Position numbers and translations under genes: made by a program. This document shows, one piece after another, positions 1-48,832 of a DNA stretch of 48,832 bases. Source of the stretch: Methanothermobacter tenebrarum (GTDB taxonomy: Archaea > Methanobacteriota > Methanobacteria > Methanobacteriales > DSM-23052); NCBI RefSeq assembly GCF_003264935.1, contig NZ_QLOE01000012.1, positions 1 through 48,832 on the forward strand, read 5' to 3'. Under the pieces are notes generated by a model. That model was not told the origin of the DNA. It saw only the letters and a list, made by a program, of their open reading frames with translations, and did no database searches. Each line of letters opens with the position of its first letter. Position 1 is the stretch's first letter.

Positions 1-313
1 CACCATACAAACCACCAACACCAGGCAAAGACCTAACAGGCCTCAAATTAACAAACAAATCCAACTCACGCCTGAGTTTAACTATGACATCGGCTGCGGT
101 TTCTCCAGCAGCGCCGAATAAGCAAGCATCTGATTTTTTTATGATCTCTAGGGTTTCATCTGGGAGTGGGTCTCCTGTTTTCTCTGCGCATTCATCTCCA
201 GCCTCTGCGAATTCATATTCAAAATCTAGATCTAGGCCGCCGAGTATGTGAAGTGCGGCGTCCATTACTTCTTTGCCGACTCCGTCTCCTGGTATGACTG
301 CTATTTTGTACAT
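1..313 (-). CDS. leuB: 3-isopropylmalate dehydrogenase, N-terminal 104 residues (cut by window edge)
   Basis: This would oxidise and decarboxylate 3-isopropylmalate to 2-oxoisocaproate with NAD+ in leucine synthesis. I translated the minus strand from the ATG at 313. The product begins MYKIAVIPGDGVGKEV, the usual start of the isocitrate/isopropylmalate dehydrogenase family, and near its end has KLRRELDLFVNLRPV, which matches the substrate-contacting LR..L..N.RP segment of this family. A GGTGA lies about 8 bases before the ATG, and the gene starts only 6 bases after leuD stops, so it is the third gene of the leuC-leuD-leuB operon. Methanogens have a close paralogue, AksF, acting on longer homologues in coenzyme B synthesis. 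The leuD neighbour favours LeuB, but the specificity-determining remainder lies outside the window. Confidence 0.85.
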   Translation of the reverse strand, partial: MYKIAVIPGDGVGKEVMDAALHILGGLDLDFEYEFAEAGDECAEKTGDPLPDETLEIIKKSDACLFGAAGETAADVIVKLRRELDLFVNLRPVRSLPGVGGLYG

Positions 314-319
314 GTGAAT

Positions 320-799
320 TCACCAGTTTTTATTTTTGAGGTAGGGGATTAAACCACCCTTTTTAAGTATTTCGACCATGAATTTTGGTAACTTTTTAAA
401 TTTGAATTCCTTTTTATTCTTTTTTATTATACCCTTTTCTAGGTCGATTTCTATTTCGTCTCCTGTTTTCAAGTGTTTTGATATGCCGGGGGCTTCTAGT
501 AGGGGTATTCCAAGGTTTATTGCGTTACGGTAGAATATTCTTGCGAAGGATTCTGCGATTACTGCTGATATCCCAGCACCCTTTAGGGCTAAGGGGGCGT
601 GTTCTCTTGATGAACCGCATCCAAAATTTTTTCCCGCCACTATGAAATCGCCCTTTTTAATTTTATCTGGGAATTTTGGGTCTATACCTTCCATTAAGTG
701 TTTTGCAAGTTCCTTGGGGTCTCTTATGACGAGGTATCTGCCAGGTATTATCTGGTCGGTGTCGATATTATCTGGAAATTTCCAAACTCTTCCTTTCAT
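320..799 (-). CDS. leuD: 3-isopropylmalate dehydratase (isomerase), small subunit
   Basis: Small swivelling subunit of the two-protein isopropylmalate isomerase, which interconverts 2- and 3-isopropylmalate. The 159-residue length is usual for the archaeal small subunit. It has the family pattern [14 protein letters not shown] near residues 10-23 and [14 protein letters not shown] around residues 56-69, the GxGSSREHA loop that closes over the substrate. Methanogens also carry a homoaconitase version (HacB). From memory of work on the M. jannaschii enzyme, homoaconitase has an arginine after YL in the first loop, while isopropylmalate isomerase has a hydrophobic residue. Here the loop is YLVIR, which supports LeuD. 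It lies 13 bases after leuC and 6 before leuB, on the same strand. Confidence 0.88.
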
Positions 800-812
800 G
801 GACTTTCACACC

Positions 813-2069
813 TTAGATATTCTTTGGGTGTGTTATTTTTCCTTTTATTGCGGAGGCTGCGGCCACTGCCGCGGATGATAGGTATACTTCCGATTCTGGG
901 CTTCCTTGTCTGCCTTTGAAGTTCCGGTTAGAAGTTGAAAGGCTGACTTCCCCGGGTCCGAGGAGTCCTATGTGTCCTCCGAGGCATGGGCCGCAACATG
1001 GGTTGCATATTATTGCACCTGCATCTATGAATATCTTTATTAGGCCTTCGTTTAATGCTTTTGTGTAAACTTCCCTTGAGGCGGGTATTATTAGCATTCT
1101 GACTTTTTTTGATACTTTTTTACCCTTTAGTATTTTTGCAGCGTCTCTCAGATCTTCTATGCGCCCGTTTGTGCATGACCCTATGAAGATTTGGTCTATT
1201 TCTGTTCCTTCCACTTCACTTATTGGTTTAACGTTATCTACGTTGTGTGGACATGCTATCTGTGGTTCGAGGCCTTCGATGTTTACTTGTATTTTTTCGA
1301 GTGAAGGTGCGTCAGGGTCTGTTTTCATGACATTGTAGGGTTTTTTCGATCTTTTTTTCACGTATTCTATGGTTTTTTCATCTGCTTCTATGATTCCTGT
1401 TTTGCCACCCATTTCGATTGCCATGTTGCAGAGCACAAGTCTTTCTGAGATGTTCATGTTTTTCACTGTGCTTCCTGTGAATTCACAGGCTTTGTATGTG
1501 GCTCCGTCTATCCCAATCTTCCCTATGATATATAATATGATATCCTTTGCATATACATGATCTTTGGGTTGGCCTTCTATTTTGAATTGGATGGTTTCTG
1601 GGACTTTGAACCATAGTTTTCCGGTGGCTAGGACCATTGCCATGTCTGTTGATCCTATACCGGTGGCGAATGCTCCGAGGGCTCCGTGGGTGCAAGTATG
1701 TGAATCTGTTCCAACTATAACATCTCCGGGGGTGACATGACCTTTTTCTGGGAGTACTTGGTGGCATATACCTTCTCTGACGTCATAGAAGTCCTTTATA
1801 TTTTGTTCTTTCACGAATTTTCTCATGATTATATGATTTTCAGCAGCTTCTATGGAATCTGCTGGTACTTGGTGGTCGAAGAGTACAACGATTTTGGAGG
1901 GATCCCATACTTTTTCCGATCCTATTTTTTTAAATGCTTCAACGGCGAGCGGACCTGTTAGATCATGCATCATGGCCACGTCTATGTTGGCCATTATTAT
2001 TTCACCGGCTTCTACTTCCTTTTTACCAGCGGCTTTTGCGAGTATTTTTTCAGAAATAGTCATGGGCAT
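813..2069 (-). CDS. leuC: 3-isopropylmalate dehydratase, large subunit (aconitase family)
   Basis: Catalytic subunit carrying the [4Fe-4S] cluster that dehydrates and rehydrates isopropylmalate. It has 418 residues, normal for the archaeal large subunit. The three cluster cysteines are visible: Cys299 in GSCTNGR, and Cys359 and Cys362 in [11 protein letters not shown]. Near the N-terminus are MMHDLTGP and FDHQVPAD, and further on [20 protein letters not shown], all aconitase-family signatures. The ATG at 2069 has a strong GGAGGATT ribosome site 5 bases upstream. First gene of the leuC-leuD-leuB operon. A homoaconitase role (HacA) cannot be excluded from the large subunit alone, but the small subunit points to leucine. 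Confidence 0.9.
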
Positions 2070-2156
2070 GTTTAATCCTCCTAGATTTAGAATTATTGGA
2101 GCGATTATAGAATAAGGCGCTCTTTCCTATCCTGGTATATGTTTTGATTTTGTACA

Positions 2157-2163
2157 ATATAAA
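2157..2163 (-). promoter_or_regulatory. Probable TATA box of the leuCDB operon
   Basis: On the minus strand this reads TTTATATT within GCATTTATATTGTAC, close to the archaeal TATA consensus. It lies about 90 bases before the leuC start, so transcription would begin near 2133 and leave a leader of roughly 60 bases. No start site has been mapped. Confidence 0.5.
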
Positions 2164-2236
2164 TGCATATTAGAAATACCCCATACAAACCATTTTATTG
2201 TAACTAATCATACCCCCATAGAATGGATAAAATGAT

Positions 2237-2254
2237 TCGGAAGTTTTCTTCCGA
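2237..2254. promoter_or_regulatory. Candidate NrpR operator (GGAA-N6-TTCC)
   Basis: Seven-base perfect arms, TCGGAAG and CTTCCGA, flank a TTTT loop. The core at 2239-2252 is GGAA-GTTTTC-TTCC, an exact match to the published operator consensus GGAA-N6-TTCC of the methanogen nitrogen repressor NrpR. A TATA-like TTTATTTATAAAGG follows at once at 2255-2268 on the plus strand. The repressor gene itself is at 34872-36581. That the site controls nrdD, leuC or both is inference. Confidence 0.55.
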
Positions 2255-2294
2255 TTTATTTATAAAGGATCATAGAAAACTTATTAATCACCGG

Positions 2295-2316
2295 TAATCC
2301 CTTTATAAAGGGGTTA
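2295..2316. promoter_or_regulatory. 22-bp near-palindrome, possible operator upstream of nrdD
   Basis: The core CCCTTTATAAAGGG (2299-2312) is a perfect 14-bp palindrome. With one mismatched pair it extends to 22 bp. Its centre is TATA-like, so it could be a promoter element, an operator, or both. It does not match the bacterial NrdR box. Confidence 0.4.
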
Positions 2317-2423
2317 TTAACCTAAAAAAATCGTAGAATTAATATATAGCTTCTGATATAATACTTCTTAGTAATTTTTTCCACCAAAAAAAATATGGTT
2401 TGTAATTTAAAAGTGGTGATTTT

Positions 2424-4739
2424 GTGATTAAAGATTCGCACGTTTTAGCTGCACTTCCTTCAAAAGCAGATATTAGCGTTGAAAAAAACAACGGGATAAG
2501 AGAAAAATTCAGCCACGAAAAACTCGTCAAATCACTATTAATGGTCGGTTCACCACTCTGGGCCGCTGAAAAAATAGCATCAAAAGTCGCCAAATCAGCC
2601 TACGATGGCATCCCCACCAAAGAAATAAAAATGTTAGTATACACTTCACTAAAAGAAATCGACGAAGAAACAGCAGACAAATACCTAGCCGCCAGAAAAT
2701 TAAAAGTTAGAACATCACGTGACACAATAGAATCATTCGACCAGAAAAAGATAGAGAAAAGCCTAATAAAAGAAGCTGGGGCGTCACCGCAACTAGCAAA
2801 GAGAATAGCCACAGAAGTGTGGAAAGAACTTAAAAAACTTGACGTAGAATACCTTACAGCCCCCATGATAAGGGAAATGGTCAACACCAAACTCATCGAA
2901 CACGGCCTAGAAAAACTAAGAAGAAAATACACCAGACTAGGAATACCAGTATACAACATAACAGAACTCATAACCGAAGGCTCCAGGGACAACGCAAACA
3001 TGATACACAACCCAGAAACAGTCCACAAATATGTAGCCGACGAAGCACTCAAACAATACACCCTACTCCACATACTACCACACCGCCTAGCAGACGCACA
3101 CATGTCAGGAGACATCCACATACACGACCTAGAATTCTTCGCAGCCCGACCACTAAACTGCCTACAACATGATCTAAGATTATTCATAAAACACGGCCTC
3201 AGAGTCGACGGCACAGGAGACCACACATCAGTCGCCGGACCTCCAAAACACCTTGAAACCCTCATGAACCATGCCGGAGAGATAATGCTAGCAGCACAAC
3301 AAAACATGTCAGGCGGCCAGGCCATGAGCCTCTGGAACGTATTCGTAGCACCATTCGCCGCCAAACTATCCTATGATGAGATAAAACAAGCAGTGCAAAT
3401 GTTCATATTCAACCTCAACATGGCATACGCCGCAAGAGGGAGCCAAGTCCCATTCACAAGCATAAACCTAGAATTCGCAGTACCAGACTTCCTACTAGAT
3501 GTACCAGCTTACGGGCCCAGAGGCGAACACGTAGGAGTCTACGGAGACTTCTATGAAGAGGCTAGGCAAGTTACAAGGGCATTTACTGAAGTGCTCCTTG
3601 AAGGAGACGCTGATGGCAAACCCCACCTATTCCCGAACACAATCTATGTTATTCGCAGGGAAACCCTCAAGGACGAATTTGAAGATGACCTACACCTTGT
3701 ACATGAATTAGCTGCTAAGTATGGGACAGCATACTTTGTTAACATGCTAGCAGATTACAGGGGCGAAATGTCCAATTACATGGGGTGCAGAACACTCCTA
3801 TCAGATAACTGGACAGGAGACTGGGAAAAAGATTGTCTCAGAACAGGAAACCTTGCATATGTAACATTAAACCTTCCAAGAATAGCCTACCAGGCAAAAG
3901 ACGACGATGAGATATTCGATTATCTAGACGAATACCTAGATCTTGCAATAGACGTGTTAAAATTGAGAAGAAAACAGGCTCTTGAATGTCTAAATGACTA
4001 TAATTTATTACCATTCCTCACACAAGAGATTGAAGGCGAAAACTATTATAGGATAGAAAATGCAACCCTAAGCTTTGGATACGTCGGCCTAAACGAAATG
4101 TTAGAATATCATACAGGAAACAGCATCACAGATCCTGATGCCAACAAATTCGGACTCAAGGTAATAAAATATTTATATGAACGCGCCCAGGAACTCAAAA
4201 AAGAAACAGGACTGCGATGGAGCGTCCTACAGACGCCAGCCGAGAGCACAGCCCACAGATTCGCAATGCTAGACAGTGAATTACACAGTGAAAAGGCCAT
4301 ACTCCAAGGAAAGGAAGACTCATACTATTATACCAATTCAAGTCACGTTCCAGTAGACTCCGAAGTAGATATTGTGAAAAAGATAAGAATAGAGGAAAAA
4401 TATCATCCACTGACACCAGGAGGACATATATTCCATGCATGGCTTGGAGAAGCACAACCAGACGCCCAAGCCCTCCAAAAATTCACAAAAAACATCTGCA
4501 AAAATACAGACATAGGATTCTGGGCCTACAGCAACACCCTAAGCTTCTGTCTCAGATGTAAAACCCTAATGAGAGGACTCCAGGAGACCTGCGCTAACTG
4601 CGGCGAAAAAGATGAAGTAGAATGGTACGACCGCATAACAGGATACGTGCAACAGGTCGGAAGAGCCAAATCATCAAGCGGAGGATGGAACAAAGGGAAA
4701 AGACAAGAACTACTCGACAGAAAACGCTACAACCTATAA
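2424..4739 (+). CDS. nrdD: Anaerobic ribonucleoside-triphosphate reductase (class III, glycyl radical)
   Basis: Makes deoxyribonucleotides for DNA synthesis without oxygen, using a glycyl radical generated by a separate activase (NrdG, not in this window). The 771 residues start with two ATP-cone-like domains (about 20-100 and 105-185), allosteric nucleotide sites, followed by the 10-stranded barrel. The C-terminus has a zinc site of two CxxC pairs (CLRCKTL... and CANCGEKD), then RITGYVQQVG with the likely radical glycine at Gly740, and the closing NKGKRQELLDRK, which parallels the NAGK tail of E. coli NrdD. The GTG start at 2424 follows GGTGAT with 6 bases between. Two ATP cones rather than one is a point to note, since they may give layered allosteric control. 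The archaemetzincin gene follows 18 bases later. Confidence 0.93.
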   Translation: MIKDSHVLAALPSKADISVEKNNGIREKFSHEKLVKSLLMVGSPLWAAEKIASKVAKSAYDGIPTKEIKMLVYTSLKEIDEETADKYLAARKLKVRTSRDTIESFDQKKIEKSLIKEAGASPQLAKRIATEVWKELKKLDVEYLTAPMIREMVNTKLIEHGLEKLRRKYTRLGIPVYNITELITEGSRDNANMIHNPETVHKYVADEALKQYTLLHILPHRLADAHMSGDIHIHDLEFFAARPLNCLQHDLRLFIKHGLRVDGTGDHTSVAGPPKHLETLMNHAGEIMLAAQQNMSGGQAMSLWNVFVAPFAAKLSYDEIKQAVQMFIFNLNMAYAARGSQVPFTSINLEFAVPDFLLDVPAYGPRGEHVGVYGDFYEEARQVTRAFTEVLLEGDADGKPHLFPNTIYVIRRETLKDEFEDDLHLVHELAAKYGTAYFVNMLADYRGEMSNYMGCRTLLSDNWTGDWEKDCLRTGNLAYVTLNLPRIAYQAKDDDEIFDYLDEYLDLAIDVLKLRRKQALECLNDYNLLPFLTQEIEGENYYRIENATLSFGYVGLNEMLEYHTGNSITDPDANKFGLKVIKYLYERAQELKKETGLRWSVLQTPAESTAHRFAMLDSELHSEKAILQGKEDSYYYTNSSHVPVDSEVDIVKKIRIEEKYHPLTPGGHIFHAWLGEAQPDAQALQKFTKNICKNTDIGFWAYSNTLSFCLRCKTLMRGLQETCANCGEKDEVEWYDRITGYVQQVGRAKSSSGGWNKGKRQELLDRKRYNL

Positions 4740-4757
4740 GGGGTAATTCAGAACACA

Positions 4758-5267
4758 ATGATACTTATACAAGCAATTGGAAAAATTGAAGGAAAAATCC
4801 TAGAAATCCTGAAAAACTGTATAAGTAAAATTCTTAACACTAAAGTTATAATCTCTAGCCAATTTTTAGATATTCCAGAAAATGCCTATAATCCACTAAG
4901 AGGTCAATATAATTCAACAAAAATACTATTATTTTTAAAAAGTGTCATAAAAGAAGACTTTGATCGCATATTAGGGATAACCGACGCAGATTTATATGCA
5001 CCAGGTCTAAATTTCGTATTTGGAGAAGCAGAATCCCCTGGAAAATTTGCCATAATATCCCTGTACAGATTAAAACATCCAGATAAGAAAATATTCATAG
5101 AAAGAATGCTGAAAGAAGCCATACATGAACTCGGCCACGCCTTTGGATTAGCCCATTGCAGCAATCCATCTTGTGTAATGTATTTCAGCAACAGCATCAT
5201 AGATACGGACAAAAAAACTTACATGTTCTGTAAAAAGTGTCTAAAGAAATTAAAACTAGCCAATTAA
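4758..5267 (+). CDS. amzA: Archaemetzincin zinc metalloprotease
   Basis: A small intracellular metalloprotease of the archaemetzincin (AMZ) family; its physiological substrate is unknown. The 169 residues contain the diagnostic HELGHAFGLAHC at 123-134, giving the three zinc-binding histidines 123, 127 and 133, and the general base Glu124. Next come Cys139 with Met141 (the Met-turn region) and C158KKC161. With Cys134 and Cys139 these four cysteines form the second zinc site typical of this family. The gene lies 18 bases after nrdD, so it is probably co-transcribed. No clear ribosome site lies at the usual distance from the ATG: the nearest GGGGT is about 13 bases away. The link to NrdD is positional only. 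Confidence 0.9.
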   Translation: MILIQAIGKIEGKILEILKNCISKILNTKVIISSQFLDIPENAYNPLRGQYNSTKILLFLKSVIKEDFDRILGITDADLYAPGLNFVFGEAESPGKFAIISLYRLKHPDKKIFIERMLKEAIHELGHAFGLAHCSNPSCVMYFSNSIIDTDKKTYMFCKKCLKKLKLAN

Positions 5268-5328
5268 ATTTTTTATGGGCTCTGAGCTGAAATTAAATCA
5301 TTCTTTTAAACAGCAAGGGGGAGCTTTC

Positions 5329-5421
5329 ATGGTCCAAATTTTTCTTTGCAGAATAAGGCCATTGAATAAAATGATAGATTTAAATAGTCCGAGTAGTGAA
5401 AATGATTTAGATCCCTTGTAG
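5329..5421 (+). CDS. Possible 30-residue small protein
   Basis: An ATG at 5329 is preceded by GGGGGAG (5317-5323) with 5 bases between, which is a strong archaeal ribosome site, and the frame runs to a TAG at 5419-5421. The predicted peptide starts MVQIFLCRIRPLNK and ends in an acidic, serine-rich stretch. It has no recognised motif or membrane segment. Only the ribosome site and spacing suggest translation. It may equally be a chance frame or a relic of a longer gene. Confidence 0.25.
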   Translation: MVQIFLCRIRPLNKMIDLNSPSSENDLDPL

Positions 5422-5451
5422 TATAATTTTTTGGGATAATAATTTCATCTG

Positions 5452-5534
5452 GTAAGTCCACAAAGCTTTAGACTTCACTTGGACTTTTCTTAGTGGATTT
5501 GAGCTCCTTGACTTTGAATGGGTAATGGACTTAC
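5452..5534. repeat. Long-range inverted repeat, possible structured RNA
   Basis: GTAAGTCCA at 5452-5460 is the exact reverse complement of TGGACTTAC at 5526-5534. Immediately inside, CAAAG at 5461-5465 pairs with CTTTG at 5512-5516, leaving a 9-base bulge on one side, and a further short stem CACT/AGTG can form at 5476-5479 and 5492-5495. This gives 14 base pairs closing a folded region of about 80 bases. No T-run follows as in a terminator. Confidence 0.35.
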
Positions 5535-5751
5535 AATGTGTTACAATCAATTTATATGTTTCCATTCAAGCCCCTTCCATGTCTAATTTAAACATTTATC
5601 GGGAGGTCTCCCCATTATAGATCATACCTACATATCATTATCGTGTATTCCAATAATTTATACAAAAAAATTTTTGATATTGAATAACTTTTCTATTTTA
5701 TGTACTATTTTAAAAATCTTTAAATAATATCCAACATAAATAGATATAATG

Positions 5752-5804
5752 ACATAGCATTATGAAAAAATTAAAGCAGAAACATAGCGCTATGAAAAAA
5801 TTAA
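5752..5804 (+). repeat. Tandem 23-bp near-direct repeat spanning the first two candidate start codons
   Basis: ACATAGCATTATGAAAAAAT... at 5752-5774 recurs at 5782-5804, where GC replaces AT (two mismatches in 23 bases). The offset is 30 bases, or ten codons, so each copy carries an in-frame ATG-AAA-AAA-TTA. It looks like a small duplication at the 5' end of the surface-protein gene. Confidence 0.75.
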
Positions 5805-7132
5805 TTGGAGGAATAAAAATACAAAAACAAAAAGTCATTTTCGTCACATTAACGATACTTATTGCACTTTCAATATCCTCAGCAGCATCCGCCACCGACA
5901 CAAACGAACAAGACTCTAACTTCTCATTAATGGCCGCCCCCATTCAAGGTCAAGCAGGGACCACATTAAAAAATGCTAGTGTTACTGCCACACCTCTCTG
6001 GGAAACACCATTTACCTGGACAATTGAGAAAACAGGCCCCACAGAAGAATATACAGTCAATGTTGGAGATTCAATCACAATCCCATACAATGTCACAATC
6101 ACCAATACACAACAACCAGACATCAGAAAGATCACTGGAATTGTCAACGTCACTAATGGCGGAGACAAGGCCACTGAAAACTTGAACATCATACTAGACT
6201 TGTACAAAAAACCAGATGGGGGAGGATACACGACCTTTGTGGGCTCATACCCCGTGGATGTTTCATCAAACCCTGTCCTAGACCCTGAAGAAACTGGAAT
6301 ATACCCATATACCATCGAATTGACAGATGAACAAGTGCAACCAGGCTCAGGATACAAAATAAGCGCGAATATAACAATAACCAACCATTCAGGACGTCTA
6401 GGACAACCATTTGGTCCAAGTCCAGATACCACGTTTATATGGCCTTCCCAGTCCACTCTAATTGATGAGGCGATCACAGTCAAGGACACATACATCGACT
6501 TAAATGGTGTGGAACATGTCATAGATCTTGGCACATACAGTACCGACCCTACTCTGCCAGGGACCACATATGTGGAGCCTAACAGTTCATATCAGATTCC
6601 AACCCAGATTACCATTGGACCTTTTAATACACTTGGCGGGCCATACCCATTCACTAACACTGCAAGTTTTGTCACAACTGACACTGGTGCAACTGGTTCA
6701 GATTCTTGGACTGTAAATGTTTATGTAATGGGCGCGAAAGGTACTTTAACTATCGGTTACTGGAAGACACATACTGGCCTCTATGGAAATAACAAGGATG
6801 TAGTCACACCACTTTTAGGATCAGGCATCTGGTTAGGTACACCAGATGGAGCTAAAAGTGTGCTGGTAACTAGTGCAGAGCAGGCAAGAGAATTGTTGTC
6901 AATGAGTGGAGATGCTTCAAACGGTATTAATAAGTTATATGCTCAACTATTAGCCGCGAAGTTAAACATCGCAAATGGAGCTGATGGCAGTTCTATCTCA
7001 ACTACAATAGTCGCTGCTGATGAGTTCTTAGCTACTCATAACGCAAGTGATTGGAGTTCATTAACTAAGAAACAAAAACAAGAAGTTCTTAAATGGGCAT
7101 ATCTGCTAGACCAGTACAATAATGGATACTAA
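5762..7132 (+). CDS. Secreted surface protein with C-terminal GYWKTH-type domain
   Basis: Probably exported to the cell surface; no enzymatic function is evident. The N-terminus is basic (many Lys), followed by a hydrophobic stretch at about 25-40 and an ASA-type cleavage site near residue 44. The middle (about 60-320) is rich in Thr, Pro and beta-strand-like sequence resembling Ig/CARDB-type modules, with many N-x-T/S sequons that could be glycosylated. From about residue 329 the protein has LTIGYWKTHTG, the start of a domain seen in many bacterial and archaeal secreted proteins, and ends without a membrane anchor. There is no cysteine. Start choice is uncertain: ATG 5762 and ATG 5792 both lack a ribosome site, while a perfect GGAGG at 5807-5811 lies inside the frame, 7 bases before an in-frame ATA at 5819 from which an ordinary-length signal peptide would begin. 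The gene stands alone, followed by a T-rich terminator. Confidence 0.7.
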   Translation: MKKLKQKHSAMKKLIGGIKIQKQKVIFVTLTILIALSISSAASATDTNEQDSNFSLMAAPIQGQAGTTLKNASVTATPLWETPFTWTIEKTGPTEEYTVNVGDSITIPYNVTITNTQQPDIRKITGIVNVTNGGDKATENLNIILDLYKKPDGGGYTTFVGSYPVDVSSNPVLDPEETGIYPYTIELTDEQVQPGSGYKISANITITNHSGRLGQPFGPSPDTTFIWPSQSTLIDEAITVKDTYIDLNGVEHVIDLGTYSTDPTLPGTTYVEPNSSYQIPTQITIGPFNTLGGPYPFTNTASFVTTDTGATGSDSWTVNVYVMGAKGTLTIGYWKTHTGLYGNNKDVVTPLLGSGIWLGTPDGAKSVLVTSAEQARELLSMSGDASNGINKLYAQLLAAKLNIANGADGSSISTTIVAADEFLATHNASDWSSLTKKQKQEVLKWAYLLDQYNNGY

Positions 7133-7147
7133 AATGTGACATTTTAA

Positions 7148-7182
7148 CTAAAATTCCCCCTTTTTTATTTTTTAGTTTTTTG
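7148..7182 (+). terminator. T-rich transcription terminator after the surface-protein gene
   Basis: A run of C followed by three T-tracts (CCCCCTTTTTTATTTTTTAG and a further TTTTTT) lies within 50 bases of the stop codon. Archaeal termination typically uses such oligo-T stretches. No strong hairpin is needed or seen. Confidence 0.5.
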
Positions 7183-7364
7183 GGTTGCCTAGTTTTATGT
7201 TTAACAGCCAAATGGTAAGCATTGAGAAATCGTATCAAAGGCTTCTTTTTTCATGGATCTCACATATAAAGAAATTTTATCATGTGTTTATATCAATTAT
7301 GGCCAAGTCATAAAAGCATTTTTTTAAGGGGGGATTATTTGCTGTTATCTGTTTTTTGTGAAGA

Positions 7365-8438
7365 TTATCTTTTCAGGTAATCTTCTATGGAAGTTGCATA
7401 GGACCCATTTTTTAATTTTAAAGGTTTGGTGATGGATTTTGAAGATTCTCCGAATCCGGGCGCTACAAGTGTGTGTCTACCTATCCCACCAGCAACCACT
7501 ATCACTATATCATCCCTTGAGCGTGTTATCCGCACCATATTATCCTCAGCAAACTTTTTATCGAATGAACGACCACCCCTATCAGCCAAATCCAACGAAA
7601 CCATCGCATTTTCATGTATATAATCTTTCACGTCCTCCTTTTCCCAACCTTCATCTGCAATAGAATTTGCATGCTCCGGACCCATTATAACTAATATTTC
7701 ACCCGGCACGTGACTATTATTTGAACCAGCAGTGGAAATAGTATGTATTATTGTGTCTAGTATATCCTCTGGCTTAATACTTCTATGGTCGTTTACATTG
7801 TATGGAGCTTCTGCACCCATGACAGTCACTGTAGTTGAATTTTCTGGGAAGCCTCTTTCAACATGTAATGGCTCCCAAGGATTTTCATCTTCATTTTCTG
7901 CAAAACAGTAAGTGTATTTTGCAGGAGACCCCATGGTAGCATGATCCCCCACCCCTGGTATGGCCCCTGCAATATTGATTAAGCAGAGTCTTAGGGCTCT
8001 TCCAAGTGTTGCGTTTGCAAGGTTTCCAGGGCCGAGGCATCCTGTTGAATAATTAAATCCTATCTCGTCTTTCATCGGCCCGTTGATTATCATAGCAACT
8101 GCTATTGGATGTGTTGTTGCATTTAATGCTGCTAAGTTGAATTTTTCTTCTGCGATGGCCATGATGGCATGTTCAAGGAATGGCATTAACTGTGGAGGGC
8201 ATCCTGCCATAACCGCGTTTACCGCGATCTTTTCTATGGTTGCTTTACCATTTCGTGGCGGTAAAACTGCTATAACATCCTCAGGATCCTTTAGGGAATA
8301 TCTGTAGAATTTTTCCACTCTTTCTGGTGTGGGTGGTATGATGGGTAAGCCGTCGGTGAAACCTTTCTGGTAGAATTCCATGTTTATTTTTTCGAGAGAA
8401 TCAACTTGAAGGTCGATGTAGCATCCGCATCCTTTCAT
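7365..8438 (-). CDS. Conserved protein of unknown function, partner of the UGSC-family protein
   Basis: 357 residues, no assigned function. Visible features are Cys4 and Cys6 at the N-terminus (MKGCGCYID), then [15 protein letters not shown] near residue 27, a central block [15 protein letters not shown], and [19 protein letters not shown] near residues 133-151, and a C-terminal Gly-rich segment [18 protein letters not shown] recall proteins with the FTDGLP..PPT start and this central block next to UGSC proteins in various bacteria, but no biochemical role. Here the two genes are 6 bases apart, with a GGTGA overlapping the stop of the upstream gene 6 bases before this ATG, which supports both this start and translational coupling. 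It is the last gene of the apparent kinase-thiC-lysS-CGSC operon. A redox or thiol-related reaction is a guess based on the partner. Confidence 0.6.
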
Positions 8439-8444
8439 TGTCTT

Positions 8445-8936
8445 TCACCGTATGTGTTTTTTGATGTCTTTTATTGTCTGTTTTGTTTTTTTGATAACTT
8501 TTTGTTTTTCTAGGCCGGCTATTGGGTGTTTTATTTCGACTATTCTGAGCTTTGGTGCTCCGTGTGCTGTGGCTAGTTCTTTTGCGAATTTGCTGAATTT
8601 GTCTGAGCAGATTGTGATAGTTGGGGTTCCTGTTTTTTCGAGGCGTAGGGCGTCTAGTATGAGCCATGTTGTGCAGGATCCGCAGTCTCCAAGTGCTAGT
8701 ATGCAGAGGTCTGATTGTGCGGCTTCTTGTATTTTTTTGTCTGTTGCGGGTGCTCCTGCGGGTTTTGTGGATCTTAAGATTTTTATATTACCTTTTAGGC
8801 TTTTTGGGATTTCTTCGAGTATTATGTCTGCGTTGGGTTTTGTATTGTTGAATAGGGTGATTTTCTCTATTTTCCCTATCCTGTTTATACTGGTTTCTTT
8901 TTTTTCTGTTTCTGCGAGTGGACTTAGGATCATCAT
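8445..8936 (-). CDS. UGSC-family protein, cysteine form (CGSC)
   Basis: 163 residues. The diagnostic part is [20 protein letters not shown] at about 92-111. Members of the UGSC family carry selenocysteine or cysteine as the first residue of (U/C)GSC, a thioredoxin-like redox motif that implies thiol/selenol chemistry on an unknown substrate. This is the all-cysteine version. The surrounding segments ([12 protein letters not shown] at the start, [11 protein letters not shown]-like [12 protein letters not shown] near the end) fit the family pattern of alternating strands and helices. Its start overlaps the end of lysS by 4 bases (ATGA), and the 357-residue partner follows after 6 bases. Function unknown; the family assignment rests on the motif and length. 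Confidence 0.65.
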
Positions 8937-10516
8937 TTTTCCAGTTTTAGTCTTTTTATGACGAATTCTTTGTCAAGGGATAGGAGGAATGATGCTGCTC
9001 TTGGGCCCATCTTTTTCCCTATAAGGACTTTGTAGATTGCCTGGAATCCTTCTCTTGGTTTTAGGTTGTGTTTTCTCAGTGTCTTGTAGATTTCGTCGTG
9101 TAGTTCTGTTGCAGTTAACTTTCTTTCTTCTATGATGTCGGCGACTTCGCTGAGGAACATTTTTTGTTCTTTTGATAGTTCTACTGGGGGTAGTTTTTCT
9201 TGGACTTGGAATTTCACCATTTCTGGGGCGTATTTTCCCAGCCAGTTTTTCACGTGTTCTATTCTTTCAATGAGTTGTTCTCTTTGAAAATTCTTCAGAT
9301 CATTTAAGTTTTTATCATCGAATTCTGGGGGTAATTGTGAATTTTTCTTGAGGATTTTATAGATTCTCTGAAGGTTTTCGCCGGCTATCTGATAGGCCAC
9401 TACCATGAACCTATAGGATGGACGTAATGGCAAGTCCTCAAATTCTTGTATCATAGATGTCTTGTAGATCCTCTTCAATTTTTCTTCTTCTTTTTTTGAC
9501 GTGGCTGATTCCATGCCATAGTATATTCTTTCTGTGCGGTCGAATTGGTCCATAAAATCTAGGAATGGCATTTCAGGGTTGAAGTCTTTGTGTTTCATTG
9601 GTTTGCTCCTGAATATGAAATAATTCAAACTTTCTGGAGGTCCTATTTCTAGCCATTGTCCTGGTGTGAAGAATATGCCCTTTGATTTTGACATGGCTTC
9701 TCCTTTGAAGGTTATCCATTCATAGGGTACAGGGTATGGTGGTGGATAATCGAATATTTCCCTGGATATTTCGCTGCTGACATCATAGGATCCTCCGCTC
9801 GCTGCATGATCTTTACCAAAGGGTTCGCAGGTGACATTTAACATTTTCCATCGCGCAGCCCATTCCACCCTCCAAGTAAGTTTACCATTTCCCATTTTGA
9901 TATCTGTTTCACCATTAAATCCGCACTTACATTTATAATAGACAGTATCCCCTTGGAAGTCGTTGGCATAGGTTGTGTTTATTCTACCACATTTATCACA
10001 GATGGGATTATAGGGTAACCAGTCATCTGGGAGCGGATTTTCACGATACTTATTAAATATTCTCCTTATATCATCTGCCCTTTCCAAGGATATCCTAATA
10101 TATTTATTGTATGATCCATCCTTGTACATTTGGGCTCCAGAATATGCTTCAAGTTTTATTTTGAATTTTTTGAGGCTTTCTAAGAATGGTCTTTGGAAGT
10201 GTTCCACGAATCCTTCACAACAGCCTTCGGGGCATGGTATCATGGAATATGGTACTCCAAGATACCTCTCGAAACTTTCAGGTAAGGGGTATGGTACTTT
10301 ACGGAGCGGGTCATGATCATCAGCCACCCATATGGTCTTGGCTTTCATATCATCTTCTAACAGGCTCCTTGTTATGGCATTGGCTATAAAAACGTCACAT
10401 GAATTCCCAATATGTATGGCTCCTGATATGGAGGTTCCACTGGCTATTACATGTTCTTCTATGTCCTTTTTTTTAAGTTCGTCCGCTATTCTTTCAACCC
10501 AGTGCTTCAATGTCAT
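8933..10516 (-). CDS. lysS: Lysyl-tRNA synthetase, class I
   Basis: Charges tRNA-Lys with lysine. This is the class I version found in many archaea and a few bacteria, unrelated to the class II enzyme. The HIGH-like motif reads [11 protein letters not shown] around residues 32-42 and the KMSKS-like motif is MSKSKG near residue 280. A zinc-binding pair of CxxC motifs (CDKCG and CKCG) sits at about 172-200. I place the start at ATG 10516: TTG and GTG codons lie just upstream, but the ATG gives a normal N-terminus, [12 protein letters not shown], and has GGGGG and GGTG before it. About 527 residues, usual for the class. It begins 26 bases after thiC ends and overlaps the CGSC gene by 4 bases. 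Confidence 0.95.
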
Positions 10517-10542
10517 CACCAAAACCCCCTAAAGTTGGAGGT

Positions 10543-11844
10543 TTAGTCTGTGAAGATATCTTCTTGTGCACTTTCAAGCCATTCGTTCACTATCTTCACT
10601 GCACAATACTCTCCACACATTGTACAAGTGTCAGGATCTTCTGGTGGTCTTTCTTCTCTTATTCTCCTGGCGTCTGCAGGACACATTGCAACATCAAATT
10701 GTGCTTCCCAGTCCAACTTTTTACGTGCATTGGCCATTATAAGGTCCTTTTCACCATTGTGTATTCCTTTGGACATGTCACCTACGTATGCTCCTATCCT
10801 TGTGGCTATAACACCCTCTTTAACATCTTCTGGGAATGGTAGTGCAAGGTGTTCTGCTGGTGTGACATAACAGATGAAATCTGCGCCAGCGGCCGCGGAT
10901 GCTGCGGCTCCTATCGCGGCTACAATATGATCATAACCGGCTGCTATGTCGGTGACAATAGGTCCTAACATGTAGAATGGGGCTCCTTTGCATAACTTTT
11001 TTTGTAATATAACATTTGCTTTTATTTCATCTAATGGTATGTGCCCCGGACCTTCTACCATGGCCTGGACTCCAGCTTCCCTGCTCTTGTCGATTAATTC
11101 TCCGAGTATTATGAGTTCTTGGACTTGCGCGCGGTCTGTTGCGTCTGCGATCGCCCCTGCGCGCATACCATTTGCGAGTGATAATACGAAGTCATATTCT
11201 TTCGCTATTTCTAGGATGTAGTCGAAGTCTTTGTAGAGTGGGTTTTCTGTTTCATTTTCAACTATCCAAGCTGAAATGAATGCCCCGCCTCTGCTCACGA
11301 GGCCTCCTTCGCGGCCTTGTCTTTTTAATCTTTTGAGGGTTTCCATGTTTATGCTGCAGTGTATGGCCATGAAGTCTATGCCATCTTTTGCTTGTTTTTC
11401 TATGGTTTTGAACATTATGTCTTCGTCCATGTAGATTGCGGCGCCTTTTTTCCTTATGGTTTCTATGGCCGCCTGGTATACTGGTACGCTGCCTACTGGT
11501 ATCTGGGAGATTTCTAGGATTCTTTTTCTGATTTTGTCTAGGTCGCCTCCGACTGAGAGTTCCATGAGTGTGTCTGCTTTGTTTTCGATTGCGATTTTTG
11601 CTTTTTCTTCCTCCATTTTGAGGTCTACTATGTCTGTAGAGGTTCCTATTGTGGCGTTTACTTTTGTTCTGAGCCCTTCACCTATACCAACGGGTTTCAC
11701 TTCCCTGTTAATGTTGTTTGGGATGATTATCCTACCATTGGCCACGCCCCTTCTTATAAAATCTTCTGGGACATTTTCTTCTTTGGCGATGGCTTTCATT
11801 TCTTCTGTTATGATACCTTTTTTGGCTTCGTCCATTTGTGTCAT
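10543..11844 (-). CDS. thiC: Phosphomethylpyrimidine synthase (thiamine pyrimidine)
   Basis: Converts aminoimidazole ribotide to hydroxymethylpyrimidine phosphate by radical SAM chemistry, supplying the pyrimidine of thiamine. The 433 residues are typical of the shorter archaeal ThiC. Landmarks include [31 protein letters not shown] and [16 protein letters not shown], with the cluster-binding tail [15 protein letters not shown] at the C-terminus. The cysteine spacing read from the DNA is C-x2-C-x3-C, one residue shorter than the C-x2-C-x4-C of bacterial ThiC. Start ATG 11844 follows GGGTGA. The PfkB-type kinase ends 7 bases upstream and lysS begins 26 bases downstream, all on one strand. I saw no THI-box riboswitch in the short gap before it. 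Confidence 0.92.
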
Positions 11845-11851
11845 GGGATCT

Positions 11852-12784
11852 TCACCCTTTGAGTTTTAGTTTTTCATTCCAGTAATTTTCGTACCGGTTT
11901 TTCACCATTTTGTAGTTTGGTATGTTGGTTTGTGTGCCTTCGGCTTCCACTATGAATGATGCTACTGTGGATGCGAATTTTCCACACGTTTCGAGGTCAG
12001 CCCCTTCAAGGTAGGCTCGTAGGAAGCCTGCACGGTATGAGTCCCCAGCGCCGGTGGGGTCGATTGCTCTGCGTACTATAGCTCCTATTTCTATTTTTTC
12101 CTCTGCGTATATTATGCTGCCTTGTTTTCCATAGGTTTTCACTATTATATGTGGGCCGATTTCTTGTAGTTTTTTTATGTTCATTGAGAGTTTCTTTTGG
12201 ATTCTGTCTATTTCGAAATGGTTGCCGAATAGTATGTCTGTTAGTCTTATTACCTTTTCTAGTTGTTTTTTTGTGTAAAGGTGGAGGTCTTGTCCCGGGT
12301 CGAATGATATGATTTTGTCTTCTTTTCGTGCGATTTCTCCGCATTTGCCATTGAATGATGGGTCGCCTGTGGCTAGGTGGACTGCGCGGGCTTCTTGTAT
12401 TGTCTTGTATGGTGCTTCAGTGTTTTTGAAGTTTTTGGCCGCTCCCCAGTAAAAGTAGCTTATCTGGTCTTTTTTGGAGTTTGTCATTATGAATGCTGTG
12501 GGCGTGCTCTCGTCTTCTATGATGATCATGGAATCTGTGTTTATTTTGAATTTTTTGAGTTTTTCATGGTATTCTGATCCTATGAAGTCTCCTCCTACTG
12601 CTGATACTAGCGAGGTTTTGAGGTTGAGGGATGATGCGGTTAGTGCAACGTTTGCAGCGGCGCCGCCGTGCATTTTTTTCATCCTTTTTATGGTTACTGA
12701 AGAGTTGGGTGGTGGGAATTCGTCTATTTGGATTATATAATCGATAGCTGTGTGTCCTATTGCTAGTAGGTCTATTTCGTTCAA
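11852..12784 (-). CDS. PfkB-family sugar or nucleoside kinase
   Basis: Ribokinase-fold kinase of 310 residues. The substrate-side motif HGGAAANVA is at about 39-47, and the PfkB signature [13 protein letters not shown] is at about 241-253, its second Asp being the catalytic base. The closest described relatives in methanogens include a broad-specificity nucleoside kinase (MJ0406 type), but ribokinase, adenosine or hydroxymethylpyrimidine kinase activity would look similar at this level. It starts with TTG at 12784, preceded by AAGGTGAT with 6 bases between, and is the first gene of the operon leading to thiC (7-base gap). That position hints at a role in nucleoside or thiamine-pyrimidine metabolism; this is inference. 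Confidence 0.75.
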
Positions 12785-12892
12785 AGGGAATCACCTTGCA
12801 AAATGATTGGGGGGAAAATAGAATATCATCTTAGATGGTATGGGTATTTAGTTACTGGTTAATATTAAACTTTCACTTTTTTTGGGCGTTTT

Positions 12893-13744
12893 TTATTTGA
12901 TTCTTTCGAATCCTTCTTTTTGGATTGTAGATTGTCCTTTGTTGGATATGAAGTCTATGAAGTCGTTTATGCGTTCGTTGAATGGTATTATGCTTATCAC
13001 GTGTCTTGTCTCATTCTTTAGTATGTCGTTTCCTGGGAATTTGCTCGCGTTAAGGAAGGTGTAAAGTTTTGGGTTATTTTGCACTATCTCGAATGCTTGG
13101 AATGGTGATTTAACCTTTTTTGCGATCTTAAACTTTATGCCTTTTTCTCTTAATATTCTCCATGCTAGTCTTTGTGAGGAGTTTTCCACGGCGACGAACC
13201 TTGCATTGTTAAGTTCGTTGATCTTTTGGATTTTGTCTCCTGGTATGAGTGCTAGGTGGTCGTAGGCGATTGGTATGAAGTCTAGGTTGTTCCTGAATGC
13301 TATAAGTGGATCATCTAATGCTATTAGGTCCAATCTGCATTTTTTTGAAAGGTGGTATGCTTCATCGTCGCTACAAGTGTATAGTGCCGCTTCTAATTTA
13401 TAAGCTTCTATTAATGCCATCATAAGCTGGGAGGATATGTAACCGGCTGCTATTAGGATCCTTTCACTCTCTTCTAGGAGGTTCTTGTATTCATGGTATT
13501 TTTTAAGGATTTTAGCCCCTTCTGGTGTGAGTTCAGAACCACTTTTACTACTTTTAACTAACTTGAATCCTAGTTTATCCTCGAATTTTAGTATGCGCCT
13601 ATTAAATACTTGGACTGTTATACCAACCTTATCGGCGGCTTTTCTCTGGGAACACGTCCTTGAGACCCATTCTAACATTTCAAGTAATTTGTAATCTAAT
13701 TCAACACCATCTATGGAGATACCAATAATTGGTTTTTCTTTCAT
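12893..13744 (-). CDS. ModE/LysR-type transcriptional regulator with ligand-binding domain
   Basis: 283 residues. A winged helix-turn-helix of the LysR/ModE type occupies about 18-82 (TCSQRKAADKVGITVQVFNRR and GSELTPEGAKIL, the latter being the wing typical of ModE). The rest, about 95-275, resembles a periplasmic-binding-protein-like effector domain. Such proteins sense small anions or metabolites such as molybdate or tungstate, but the ligand cannot be read here. It is divergent from the phosphohexuloisomerase gene across 95 bases that contain TATA-like sites for both, so control of that neighbour or of itself is plausible. Given the molybdopterin genes elsewhere in the window, an oxyanion ligand is worth testing. 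Confidence 0.7.
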   Translation of the reverse strand: MKEKPIIGISIDGVELDYKLLEMLEWVSRTCSQRKAADKVGITVQVFNRRILKFEDKLGFKLVKSSKSGSELTPEGAKILKKYHEYKNLLEESERILIAAGYISSQLMMALIEAYKLEAALYTCSDDEAYHLSKKCRLDLIALDDPLIAFRNNLDFIPIAYDHLALIPGDKIQKINELNNARFVAVENSSQRLAWRILREKGIKFKIAKKVKSPFQAFEIVQNNPKLYTFLNASKFPGNDILKNETRHVISIIPFNERINDFIDFISNKGQSTIQKEGFERIK

Positions 13745-13839
13745 GCCAATCAGCGGGGACTATAAAATTTTTTATAATGGATTTAAGACAAATCTTATAA
13801 ATGTAGTTAAAGTAGTTTATCCTATAAAAAGGGGGTAAG

Positions 13840-14433
13840 GTGCGAAGGTTGATAATAAAAGAAGCTATCAAGTTAATCATAAAAAACATCCAAGAAGTTT
13901 TAGAGAGCATAGATGAAAAAGCCATAGAAAGATTGATTGAAACCTTAACATCCTCTAAGAGAATATTCGTGATCGGATTGGGACGTTCAGGGCTTGTAGC
14001 AAAGGCTTTTGCAATGAGACTAATGCACTTGGGCATGAACGTATTCGTAGTTGGGGAGACCATAACCCCAGCCATAAAAGAGGATGATTGTCTGATAGCA
14101 ATCTCAGGATCTGGGGAGACAAGTTACATTATAAAAGCTGCTAACATAGCCAAGGACAGAGGTTCAAAGGTAGTTGCCATAACATCATACCCGAAATCAT
14201 CCCTTTCAAAAATCGCAGATCTTACAGTGACTGTAAAAGGGAAAACTAAAATAGATGGTGAACAAAATTATATAAAAAGACAAATGAAGGGCGAACACCA
14301 CTCAAAAGCACCCCTAGGGACACTATTCGAAGTATCTGCTCTAGTATTCCTAGACGGGCTAATAGCAGAGCTAATGGAAAAACTAAATAAAAAAGAAGAA
14401 GATATGAAAAAAATGCATGACGTTTTCGAATGA
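13840..14433 (+). CDS. hxlB: 6-phospho-3-hexuloisomerase (SIS domain)
   Basis: Interconverts 3-hexulose-6-phosphate and fructose-6-phosphate. Together with hexulose-phosphate synthase it makes ribulose-5-phosphate in archaea that lack the pentose phosphate pathway. A single SIS fold covers most of the 197 residues, with [20 protein letters not shown] near residues 45-64, ISGSGET near 88-94 and the GTLFEVSAL segment near 160, all shared with the crystallised M. jannaschii PHI. It starts at GTG 13840 after GGGGGT, or possibly at the TTG nine bases later. A TATA-like CTTATAAATG near 13794 fits as promoter. The synthase partner is not in the window. Confidence 0.82.
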
Positions 14434-14493
14434 AATTAACCCATTTCATAGTACAATTGTAGCCCGGCCACCCCCCACTCTTGACCTAAAAAT

Positions 14494-15240
14494 TTATATT
14501 TTTATTCTCTCAGGGTGGGTGTAAATATTAAACCTCCTATCCCTCACAAAACCTATCATGGTAAGACCAGCATCCACAGCAACCTTGTAACCAGAATATG
14601 TTGGAGCGGCATTTGAAGCTATGATGGGTATACCCACCCTTGCAACTTTTATGAGCATGTCAGCTGGCATGCGACCACTATAAACTATAAAAGTCTCTGC
14701 AAAATCAACCATATCAAGGGCACCCGCCCCTATTATCTTATCCACCGCAACATGACGGCTAACATCCTCTGCAAGTATGAACCTATCCCCGCCTACAAGA
14801 GCGGCCACATGGGCCCCTCCAGTCATCTTCCATAACCTCGCCCCTTTTACCAGCCTATCAAAAGCCTCAAAAAGTTCATCCTTCGTTATGCTAAATGTGG
14901 AATCGACTGCTTCCACAGATTCTATCTTATATCTCCACCCGCCCAGACTATCTGATCCTATAACAGATTCCTTGGCCATGCTATCCTTTAGGTTTATTTC
15001 CACGTTTATGGTTTCCCCATTTATATCTAAAAGTTTTATATCAGATACTGTGTCGATTAAACCTTCACCTAAAAGGTATCCTATTGTGAACTCTTTCAAA
15101 TTATTGGGGGTAACATAGAAACGCCTGGAGAGCATCTCATTTATTATAAGGTGAATTTCTGAATCTTTAACGACTCGTTCTTTGACCTTAGCAATTTTTC
15201 CATCAACCTTAAAAGCAATGACATCCTTATATAATCTCAT
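14494..15240 (-). CDS. fdhD: FdhD-like formate dehydrogenase accessory protein lacking the CxxC motif
   Basis: FdhD passes sulfur from a cysteine desulfurase to the molybdenum or tungsten cofactor of formate dehydrogenase. The 248 residues match the family: FTIGYLLGEGLI near 50, MTGGAHVAA near 140, and EDVSRHVAVDKIIGAG near 158. However, the segment where E. coli FdhD has its sulfur-carrying CxxC reads IGSDSLGGW here, and the whole protein has no cysteine. The sulfurtransferase mechanism known for E. coli therefore cannot operate in the same way. It is divergent from the NuoE-like gene across 88 bases. On the minus strand the leader TATCCT...AGGATA (15245-15263) can form a short hairpin around the ribosome site GGAGAGGAT. 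Confidence 0.82.
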   Translation of the reverse strand: MRLYKDVIAFKVDGKIAKVKERVVKDSEIHLIINEMLSRRFYVTPNNLKEFTIGYLLGEGLIDTVSDIKLLDINGETINVEINLKDSMAKESVIGSDSLGGWRYKIESVEAVDSTFSITKDELFEAFDRLVKGARLWKMTGGAHVAALVGGDRFILAEDVSRHVAVDKIIGAGALDMVDFAETFIVYSGRMPADMLIKVARVGIPIIASNAAPTYSGYKVAVDAGLTMIGFVRDRRFNIYTHPERIKI

Positions 15241-15328
15241 ATAATATCCTCTCCTTTAGGATAATATTGGCAGATGGGGAATAAATCTTTGATGTGATGT
15301 TGATTTTCGCCAGTAGAGGAGGTCGTTA

Positions 15329-15775
15329 ATGCAAAAATTGAGGGAAATATTAGAATCCTATCAAGGTAAAAGGGAAGATATTATACCAATACTCCAGGAT
15401 ATCCAAGGAAAGTATGGATATTTGCCAGAGAATGCTTTAAGGGAGCTTTCGAAGTTTACGGGGGTTAGTGAGAGTCAAATTTATGGTATTGCAACATTCT
15501 ATGCTCAATTTAGGTTCACGCCAAAAGGTAAGAAACATGTAATGGTTTGCACGGGCACGGCATGCCATGTAAAAGGCTCTGATCAGATAATAGACGCTAT
15601 TCAAAGGCACCTCAAAATAAAAGAGGGGGACACCACCCCAGACAATGAATACTCCCTAGAAGCTGTAGGTTGCATCGGCTGCTGCTCACTCGCACCATGT
15701 GCCATGATAAACGAAAAGGTAATATCAAGGATAAAACCGAGACAAATAAAAAGACTACTCCCACAAAAGTCATAG
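15329..15775 (+). CDS. NuoE/HndA-like [2Fe-2S] subunit
   Basis: Thioredoxin-like ferredoxin subunit that accompanies the NuoF-like flavoprotein in NAD(P)-dependent formate dehydrogenases, hydrogenases and complex I. All 148 residues fit the family. The four cluster ligands are Cys74 and Cys79 (CTGTAC), and Cys115 and Cys119 (GCIGCC). The helical N-terminus with LQDIQGKYGYLP is also typical. The ATG at 15329 is preceded by GAGGAGGT, a strong site. The NuoF-like gene begins 9 bases later. Divergent from fdhD. Confidence 0.88.
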   Translation: MQKLREILESYQGKREDIIPILQDIQGKYGYLPENALRELSKFTGVSESQIYGIATFYAQFRFTPKGKKHVMVCTGTACHVKGSDQIIDAIQRHLKIKEGDTTPDNEYSLEAVGCIGCCSLAPCAMINEKVISRIKPRQIKRLLPQKS

Positions 15776-15784
15776 AGTGTCAAC

Positions 15785-17632
15785 ATGAACTTCGAAAAAC
15801 TCGTCCAGAAAGCAAAAAAAGAATACTACTCCATCTTCCGAGGAGAACCACCAGCCATCCTCATAGGCTCGGCCACTTGTGGCATATCAGCCGGATCAAA
15901 TGAAATAAAAAAAGTAATAGAAGATGAAATAACCAGAGAGAACATCGAAGCGAGGATAATACCAGTTGGGTGCATAGGATCATGTTATGCAGAACCTCTC
16001 ATAGGAATATTCAAAGATAACAAGGAAGGAATATTCTACGGTCCAGTAAACAAAAAAATAGTTAAAGAGATCATCAAAAAGAACATCATAGAAGATGAAG
16101 TGGCCGAAGAGAATATTCTAGGCACAATACAAGTAAAAGAAACAGGGAATACAGGTAGTTTTTTCGAATCTGATTTTATGAGGTTACAATCCCGTCAAAT
16201 ACTCAGGAGATGTGGTCTGATAAACCCTGAAGATATAAACCATTATCTTGCAACAGGAGGCTACACAGGCCTATTGAAGGCTCTTGAAATGGGAGCTGAT
16301 GAAATCATAGACACTATTAAAAGATCGGGTCTGCGTGGAAGGGGTGGAGCAGGATTCCCCACATGGCTGAAATGGGATTTATGCAGACAATCAAATTCTA
16401 AAGAAAAGTATATTATATGTAATGCGGATGAAGGAGATCCAGGCGCATTCATGAATCGTTCACTTCTTGAAGGAGATCCACACTCTGTAATTGAAGGAAT
16501 ACTGATAGGAGCCCATACAATCAAGGCCAAAAAAGCATACATTTATTGTAGAGCAGAATATCCAGCCGCATTGGAGAAATTGGAGAAGGCCATAAAAGAT
16601 TTGGATAAAATAGGCCTCCTAGATATTGAGATCGTGATAAAAAGGGGTGCGGGCGCCTTCGTATGTGGCGAGGAGACCGCGCTCATTGCATCAATTGAAG
16701 GCCGAAGAGGCATGCCACGAACAAGGCCACCATTCCCAACCACAAAAGGCCTATGGGGCAAGCCCACTGTAATAAATAATGTGGAAACATTCGCAGCAGT
16801 ATCCTTAATATTCCAGGAAGGAGTTGAACAGTTCAGTTCAATAGGTACTGGATCAAGTAAAGGCACTAAAACATTTTCACTCGTGGGAGATGTTAAAAGA
16901 ACAGGCCTTATAGAAGTACCCCTTGGCACAACCCTTAAAAGGGTCATATTTGATATAGGGGGTGGTATAAAAAATGGGGGAAATTTAAAGGCTGTTCAGA
17001 TAGGGGGGCCATCAGGGGGTTGTCTTCCAGCTTCAATGATGGACACTGAAATTGATTATGATTCACTCACTTCTGCAGGGGCTATCATGGGATCAGGGGG
17101 CCTTGTAGTTTTATCAGATGATTCTTGCATGGTGGAAATTGCACGTTATTTTCTTGAATTTACACAAAGGGAATCATGCGGTAAATGTGTACCTTGTCGT
17201 TTGGGGACCCAGCAAATGCTATTAATCCTTAATGATATAGTCCAGGGGAATGGAAGTCCAGAGGACATTGAGACGCTCCATGAAGTTGCAGAGGCTGTTA
17301 AAGCGGCTTCACTTTGCGGGCTCGGCCAGACAGCGCCGAATCCTGTTCTCACCACCCTTAAATATTTCAGGGAAGAATATGTTGAACATGTTATGAATGG
17401 GAGGTGTCCAGCAGCATATTGTAGGGAGTTGATGCATTACTTCATTGACGAAAAACTGTGCACAGGATGCATGGTATGTTCAAAGGTTTGTCCAGCTGAT
17501 GCTATTGTGGGCTTAGAAGATGAAGTACATTTTATAGATCAGGAGAAGTGTCTGAAATGTGGTTCTTGTATGGATGTTTGTAAAGAAGGTGCGATATTAA
17601 AGGTGCCCGGTCCTGGGAAGAGCATAGAATAA
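15785..17632 (+). CDS. NuoF/HndC-like NAD(P)-binding flavoprotein subunit with C-terminal 2[4Fe-4S] domain
   Basis: Transfers electrons between NAD(P)H, FMN and iron-sulfur clusters in soluble diaphorase modules. Domains in order over 615 residues: an N-terminal thioredoxin-like region (about 15-100, with TCG and GCIGSC); the FMN/NADH core with GLRGRGGAGFPTWLKW near 180-195 and CNADEGDPGAFMNR near 212; an SLBB ubiquitin-like part near 380; the [4Fe-4S] region ESCGKCVPCRLGT near 462 with a later SLCGLG; and two ferredoxin motifs, CTGCMVCSKVC near 558 and CLKCGSCMDVC near 590. This order is that of HndC/HydB and NAD-linked formate dehydrogenase subunits. No hydrogenase or NuoG gene follows. The likely catalytic partner is the protein at 43114-45768, inferred because it has a NuoG-like N-terminus and because fdhD is adjacent here. 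Confidence 0.88.
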   Translation: MNFEKLVQKAKKEYYSIFRGEPPAILIGSATCGISAGSNEIKKVIEDEITRENIEARIIPVGCIGSCYAEPLIGIFKDNKEGIFYGPVNKKIVKEIIKKNIIEDEVAEENILGTIQVKETGNTGSFFESDFMRLQSRQILRRCGLINPEDINHYLATGGYTGLLKALEMGADEIIDTIKRSGLRGRGGAGFPTWLKWDLCRQSNSKEKYIICNADEGDPGAFMNRSLLEGDPHSVIEGILIGAHTIKAKKAYIYCRAEYPAALEKLEKAIKDLDKIGLLDIEIVIKRGAGAFVCGEETALIASIEGRRGMPRTRPPFPTTKGLWGKPTVINNVETFAAVSLIFQEGVEQFSSIGTGSSKGTKTFSLVGDVKRTGLIEVPLGTTLKRVIFDIGGGIKNGGNLKAVQIGGPSGGCLPASMMDTEIDYDSLTSAGAIMGSGGLVVLSDDSCMVEIARYFLEFTQRESCGKCVPCRLGTQQMLLILNDIVQGNGSPEDIETLHEVAEAVKAASLCGLGQTAPNPVLTTLKYFREEYVEHVMNGRCPAAYCRELMHYFIDEKLCTGCMVCSKVCPADAIVGLEDEVHFIDQEKCLKCGSCMDVCKEGAILKVPGPGKSIE

Positions 17633-17738
17633 ACTTATATACCATTTTGTTATTAATTATTATTATAATAGTTTTCACACGCTCTTTCACCAATTTTATT
17701 AGGTTTATGATAATGTATTATAATATTGAGGGACAGCG

Positions 17739-19121
17739 ATGAAAAGGGAAATATTAGATGAATATGAGAAGATAAAAGATAAAATTTCAAAGGAAGAGTT
17801 CCTAAAACAGCTTGAAGAAAGAAAAAAAGAATACGATGTAGGTTTCATCGATGAGGTTGACATAGCCCATATGATAGTAGGCGAGTACTTAAACCAAGAA
17901 AACAAACCATTATCAGAAAGGGAGTATAAGATCGCTGATATAGCGGAAATGGAGGGAGCTGATCGGAACCTTAAAATTATAGGTAGAGTCCTCAGAATAT
18001 CCAATATAAGGAGCTTCATTAACCGTGCCGGGAAAGAGGGGAAAGTAGCGAATGTCCTATTAGCAGATGAAACCAGGAAGATAAGGGCGGTATTCTGGAC
18101 ACCTAATATAAAGTTACTCAAGAAATTCAAAGAAGGAGACATAATCCAAATAGAAGGTTTCCAAGTGAGAGGGGGTTTCGCAGGTAGAAAAGAGATCCAC
18201 TTACAACCTCGCGCCACAATAAAAGTATTAGACCCGGAAGATCACCCAAACATCCCAGAATACAAGGAAGAAATAACACCCATAGCCGAAATCAAAGAAG
18301 AAGACGAAGAAGTCAACATTATAGCGAGGATAACCCGCATATCAAGGATAAGAACCTTCGAAAGGAATGGTAGGGAAGGCAAAATCGCATCAATGGAACT
18401 AAAAGACGAAACAGGGAAAATAACCTACACCCTTTGGAACAGGGACACAGAACTTATAAAAAACCTCCCCTTGAAAGAAGGTGACGCCATAAAAGTACTA
18501 GGCGCCCAAACAAGAAAAAGGGAAGGAGAAGTCTACTTAACCCATCATGGACTTACAAGGATTATAAAAGGAGACTTCAAAGTCCCTGAGGTGGAAGAGA
18601 AAATATTAAAAATAGGGGACCTCCACGAGGAAAGAGACGTGAACGTAATCGGCCTCGTTACAAAAGTCCACGATAAAATAAACTTTGAAAGAGCCGATGG
18701 GACAACAGGATCCCTAAGATCCCTTGAGATAATGGATGATACAGGAGCTGTTAGAGTAACACTATGGCACGAAGACGCGGACCTAGACATAAAAAAGGGT
18801 GATATAATAAAAATAGAAGGCGGGAATGTTGAATTTGACAATTACACATCATCCTATCGTATAAACACAAACTGGAACACTAGGATAACCATAAACCCTG
18901 AAGAGGACACAGGACTCATAAAAGTCCTAAAAGAATATAGGGAACATTTAAAACCTGCGAAGATATCCTCAATACTGGAAATGGAGGATGAAGGCGAAGA
19001 AGTTGATGTGGTCGGCCGCATATTATCACTAAGAGACCCTAGGGAATTTCAAAGGGAGGATGGTGTAGGTATATTCAGGAGCATGGAGTTGGCAGATGAC
19101 ACAGGCGTCATAAGACCCTAG
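17739..19121 (+). CDS. rpa: Replication protein A, N-terminal part (frame broken by 79-bp duplication)
   Basis: Binds single-stranded DNA in replication and repair. This 460-residue part has three complete OB folds, about 70-165, 180-275 and 290-385, each with the pattern of V.G.V strands, a D(E/D)TG turn followed by hydrophobic strand and LW, and a KEGD/KKGD loop. A fourth OB fold begins near 415 and runs as far as DDTGVIRP before a TAG stop. The stop is created by a tandem duplication of 79 bases (19037-19115 and 19116-19194). Because 79 is not a multiple of three, the frame shifts, and CCCTAGGG now supplies TAG. Removing one copy would join this to the frame at 19162-20178, giving one protein of about 786 residues. 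Either the gene is really split, or the duplication is an assembly error. Confidence 0.85.
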   Translation: MKREILDEYEKIKDKISKEEFLKQLEERKKEYDVGFIDEVDIAHMIVGEYLNQENKPLSEREYKIADIAEMEGADRNLKIIGRVLRISNIRSFINRAGKEGKVANVLLADETRKIRAVFWTPNIKLLKKFKEGDIIQIEGFQVRGGFAGRKEIHLQPRATIKVLDPEDHPNIPEYKEEITPIAEIKEEDEEVNIIARITRISRIRTFERNGREGKIASMELKDETGKITYTLWNRDTELIKNLPLKEGDAIKVLGAQTRKREGEVYLTHHGLTRIIKGDFKVPEVEEKILKIGDLHEERDVNVIGLVTKVHDKINFERADGTTGSLRSLEIMDDTGAVRVTLWHEDADLDIKKGDIIKIEGGNVEFDNYTSSYRINTNWNTRITINPEEDTGLIKVLKEYREHLKPAKISSILEMEDEGEEVDVVGRILSLRDPREFQREDGVGIFRSMELADDTGVIRP

Positions 19122-19194
19122 GGAATTTCAAAGGGAGGATGGTGTAGGTATATTCAGGAGCATGGAGTTGGCAGATGACACAGGCGTCATAAGA
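19037..19194 (+). repeat. Perfect tandem duplication, 2 x 79 bp, disrupting the RPA frame
   Basis: The unit starting CCCTAGGGAATTTCAAAGGG at 19037 is repeated without a change at 19116, with no spacer. The exact boundaries can slide by three bases. A third partial copy occurs at 19465 in the next OB fold. Recombination or slippage between the two units would restore the frame. Confidence 0.95.
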
Positions 19195-20178
19195 GTCACA
19201 TTATGGGATGATAAAGCAACCACATCATTAAAAGTAGGAGACGCTATAAGAATAGAAAATGCTAGAATCCGATTGGGCCTATATGACATTGAATTAAGTG
19301 TGGGTAAAACCGCAAGGATAATGAAACCCCTCCCAGAGGACGTGAAGGAGCTCCCAAGCATGGAAGAACTTGAAGATGTTATCTACACCACCAAGAAAAT
19401 TGATGAGATAGAGGAGGATGACAGGAGAATAAAGATTGTCGGGAGAGTCATCGACCTTTACGAGCCTAGGGAATTTCAAAGGGAGGATGGTGTAGGTATA
19501 TTCAGGAGCATGGAGTTGGCAGATGACACAGGCGTCATAAGAGTCACATTATGGGATGAGAAGGCAGACACACCCCTCAACATAGGGGATGCTGTGAAAA
19601 TAGAAAACCCCCGTGTAAGATATAGAAACGAGAATCTTGAACTTAGTTTGGGTCGAGATTCCCAGATAGAAGTTATCAAAGGAGAAGTCGAGGATTTACC
19701 CAGTTTCGAGGAAATAGAGGAGATGGTTTACCCATATAAGAGTATAGGCGACCTTGATGAGGAGTCCGAGAATGTGAAAATTTCGGGGGAATTAACAGAC
19801 CTTTATGGTGATAGAATAGTATCATATCGTTGTCCAAGGTGTAACACGCGCCTTGATGTCAGCGAGGAAAATATATGCAATTTCTGTGGCGAGGTAATAG
19901 ATGAACCACGCCACCTACTCATAATACCCGGCCGGATCACTGATGAGACCGGAGAAATAAGGATAACATTCTTTGGAAGAGAAGCCGAAAAATTGCTTGG
20001 AATGAAAACAGAGGAAGTAGTGGATGTGATTAACAAGACAGGTGATGAAGGGGCTTTACATGATAAAGTTGAAGATCTTAATGGCGTGCATGTAACTGTA
20101 ATAGGGAATGCGAATTTCGATGAATATAATGAAGAATTAAGATTCAATCCCAAAAAGATTGTGGATATCAAATTTTAA
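19162..20178 (+). CDS. rpa: Replication protein A, C-terminal part (OB folds 4-5 and zinc-finger domain)
   Basis: 338 residues if started at the ATG at 19162; in frame the coding potential reaches back to 19114. It supplies the rest of OB fold 4, a complete OB fold 5 (about 95-190) and a C-terminal OB-like region interrupted by a zinc finger, YRCPRCNTRL with CNFCGE near 220-245, as in archaeal RPA and eukaryotic RPA70. AGGAG sits only one base before the ATG, so independent initiation would be poor but not excluded. In the undisrupted form this would be continuous with the preceding frame. RadA follows 21 bases downstream, fitting a recombination and repair operon. Confidence 0.82.
   Translation: MELADDTGVIRVTLWDDKATTSLKVGDAIRIENARIRLGLYDIELSVGKTARIMKPLPEDVKELPSMEELEDVIYTTKKIDEIEEDDRRIKIVGRVIDLYEPREFQREDGVGIFRSMELADDTGVIRVTLWDEKADTPLNIGDAVKIENPRVRYRNENLELSLGRDSQIEVIKGEVEDLPSFEEIEEMVYPYKSIGDLDEESENVKISGELTDLYGDRIVSYRCPRCNTRLDVSEENICNFCGEVIDEPRHLLIIPGRITDETGEIRITFFGREAEKLLGMKTEEVVDVINKTGDEGALHDKVEDLNGVHVTVIGNANFDEYNEELRFNPKKIVDIKF
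19465..19559 (+). repeat. 95-bp segment identical to 19117-19211 (OB-fold repeat)
   Basis: The bases from CCTAGGGAATTTC through to ATTATGGGATGA are identical at 19117-19211 and 19465-19559, an offset of 348 bases or 116 codons, one OB-fold repeat. Flanking sequence of the two folds has clearly diverged, so the identity suggests recent gene conversion between the repeats. Confidence 0.9.
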
Positions 20179-20199
20179 AATCAAAGAAGGAGAATGAAA

Positions 20200-21135
20200 A
20201 TGGTTGAACTCGAAGATCTCCCAAACGTAGGGTCCAAAACAGCTCAGAAGCTTAGAGAAGCAGGATTTGGGGACATGATGCGTCTTGCAACAGCCACGGC
20301 TAAAGAGTTATCAGTTAAAGCAGATATAGGTGAAGGAGTGGCTGAGAAGATAATAGAAGCGGCTAGAAAAGCCGAGAAGATAGACTTTGAAACAGCACTT
20401 GATGTGATGGAAAGGCGTAAAGATATTGGAAGGATAACCACTGGTAGCAAGGCACTAGATGAGCTTATAGGTGGTGGAATAGAAACACAAGCCATAACAG
20501 AGGTTTTCGGAGAATATGGGTCTGGTAAGAGCCAATTAGCCCACGAACTTGTTGTTACAGTCCAACTACCCGAGGATAGGGGTGGGTTAAACGGTGAAGC
20601 AGTATTTATAGACACAGAGAACACATTCAGACCAGAAAGGGTCGAACAGATAGCTAACGCTTTCGAACTTAACATCGAAGAGGTCATGGAAAGGATATAC
20701 ATTGCAAGGGCTTTTAATTCAAGTCATCAGATACTCATGGCCGAGAAAGTGAATGAATTAATCCAGGAGGGTAAGGATATAAGACTTGTCATAGTGGATT
20801 CGCTCACATCCCATTTCAGGGCAGAATATGTGGGGAGAGAATCCCTTGCAACGAGACAACAAAAGTTAAATCAGCACTTGCATACCTTACAGAACATTGC
20901 CAATACTTACAATGCGGCCATTTTCGTAACTAACCAAGTCCAGGCACGGCCTGACGCTTTCTTCGGGAGCCCGACAAAGGCTATAGGAGGGCACGTGCTT
21001 GGACACGCGGCCACTTACCGTATATGGTTGAAGAAAGGGTTAGCTGGTAAGAGGATAGCGAGATTAGTTGACAGCCCACACCTACCAGAAGGTGAATGCG
21101 TCTTTAAAATAACTAATGATGGTATAGTAGACTAG
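20200..21135 (+). CDS. radA: RadA recombinase
   Basis: Archaeal RecA/Rad51 homologue that forms filaments on single-stranded DNA and carries out strand exchange. An N-terminal helix-hairpin-helix domain ([15 protein letters not shown]) occupies about 1-60. The ATPase core follows, with Walker [10 protein letters not shown] at 104-112, and Walker B LVIVDSLT further on. The L2-region segment [11 protein letters not shown] and the ending [12 protein letters not shown] are typical. I choose ATG 20200 over 20194, because GAAGGAG (20186-20192) then lies 7 bases away rather than one, giving 311 residues. Follows the RPA gene by 21 bases. A GC-rich hairpin starts at the stop codon. Confidence 0.96.
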
Positions 21136-21168
21136 CCCCCCTGTTCCCCATTTTTTTGGTGGGGGGCT
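21134..21168 (+). terminator. Hairpin terminator after radA
   Basis: AGCCCCCC (21134-21141) is complementary to GGGGGGCT (21161-21168) across a 19-base loop that contains seven T. It overlaps the radA stop codon and precedes an independent gene. Confidence 0.55.
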
Positions 21169-21193
21169 TGTGTGGATGTAATTGTGATAATTT

Positions 21194-22096
21194 ATGAACT
21201 CCTTTGAGACCGTGCTTTCAATAGTCTTAATGGTTTTACTTGGTTATATCACAAAAACTTTAGGTGTTCTCAAAGAAGAGGATGCTTATTCTCTGAATAA
21301 AGTGGTTGTGAATATTGCTATACCATCTTTGATTTTTAACTCGATTTATAATTCGAAGATTTCAACTATCACGGCCCTTTTAAAGATGCCTTTTGTATCT
21401 ATGACAGTTAGCCTTTTAATTGGGATAATGGTGTTCTCATGGACTAGAATAGCATATTATGATAAGAGACGTGCTTGGAGCATAATATTACCAGCTGCCA
21501 TGGTCAATTCTGGTTTTATGGGCTATCCAGTAATCTTGGGAGTTTTTGGCGGTTCTGGTCTTTTAAGGGCGATATTATATGATATGGGGTCGGTATTCGT
21601 CTTTTTAACTATGGGAGTCTTATTATCTTTCATTTTTGGCAATGATTATAGGAGGATTTTGAAGAGGACGATCTTTTTCCCTCCACTCTGGGGTCTTTTC
21701 TTGGGCATAGCATTTAATGCCTTTAATTTACCTCTTGGACTCATATCCCATATTATAGATTACCTTTCAAAGGCAGCCGTACCTCTTATAATGATCTCTT
21801 TGGGTTTATCATTAGATTTTAAGGTTATAAAGTCTTCTTTAAAGGATGCTGTGATAGTAAGCACTTTCAGACTTTTGATATCGCCACTTTTAGCTGTTCT
21901 GATCGTGATGTTATTCCTATTTTCGGGTTTGGAAAAATCTGTTGCAATTATAGAAGCTGCAATGCCATCTGCCATGCTTAGCATGGTCCTATCCATCGAA
22001 AACGACCTTGATATTAACTTAACCGCTGCTTGTGTATTCATGAGCACAACACTCAGTCTAATAAGCCTACCACTGATAATAGCCCTTATTGGATGA
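21194..22096 (+). CDS. AEC-family (auxin efflux carrier-like) membrane transporter
   Basis: 300 residues with about ten hydrophobic segments in two halves, separated by a more polar middle, as in the AEC/malate permease family. Typical pieces are VLLGYITKTLGVL near residue 15, NKVVVNIAIPSLIF near 35, and AVPLIMISLGLSL near 195-207. Family members move organic acids or other metabolites; the substrate cannot be read. The ribosome site is weak (GTGATAA). It is separated from radA by the hairpin and from hdrA by 231 bases, so it is probably a single-gene unit. Confidence 0.75.
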   Translation: MNSFETVLSIVLMVLLGYITKTLGVLKEEDAYSLNKVVVNIAIPSLIFNSIYNSKISTITALLKMPFVSMTVSLLIGIMVFSWTRIAYYDKRRAWSIILPAAMVNSGFMGYPVILGVFGGSGLLRAILYDMGSVFVFLTMGVLLSFIFGNDYRRILKRTIFFPPLWGLFLGIAFNAFNLPLGLISHIIDYLSKAAVPLIMISLGLSLDFKVIKSSLKDAVIVSTFRLLISPLLAVLIVMLFLFSGLEKSVAIIEAAMPSAMLSMVLSIENDLDINLTAACVFMSTTLSLISLPLIIALIG

Positions 22097-22220
22097 AAAA
22101 CACTTCCCAATTCTAATCAAAACCCCCCAAAGTATGATCTTACTGATCCGAAAACCCATATATTCTTTTAGCTACCTTTTTCAGGCTACAATGGAAATAA
22201 AACAAAGGTCATGGTTATCA

Positions 22221-22230
22221 TATATAAAGT
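22221..22230 (+). promoter_or_regulatory. hdrA: Probable TATA box of hdrA
   Basis: ATATATAAAG at 22221-22230 matches the archaeal TATA consensus. A start about 25 bases downstream would leave a leader of roughly 75 bases, ending in the ribosome site GGTGGT. The rest of the 231-bp region before hdrA shows no gene. Confidence 0.55.
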
Positions 22231-22327
22231 TTACTTAAATACACTAATAGAAACTTTTATTTATTACTGTGATAGAGTTTACATCATCTTATAGTTATAT
22301 CTACATTTTAGTAAAAAGGTGGTTTAA

Positions 22328-24304
22328 TTGGCAGAAGAAAAAAAGGAAGAAATGGAAGAACCACGAATCGGCGTCTACGTTTGTCACTGTGGGGTGAACA
22401 TAGCCGGAGTAGCTGACATTGATGAAATAAGAGACTATGCAGCAACCCTCCCCAACGTAGTCGTAGCCAGAGACTACAAATACTACTGCTCAGACCCAGG
22501 ACAATTAGAAATACAACAGGACATAAAAGAACTAGGACTAAACAGGGTCATAGTGGCCGCATGCTCCCCTAGACTCCACGAACCCACTTTCAGAAGATGC
22601 GTTGAAGAAGCAGGCCTCAACCCATTCCTATTTGAATTCGCAAACATAAGGGAACAGAACACATGGGTCCACATGCACGAACCAGAAGCGGCAACAGAAA
22701 AAGCTAAAGACCTAGTAAGGATGGCAGTCGCCAAAGCAAGACTGCTAGAACCACTAGAAACTTCAAAAGTCAGCGTCGAAGACAAAGCATTAGTCATAGG
22801 AGGGGGAGTAGCAGGTATACAAGCAGCCCTAGACCTAGCTGACATGGGCTTTAAAACATACCTCGTCGAGAGAAGGCCAAGTATCGGAGGCCGAATGGCC
22901 CAACTAGACAAGACATTCCCAACCTTGGACTGTTCAATGTGTATCCTCTCACCAAAAATGGTGGACGTGGGTAAACACGAAAACATAGAACTCATAACCT
23001 ACGCAGAAGTTAAAGAAGTGGACGGTTACATTGGAAACTTCAAAGTAACAATCGAAAAGAAACCAAGATACATTATTGAAGAAGAGTGTGTAGGCTGCGG
23101 TACATGTGTAGAAGTATGTCCAATTGAAATGCCAAACTATTTCGATGAAGGCATTGGAATGACCAAAGCAGTATACATACCATTCCCACAGGCAGTTCCA
23201 TTATGCGCCACCATAAACAAGGACTACTGTATAGAATGTAACTTATGTCACGAAGTCTGTGAAAGAGGCGCTGTAAACCACGACCAAGAACCAGAAGAAA
23301 TAGAACTAGAAGTAGGCACAATCATAGTAGCAACAGGCTACGACCCATATGATCCAACAGAGAAACTAGAATACGGATACGGCAAATACACCAATGTAAT
23401 AACTGGTATAGAACTCGAAAGATTGATCAACGCATCCGGGCCCACAGAGGGTAAAGTACTCAAGCCATCAGATGGTAAAAAACCAAAGAGGATCGCCTTC
23501 ATACACTGTGTCGGTTCAAGAGACGAACAAATCGGAAAGCCCTACTGTTCAAGAGTCTGCTGTATGTACATCATGAAAAACGCCCAATTAATAAAAGACA
23601 AAGTCCCAGAAACCGAAATAGCATGCTACTACATGGATATTCGAGCATTTGGTAAGGGATTCGAAGAATTCTACAAACGATCACAAGAACAATATGGTAT
23701 AAAATTCATCAGAGGAAGAGCAGCCGAGATAATAGAAAACCCAGACCTCACATTAACAGTAAGGGCAGAAGACACCCTCCTCGGCAAAACAACAGAGTAC
23801 ACATATGACATGGTCGTACTAGGCGTTGGATTAACACCACCAGAAGGAATCGAGGACCTTAGAAAGACCATAGGATTGTCAAAGTCTGCTGACGGCTTCC
23901 TAATGGAAGCACACCCAAAACTCAGACCTGTTGACACCTTAACAGATGGAGTATACCTAGCAGGCGTATCACAAGGTCCAAAAGACATACCAGATTCAGT
24001 AGCACAATCTTCAGGCGCAGCAGCCCGAGCAGCCATCCCAATGGTCAAAGGAGAAGTTGAAATCGAACCCATAGTTGCTGTCACAGACCTTGACATATGC
24101 GGCGGATGCCAAGTATGCGTAGAATTATGCCCATTCGGTGCCATTGAAATAAAAGACGACCAAGCAAACGTAAACGTTGCCTTGTGTAAAGGCTGCGGAA
24201 CATGTGTAGCCGCATGCCCATCAGGCGCTATGGACCAACAACACTTCAGAACAAAACAGATAATGGCACAAATCGAAGCAGCATTCAAAGAACCGGCAAA
24301 ATAA
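22328..24304 (+). CDS. hdrA: CoB-CoM heterodisulfide reductase subunit A
   Basis: Flavin subunit of the cytosolic HdrABC-MvhADG complex, which bifurcates electrons from H2 to the heterodisulfide and to ferredoxin. Over 658 residues: an N-terminal HdrA-specific region with [10 protein letters not shown] near 20, YYCSDPGQ near 55 and ACSPRLHE near 80; the FAD-binding domain with [20 protein letters not shown] near 156; [12 protein letters not shown] near 200; two inserted [4Fe-4S] motifs, [11 protein letters not shown] and [11 protein letters not shown], at about 254 and 300; and two C-terminal ones, [11 protein letters not shown] and [11 protein letters not shown], near 592 and 621. Length and cluster content match the Methanothermobacter protein. 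The start is TTG at 22328 behind GGTGG. HdrB, HdrC and Mvh are not in the window. The DUF169 gene follows after 43 bases. Confidence 0.96.
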
Positions 24305-24347
24305 CCCCTCAACCCAATATTTATTTTTTTATGGGGGTTTCCCTATT

Positions 24348-25013
24348 TTGAATAAAGAAACTGCGGAAAAGCTTAAAAAATTACTAAACCTAGAAAAGGA
24401 ACCAGTCGCAATCGCATGGTCAGCGAAAGAACCAGATGACATGACCAGAGAAAAAGGGAAGTCACGTTTTTGTGAAAAAGTAGATAAAGCACTTGAAGGG
24501 GAAGTATTTTATTCAACAGCCGAAGAAGAAGAATGCTTTGGAGGCGCGAGATACTCTGGTATGAAAGACCCCAAAGAGTTCCCAAAGAATATGAGAACAG
24601 GAGCATTCCTAGTTTCCATGGGAATCCACGATAGCATACAATCAGTCCAGAGATCATGGCAAAAAAACATGGCAATAGAACCAGGAATATTTTCAAGCAT
24701 ACTATTCGCACCACTATCCAAGGCAAAATTCACACCAGATGTAATAGTCATCATATGTAATGGTAAACAAGCAATGGAATTACTACACGCTAATGCATAT
24801 GATAGTATTTCAGATCCACTCGGTGCTGATGTTGGCCCTATCTGCAGTACAATGGGTGCCTGTCCATACCTCACAGGACAGGTGACATATGGTTTCGCAG
24901 ATGTTGGTTCAAGAAGACACATGAAAAACCTCAGAGACGAGGATGTGATGGTCAGCATACCATACCAGCACGTTAATAGGATCGTCCATAATCTAGAAGA
25001 AATGAAAGCATAG
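24348..25013 (+). CDS. DUF169 family protein
   Basis: 221 residues of a family with no established function, common in anaerobic archaea and bacteria. Visible features are EPVAIAW near residue 18, EEECFGGARYSG near 62, and ICSTMGACPYLTGQV near 165, with several cysteines (about 42, 63, 138, 165 and 171) that might bind metal or take part in redox chemistry. It starts with TTG at 24348; no ATG is near, and the reading MNKETAEKLKKLL is typical. It lies 43 bases after hdrA. The gap can form a weak AACCCC/GGGGTT hairpin (24303-24308 with 24334-24339), so readthrough from hdrA is possible but not assured. Confidence 0.75.
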   Translation: MNKETAEKLKKLLNLEKEPVAIAWSAKEPDDMTREKGKSRFCEKVDKALEGEVFYSTAEEEECFGGARYSGMKDPKEFPKNMRTGAFLVSMGIHDSIQSVQRSWQKNMAIEPGIFSSILFAPLSKAKFTPDVIVIICNGKQAMELLHANAYDSISDPLGADVGPICSTMGACPYLTGQVTYGFADVGSRRHMKNLRDEDVMVSIPYQHVNRIVHNLEEMKA

Positions 25014-25178
25014 AATAGACACTCCCCTTTTATACAATTTTAGATTCTTTAAATTGGCATTTGAGATTTTAAACATTTTTGAAATAAACCCTACACTAGG
25101 AATGTTTTACTTTTTTTTTATATGAGAAGTTCATAAGGGAATGATACAATACTATAAAAACTTAAACTATAATAATAA

Positions 25179-25204
25179 TTCCCAAGCTCAATTAATCTTG
25201 GGAA
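25179..25204. promoter_or_regulatory. Inverted repeat in the glyA leader
   Basis: TTCCCAAG (25179-25186) and CTTGGGAA (25197-25204) are perfect 8-base arms around a 10-base loop. A TATA-like ACTATAAAAA lies near 25151, so the repeat would sit at the start of transcription. It could be an operator or a leader hairpin. It does not match GGAA-N6-TTCC, since the order is reversed. Confidence 0.45.
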
Positions 25205-25245
25205 ATAAAATTTTTTTGGTATAAACTGTGAGGGAGATGAACCAA

Positions 25246-26517
25246 ATGATAAATAATCAAATTTACGCTGAGAAAATCCGAAATTTCATGAAGGACCATA
25301 ATAAATGGATGGAAAATAGCATCAATTTAATTGCCAGTGAAAATATTACAAGTTCGCGGGTTAAAGAGGCCCTAACATCTGATCTATCCCATAGGTATGC
25401 AGAAGGCCTGCCAGGTAAACGATTCTATGAAGGTTGCTACTATATAGATAAAATCGAAGAATTGGCAATAGATTTATGTAAAAAACTTTTCAATGCAGAG
25501 CACGCAAATGTACAACCCACATCCGGTGTTGTGGCAAACCTAGCATCATTCTTCGCGCTCACAAATGTAGGGGACACCATAATGGCATTGGAGATCCCAT
25601 ATGGGGGCCATTTATCCCATGCGAGTGTGAGCGCGGCTGGTGTAAGGGGATTAAGGATCCAAGCCCACCCATTTGATGTGGATAGGATGAACATCGACCC
25701 TGAGAACATGAAAAAGAAGATAATCGAATTAAAACCCAAACTGATACTCTTAGGCGGGAGTCTTTTCCTGTTCCCACATCCAGTGGAAGAAGCAAGGGAA
25801 GCCGCCGATGAAGTGGGTGCCAGCATAATGTATGACGGAGCTCACGTACTAGGTTTGATCGCTGGTAAATGTTTCCAAGACCCTCTAAAGGAGGGAGCCG
25901 ATGTTCTAGTAGGCAGCACCCATAAAACCTTCCCAGGACCACAAGGTGGCATAATACTATGTGGGCAGGAACTGGCAGATAAAATAGATGAGGCCGTATT
26001 CCCTGGGCTGGTCAGTAACCATCACCTGCATCATGTAGCAGGTCTTGGGATCACTGCAGCTGAAATGTTAGAATTTGGGGAAGCTTATGCGAAGGACACC
26101 ATAAAGAATGCTAAGAAACTCGCTGAAAACCTCTATGAGTTAGGATTTAATGTTTTATGTGAAGATTTTGGATTCACAGAATCCCACCAGCTTGTTATGG
26201 ATGTTTCAAATATTGGGAGGGCTGTGGAGATTGCTAAAAGACTTGAAGATAACAATATCATATTAAACAAGAATTTGCTCCCATGGGATGATGTTAACAA
26301 GTCAAATGATCCCTCAGGTATACGTATAGGCACCCAAGAGGTTACAAGGCGCGGCATGAAAGAGTCAGAAATGGGTGAGATAGCAGAATATATAAAAAGG
26401 GCGGTTATAGATAAAAAGGATGTTAAAGAGGAAGTTTCAGAGTTCATGTCCGAGTATACGAAAGTTCATTACGCATTTGAAGAGTCAGAAGCCTATAAGT
26501 ATCTGGACATCATCTGA
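25246..26517 (+). CDS. glyA: Serine hydroxymethyltransferase
   Basis: PLP enzyme interconverting serine and glycine, with transfer of the one-carbon unit to tetrahydromethanopterin in methanogens. 423 residues from ATG 25246, chosen because GAGATGA lies 5 bases before it; a GTG at 25228 and an ATG at 25237 are alternatives. The PLP lysine is Lys227 in [12 protein letters not shown]. Other family pieces are LIASENITS near 25, [17 protein letters not shown] near 48, and [17 protein letters not shown] near 195. A methanopterin-specific archaeal form is expected but not provable from this reading. The flavin/iron-sulfur gene follows after 19 bases. Confidence 0.94.
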
Positions 26518-26536
26518 TGGAGGGGACTGATTTAGA

Positions 26537-27229
26537 ATGAAAATAGCCTGGGCATTCACAGGAGCCGGACACCTACTCCTTGAAAGCGTCGAAGAACTCG
26601 AAAAACTTGCAAAGGAGCATAAAGTCACAATAATGGTCTCAAGAGCCGCTGAAGAAGTACTAAAAATGTACGGCCTCTTCGAACGTGTTAAAAAATTAGA
26701 GGGAGGATACTATAGAGAACTAGTACTAGAAAGGGATGAAGGTTTCAGTTTCCCGATAACTGGGAGATTCTCCCTCGGCCGTTATGATCTGCTTATAGTA
26801 TCGCCTGCAACTGCAAATACAGTGGCCAAGATAGTTCATGGAATAGCAGACACTCTCGTCACGAATGCGGTTGCACAAGCCGGTAAAGGCAAAGTCAGGA
26901 CAATAATACTCCCAGTGGATTTAGAAGAAGGCGAAGTCGAGACTGTGATACCCTCAAAGTTAGAATTGAGTATTTGCAAGAGGTGTGAAACATGTAATGC
27001 CGCCGCGGCCTGCCCACAGGATGCGATAATACCAGGGGTGGAAATACAACTTTTAAAATGTATAGGATGTGGTAATTGTCAAAGGGCTTGTCCATATGGG
27101 GCTGTATCAGGTGGGAGTATCATAACACTTCATATGAGGAGTATAGACGTGGATAATACAAGGCGCCTTGAGAAGATGGATGGCATCCAGGTCATCAGAG
27201 AACCAAAAGAGTTTTGGGATCATCTATAG
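26537..27229 (+). CDS. Archaeoflavoprotein with 2[4Fe-4S] domain (MJ0208/DmrX-like)
   Basis: 230 residues combining a flavoprotein fold of the phosphopantothenoylcysteine-decarboxylase type ([14 protein letters not shown] at the start, [20 protein letters not shown] near 95-114) with a ferredoxin insert: [18 protein letters not shown] near 147 and [16 protein letters not shown] near 174. This is the arrangement of the MJ0208 family and of DmrX/DmrB, linked in Methanosarcina to dihydromethanopterin reduction. In a methanogen with glyA 19 bases upstream, a role in moving electrons to or from a pterin or flavin acceptor is reasonable inference. Its 3' end overlaps the convergent DUF192 gene by 10 bases. 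Confidence 0.72.
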
Positions 27230-27573
27230 AACTCCATAATATCCCCTATCCTCGTCCCGGAATCTTCTATACTCCCCTGTGGAAGTTCTATTATATACTT
27301 AGCCGGCTTCTTGGGTATGTATATCTGCCATGGTTTTAGAGTGGCCAAGTCCACAACCCTTTTCTCTGAATCTAGGAATATGACATCTAATGGTATTTTC
27401 ATAAAGAACATGTGTATACTCGAACCCCTACGCCCCCTACCCTCTGGCATCTCTAAAAGTAAACCCCTTTTTATATCTTTTTTAAACATAAAGCCTTTGA
27501 ATCTTGAAATGAATGTATCCGCGATTTTCACATTACCAAGGCATTCGTTCCTGGTCCTGTTCAAAACTTTCAT
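27220..27573 (-). CDS. DUF192 family protein
   Basis: 117 residues matching the small DUF192 fold: [13 protein letters not shown] near 22-34, [18 protein letters not shown] near 51-68, and [11 protein letters not shown] near 95. The family occurs in bacteria and archaea, usually as small, possibly metal- or nucleotide-binding proteins without a defined role. Here it lacks the signal peptide that many members carry, so it would be cytoplasmic. Convergent with the flavoprotein gene, overlapping it by 10 bases, and divergent from SAM synthetase across 105 bases. Confidence 0.75.
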
Positions 27574-27608
27574 CGAGTCACCCTTTACTTACTGGAAGAT
27601 TATAATTA

Positions 27609-27618
27609 TTTATATTAT
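27609..27618 (+). promoter_or_regulatory. Probable TATA box of SAM synthetase
   Basis: TTTATATTAT lies about 60 bases before the GTG start. A transcript start near 27643 would leave a leader of about 35 bases carrying the ribosome site GGGAGGT at 27664-27670. Confidence 0.5.
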
Positions 27619-27678
27619 CAGTTCAAAAAATCATATCTATCATAGTAATTATTTTCATATACTTGGGAGGTTACTATT

Positions 27679-28884
27679 GTGAGAAACATAATCGTAGAAC
27701 CACTTAAACAGCCGTCAATCGAGGAGCAAAAAATAGAAATAGTAGAAAGGAAGGGTATAGGACACCCTGATAGTATAAGTGATGGTATAGCAGAATCTGT
27801 TAGCAGAGCTCTTTGCAATGCTTATCTCGAACATTTCGGGGCTATAATGCATCATAACACCGATGAGGTTCAGATAACAGCAGGAGAGTCCGCTCCAAAA
27901 TTTGGCGGCGGTGAAATATTAAGACCAATAAACATACTATTAACCGGCCGGGGCATCTCAGAAGTTGACAATAAAAAAATAGGGATAGACCGTATAGCAA
28001 TAGGAGCAGCTAAAGAATACCTGAAAGAAAATATAAGAAACCTCGATGTTGAAACATGCACTGTAGTAGAATGCAAGATAGGCCACGGCTCAGGAGAACT
28101 AAGGGACGTGTTCGCAAGAAGGGACAGCGCCCCATTATCCAATGACACATCATTTGGGGTTGGATTCGCCCCATTTTCAGAAACAGAGACCATAGTACTT
28201 GAAACTGAAAGGCTGCTAAATTCTAAAAAGTTCAAGAGAAAATATCCAGCGGTCGGCGAAGACGTGAAAGTCATGGGTTTAAGGGAAAATGATGAGATAA
28301 CCTTAACAGTCGCAGTTGCCATGATTGACAAATACATAGCAGACCTTGAAGAATACATAGAAGTTAAAAACCTCCTCGAAGAGGAAATCATAGATCTTAC
28401 CAGGAAATACACTGACAGAAACGTTGAAATATTCATAAACACAGCTGACAGATACGATGAAGAAAAACCTTCAGTTTATATAACGGTTACGGGAACATCA
28501 GCCGAAATGGGAGATGACGGCTCAGCAGGGCGTGGGAACAGGGCTAACGGGCTCATAACACCCAACAGGCCAATGTCACTGGAGGCTACTTCTGGTAAAA
28601 ATCCAATAAACCATGTGGGTAAAATATACAACCTCCTAGCTAACCAGATGGCATCAGATATCATAAAAGAAGTGGAAGGTGTTAAGCAAGTCCATATAAT
28701 GATCCTAAGCCAGATAGGCAAACCAATCAACCAACCCAAAACAGCAACATCCCAGATACTACTTGAAGAAGGTTACAAGATAGAAGACGTCAAAGGGGAT
28801 ATCTCAAGGATAATGGATGAATGGCTCGACAATATAGGGGACATAACAGAGATGTTAATAAAAGGGAAACTTAAAACATTCTAA
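27679..28884 (+). CDS. mat: S-adenosylmethionine synthetase, archaeal type
   Basis: Makes S-adenosylmethionine from methionine and ATP. The archaeal MAT has little sequence similarity to bacterial MetK. At 401 residues it is of the usual length, and it shows the family pieces [17 protein letters not shown] near 24-40, HHNTDEVQI near 56, [13 protein letters not shown] near 134-146, and [20 protein letters not shown] near 277-296. GTG start at 27679 with GGGAGGT 8 bases upstream. IleRS begins 35 bases after the stop, so the two may share a transcript. Confidence 0.95.
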
Positions 28885-28919
28885 TTCTTCACAACATCCC
28901 CCAAAATGGGAGAGTTATC

Positions 28920-31900
28920 ATGCCAATCCAGGAGGCTGAAAGAACATATCAACCGCACCGTATCGAAGAAAAAGTCCAAGACTTCTGGGAAGAAAGGGAC
29001 ATCTACGAGCGGATTAAAAGACTCAGAAAGGATAAACCAAGATATTCATTCCTAGACGGTCCACCATATTGCAGTGGCAGGATACACCTTGGAACAGCAT
29101 GGAATAAGATTATAAAGGATGCATACCTCAGGTTCAAGAGCATGAACGGATTCTATGTCAGAAGACAAGCCGGTTGGGATGCTCACGGACTCCCAATTGA
29201 ACATAAGGTAGAAGGGCTCCTCGGCATAAAAAGTAAAAAGGAAATAGAGAAAGTAGGGATAGAAAAGTTCGTGGAAAAGTGTAGAGAATTCGCAATTAAA
29301 AACAAGGAAATAATGACGGGACAATTCAAAAGACTAGGGGTTTGGATGGACTGGGAGAAACCCTACATTACCTTCGACCCAAATTACATGGAATCTTGTT
29401 GGTGGACCCTAAAACAAGCACATAAAAAGAACCTGCTCATAAATGACCTCCGAGTTATAACATGGTGCCCACGTTGTGAAACGGCCTTGGCACTGGCTGA
29501 AATAGACTACCATGAAAAGGAAGATCCTTCAATATACGTGAAATTCCCACTAGAAGAAAAGGATCATTACATCCTAGTATGGACAACAACACCATGGACC
29601 CTCCCAGCCAACATGGCAGTAACCGTGCACCCTGATTTTGATTATATCTATGCAAAAGCTGGTAAAGAAACATACCTTTTGGCAGAGTCCCTGGCAGACA
29701 CCATACTAGAAGATTACGAGATAACAGGAAGGGTTAAGGGGAGTGAACTTGAAGGATTAAAATATGAGCACCCCCTCAAGGAAGAAGTACCATACCACAA
29801 GAATTTTGAACATCGTATCATAGTAGGAGAACATGTAACCCTTACAGAGGGGACAGGATGCGTGCACACAGCCCCAGGCCATGGACCAGAGGACTTTGAA
29901 ATCGGTAAAAAGTATGGACTGCCAATATTCTGTCCAGTAGATGAAGCTGGGAAATTCAAAGAAGAAGCGGGCAAATACAAGGGCCAATTTGTAAAGGATG
30001 CCGATCCATCCATCATCCAAGATCTCAAATCAAAAGGTCTGCTATTCAAAGCAGGTACCATCAGGCACCGTTACGGTTTCTGTTGGAGGTGTAAGACACC
30101 AATAATATACCTTGCAACCCAACAATGGTTCCTGAAAATCACAGAAATAAAAGATAAAATGTTAGATGAAATCGAGAAGGTTGAATGGATCCCAAGTTGG
30201 GCTGGTGAAAGCAGATTCCGCAATTGGATCGAAAACGCGAAAGACTGGACAATATCAAGACAAAGGTATTGGGGGATACCATTACCCATTTGGATATGTG
30301 AAAAATGTGGTAAAATCAAGGTTATAGGATCCATCAAAGAACTTAAAGAAAACATGATCCAAGGAGAGCTCAAAGGCGACTTCATACACAGACCCCACGT
30401 GGACAGGATAATCTTAAAGTGTGAATGCGGTTCAAAAATGAGAAGAACACCAGATGTATTAGACGTTTGGATCGACTCCGGGGTCGCTGGTTGGGCTTCA
30501 CTCTACTACCCAAAGGAGAAAAGCTTATTCAATAAATGGTTCCCGTATGATTTCATAACAGAAGGTCATGACCAGACAAGGGGTTGGTTCTATTCACAGC
30601 TTGGCTGTGGAGTCATAGCACTCGACCAAGTACCATACAAGAAGGTACTAATGCACGGCTTCACCCTCGATGAGGAAGGCCGAAAGATGAGTAAATCCCT
30701 TGGAAACGTGGTCGAACCTGAAGAAGTCATCGAAAAATATGGCGTTGACGTCCTCAGATTCTACCTCCTATGGGCCAATAAACCATGGGAAGATCTTAAA
30801 TTTGTATGGGAAGAACTTAAAAATATTAATAAGATGTTCAACATTCTCTGGAACGTTTACGTTTTCGCAACCACCTATATGGTCCTAGACCGCTTCAACC
30901 CTTATGATCATGATGAAAAAGAACTTAAATTCAGGCCAGAAGATCAGTGGATACTATCAAGGATAAATTCAGCAGCTGATAAAGTGACAAGCGCACTTGA
31001 GAGACTCCTATTCCATAAAGCCACACGAGAATTACACGATTTTATAATAGAGGATCTTAGCAGATGGTATGTTAGGCTTATACGTAGCAGGACATGGATC
31101 GAAAAGGAAGACCCAGATAAGATAGCAGCATATTATACCCTCTACAATGTCCTTAAGACCCTAATAACTATAATGGCACCTATAACACCCCACTTAACGG
31201 AGGACATTTACCAGAATTTAGTAAGGGGCGCTGATCCAAACGTCCCTGAGAGCATACACATGCTAAACTGGGAATACAACCCAGAACTCATAGATGAGGA
31301 TCTTGAAGAAAAAATGGATATTGTGAGAGATGTTATTGAAGCATGTGCACGTGCAAGGGACAAGGCAAAATACAAGCTCAGATGGCCAGTTAAGAACATA
31401 ACAGTAGTATCTGAGGACAAAAGGATACTCAAGGCTGTGGAATCACTTAGGGATGTTGTTATCGAACAAGCGAACACCAAGGAGTTAGACGTGACCTTGG
31501 AGTTTGAAAGGATGAAAATACATGCCAAACCCAACCCAAAAACCCTAGGACCGCGCCTTAGAGGAGACATGCCCCTAGTAATGAAAAAACTTCAAGAAAA
31601 AGACGGATCCAGTATAAAATCCATCTTAGAAAGTGAAGGAGTATACACAGTGAATATCAAGGGCAAAGAGATACAATTGGGCGAAGAGGATATCATATTC
31701 GAGACAGAATTGCCAGAGGATATAGTGACAGCCAAATTCGATGGTGGGAGCGTATTCGTAGATACAAAATTAACCCATGAAATATTAAGTGAAGCCATGG
31801 CAAGGGAGCTCATACGCAGAATACAAGACATGAGAAAAGACCTAGACCTCGATGTTGAAGCACACATTAAAGTCGATGTTAACTGTAGCAACAAATTCAA

Positions 31901-32042
31901 AAACCTTGTGGAACCCCACAAAGAGTTCATTAAAAATGAAGTGAGAGCAGAAACATTATCATTTAAAGGAGAAAAGATAGGATACGCTAAAAAGTGGAAT
32001 ATATCAGATGAAAGACTTACCATATCAATCTCCAAATTATGA
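28920..32042 (+). CDS. ileS: Isoleucyl-tRNA synthetase
   Basis: Charges tRNA-Ile. 1040 residues, usual for the archaeal/eukaryotic-type enzyme. The HIGH motif is HLGT at 56-59 in [12 protein letters not shown], and KMSKS is in [10 protein letters not shown] near 589. The editing (CP1) domain lies between, with [15 protein letters not shown] near 224 and the [14 protein letters not shown] segment near 320. Two zinc-type CxxC pairs are also seen (WCPRC...; CEKCGKI with CECGSK). The anticodon-binding C-terminal part is complete. It lies 35 bases after SAM synthetase and 12 before purL. Confidence 0.97.
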
Positions 32043-32054
32043 ACCGGTGTTAAA

Positions 32055-34196
32055 ATGGTTTTAACTGATGAAGAAATCGAATTTATAAAAAAAAAGCTTG
32101 GGAGAGAACCCAATCCACTCGAATATGGGATGCTCGACGTCATGTTCTCAGAGCACTGCTCATATAAAAGCAGCAGGCCCATACTCAAACTATTCCCCAC
32201 AGAAGGCGAAAAGGTCATAATCGGGCCAGGAGACGATGCAGGAGTTGTGGAAGTAACACCAGAACTAGCACTAGCAGTCGGAATAGAAAGCCATAATCAC
32301 CCTTCAGCCATAGAACCATATGGTGGCGCCGGCACGGGAATAGGTGGAATACTACGCGATATACTTTCAATGGGGGCCATGCCCATAGCCCTATTAGACT
32401 CCTTGCACTTCGGATACCTAGAAGACCAAAAATCAAGATACCTTTTCGAAAACGTCGTGAAAGGAATATCAGATTATGGGAATAGAGTGGGAGTCCCCAC
32501 AGTAGCTGGTGAAGTTGAATTCGATGAAAACTTCAAATTCAATCCACTAGTAAATGTCATGTGCGTCGGCCTCGTTAAAAAAGATAAGATAAAAAGGGCC
32601 ACAGCACCTAACCCAGGTGAGGTATTCCTATTAATGGGTGGTAGAACAGGCAGAGATGGGATACATGGGGTCACATTCGCATCAGAAGAACTAACAAGTT
32701 CATCAGAGATAGAGGACAGGCCAGCAGTACAAATAGGGGATCCGTTCACAAAGAAGATGGTTTTAGAGGCTAGTCTTGAAATAATGGATAAAGTGGAAGT
32801 TTCAGGAGTCAAAGACCTTGGTGGGGGCGGGCTCACCTGTTGCATTTCAGAGATAGTTGCAAAATGCGATAATGGTGCAATAGTAGAACTAGAAAAGATA
32901 CCTTTACGTGAAGAGGGGATGACACCCTATGAGATAATGTTATCAGAATCCCAAGAAAGAATGCTCTTCGTAATAAAACCAGAAAACATAGAAAAAGCCA
33001 TGAGGATATGTGAAAAATATGAGCTCCCAGCGGCCATAATAGGCAAAGTCACAGATGACAAAAGAATGAAAGTAATAAAAGGTGGTGAAGTAATCGCGGA
33101 TTTACCAGCCAAACTCCTCGCAGATCCGCCAGTTATCATAAGAGAAGCCAGAAGACCAACATACACACGAGAAAGTATAAAAGTAGAACATCCACCACTC
33201 AAAGAGGCCCTCTTAAAGGTTTTATCTTCACCTAACATTGTAAGTAAAGAATGGGTTTATCGACAATACGATCATGAAGTCCAAATCAGGACCGTGGTCA
33301 AACCTGGGGATGATGCAGCGGTCCTAAGAATTGATAAAGAAAATGGGATAGCACTCACAGTAGATTCTAATAGTATACATACAAAACTCGACCCATACCA
33401 TGGCGGTGCAGGTTCAGTGGCAGAAGCCATAAGAAATGTGGTTTCAATGGGTGCTTGGCCACTTTGCATAGTGGATTGTCTTAATTTTGGAAACCCTGAA
33501 AAACCCACTGTATTCTGGGAATTCAGAGAATGCGTTAAAGGCATGGCAAAGGCTGCAAGGACATTTAATACCCCAGTTATAAGTGGTAATGTAAGTTTTT
33601 ACAATGAGACAGAAGGAGTTACGGTTAACCCCTCACCAGTAGTAGGGGTTGTGGGCTCCCTGAAACTTGACAATATAAAGACAATGGATTTTAAAGGAGA
33701 GAATGACAAGATTATAATCGTTGGTTCCACAAGGGAGGAACTGGGAGGATCCGAATATTATAAGAGAGTGCACGGACTCGTAACAGGAGAACCGCCAATT
33801 GTAAAGTTCAAGGATGAATTAAAGGCCGCAGAATCCATTCGTAACATTATAGAAAAGTTTGGTGATGGTGTTACGGCAATACATGATTGTTCTAAGGGCG
33901 GATTAGGAGTGGCATTAGCAGAGATGAGCATAAAATCAGGTCTAGGAGCCAAGATCAATACCATGAAAATCCCGAACAATTGCAAAAATCAACATCAACT
34001 CCTATTTTCAGAATCACATGGCCGGTATATTATAACAGTGAAAGAAGAAATAGCCCATGATATAATAGCAAATATAGGGGTACCATCTTCAGTTATAGGC
34101 ACCGTTGGTGGCGATAATTTCCAAGTAGATGACTTTAAAGTCCCAGTAGAGAAATTACAGGAGACATATCATGGAGTGATAGAAAGGTACATGTAA
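32055..34196 (+). CDS. purL: Phosphoribosylformylglycinamidine synthase subunit PurL
   Basis: ATP-dependent step 4 of purine synthesis. This is the small-type PurL (713 residues) that needs separate PurQ and PurS, not present here. It contains [18 protein letters not shown] near residue 22, [10 protein letters not shown] near 57, [20 protein letters not shown] near 77, and a second copy of the motor fold with PGDDAAVLR near 418 and [15 protein letters not shown] near 450, followed by [15 protein letters not shown] near 613. Starts 12 bases after ileS; GGTG precedes the ATG. Confidence 0.96.
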
Positions 34197-34223
34197 AATC
34201 CCCCAATTTTTTTGGTGTTTTAT

Positions 34224-34793
34224 TTGAGACATAAGCGAGAAATCCTAAGACAAGCTATACATGCTACTGGCATAATATTCGTGATAATACAGCCTTGGAT
34301 CGGAGTTAAAAACCTTATTCTACTCGGCATCCTAGCAGCAGTTATAGGAGAGACCATCCGCCGATACGACCTCAGACGCCCCATACCTCTATTTTCACGA
34401 CTATTAAGAACTTGCCGCAGAGATACTAGTGAAAGAGGATTCATATACTATTTTATAGGCTTAGCCCTCACCTACGCCTTTTTCGGGTCGTATATTCCCA
34501 TTGCAAACGCCGCCATACTCATTCTAACAATCGGTGATGCTGCATCTACCCTCATCGGTAAACTCTATGGCAAACACCCACTACCATACAAGCCCAATAA
34601 AACATTTGAAGGTTCCATCGCATTCATATTCATAGGATTCATCGGAGCATTAACACAAGTGAACCCCCCAATAGCTTTTATTGGAGCGTTCATAGGATCA
34701 TTAGTAGAAGCATATACTCCCATAGAGGATAATATCACCACACCCCTAATAGCAGGAGTTGGCATGTCCATCTTCTATCTAAACTTTATCTAA
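34224..34793 (+). CDS. Membrane CTP-dependent lipid (polyprenol or diacylglycerol) kinase-like protein
   Basis: About 189 residues with six or so hydrophobic segments. The diagnostic block is TIGDAASTLIGKLYGKHPLP near 103-122, followed by NKTFEGSIAF, the conserved GDA..A..G and K(S/T).EGS(L/I)A pattern of the dolichol kinase, phytol kinase and CTP-dependent diacylglycerol kinase group. In an archaeon a role in dolichol or archaeal lipid phosphorylation is likely, but the substrate is open. The start is uncertain: TTG 34224 (6 bases after GGTG) gives MRHKREILRQAIH, whereas GTG 34215 or TTG 34212 would add three or four residues. It lies 27 bases after purL, with a T-rich stretch between. Confidence 0.65.
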   Translation: MRHKREILRQAIHATGIIFVIIQPWIGVKNLILLGILAAVIGETIRRYDLRRPIPLFSRLLRTCRRDTSERGFIYYFIGLALTYAFFGSYIPIANAAILILTIGDAASTLIGKLYGKHPLPYKPNKTFEGSIAFIFIGFIGALTQVNPPIAFIGAFIGSLVEAYTPIEDNITTPLIAGVGMSIFYLNFI

Positions 34794-34871
34794 TCAAAAA
34801 AAATTCCATAAAATATATAAAACCAAGTACAATACACTTTAATTGAATTTTTTTATTCTTTTTCGTGGGCG

Positions 34872-36581
34872 ATGGTGTCAAACGTGTCTAGGGAAACCGA
34901 CAAGAAAATGATGGAAATTTTAAGGATATTATCCGAACACGAAGAGATCCTCGGAGCGAAAGCAATAGCCAAAGAACTTAAAAAGAAAGGCTACAACCTA
35001 GGGGAAAGAGCAGTCAGATATCACATGCGCATACTCGACGAAAAAGGATTCACTAAACGCATAGGATACTCCGGCCGGAAAATAACAAAAAAAGGGTTAA
35101 AAGAAATAGAAAAGGGCCTCGTATACGACCAAGTCGATTTCATATTCTCAAAGTTCGAAGAAATGATACACAATACAAGCTTCAACCCGAACACTGGTAA
35201 AGGGAAGGTTGTAGTAAACACATCCACAATACCTCCCGGAGCCTTTCCTATTATCAAAAAAGCCTTCAAAGAAGGATTATGTGTAAGTCCACATGCAAGA
35301 TTGGAGAAAATAGATGGAAATTATAAGATAATGACAGTATGTGGCACCACAATCGATGGTCTACTCCTCAAAGAGGGCATACCCATAATCCCAACCTTCG
35401 CAGGATTAGTTGAAATAAAAGATCATACGCCAAGAAGGTTTACAGAACTCATAGCATATAAAAAGACTTCAATGATGCCACTTGAAGCCTTCACAGCAAG
35501 GGAGATGACATCAGTCCTCAATGTGATAAAACATGGCGAAGGGATGATACCCGCCAACTTCCGCCTCGTACCAGAAACAGGCCGCAAAAAAGCCCTAAGA
35601 ATATTGTATAAACTCCAAAAGATGAACATCGGGGGAGTCCTCAAGATAGGCGAAGCCGGGGAAAACATCCTAGGCATACCAGTAGATGATGGAATGGTCG
35701 GAATAGCGATCATAGGAGGTATAACACCCCTCTGCGCAGCCCAAGAGGCAGGCTATAATATTAGTATTAAAATGGCCGAGACCCTACTAGAATTTAACAA
35801 ACTAGATTTAGTTACACGCCCCAGAAAATTGTTAAAAAAGCCAAAAAAGCCCAGTAAAGAAAAGATTAAAATCCTATTAACCAAGGCATGGAATCTAATA
35901 CAAAAAGTAGATTTTGACCCTGATACAATAAGAGGAAAAGTTATAACTAACATTTCAATTTTAAAAAAAGAAGACCTTGACAGGGCCCTTACAATTATCC
36001 GAAGGGTGTGCGAGGAAAAACCAGAATACTTAACATCACCCTATTTTAGGATCATGGAATTAGAAGGGGACAAAGTAGGCATAGCTACTATATGTAGTTT
36101 AACAGTTGATGGAGTTCTCATAAACAGTGGCATAATGTCAACACCCACCTATAGTGGATTACTCGAGATAAAAGATGGCATGCGAAGGTTTGTTGAACTT
36201 ACAGCATATAGTGGATCATCAGTCGAACCCCATGAAATATACATTTCAAAGGGCATGACAAAAGTATATGACCCTCACAGCGAATCTGATAGGATACTGG
36301 CAAGTTTGAGGGAGATACCTTATATTGCAAGGGAAAAAACCCTAAAGGTGACGGAGAAACTCAAAGAAGCTGGATTCAACATTTTCAAGGTTGGTAAAAC
36401 AAACGAGATCCTCTATAATGCCAAGGTTGGAAGATATAAAGTGGGCATCGTCACACCAGGCGGTTTAAACCCCATTGCAGCGATAAAGGAAAATGGAGTG
36501 GATGTGAAAGTTAAAGCCATTGAATCACTCATGGATATAGATAACTTTTTTACCATCAAAGAAGATAGAGAAATAAGGTGA
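34872..36581 (+). CDS. nrpR: NrpR global nitrogen repressor
   Basis: Represses nitrogen-assimilation genes of methanogens by binding GGAA-N6-TTCC, and is released by 2-oxoglutarate. The 569 residues comprise an N-terminal winged helix (about 8-75, with ILGAKAIAKELKKKGYNL and AVRYHMRILDEKGF) and two tandem NrpR effector domains (about 95-325 and 340-560). The domains are marked by GTTIDGLLLKEGIPIIPTFA and LTVDGVLINSGIMSTPTYSG, and by closing segments VGIAIIGGITPLCAA and VGIVTPGGLNPIAA. Single-chain NrpR with two effector domains is known from Methanobacteriales and Methanococcus. A TATA-like ATATATAAAA at 34813-34822 would start it. I saw no GGAA-N6-TTCC before this gene, so it is not obviously autoregulated. 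DUF2098 follows after 6 bases. Confidence 0.93.
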   Translation: MVSNVSRETDKKMMEILRILSEHEEILGAKAIAKELKKKGYNLGERAVRYHMRILDEKGFTKRIGYSGRKITKKGLKEIEKGLVYDQVDFIFSKFEEMIHNTSFNPNTGKGKVVVNTSTIPPGAFPIIKKAFKEGLCVSPHARLEKIDGNYKIMTVCGTTIDGLLLKEGIPIIPTFAGLVEIKDHTPRRFTELIAYKKTSMMPLEAFTAREMTSVLNVIKHGEGMIPANFRLVPETGRKKALRILYKLQKMNIGGVLKIGEAGENILGIPVDDGMVGIAIIGGITPLCAAQEAGYNISIKMAETLLEFNKLDLVTRPRKLLKKPKKPSKEKIKILLTKAWNLIQKVDFDPDTIRGKVITNISILKKEDLDRALTIIRRVCEEKPEYLTSPYFRIMELEGDKVGIATICSLTVDGVLINSGIMSTPTYSGLLEIKDGMRRFVELTAYSGSSVEPHEIYISKGMTKVYDPHSESDRILASLREIPYIAREKTLKVTEKLKEAGFNIFKVGKTNEILYNAKVGRYKVGIVTPGGLNPIAAIKENGVDVKVKAIESLMDIDNFFTIKEDREIR

Positions 36582-36587
36582 TAATAT

Positions 36588-36875
36588 ATGGAAACCGAAA
36601 AAAGATGTGCAACATGTGAAGAACTCTGCCGTTACATAAAAGAGGAAGTAAAACCTGGAGACATTGTAAGATTGTCCCTTGGCAGGGTATATATCCCAGG
36701 GGAAGTTATAACAAACAACAATGGTATCATACAAGTAAAAATTGACAGTGAAATGATAAAAGGACTTACAACAATCGACGTGGAAAAACTCAAGGATTAT
36801 CTCATAGAACTAGAACACGAATGTGAAGGTAATGTCTGCATAATAGAGGCAGTGGATGAGGAGGGTCAAGAATGA
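36588..36875 (+). CDS. DUF2098 family protein
   Basis: 95 residues, a small family seen in methanogens and without known function. The N-terminus has CATCEELC (Cys7, 10 and 14), which could bind metal; the middle, VKPGDIVRLSLGRVYIPGEV, looks like a small beta-barrel; two more cysteines follow near 86 and 90 (CEGNVC). It lies 6 bases after nrpR, so is probably co-transcribed with it, and its stop codon overlaps the start of a 30-residue membrane peptide (ATGA). Confidence 0.7.
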   Translation: METEKRCATCEELCRYIKEEVKPGDIVRLSLGRVYIPGEVITNNNGIIQVKIDSEMIKGLTTIDVEKLKDYLIELEHECEGNVCIIEAVDEEGQE

Positions 36876-36964
36876 GTCAAACATTCCAAATAATCTCTAT
36901 AATATTAGTAGGTTTTGTTGTTGTATCATTATTATGTCATATGCTTAACAGACACCCCATATAA
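36872..36964 (+). CDS. 30-residue single-span membrane peptide
   Basis: The ATG overlaps the stop of the DUF2098 gene (ATGA), and a strong GGAGGGT (36860-36866) lies 5 bases before it. The frame encodes MSQTFQII, then an uninterrupted hydrophobic stretch of about 16 residues (ISIILVGFVVVSLLCH), then a short basic tail MLNRHPI, and ends at TAA 36962-36964. This topology, ribosome site and coupling make translation likely. No family recognised. It may anchor or regulate a partner such as DUF2098. The convergent fwdB gene ends 24 bases further on. Confidence 0.6.
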   Translation: MSQTFQIISIILVGFVVVSLLCHMLNRHPI

Positions 36965-36987
36965 AAAAATATAAAATAAAGGGAGTT

Positions 36988-38286
36988 TTATTTGGATGCT
37001 TTTATCTCCCTCACTTTTTCTAGGATTTTCTCCACAATTTCTTTATCTGGTAATAGGTCTGTTTCAACGACTTTTCTCATCCTTATAGGCACGCCTTCCA
37101 TCCTATAAGCTGTGCCCTCTGCTTCAAGGCCGACGATAGCTGGTGGGATTATAATATCTGCTAATTCCGTTGTTGGAGTCCTGTGGGGTTCAACAGCTAT
37201 CACTGGGATCTCTGTCATGTATTCAACAGCCTTCTGTGGGAAATGAGCCCCAGGGTCAGATGCTATAACCATCAATGCATCTGCTTCCCTGTTCTGGAGT
37301 AGATCATTCGCACCAGTCTCCCCAGGGTTGTATCTTGGTTCGCCAGCTGAAAAGTCGACACAGTATGGGAATCCGCTCTCCCAAGAAGCCACCTGGTTGA
37401 ATCCGGTAACATTATAATGGCCTCTCATTGGTATTAGGTTGAATTTACCAAAGTCGTTCAAGTCTTCGGTTAGCATAATGGCCGTGTCAATGTTCCTGTG
37501 TTTTCCTCTACTCTGGGTTAGGCCCATACCCCAGAATAGTATCCCGAATTGGGCGTTTTTCATGATTTCAACTGCTTCTTCGATGGTTTCTCTTGGTATT
37601 CCTGCCACTTCCTCGTATAGTATTTCATGTCCTAATAGGTATGCTCTCATTGCATCGATAAGTTCATAGTCCCTGTCGAATTCTACCTGTAAGTGGATGT
37701 CTGCAAGTTTTGCGGTGTCTGTTTCCCTGGGATCTACTACGATGACTGTCCTGTCAGGTCTGCCACGTTCCCTGAAGAATCCTCTGGAGAATACATGCCG
37801 TGATATGTGTCTTGGGTGGGCGTGCATTGGGTTGCATCCCCAGTAGACTATAACATCTGCTCTGTTTTTAACTTCCCCGAGTGTACATGTGGGGTATCCC
37901 ACGTCCTGTAGTGCTAGTACTGAAGGACCATGGCATACAGATGCTGTGTTGTCGATGACTGCTCCTGTTTCCTCTGCTAATTCCATGCCCACAGCATGCG
38001 CTTCACATTCAGTAGAACTCCAACCATATAATAGGGGTCTTTTGGCTTCTGCAAGGATCTCAGCGGCTTTTTCTATTGCTTCATCATAAGTTACTTCGAT
38101 TAGTTCCCCATTTTTCCTTATGAGTGGTTTTGTATAGCGTGTTGCACCCTTTGTATGTACGAACTTGTTGTGAGCGATTCTGCAAGCGTTTATAGTACCT
38201 ACTATTTCATTGTTTTCTACTTTACATATGATGTCGTCACATAGGGTTCCGCAGAAGGGGCAGACAACATTTTTAACATATTCCAT
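36988..38286 (-). CDS. fwdB: Tungsten formylmethanofuran dehydrogenase subunit B (catalytic)
   Basis: Holds the tungstopterin and one [4Fe-4S] cluster, and reduces CO2 to formate inside the Fwd complex. 432 residues. The cluster motif is VVCPFCGTLCDD near 8-18 with Cys35. Cys118 in ASVCHGPSVLAL is the metal ligand known from the M. wolfei structure, so this is the cysteine rather than the selenocysteine form. ILFWGMGLTQSRGKHRN and SDPGAHFPQ are further MopB-family segments. Start ATG 38286 behind GGAGGTAT. Last gene of the fwd operon; fwdC ends 23 bases upstream. Confidence 0.97.
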   Translation of the reverse strand: MEYVKNVVCPFCGTLCDDIICKVENNEIVGTINACRIAHNKFVHTKGATRYTKPLIRKNGELIEVTYDEAIEKAAEILAEAKRPLLYGWSSTECEAHAVGMELAEETGAVIDNTASVCHGPSVLALQDVGYPTCTLGEVKNRADVIVYWGCNPMHAHPRHISRHVFSRGFFRERGRPDRTVIVVDPRETDTAKLADIHLQVEFDRDYELIDAMRAYLLGHEILYEEVAGIPRETIEEAVEIMKNAQFGILFWGMGLTQSRGKHRNIDTAIMLTEDLNDFGKFNLIPMRGHYNVTGFNQVASWESGFPYCVDFSAGEPRYNPGETGANDLLQNREADALMVIASDPGAHFPQKAVEYMTEIPVIAVEPHRTPTTELADIIIPPAIVGLEAEGTAYRMEGVPIRMRKVVETDLLPDKEIVEKILEKVREIKASK

Positions 38287-38309
38287 GACGATACCTCCAT
38301 CTTGGCCTC

Positions 38310-39122
38310 TTATGGGACTATATGGCCGTTACCTCTAACAGCCACGTATACTGTCCCTTTCGCGCCTTTAATAGCATGATCTCCTAGGAACTTGTAGAAA
38401 GCTCCGGGTATTGTTTGTCCATCTACTTCAATATCTTTTTCAACGCCTAGGTATTCGAATCCTGGGAGGAATTCGTTGACTATACCTTTTACTACTATTG
38501 TTCCTCCAGCCATTTCGGCACCGACCCTAGCAATAGCGTCTCCTTCGACTATGATAAGTCCATTGTTCATGTGTATTCCTGTCATTATGTTCACGTCGCC
38601 TTTGATGATGATTTTGCCACCGTTCATGTATTCTCCGATCTCGTTACCAGCGTTTCCATGGACTATTATGGTGCCGCCTTGCATGCCTCTCCAGTCTCCA
38701 CGGTATGAGGATCCTACATAGTCTCCAGCATCTCCTAGGATTTCTAGTTCGCCACCCATCATGGTTTGCCCTGCCCATGGTCCGGCGTTTCCTTCAACTG
38801 TTATTTTACCACCTTTCATCTCAGCGCCGACATACATGTTGACATCGCCTTTTATGAGGATTTCGCCGGCGCTCATCCCTTCTCCTATCCTCTTTGTCCT
38901 GTCAACGTCGCCGTCAATGATTATTTTGAGGTCTGCAGGATTCTCGGATGATTCGCCAGTTACTTCGAAGAAGTCTGATAATTTAACAGGGGTGTTCCCA
39001 TGGAGTATTTCAATGTTTTTGATCTCTTCGACAGTTTTACCTGCGAATACGTCAGGTTTTATGTTGGAGGCTTCTAATGGCACCTCTGGCTGGTCTAGAG
39101 GAGTTAATATTATCTCACTCAT
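38310..39122 (-). CDS. fwdC: Formylmethanofuran dehydrogenase subunit C
   Basis: 270 residues folding as a right-handed beta-helix, homologous to the C-terminal domain of glutamate synthase. It is built of repeats with the form G-x-x-x-G-D-x-x-x-x-x-G-x-x-M-x-G-G, for example GDVNMYVGAEMKGGKI and GNAGNEIGEYMNGGKI (about eight turns, residues 70-215). In the Fwd structure it binds FwdA and FwdB together. Its start overlaps the end of fwdA by 4 bases (ATGA). Confidence 0.95.
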   Translation of the reverse strand: MSEIILTPLDQPEVPLEASNIKPDVFAGKTVEEIKNIEILHGNTPVKLSDFFEVTGESSENPADLKIIIDGDVDRTKRIGEGMSAGEILIKGDVNMYVGAEMKGGKITVEGNAGPWAGQTMMGGELEILGDAGDYVGSSYRGDWRGMQGGTIIVHGNAGNEIGEYMNGGKIIIKGDVNIMTGIHMNNGLIIVEGDAIARVGAEMAGGTIVVKGIVNEFLPGFEYLGVEKDIEVDGQTIPGAFYKFLGDHAIKGAKGTVYVAVRGNGHIVP

Positions 39123-40831
39123 AACATCACCCCTTTAACTGGAGCAGACTTTGGCAGATATGTATCTTGTACAGGATAATTCTCTAGGTTTACAGAATAG
39201 TATTGTTTGAATTTTCTTTCAACATCAGCTAGGACTTCTTTGTATATGTCTTCTTCTACTTGGGTGTCAACCCAGTATGTTCTTCCATGTTCTCTTGTCT
39301 TGACAACGTTACCATCTTTTACTATTATTTTCCCATCTTTTAGGACGTAGCTTGCATTTTCGAATGCTTTTTCGATTTCCATGTAATCGTTGGATGGGTC
39401 TGTGGTCTCTGGGTTGATATCATATATTGCTATATCAGCATCTGCACCCACTCCAAGGTGTCCTTTAACATCACTTAATCCAAGGGCTTTTGCTGGTGTG
39501 GATCTTGAAACTTGGGCTATTTCATAGAATGTGTATTCTCTGTCAATGGTGGCTATGCTGCTCCTTCTCTGGGCCCAACTGTGCAATTTCTCTTCTATAT
39601 ATTCCATTCTGTATTTGTTACTCATTAGCCAAGCTTTGATCCTTGGGTACCTGGTGAATGGGCCGGCGTTTGGATGGTCTGTTGTAAGACAAACTTTGTT
39701 AGCATCCTTGATTAATAGGAATAATTCTAGGCCTATCCCCCATTGGACTGATGGGACCGGCGCTCTTGGCATGTATAAGAATGGGACTACACCTGCACCG
39801 GTTTCGAGTTCGACGTCACAGTTTGCCCATTTGAGGCCGTTTAGTGAGTGCAGGTCGTATTCCATTGGACCATCTGCTGTCATGGTGGTTGTTTCATCTA
39901 ATGTTACTTGTCCAACGTCTATGATTAGATGGTCATGTTTGTTCACATAATCTGCTATTTCTGGGGCTCCTGATTCGAAGTCTCTCCATGTTGTCCCGGC
40001 ATAACTATGGAATTGTACGTGCGTAGCATATAATATTGTATCTCTGCTTCCTACTGCCGGGTTGGGTTTTATGCCCTTGGGGACGTCAAAGGATGCGAGT
40101 GTTGTCTCGTAATTACCAGGGTGTCCGAGGTCGTTACAATGTAAGTGTATTGAATGTGGCATTCTTAATTTCTCATTGACTTCTGCGAGTCCTTTTATGA
40201 TCTCTGCGGGGGTGATATCAAAGTATGGTGCGGGTTCGTGTATGCCATGAACGTTTCCACCCCATCCCCATGCTTCTGTACCTGCAGGGTTCACAAGTTT
40301 GATGGTGTAGCCTTTTGTGGCTTTTAGGAGCCATGATGCGTATGCTGCGCATCTGTCGATATCTCCTTCTTTGAGGTATTCCATTACGAACCAGTTGTTA
40401 CCGAATAGTGTGTAGGCTGAATGGTCTATTAGGGGTGTGTCATGGAATTCTTCGTGTGTGTGTCTTGCGAGTAATGGTGGCATTGCAGCTTCCATTGCAG
40501 TGGTATAGCCCATCTTTGCATAATTGTATCCTGCCATGAAGGTTGAAGGGACTGAAAATCCGCTCCCGGCTCTTCCACCTTTAAATTTTGCAGCGGCTTT
40601 TTTACTGTCTTCTGGCCTGTAGGTTCTTCCTATGTTGACTTTTGGGCCTGCTATGTGTGCGTGTGGATCCACACCTCCAGGCATTACTATTTTGCCTGAG
40701 GCGTCGATAACTTTTGCATCGTCGCTGACGCTTTCAACGATTTTACCGTCTTTGACGCATATGTCCATCTTTTCCCCGTCAATGTCGTTTAGGGGGCAGT
40801 AAACAAATCCGTTTTTTATTATAAGCTCCAT
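39119..40831 (-). CDS. fwdA: Formylmethanofuran dehydrogenase subunit A (zinc amidohydrolase)
   Basis: Condenses the formate produced by FwdB with methanofuran at a binuclear zinc centre. 570 residues of the dihydroorotase/urease amidohydrolase type. His57 and His59 are in GGVDPHAHIAG, and Lys178 in GYTIKLVNP corresponds to the carboxylated bridging lysine of the M. wolfei structure; CLTTDHPNAGPFTRYP carries a late metal-site aspartate. Good GGGAGG site 6 bases before the ATG. Lies 12 bases after fwdD and overlaps fwdC. Confidence 0.97.
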   Translation of the reverse strand: MELIIKNGFVYCPLNDIDGEKMDICVKDGKIVESVSDDAKVIDASGKIVMPGGVDPHAHIAGPKVNIGRTYRPEDSKKAAAKFKGGRAGSGFSVPSTFMAGYNYAKMGYTTAMEAAMPPLLARHTHEEFHDTPLIDHSAYTLFGNNWFVMEYLKEGDIDRCAAYASWLLKATKGYTIKLVNPAGTEAWGWGGNVHGIHEPAPYFDITPAEIIKGLAEVNEKLRMPHSIHLHCNDLGHPGNYETTLASFDVPKGIKPNPAVGSRDTILYATHVQFHSYAGTTWRDFESGAPEIADYVNKHDHLIIDVGQVTLDETTTMTADGPMEYDLHSLNGLKWANCDVELETGAGVVPFLYMPRAPVPSVQWGIGLELFLLIKDANKVCLTTDHPNAGPFTRYPRIKAWLMSNKYRMEYIEEKLHSWAQRRSSIATIDREYTFYEIAQVSRSTPAKALGLSDVKGHLGVGADADIAIYDINPETTDPSNDYMEIEKAFENASYVLKDGKIIVKDGNVVKTREHGRTYWVDTQVEEDIYKEVLADVERKFKQYYSVNLENYPVQDTYLPKSAPVKGVML

Positions 40832-40843
40832 TTTTATCCTCCC

Positions 40844-41239
40844 TTAAATTTGACCGAGTTTGCCATAAACTTTTTTCATTAATGTGGGCATGTCAAGGAC
40901 TTCTTCATCTGTTGGTATGACTTCTACAGGAATGTTTTTAAAGCTTGGTGTTGCTGTGGAGTCTGTGTTGGGTCTTACAACGCGATTGGCCCATGGCCCC
41001 ATTGGAATGTATATCATGTCTTCTGGTAGGGCTTCTTTTGCTTCGGCAACTTTAACGACAACGTCTCCGTATTCTGAGATGACTTTTACGTTGTCGCCTT
41101 CTTTTACTCCCAGTTCTCTCATCATCTCGGGGTTCATGTAGACTATTGCAGCAGCATCCACGTATAATTTAAGGTCTTTCCCGGCTTCTATGGCTTGTCC
41201 TTGCCATATGGTTCTACCAGTATTTAGTATTGCTCTCAT
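40844..41239 (-). CDS. fwdD: Formylmethanofuran dehydrogenase subunit D (molybdopterin-binding domain)
   Basis: 131 residues forming the dinucleotide-binding beta-barrel that FwdB lacks. It completes the pterin-binding pocket. The family signature is seen in AAIVYMNPEMMRELGVKEGDNVKV and IYIPMGPWANRVV. Start overlaps the fwdG stop by 4 bases; fwdA begins 12 bases later. Confidence 0.95.
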   Translation of the reverse strand: MRAILNTGRTIWQGQAIEAGKDLKLYVDAAAIVYMNPEMMRELGVKEGDNVKVISEYGDVVVKVAEAKEALPEDMIYIPMGPWANRVVRPNTDSTATPSFKNIPVEVIPTDEEVLDMPTLMKKVYGKLGQI

Positions 41240-41484
41240 TCTGATTCCTCCAGTCTTATTGCATCTACGGGACAGCTTTCAACGCATGTTCCACATTTTC
41301 CGCAAAGATCTGGATTTTTTATGTTGATGACACCATCTTCTACTATCATTATAACTTCTACGTCTTCTGTTGGTCCTTTACCTCCTGCGATTTCAGGACT
41401 TCTTAGGGCATTTACTGGACATGCTACGACGCAGTTTCCACACCCGTGACAGAGGTCTGGGTATGCTTTTAATTCGATTGCCAT
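41236..41484 (-). CDS. fwdG: Fwd ferredoxin subunit G, 2[4Fe-4S]
   Basis: 82 residues with two cluster motifs, CHGCGNCVVACPVNAL near 12-27 and CGKCGTCVESCPVDAI near 60-75. It relays electrons from FwdF to FwdB in the complex. Lies 14 bases after fwdF and overlaps fwdD by 4 bases. Confidence 0.95.
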   Translation of the reverse strand: MAIELKAYPDLCHGCGNCVVACPVNALRSPEIAGGKGPTEDVEVIMIVEDGVINIKNPDLCGKCGTCVESCPVDAIRLEESE

Positions 41485-41498
41485 TGGTTAAACCCCCA

Positions 41499-42551
41499 TT
41501 ATTTTGTTAAGGATTCGAATGCATTTTGCCATGCTTTTGATCTGGTTGGTGTGTAGTTGATGTTTGTCCTTTTGACTGTTATTGCATCTACAGGACAAGA
41601 TTTTTCGCATGCTCCACAGTAGATGCAGAATTTTTCGTCTTTGTGGAGCTTTTCGGGTTTTTCTCCGGGTTTTTCCGGTTTGGGGAATGAGAGGACGTTA
41701 CATGGGCATACCATGACGCATGTTTCGCATCCTTGACATTTTTCTTCGTCGAGTATTAGTTCGCCTTCGAATGGTTTTGTGACCTTGGCAGCGTCTACTG
41801 GGCAAATTTCTTGGCACCATCCACAGTTGACACATAATTCGGGGTCTATGTAGGATGTTCCTGTTATTTCTGGTTCTTCTATTTCATAGTCTCCGTATGG
41901 GCAGATTCTACATACTTGCATTATTGCGTCGACTGGGCATACTCTCTTGCAGATTCCACAGTGTACGCATTTGTCTTCGTCTACGTTGATGTCGCTTGCT
42001 ATAACTGGGTTTATTGATGTTGGTTCTTCGTAGGTTATTTCGATGGCGTCTGCTGGGCACATTTCTTCACAGATTCCGCAGTAGATGCATGTGTCTTTGT
42101 CTATTTCGATTTCTCCCGTGACTAGATCTTTTCTTTCTGGGAGGTCTCTTGTTATGGTTATGGCGTCTTGTGGGCATGCTGTTTCACAAGCTTTACAGTT
42201 TATGCATTCTTCTTCGTCGATTTCGGCAGATTTTAACAGTTGTGGATATGCTGGGATTTCTTTTATGGATGTGCCATCTATTTGAAGATCTAGTGCTTGG
42301 AATGGGCATATTGAACTGCACATCCCGCATAGTACGCATTTTTCTTCGTCTATTGTTATTTTACCTGTTTCTTGTTCTGTCCTGATCATGGCACCTGTGG
42401 GGTTGACTTCAATTGCTTCTACTGGGCATATTTCTTCACATAATCCGCAGACTGCGCAGAGACCGTTGTTGAAAGACAATTTTCGCGTTTCTTCGCCGGC
42501 TCTTTCAACTGTGATGTTCCCCCCTTCCTCTATTACTTCTGTAGTCTCCAT
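41499..42551 (-). CDS. fwdF: Fwd polyferredoxin subunit F, 8[4Fe-4S]
   Basis: 350 residues from ATG 42551; a TTG three bases earlier is the alternative. I count eight CxxCxxCxxxCP motifs, beginning [12 protein letters not shown] and ending [12 protein letters not shown]. The fifth is followed by an extra cysteine pair ([10 protein letters not shown]). FwdF forms the electron wire that links Fwd units and connects to the Hdr system. The ATG overlaps the fwdH stop (TGATG), and GAGGT lies 9 bases upstream. FwdG follows after 14 bases. Confidence 0.95.
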
Positions 42552-43006
42552 CAATCTTCTACCTCCTCAATTTCTATAGAATTTGTCGGACACATTTCAA
42601 CACATATGAGGCAACCACAACACCATTTAGGGTTGATTTCTGCTTTTAGTTCATTTAGTTTTATGGCTTTCATAAGGCAACTGTCTATGCAAATTCCGCA
42701 TCCGATGCACGAATTTTTCACTGAGGCTTTGAATTTTCTTTTTTGGCAAGCTTTGATTATTGTTCTTGTTTTATTTGTGTCCTGTAAGAGGGCGTAGGTT
42801 AGAAGTAGGAAGTCCCTTGGGCATAATTCCGTTATCACCTTTGCGACTTCTATCGATTTTATTGAAAGGTTTCTGCCGTTTAGGTAGTGGGAAACTGTGG
42901 ATCTGTTGATGCCTAGTTTATTGGCTACCTCTTTTTGTGTGTGTCCCTGTTTTGTCAAGTTTATTGCTGCAAGGTACCTGAGTCCTGAAATTATATGTTT
43001 TGGCAT
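42551..43006 (-). CDS. fwdH: HTH-ferredoxin protein heading the fwd operon
   Basis: About 151 residues, combining an N-terminal Cro/CI-type helix-turn-helix (about 5-55: [22 protein letters not shown]) with a C-terminal 2[4Fe-4S] domain ([11 protein letters not shown] near 103 and [11 protein letters not shown] near 132). The first motif lacks the proline after its fourth cysteine (CLMKAI). The gene corresponds to fwdH, called fwdE in some descriptions, of Methanothermobacter. I prefer ATG 43006, with GGTGA 4 bases upstream, over the GTG at 43030. Such a build suggests a DNA-binding regulator that senses redox state, iron-sulfur supply or metal. Its place as first gene points to autoregulation of fwd, but that is inference. 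FwdF overlaps its stop. Confidence 0.8.
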
Positions 43007-43017
43007 CGGGTCACCAT

Positions 43018-43121
43018 GTGTGCTAATCACACTTTTATGATTATTTTATTTAAAATATTTCTACCAAGAAAAAATAGAAAATTATATATACTATTGTGTG
43101 GTATGTACACGTACTATTGTG
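43018..43121 (-). promoter_or_regulatory. fwd operon promoter with candidate operators
   Basis: Reading the minus strand, TATATATAAT (43081-43090) is the likely TATA box, giving a start near 43060. Upstream lie two copies of CACAATAGTA (43112-43121 and 43089-43098, spaced 23 bases) and between them a gapped inverted repeat, GTAnGTnnACnTAC (43101-43114). Downstream in the leader is GTGTG-N5-CACAC (43018-43032). The first CACAATAGTA overlaps the stop of the upstream formate dehydrogenase-like gene. These are candidate sites for the HTH protein encoded next. Confidence 0.5.
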
Positions 43122-45768
43122 GGATTAAATCAACACAAGAAACCTTTAAAGCAGGCATCCCAGAAAGAGGATCCCTCACAGAACTTGTAAGACAATTGAC
43201 AAGAGCAAAATGGAAACTCATAAAAGCAACACCCTCCATTAAAGCTTCATTAAATTTTACCTTCGCCTTAACAGCCCCTCGCCTTGACTTAACCAAAACA
43301 AAATCGCCTTCACGGACTCCTAGCCTCTCCCCATCGACAGGATTCATCTCAAGAAACTTCCAATCCTTAAATTTTTCAAGGCCCCTGACTTTACTCGTCA
43401 TGGTTCTTGTATGATACTGATATAAACTTCTACCTGTAATGAGCATGAAGGGATAATCCTTGTCAGGAGTCTCAAATAACTTTAATGAGGGTAAAATGAA
43501 CTTTGCTCTACCATTTTCCCGTGTAAAACCATCCTTATAAAGAAAAGTAGACCCTGGATCCTCTTCACTTCTACAAGGCCATTGTATTCCCTCACTTTCT
43601 AGTCTTTTATATGATATGCCGCTATATGATGGTACAACTTCTCTTATCTCATTAAATATTTCCCTAGGATTTTCGAATTCGAAACCAGCGGCCCCCATTT
43701 TCTTAGCGATCTTGGATATGATCCACCAGTCAGGTTTAGCATCTCCTGGTGGTCTAATAGCAGATCTTATCAATTGCACCCTTCTTTCAGTGTTTGTGAA
43801 TGTACCATCTTTTTCTGCGAATGAACAAGCAGGTAAAATAACATCCGCAAATTTTGAAGTTTCACTGGGGAATATGTCCTGTACGATTAAAAATTCAATA
43901 TTTTTAAGGGCTTCTTCCACACTCTTTATATCTGGTTCGCTTAAAATGGGATTTTCACCCATGATATACAATGCTTTTATTTTACCTTTGCATGCATTTT
44001 CAAAAATTTCAGGCAATATTATCCCTTTTTCTGTGGGAAGTTTGCAATTCCATTTTTTTTCAAATTTTTCCCTATGATTATCAATTGATTGATAACCTGG
44101 GTACATATCTGGTAGTGCACCCATATCAGAAGATCCTTGAACGTTATTCTGTCCCCTTAGTGGGTTAATACCAGTATTGACCCTTCCAACGTTACCAGTT
44201 AGCAGTGCTAGGTTACTAAGTGCAAAGACATTATCTGTCCCATTAACATGCTGGGTTATTCCCATGGCATAGATTATTGAGGCGGTGGGGGAAGATGCAT
44301 AGAGTATACCAGCCTCTCTAATATCATCATGGGATATTCCAGTTAATAATTCTATTTCGTCCCATTCAAGACCGCTAAGATATTCCCTGAATGATTCAAA
44401 TCCTTCAGTTCTTTCTTTTATGAATTCGTGGTCTATAAGATCCTCTTCTAATATGGCCTTGCACATTCCCAAAATTAGGGGAACATCAGTACCTGGTTTA
44501 TTCCTTAAGTAAATATCAGCATGTCTTACAAGCTCTATCCTTGTTGGATTAACCACTATAAGCTTTGAACCATTTTTAACAGCTTCTATAATCTTATATG
44601 CGATTACTGGGTGTGTTTCGGTTGTGTTGGTTCCAATTGCTAAAATGCAAGCGGATTTTTTAAGTTCGTTGATCGAATTGGTCATTGCACCGCTCCCAAG
44701 ACTTTCCTTTAAAGCTACGAGGGAAGGGGCATGACAGAGTCTTGCACAGTGGTCTATATTATTGGACTTCATCACAGTCCTTGTAAATTTCTGCAGCAGA
44801 TAATTTTCTTCATTAGTACACTTTGCAGAGGCTATGGCTGCAAATTCATCCCCATTATATTTTGAAAGTTTATCTGCTATGAATGAAATAGCTTCATCCC
44901 ATTCAACCTCTTTGAACTCGCCATCTTCCTTTATGAGAGGTTTTTCTAATCTTTCAATGCTGTTAACGAAATTTAAGGCGAATCTCCCCTTTACGCAAAG
45001 TCTGCCATTGTTAACCGGATTTTTAGGATCCCCCCTTGCACTGACAATCCTATTACCCCTGATTCCAAGGTAGATTCCACAACCCACACCACAGTATGGA
45101 CATACTGTTTTAACTTCTCTTGATGGTTTCTCTGATTTCTTTACAAGGGCCCCAACTGGACAAGTTTCAACACATTCACCACAAGATACACAAGATGAAT
45201 CTAATAAAGGTTTATCCATGAATGTACTAATCTTGGTTTTGGCGCCTCTGAATGCGAAATCTATTGCATTTACACCTATAATATCACATGATTGGACGCA
45301 TAAACCGCAGAGTATGCACTTACCATTATCCTTCAGGAAGAATGGGTTAGAATCATCAATTGAATTGTCAATTTTAAGTTCCCTCAATTTTGCCAAATTC
45401 TCGGCATTAATACCAAGATAAGAAGATACATTCTCTAATTTACATTCTCCAGATTTAGGACATTTAAGACAATCCCCATCATGTTCATTTATTAACAGGG
45501 AAACTATAACCTTCCTAATCCTGTTAAGCCTATCAGAATCAGATGTTACTTCCATACCATCCTCTACCCGGGTTTCACATGCAGTTACAAGTCTGCCGTC
45601 AGAGGTCTCAACTAGACACAACCTACAAGCGCCAAAAGCATCCAAACCCGGCCTGAAACAAAGATGGGGTATGTATATATTGTTTTCCAATGCAGCATCC
45701 AATATACTTTTACCCTCATCTACTCTAATACTCTGGCCATCCAGGATAATCTCTATTTTCTTCTTCAT
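43114..45768 (-). CDS. Formate dehydrogenase-like catalytic subunit with NuoG-type N-terminus
   Basis: 884 residues. An N-terminal [2Fe-2S] ferredoxin (Cys37, 48, 51, 64) is followed by a His-Cys3 cluster (His96, Cys100, 103, 109), two [4Fe-4S] motifs (CILCGLCVQSC near 150 and CVSCGECVETC near 193), and the molybdopterin oxidoreductase core beginning VCPYCGVGCG near 222. The metal-ligand position is Cys345 in HCARLCHAPS, so it is a cysteine, not a selenocysteine, enzyme. The layout is that of NAD-linked formate dehydrogenase alpha subunits. No FdhB for F420 is next to it; NuoE- and NuoF-like partners and an FdhD are at 14494-17632. The start follows AAGGA. It is divergent from mobB-moaA across 76 bases and lies upstream of fwd on the same strand with 83 bases between. 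Confidence 0.85.
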   Translation of the reverse strand: MKKKIEIILDGQSIRVDEGKSILDAALENNIYIPHLCFRPGLDAFGACRLCLVETSDGRLVTACETRVEDGMEVTSDSDRLNRIRKVIVSLLINEHDGDCLKCPKSGECKLENVSSYLGINAENLAKLRELKIDNSIDDSNPFFLKDNGKCILCGLCVQSCDIIGVNAIDFAFRGAKTKISTFMDKPLLDSSCVSCGECVETCPVGALVKKSEKPSREVKTVCPYCGVGCGIYLGIRGNRIVSARGDPKNPVNNGRLCVKGRFALNFVNSIERLEKPLIKEDGEFKEVEWDEAISFIADKLSKYNGDEFAAIASAKCTNEENYLLQKFTRTVMKSNNIDHCARLCHAPSLVALKESLGSGAMTNSINELKKSACILAIGTNTTETHPVIAYKIIEAVKNGSKLIVVNPTRIELVRHADIYLRNKPGTDVPLILGMCKAILEEDLIDHEFIKERTEGFESFREYLSGLEWDEIELLTGISHDDIREAGILYASSPTASIIYAMGITQHVNGTDNVFALSNLALLTGNVGRVNTGINPLRGQNNVQGSSDMGALPDMYPGYQSIDNHREKFEKKWNCKLPTEKGIILPEIFENACKGKIKALYIMGENPILSEPDIKSVEEALKNIEFLIVQDIFPSETSKFADVILPACSFAEKDGTFTNTERRVQLIRSAIRPPGDAKPDWWIISKIAKKMGAAGFEFENPREIFNEIREVVPSYSGISYKRLESEGIQWPCRSEEDPGSTFLYKDGFTRENGRAKFILPSLKLFETPDKDYPFMLITGRSLYQYHTRTMTSKVRGLEKFKDWKFLEMNPVDGERLGVREGDFVLVKSRRGAVKAKVKFNEALMEGVAFMSFHFALVNCLTSSVRDPLSGMPALKVSCVDLIPQ

Positions 45769-45844
45769 AAAAATCCTTAAAATTTTTTATTTGATTGAGA
45801 AAATTTATCTTTATCTAAAAATAAATCTTTGTCCTGGTGACCCT

Positions 45845-46528
45845 ATGAAGATACTTGGCATAATAGGCACAAAAGACACTGGTAAAACAACGCTTGTAAC
45901 AAGGTTAATAAAAGGATTGACCGACAAAGGCTATAAGGTCGGAACAATAAAACATACTCATGGAAGATTTGACTTTCCAGGTAAAGATACTGAAATACAC
46001 CGCAAGGCAGGGGCGAAATTAGTCATAGGAGCGGGAAAAGAAACATTTTTCCTCTCCCCAAAAGAAAAGAATATCAAATGGATAATATCAACAATACCAT
46101 TTATAGAAGAAATAGATTTCCTAATCATAGAAGGATTCAAAAAAATGGAATTTGCCAACATATCCACATCTATAGAAAATGAATTCACCATAAAAAAAGT
46201 AGATCCATTCTCCCTCAAAGACGAAGAATTCAAAGAAATACTACAATTAACAGAAAAAAGAACCTATGGCCTCCTATTAGGCCTAAATTGTGGAAAGTGC
46301 GGTTTCGAATCTTGCGAAGAATTTGCACGGGCAAAGGTTAAAGGGGATGCAGATGATGTTAATTGTAAAAGCCAATTCAAAAGGGCAATGTTACGCATAA
46401 ATGGCAATCCAATACCACTCAACCCCTTTGTCCAAAAAATCATGTCAGAGACCATTACTGGGATGGTTAAATCTCTTCAAAGAGAAGAAACCGAAATTGA
46501 CAAAATAGAGATCATAATAAAATGGTGA
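45845..46528 (+). CDS. mobB: MobB GTPase fused to a C-terminal [4Fe-4S] domain
   Basis: MobB assists attachment of GMP to molybdopterin when the guanine dinucleotide cofactor is made. 227 residues from ATG 45845 (GGTGA just upstream); the frame is open further upstream, but this is the canonical start. Walker A is GTKDTGKT at 8-15, and [22 protein letters not shown] follows as in MobB. An added C-terminal part carries [13 protein letters not shown] with Cys149, 152 and 157 and a fourth cysteine about 17 residues on, the pattern of the Fe-S domain CGxCGxxxCxxFA found in CODH/acetyl-CoA synthase proteins. A cluster here might tie cofactor maturation to iron-sulfur or redox status. MoaA follows, its start overlapping or adjoining the stop. 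Confidence 0.85.
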
Positions 46529-46530
46529 AA

Positions 46531-47466
46531 ATGAAAATCTATGACAACTATAACAGGCCGGTAACATCATTAAGGATCTCAATAACTACAAAATGCAACT
46601 TAAATTGTTTCTATTGTCATAAAGATGGTATAGTCCCCAGTTCCCAGGAGATGACAGCAGATGAAATAGAAAAAGCATGTAAAGTCGCATCCCGATTAGG
46701 TATAACCAAAATAAGACTATCAGGTGGCGAACCGTTGCTCAGGGATGATATAATCACAATAATAGAAAAAATCAGCACCATAGGATTCAAAGACATATCA
46801 CTCACTACCAACGGCACACTACTTGAAGAATACAGTTCCAGACTCAAAGAAGCCGGCCTTAATAGAGTCAACGTGAGCCTTGACACGCTCGATTCCAACA
46901 CATACAAGTTCATAACGGGTAAAAACCACCTAGAGAAAGTTAAAGCTGGTATAAAAGCCGCAGTTAAAGCAGGCCTATACCCAATCAAGGTTAACATGGT
47001 AATGATGAAAAATATAAATTCACATGAAATCTGGGACATGTTCAAATTCTGCCATCAACAAGGAGCCATACTCCAACTCATCGAACTTTTAACCACAGAG
47101 CAATGCCCAGGTAATGGTTTTGAAAAATACCATTATAACCTCGCCGAAATCGAAAAAAAACTCTCCAAAATAGCTGATAAAGTGAAAACTAGGAAATTCA
47201 TGCAAGATAGGAGAAAATATTATATCAATGGTGGGGAAATCGAAATCGTAAGACCAATGGACAATACACGATTTTGTGAAAACTGTACAAGGATGAGAAT
47301 AACCCCAGACGGCAAATTAAAACCATGCCTCTTGAGAAACGACAATCTCATTGACATGAAAAAAGCGCTTCAGGAAGATAACCTAGAAAAACTCCGCAGA
47401 TTATTCATTAAAGCAATAAAAAACAGATACCCATATTATCAAAAAAATAAAAAGGGAAACCCCTAA
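46531..47466 (+). CDS. moaA: GTP 3',8-cyclase MoaA (radical SAM)
   Basis: First step of molybdopterin synthesis. About 311 residues from ATG 46531, chosen because GGTGA (46524-46528) lies just ahead; ATG 46522 is the alternative and would overlap mobB. The radical SAM cluster is CNLNCFYC near 24-31, and the second cluster is [13 protein letters not shown] with a third cysteine in KPCLLR, both usual for Moa[12 protein letters not shown] near 64 and LTTNGTLL near 92 are SAM-side motifs. The C-terminus ends KKGNP rather than with the GG of bacterial MoaA, a variation I recall in archaeal proteins. Its end overlaps the next, convergent gene by 4 bases. Confidence 0.93.
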
Positions 47467-48832
47467 TTTGGTAGATAGTATGGATTCCCATCCCAGAAAC
47501 TACTATCGATGAGACCATACCTGAAAAGCACGTAGCCAGTTGCCCCACCATTAAACGCGGCCATTATATCCGATTCAAGCTCCGCTTTGGGGATTGGTGT
47601 TGGATCGGAATCTGATCTATAAGTTTGTAAACCTGTCCACACTTCTTTCCCGCCGCACCTGTTCTTCACATACTCTGTCACTTCTTCTATCCAAGCTGTT
47701 GTCTCATAATAGTTACCCTTGTATGCCATTGGGATGAGCACGTCAAGATATGGCGCAAGCCGACCGTAATCCTGGCCATAAAGGTAAGCATTTGATGTTT
47801 CTTCTGGCATTAGCGCCGCTGATACTAGAATCGCTGGATTAACGCTTTTCACGGTCTCATATATTCTCTGAACCACTCCTGTTATAATATCTGTCGCATT
47901 TGGGAACTTATAGGCAGTTCCTGGATAGCGGATATAGTCAAGGTGGATACCACCAACACCCTGAAAACTTAGAAGCTCTTGAACCCTGTTTATCAATTTT
48001 TCAATATGGGATTCATTTGTGGGATCAACCCAATCACCGTTTTCTCGCAGACAGATTACCCATGCACTTACACGAATACCAGCATCTGAAGCGCCTTTAA
48101 GGAAGTTCAGAAGCGCAGTCCTATATTCCATCTTGGTGAAGGCCTGCTGTTCCAAGAATATATCTGTTATACCCTTATTCTTAAGGGCGGCGAAATTAAC
48201 CTTGTCCATGGTATAAGCATGAACCCATATCGCACCATGTGCTATTGGACCTTCATTATTTTTTATATTAATTACTGTCACGTAATTTGGTAGTCTTCCG
48301 TTGGTGTTGTAGAAGTTTATTATCCTGCTGTAGGCGTAGATTAGGCTTTGGTAGTTTACTTTACCAATGCTCGTACTAACATAATCAGGGGATCTTTTGT
48401 TGGTTTCCATGAATTTTTTGATGCTTTGGGCCATTTGCAAATATTCTGTCTTTGTTAGCGTCCCAATCGCTGTGGTCTTCAATGGATCCGTCGGCGATTT
48501 ATAATTATTAATAGGTACACTTATTTTCTGGTTAATGTTTAAGTTTATTGTTGTGGTTACTGCAGCGTATAAGTAATCATCTGATGTTATGTTCCTATTG
48601 TTTACCACGATCTTGGAGGGTATCCCACAATTTTGACTTACATAACTTGTTATTGCTCTAGCAATTGAAGATATCTCATTATATGATAACTGGGGCGTTG
48701 ATGTACTTGGTATAGTGCTGATTTTCACATTTTTTATTGTCACAGAACTTGGTAGTCTTCCGTTGGTGTTGTAGAAGTTTATTATCCTGCTGTAGGCGTA
48801 GATTAGGCTTTGGTAGTTTATTTTGCCAATGC
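47463..48832 (-). CDS. Cell-wall protein with pseudomurein-binding repeats and glycoside hydrolase-like domain (5' end outside window)
   Basis: The frame is open to the window edge, so the N-terminus, with any signal peptide, is missing; a GTG at 48743 is internal and not a credible start. The visible part has at least two complete pseudomurein-binding-type repeats and part of a third (patterns such as [20 protein letters not shown] and LPNYV), which hold proteins to the methanogen wall. A C-terminal domain from about 170 residues before the middle to the end has [22 protein letters not shown] and [12 protein letters not shown], the marks of the GHL10/DUF4015-type glycoside hydrolase-like barrel, with the Asp of LDYIRYP a likely active-site residue. 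Hydrolysis of pseudomurein or another wall glycan is plausible but unproven. Confidence 0.75.
48287..48370 (-). repeat. 84-bp repeat within the wall-protein gene, copy 1 of 2 (copy 2 at 48749-48832)
   Basis: Bases 48287-48370 match 48749-48832 at 82 of 84 positions. The offset is 462 bases (154 codons), so both encode the same pseudomurein-binding motif. The match ends only because the window ends, so the repeat may be longer. Confidence 0.9.

Follow-up and report, generated by a model that had tools for sequence, protein, structure and literature searches.

A 79-bp tandem duplication that splits the replication protein A gene of Methanothermobacter tenebrarum as a very probable assembly artefact

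The closest known counterparts of the locus analysed here are the archaeal replication protein A (RPA) of the Methanobacteriales, as captured in the NCBIfam profile NF009030 (replication factor A), and, at the level of the assembly, the un-merged k-mer overlap in de Bruijn assembly. With the former, the gene that we describe shares the coverage of the profile, the C-terminal domain, the zinc finger and the neighbouring gene, the recA-like radA, which lies directly 3' of RPA here and likewise in relatives. It differs in being interrupted, whereas the gene is continuous in two genomes of the same genus and in nearly all other relatives examined. The literature on archaeal RPA that our search covered, including PMC8329085, holds no mention of a split gene. 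With the un-merged overlap the locus shares a repeated word of length k or k+2, a position at the edge of a natural repeat and the occurrence of several such sites in one assembly; our literature search found no paper describing exactly this un-merged-overlap error. The window, i.e. the whole stretch of 48,832 nucleotides that was analysed, is all of one contig (C12) of a 20-contig assembly (G000).

An interrupted RPA gene

The gene is present in the window as two parts:

17739..19121, plus strand: 5' part of RPA, 460 aa, with OB folds 1 and 2 and most of OB fold 3, terminated by a TAG that the frame shift creates; matches positions 3-466 of the 796 of NF009030
19114..20178, plus strand: 3' part of RPA, with the rest of OB fold 3, OB fold 4 and the zinc-finger C-terminal OB domain; matches positions 456-795 of the 796 of NF009030, and PF08646 (Rep_fac-A_C)

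Jointly the two parts span positions 3-795 of the profile, and they carry the several OB folds and the C-terminal zinc-finger OB domain (CxxC..CxxC together with PF08646, in the 3' part) that mark an archaeal RPA. Neither part reaches the profile cut-off of 1147 bits on its own (626 and 482 bits, respectively), because the gene is interrupted. The open frame of the 3' part comprises 354 codons, and a start at its first ATG (19162) gives 338 aa.

At the interruption, self-comparison of the window showed two identical 79-nt units in direct tandem (19037-19115 and 19116-19194). Since 79 is not divisible by 3, the RPA frame is shifted and ends at the TAG at 19119-19121. Tandem Repeats Finder, run on the window, reported 19034-19194 with period 79 and a match of 100%, which is the maximal period-79 run; the extra 3 nt (AGA) are a flank common to both units. 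In the letters of the assembly, this tandem goes far beyond what chance would produce, but it finds no support as a property of the organism.

The original prediction, made from the sequence, thus described the locus correctly: the call of RPA agrees with the profile match of both parts, the 79-bp tandem at 19037-19194 is indeed perfect, the frame shift and TAG do split the protein into 460 and about 338 residues, and the similar third copy noted at 19465 is a 95-nt exact match that is part of the next OB fold. It had further proposed a comparison of the gene in close relatives, and this comparison yielded one copy at the OB fold 3 site and one intact frame (786-788 aa) in both G001 and G002, which belong to the same genus. 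In a third genome of the genus (G003), contig C148 ends at base 4553 inside the OB fold 3 repeat, with one copy in the fragment, so the RPA repeat appears to have troubled that assembly as well. No variation in copy number at the RPA site was thus found among these relatives (G001, G002 and the G003 fragment).

In more distant Methanobacteriales the RPA frame is continuous, with the exception of G016, a single-contig genome of 1,751,377 bp from a related genus, in which RPA likewise consists of two overlapping frames (625 and 196 codons). The G016 split differs in place and in kind from that of M. tenebrarum: it stems from a single additional base in the OB fold 4 region, as seen against G004. 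This base may reflect a real frameshift, or else an error of sequencing in an old genome; the two frames of G016 are not evidence for a functional split.

Period and boundaries of the duplication

We found eight pairs of contig ends in the assembly that share exactly 77 nt. The two ends of the window belong to such pairs:

1..77, no strand: left contig end, 77 nt exactly in common with an end of C15; points to k=77
48756..48832, no strand: right contig end, 77 nt exactly in common with an end of C16; points to k=77

Exact sharing of 77 nt between ends indicates a de Bruijn graph with k=77, in which adjoining contigs keep their common vertex k-mer. For reads of about 100-150 nt, SPAdes commonly uses 77 as its largest k. 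Two further features of contig ends were observed. The left ends of C4 and C13 share 154 nt (2 x 77), in contrast to the exactly 77 nt of the other pairs, which is perhaps another effect of the handling of overlaps. Near the right end of the window there is a 72-nt exact repeat (48287-48358 and 48749-48820), also in common with ends of C13 and C16, because of which the contig stops there.

With k=77 known, the duplication can be laid out as follows, V being a 77-mer of the assembly graph:

19038..19114, plus strand: first copy of V, identical to 19117-19193 and 19465-19541
19115..19116, plus strand: false join, consisting of the A that truly follows V and the C that truly precedes V, so that the period is k+2 = 79; arranged alike at C17:2658
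19117..19193, plus strand: second copy of V
19117..19211, plus strand: natural repeat of 95 nt, copy in OB fold 3, of which V is the first 77 nt
19465..19559, plus strand: natural repeat of 95 nt, exact copy in OB fold 4, at an offset of 348 nt

The tract and its 348-nt offset are also present in the RPA genes of G001 and G002. The natural repeat exceeds k, which would make its first 77-mer, V, a branching vertex of the graph. A piece ending with V would then have been set beside a piece starting with V, both extended by a single base where they meet, and the common word, left unmerged, would have been written twice, adding 79 nt, shifting the frame and creating the TAG. Either the assembler or a later joining step would be responsible, with scaffolding, path joining, polishing and gap closing as candidates. 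We also considered, and rejected, that the assembler had only taken a wrong path through the 95-nt repeat: the length gained or lost in this way would be that of the 348-nt loop, whereas the observed gain is 79 nt, which calls for an un-merged overlap.

One observation runs counter to such an artefact, namely the 3-nt AGA flank at the join, as a real event at a microhomology could also give. The duplication might accordingly have arisen recently in the culture that was sequenced, by slippage or through this microhomology, and be tolerated if the two halves fold and act as subunits of their own, or if translation starts again further downstream. Both halves do keep recognisable RPA domains and a restart is possible at the ATG at 19162, but the sole AGGAG before this ATG precedes it by one base, a spacing too short for a usual ribosome-binding site, the duplication is absent from the two relatives of the same genus, and RPA is expected to be essential. 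We consider a real and tolerated duplication very unlikely, all the more in view of what was found at other places in the same assembly.

Comparable tandems in the same assembly

We scanned the assembly (1,463,100 bases in 18 contigs, with two small contigs masked at their ends) for tandems with a period of 60-260 and an identity of at least 93%. Only four were found, all of them perfect and two-copy:

C1:42990-43143: period 77; the repeated 77-mer is the first 77 nt of a 91-nt natural repeat
C7:81481-81634: period 77; the repeated 77-mer is the last 77 nt of a 136-nt natural repeat
C12:19034 (RPA): period 79; the repeated 77-mer is the first 77 nt of a 95-nt natural repeat
C17:2658-2815: period 79; the repeated 77-mer is the last 77 nt of a 142-nt natural repeat

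Every period thus equals k or k+2, k having been measured independently from the contig ends, and none is a multiple of 3. In both cases of period 79, the doubled word is the 77-mer plus the true preceding and the true following base, i.e. k+2. The natural repeats behind the tandems all (4/4) have another copy on the same contig, and at each of the four loci the repeated 77-mer is the exact edge of a natural repeat longer than k, which makes it a branching vertex of the k=77 graph. For four real duplications with periods distributed uniformly between 60 and 260, the probability of finding a period of 77 or 79 in every case is about (2/200)^4, near 1e-8, a figure that leaves the coincidence with the edges of natural repeats uncounted. 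The sister genome G002, which is a single contig, served as a control: in 0.8 Mb of it we found two tandems of this type, whose periods (66 and 231) are divisible by 3.

Reading frames are broken at all four loci. The tandem on C1 cuts a gene of the phosphoglucomutase/phosphomannomutase family inside domain II, the one on C7 a large DUF3344/CARDB protein and the one on C17 a TPR-repeat protein. For two of these loci, the relatives are informative: when aligned to G001, the two parts of the C1 locus overlap in the target by exactly 77 nt (173224-173300), and the same holds for those of the C7 locus against G002 (349789-349865), so that there is a single copy in G001 and G002, respectively, as was found for RPA in both genomes. 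At the C17 locus, the TPR repeats keep the relatives from deciding the copy state.

These results bear on all other explanations. For a real duplication in culture, the agreement of period and boundaries with the k of the assembler and with the edge of a natural repeat, at RPA as well as at three further loci, would have to be accidental. A reversible switch has also been proposed, in which cells of the population would change between split and intact RPA by gaining or losing one 79-bp unit; losing one unit would indeed restore the frame and, judged from its letters, a perfect repeat could recombine. Yet the duplicated state occurs in no relative, selection would hardly favour turning off an essential gene, and three unrelated loci with periods linked to k would be left unexplained, so that we give this switch a negligible chance. 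Equally negligible is the chance that a mixed population or true recombinant reads between OB folds 3 and 4 (natural variants or PCR chimeras) gave the join, with the letters taken from a rare molecule: sequence exchange between the two folds is evident over evolutionary time, but exchange between folds gives offsets of 348 nt and not 79, and it would leave the tandems of period 77 or 79 on C1, C7 and C17 unaccounted for. Duplication at a microhomology and phase switching were both rejected as candidates, a like event having taken place at four loci with periods tied to k.

The original prediction had offered three options. For the first, an assembly artefact to which the third copy contributed, the support is strong and comes from the k+2 period, the three sister tandems, the repeat edges and the single-copy relatives; the others, a tolerated mutation and a reversible switch, found no support and would each need several independent coincidences. 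We therefore put the probability that the 79-bp tandem in RPA is an assembly artefact, i.e. an un-merged k-mer overlap at a branching de Bruijn vertex, at about 97%, and we expect the organism itself to have a single copy of the unit and an uninterrupted RPA gene. That the duplication is real in culture and that this archaeon lives with, or switches to, a two-piece RPA split inside OB fold 3 is correspondingly hard to believe, and slightly more so than a real and tolerated duplication taken by itself.

Concerted change of OB folds 3 and 4, and implications

The natural repeat behind the artefact showed a pattern of its own. Within the 95-nt tract, OB folds 3 and 4 of the same gene are identical at 95/95 positions in M. 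tenebrarum, 92/95 in G001 and 81/95 in G002, and orthologous folds at 87-88/95 between M. tenebrarum and G001 and at 74-78/95 against G002. The paralogous folds of one genome thus match each other at least as well as orthologous folds match between genomes. Just downstream of the tract this relation is reversed (41-48/75 for the paralogues and 62-68/75 for the orthologues). In line with this, the two folds of M. tenebrarum pair together in a tree of the tract, as do those of G002 (support 0.98), and a tree of the downstream stretch groups the sequences by fold. The perfect identity in M. tenebrarum is drawn from the assembly that bears the artefact, but G001 and G002 give the pattern independently. 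OB folds 3 and 4 of RPA look like they evolve in concert over about 95 nt in this genus, a pattern that suggests repeated gene conversion within the gene, confined to roughly 100 nt. In a neighbouring genus (g2) the two folds clearly differ in protein sequence (e.g. DPREFERQDGTGIVRSMELADETG versus DPREFQRGDGTPGLVRTVEFADDTG); ungapped identities between the folds of that genus (35-39/95) were left out of the comparison, as OB fold 4 has one additional codon there and the two are out of register.

For M. tenebrarum, the main consequence is that a false claim of a split essential gene is removed. Annotations of this assembly are affected, in the form of pseudogenes, split genes and apparent absence of genes, with frames broken at four places, and among the four broken loci there are at least two conserved housekeeping genes. 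The findings also provide a simple screen, in which an exact tandem that has a period of k or k+2 and lies where a longer natural repeat begins or ends is treated first as an assembly error. The tandem in RPA is of low biological interest, its use being that of a clear and testable signature of such an error; the repeat that points to gene conversion between OB folds 3 and 4 is the modest but real observation that is left over.
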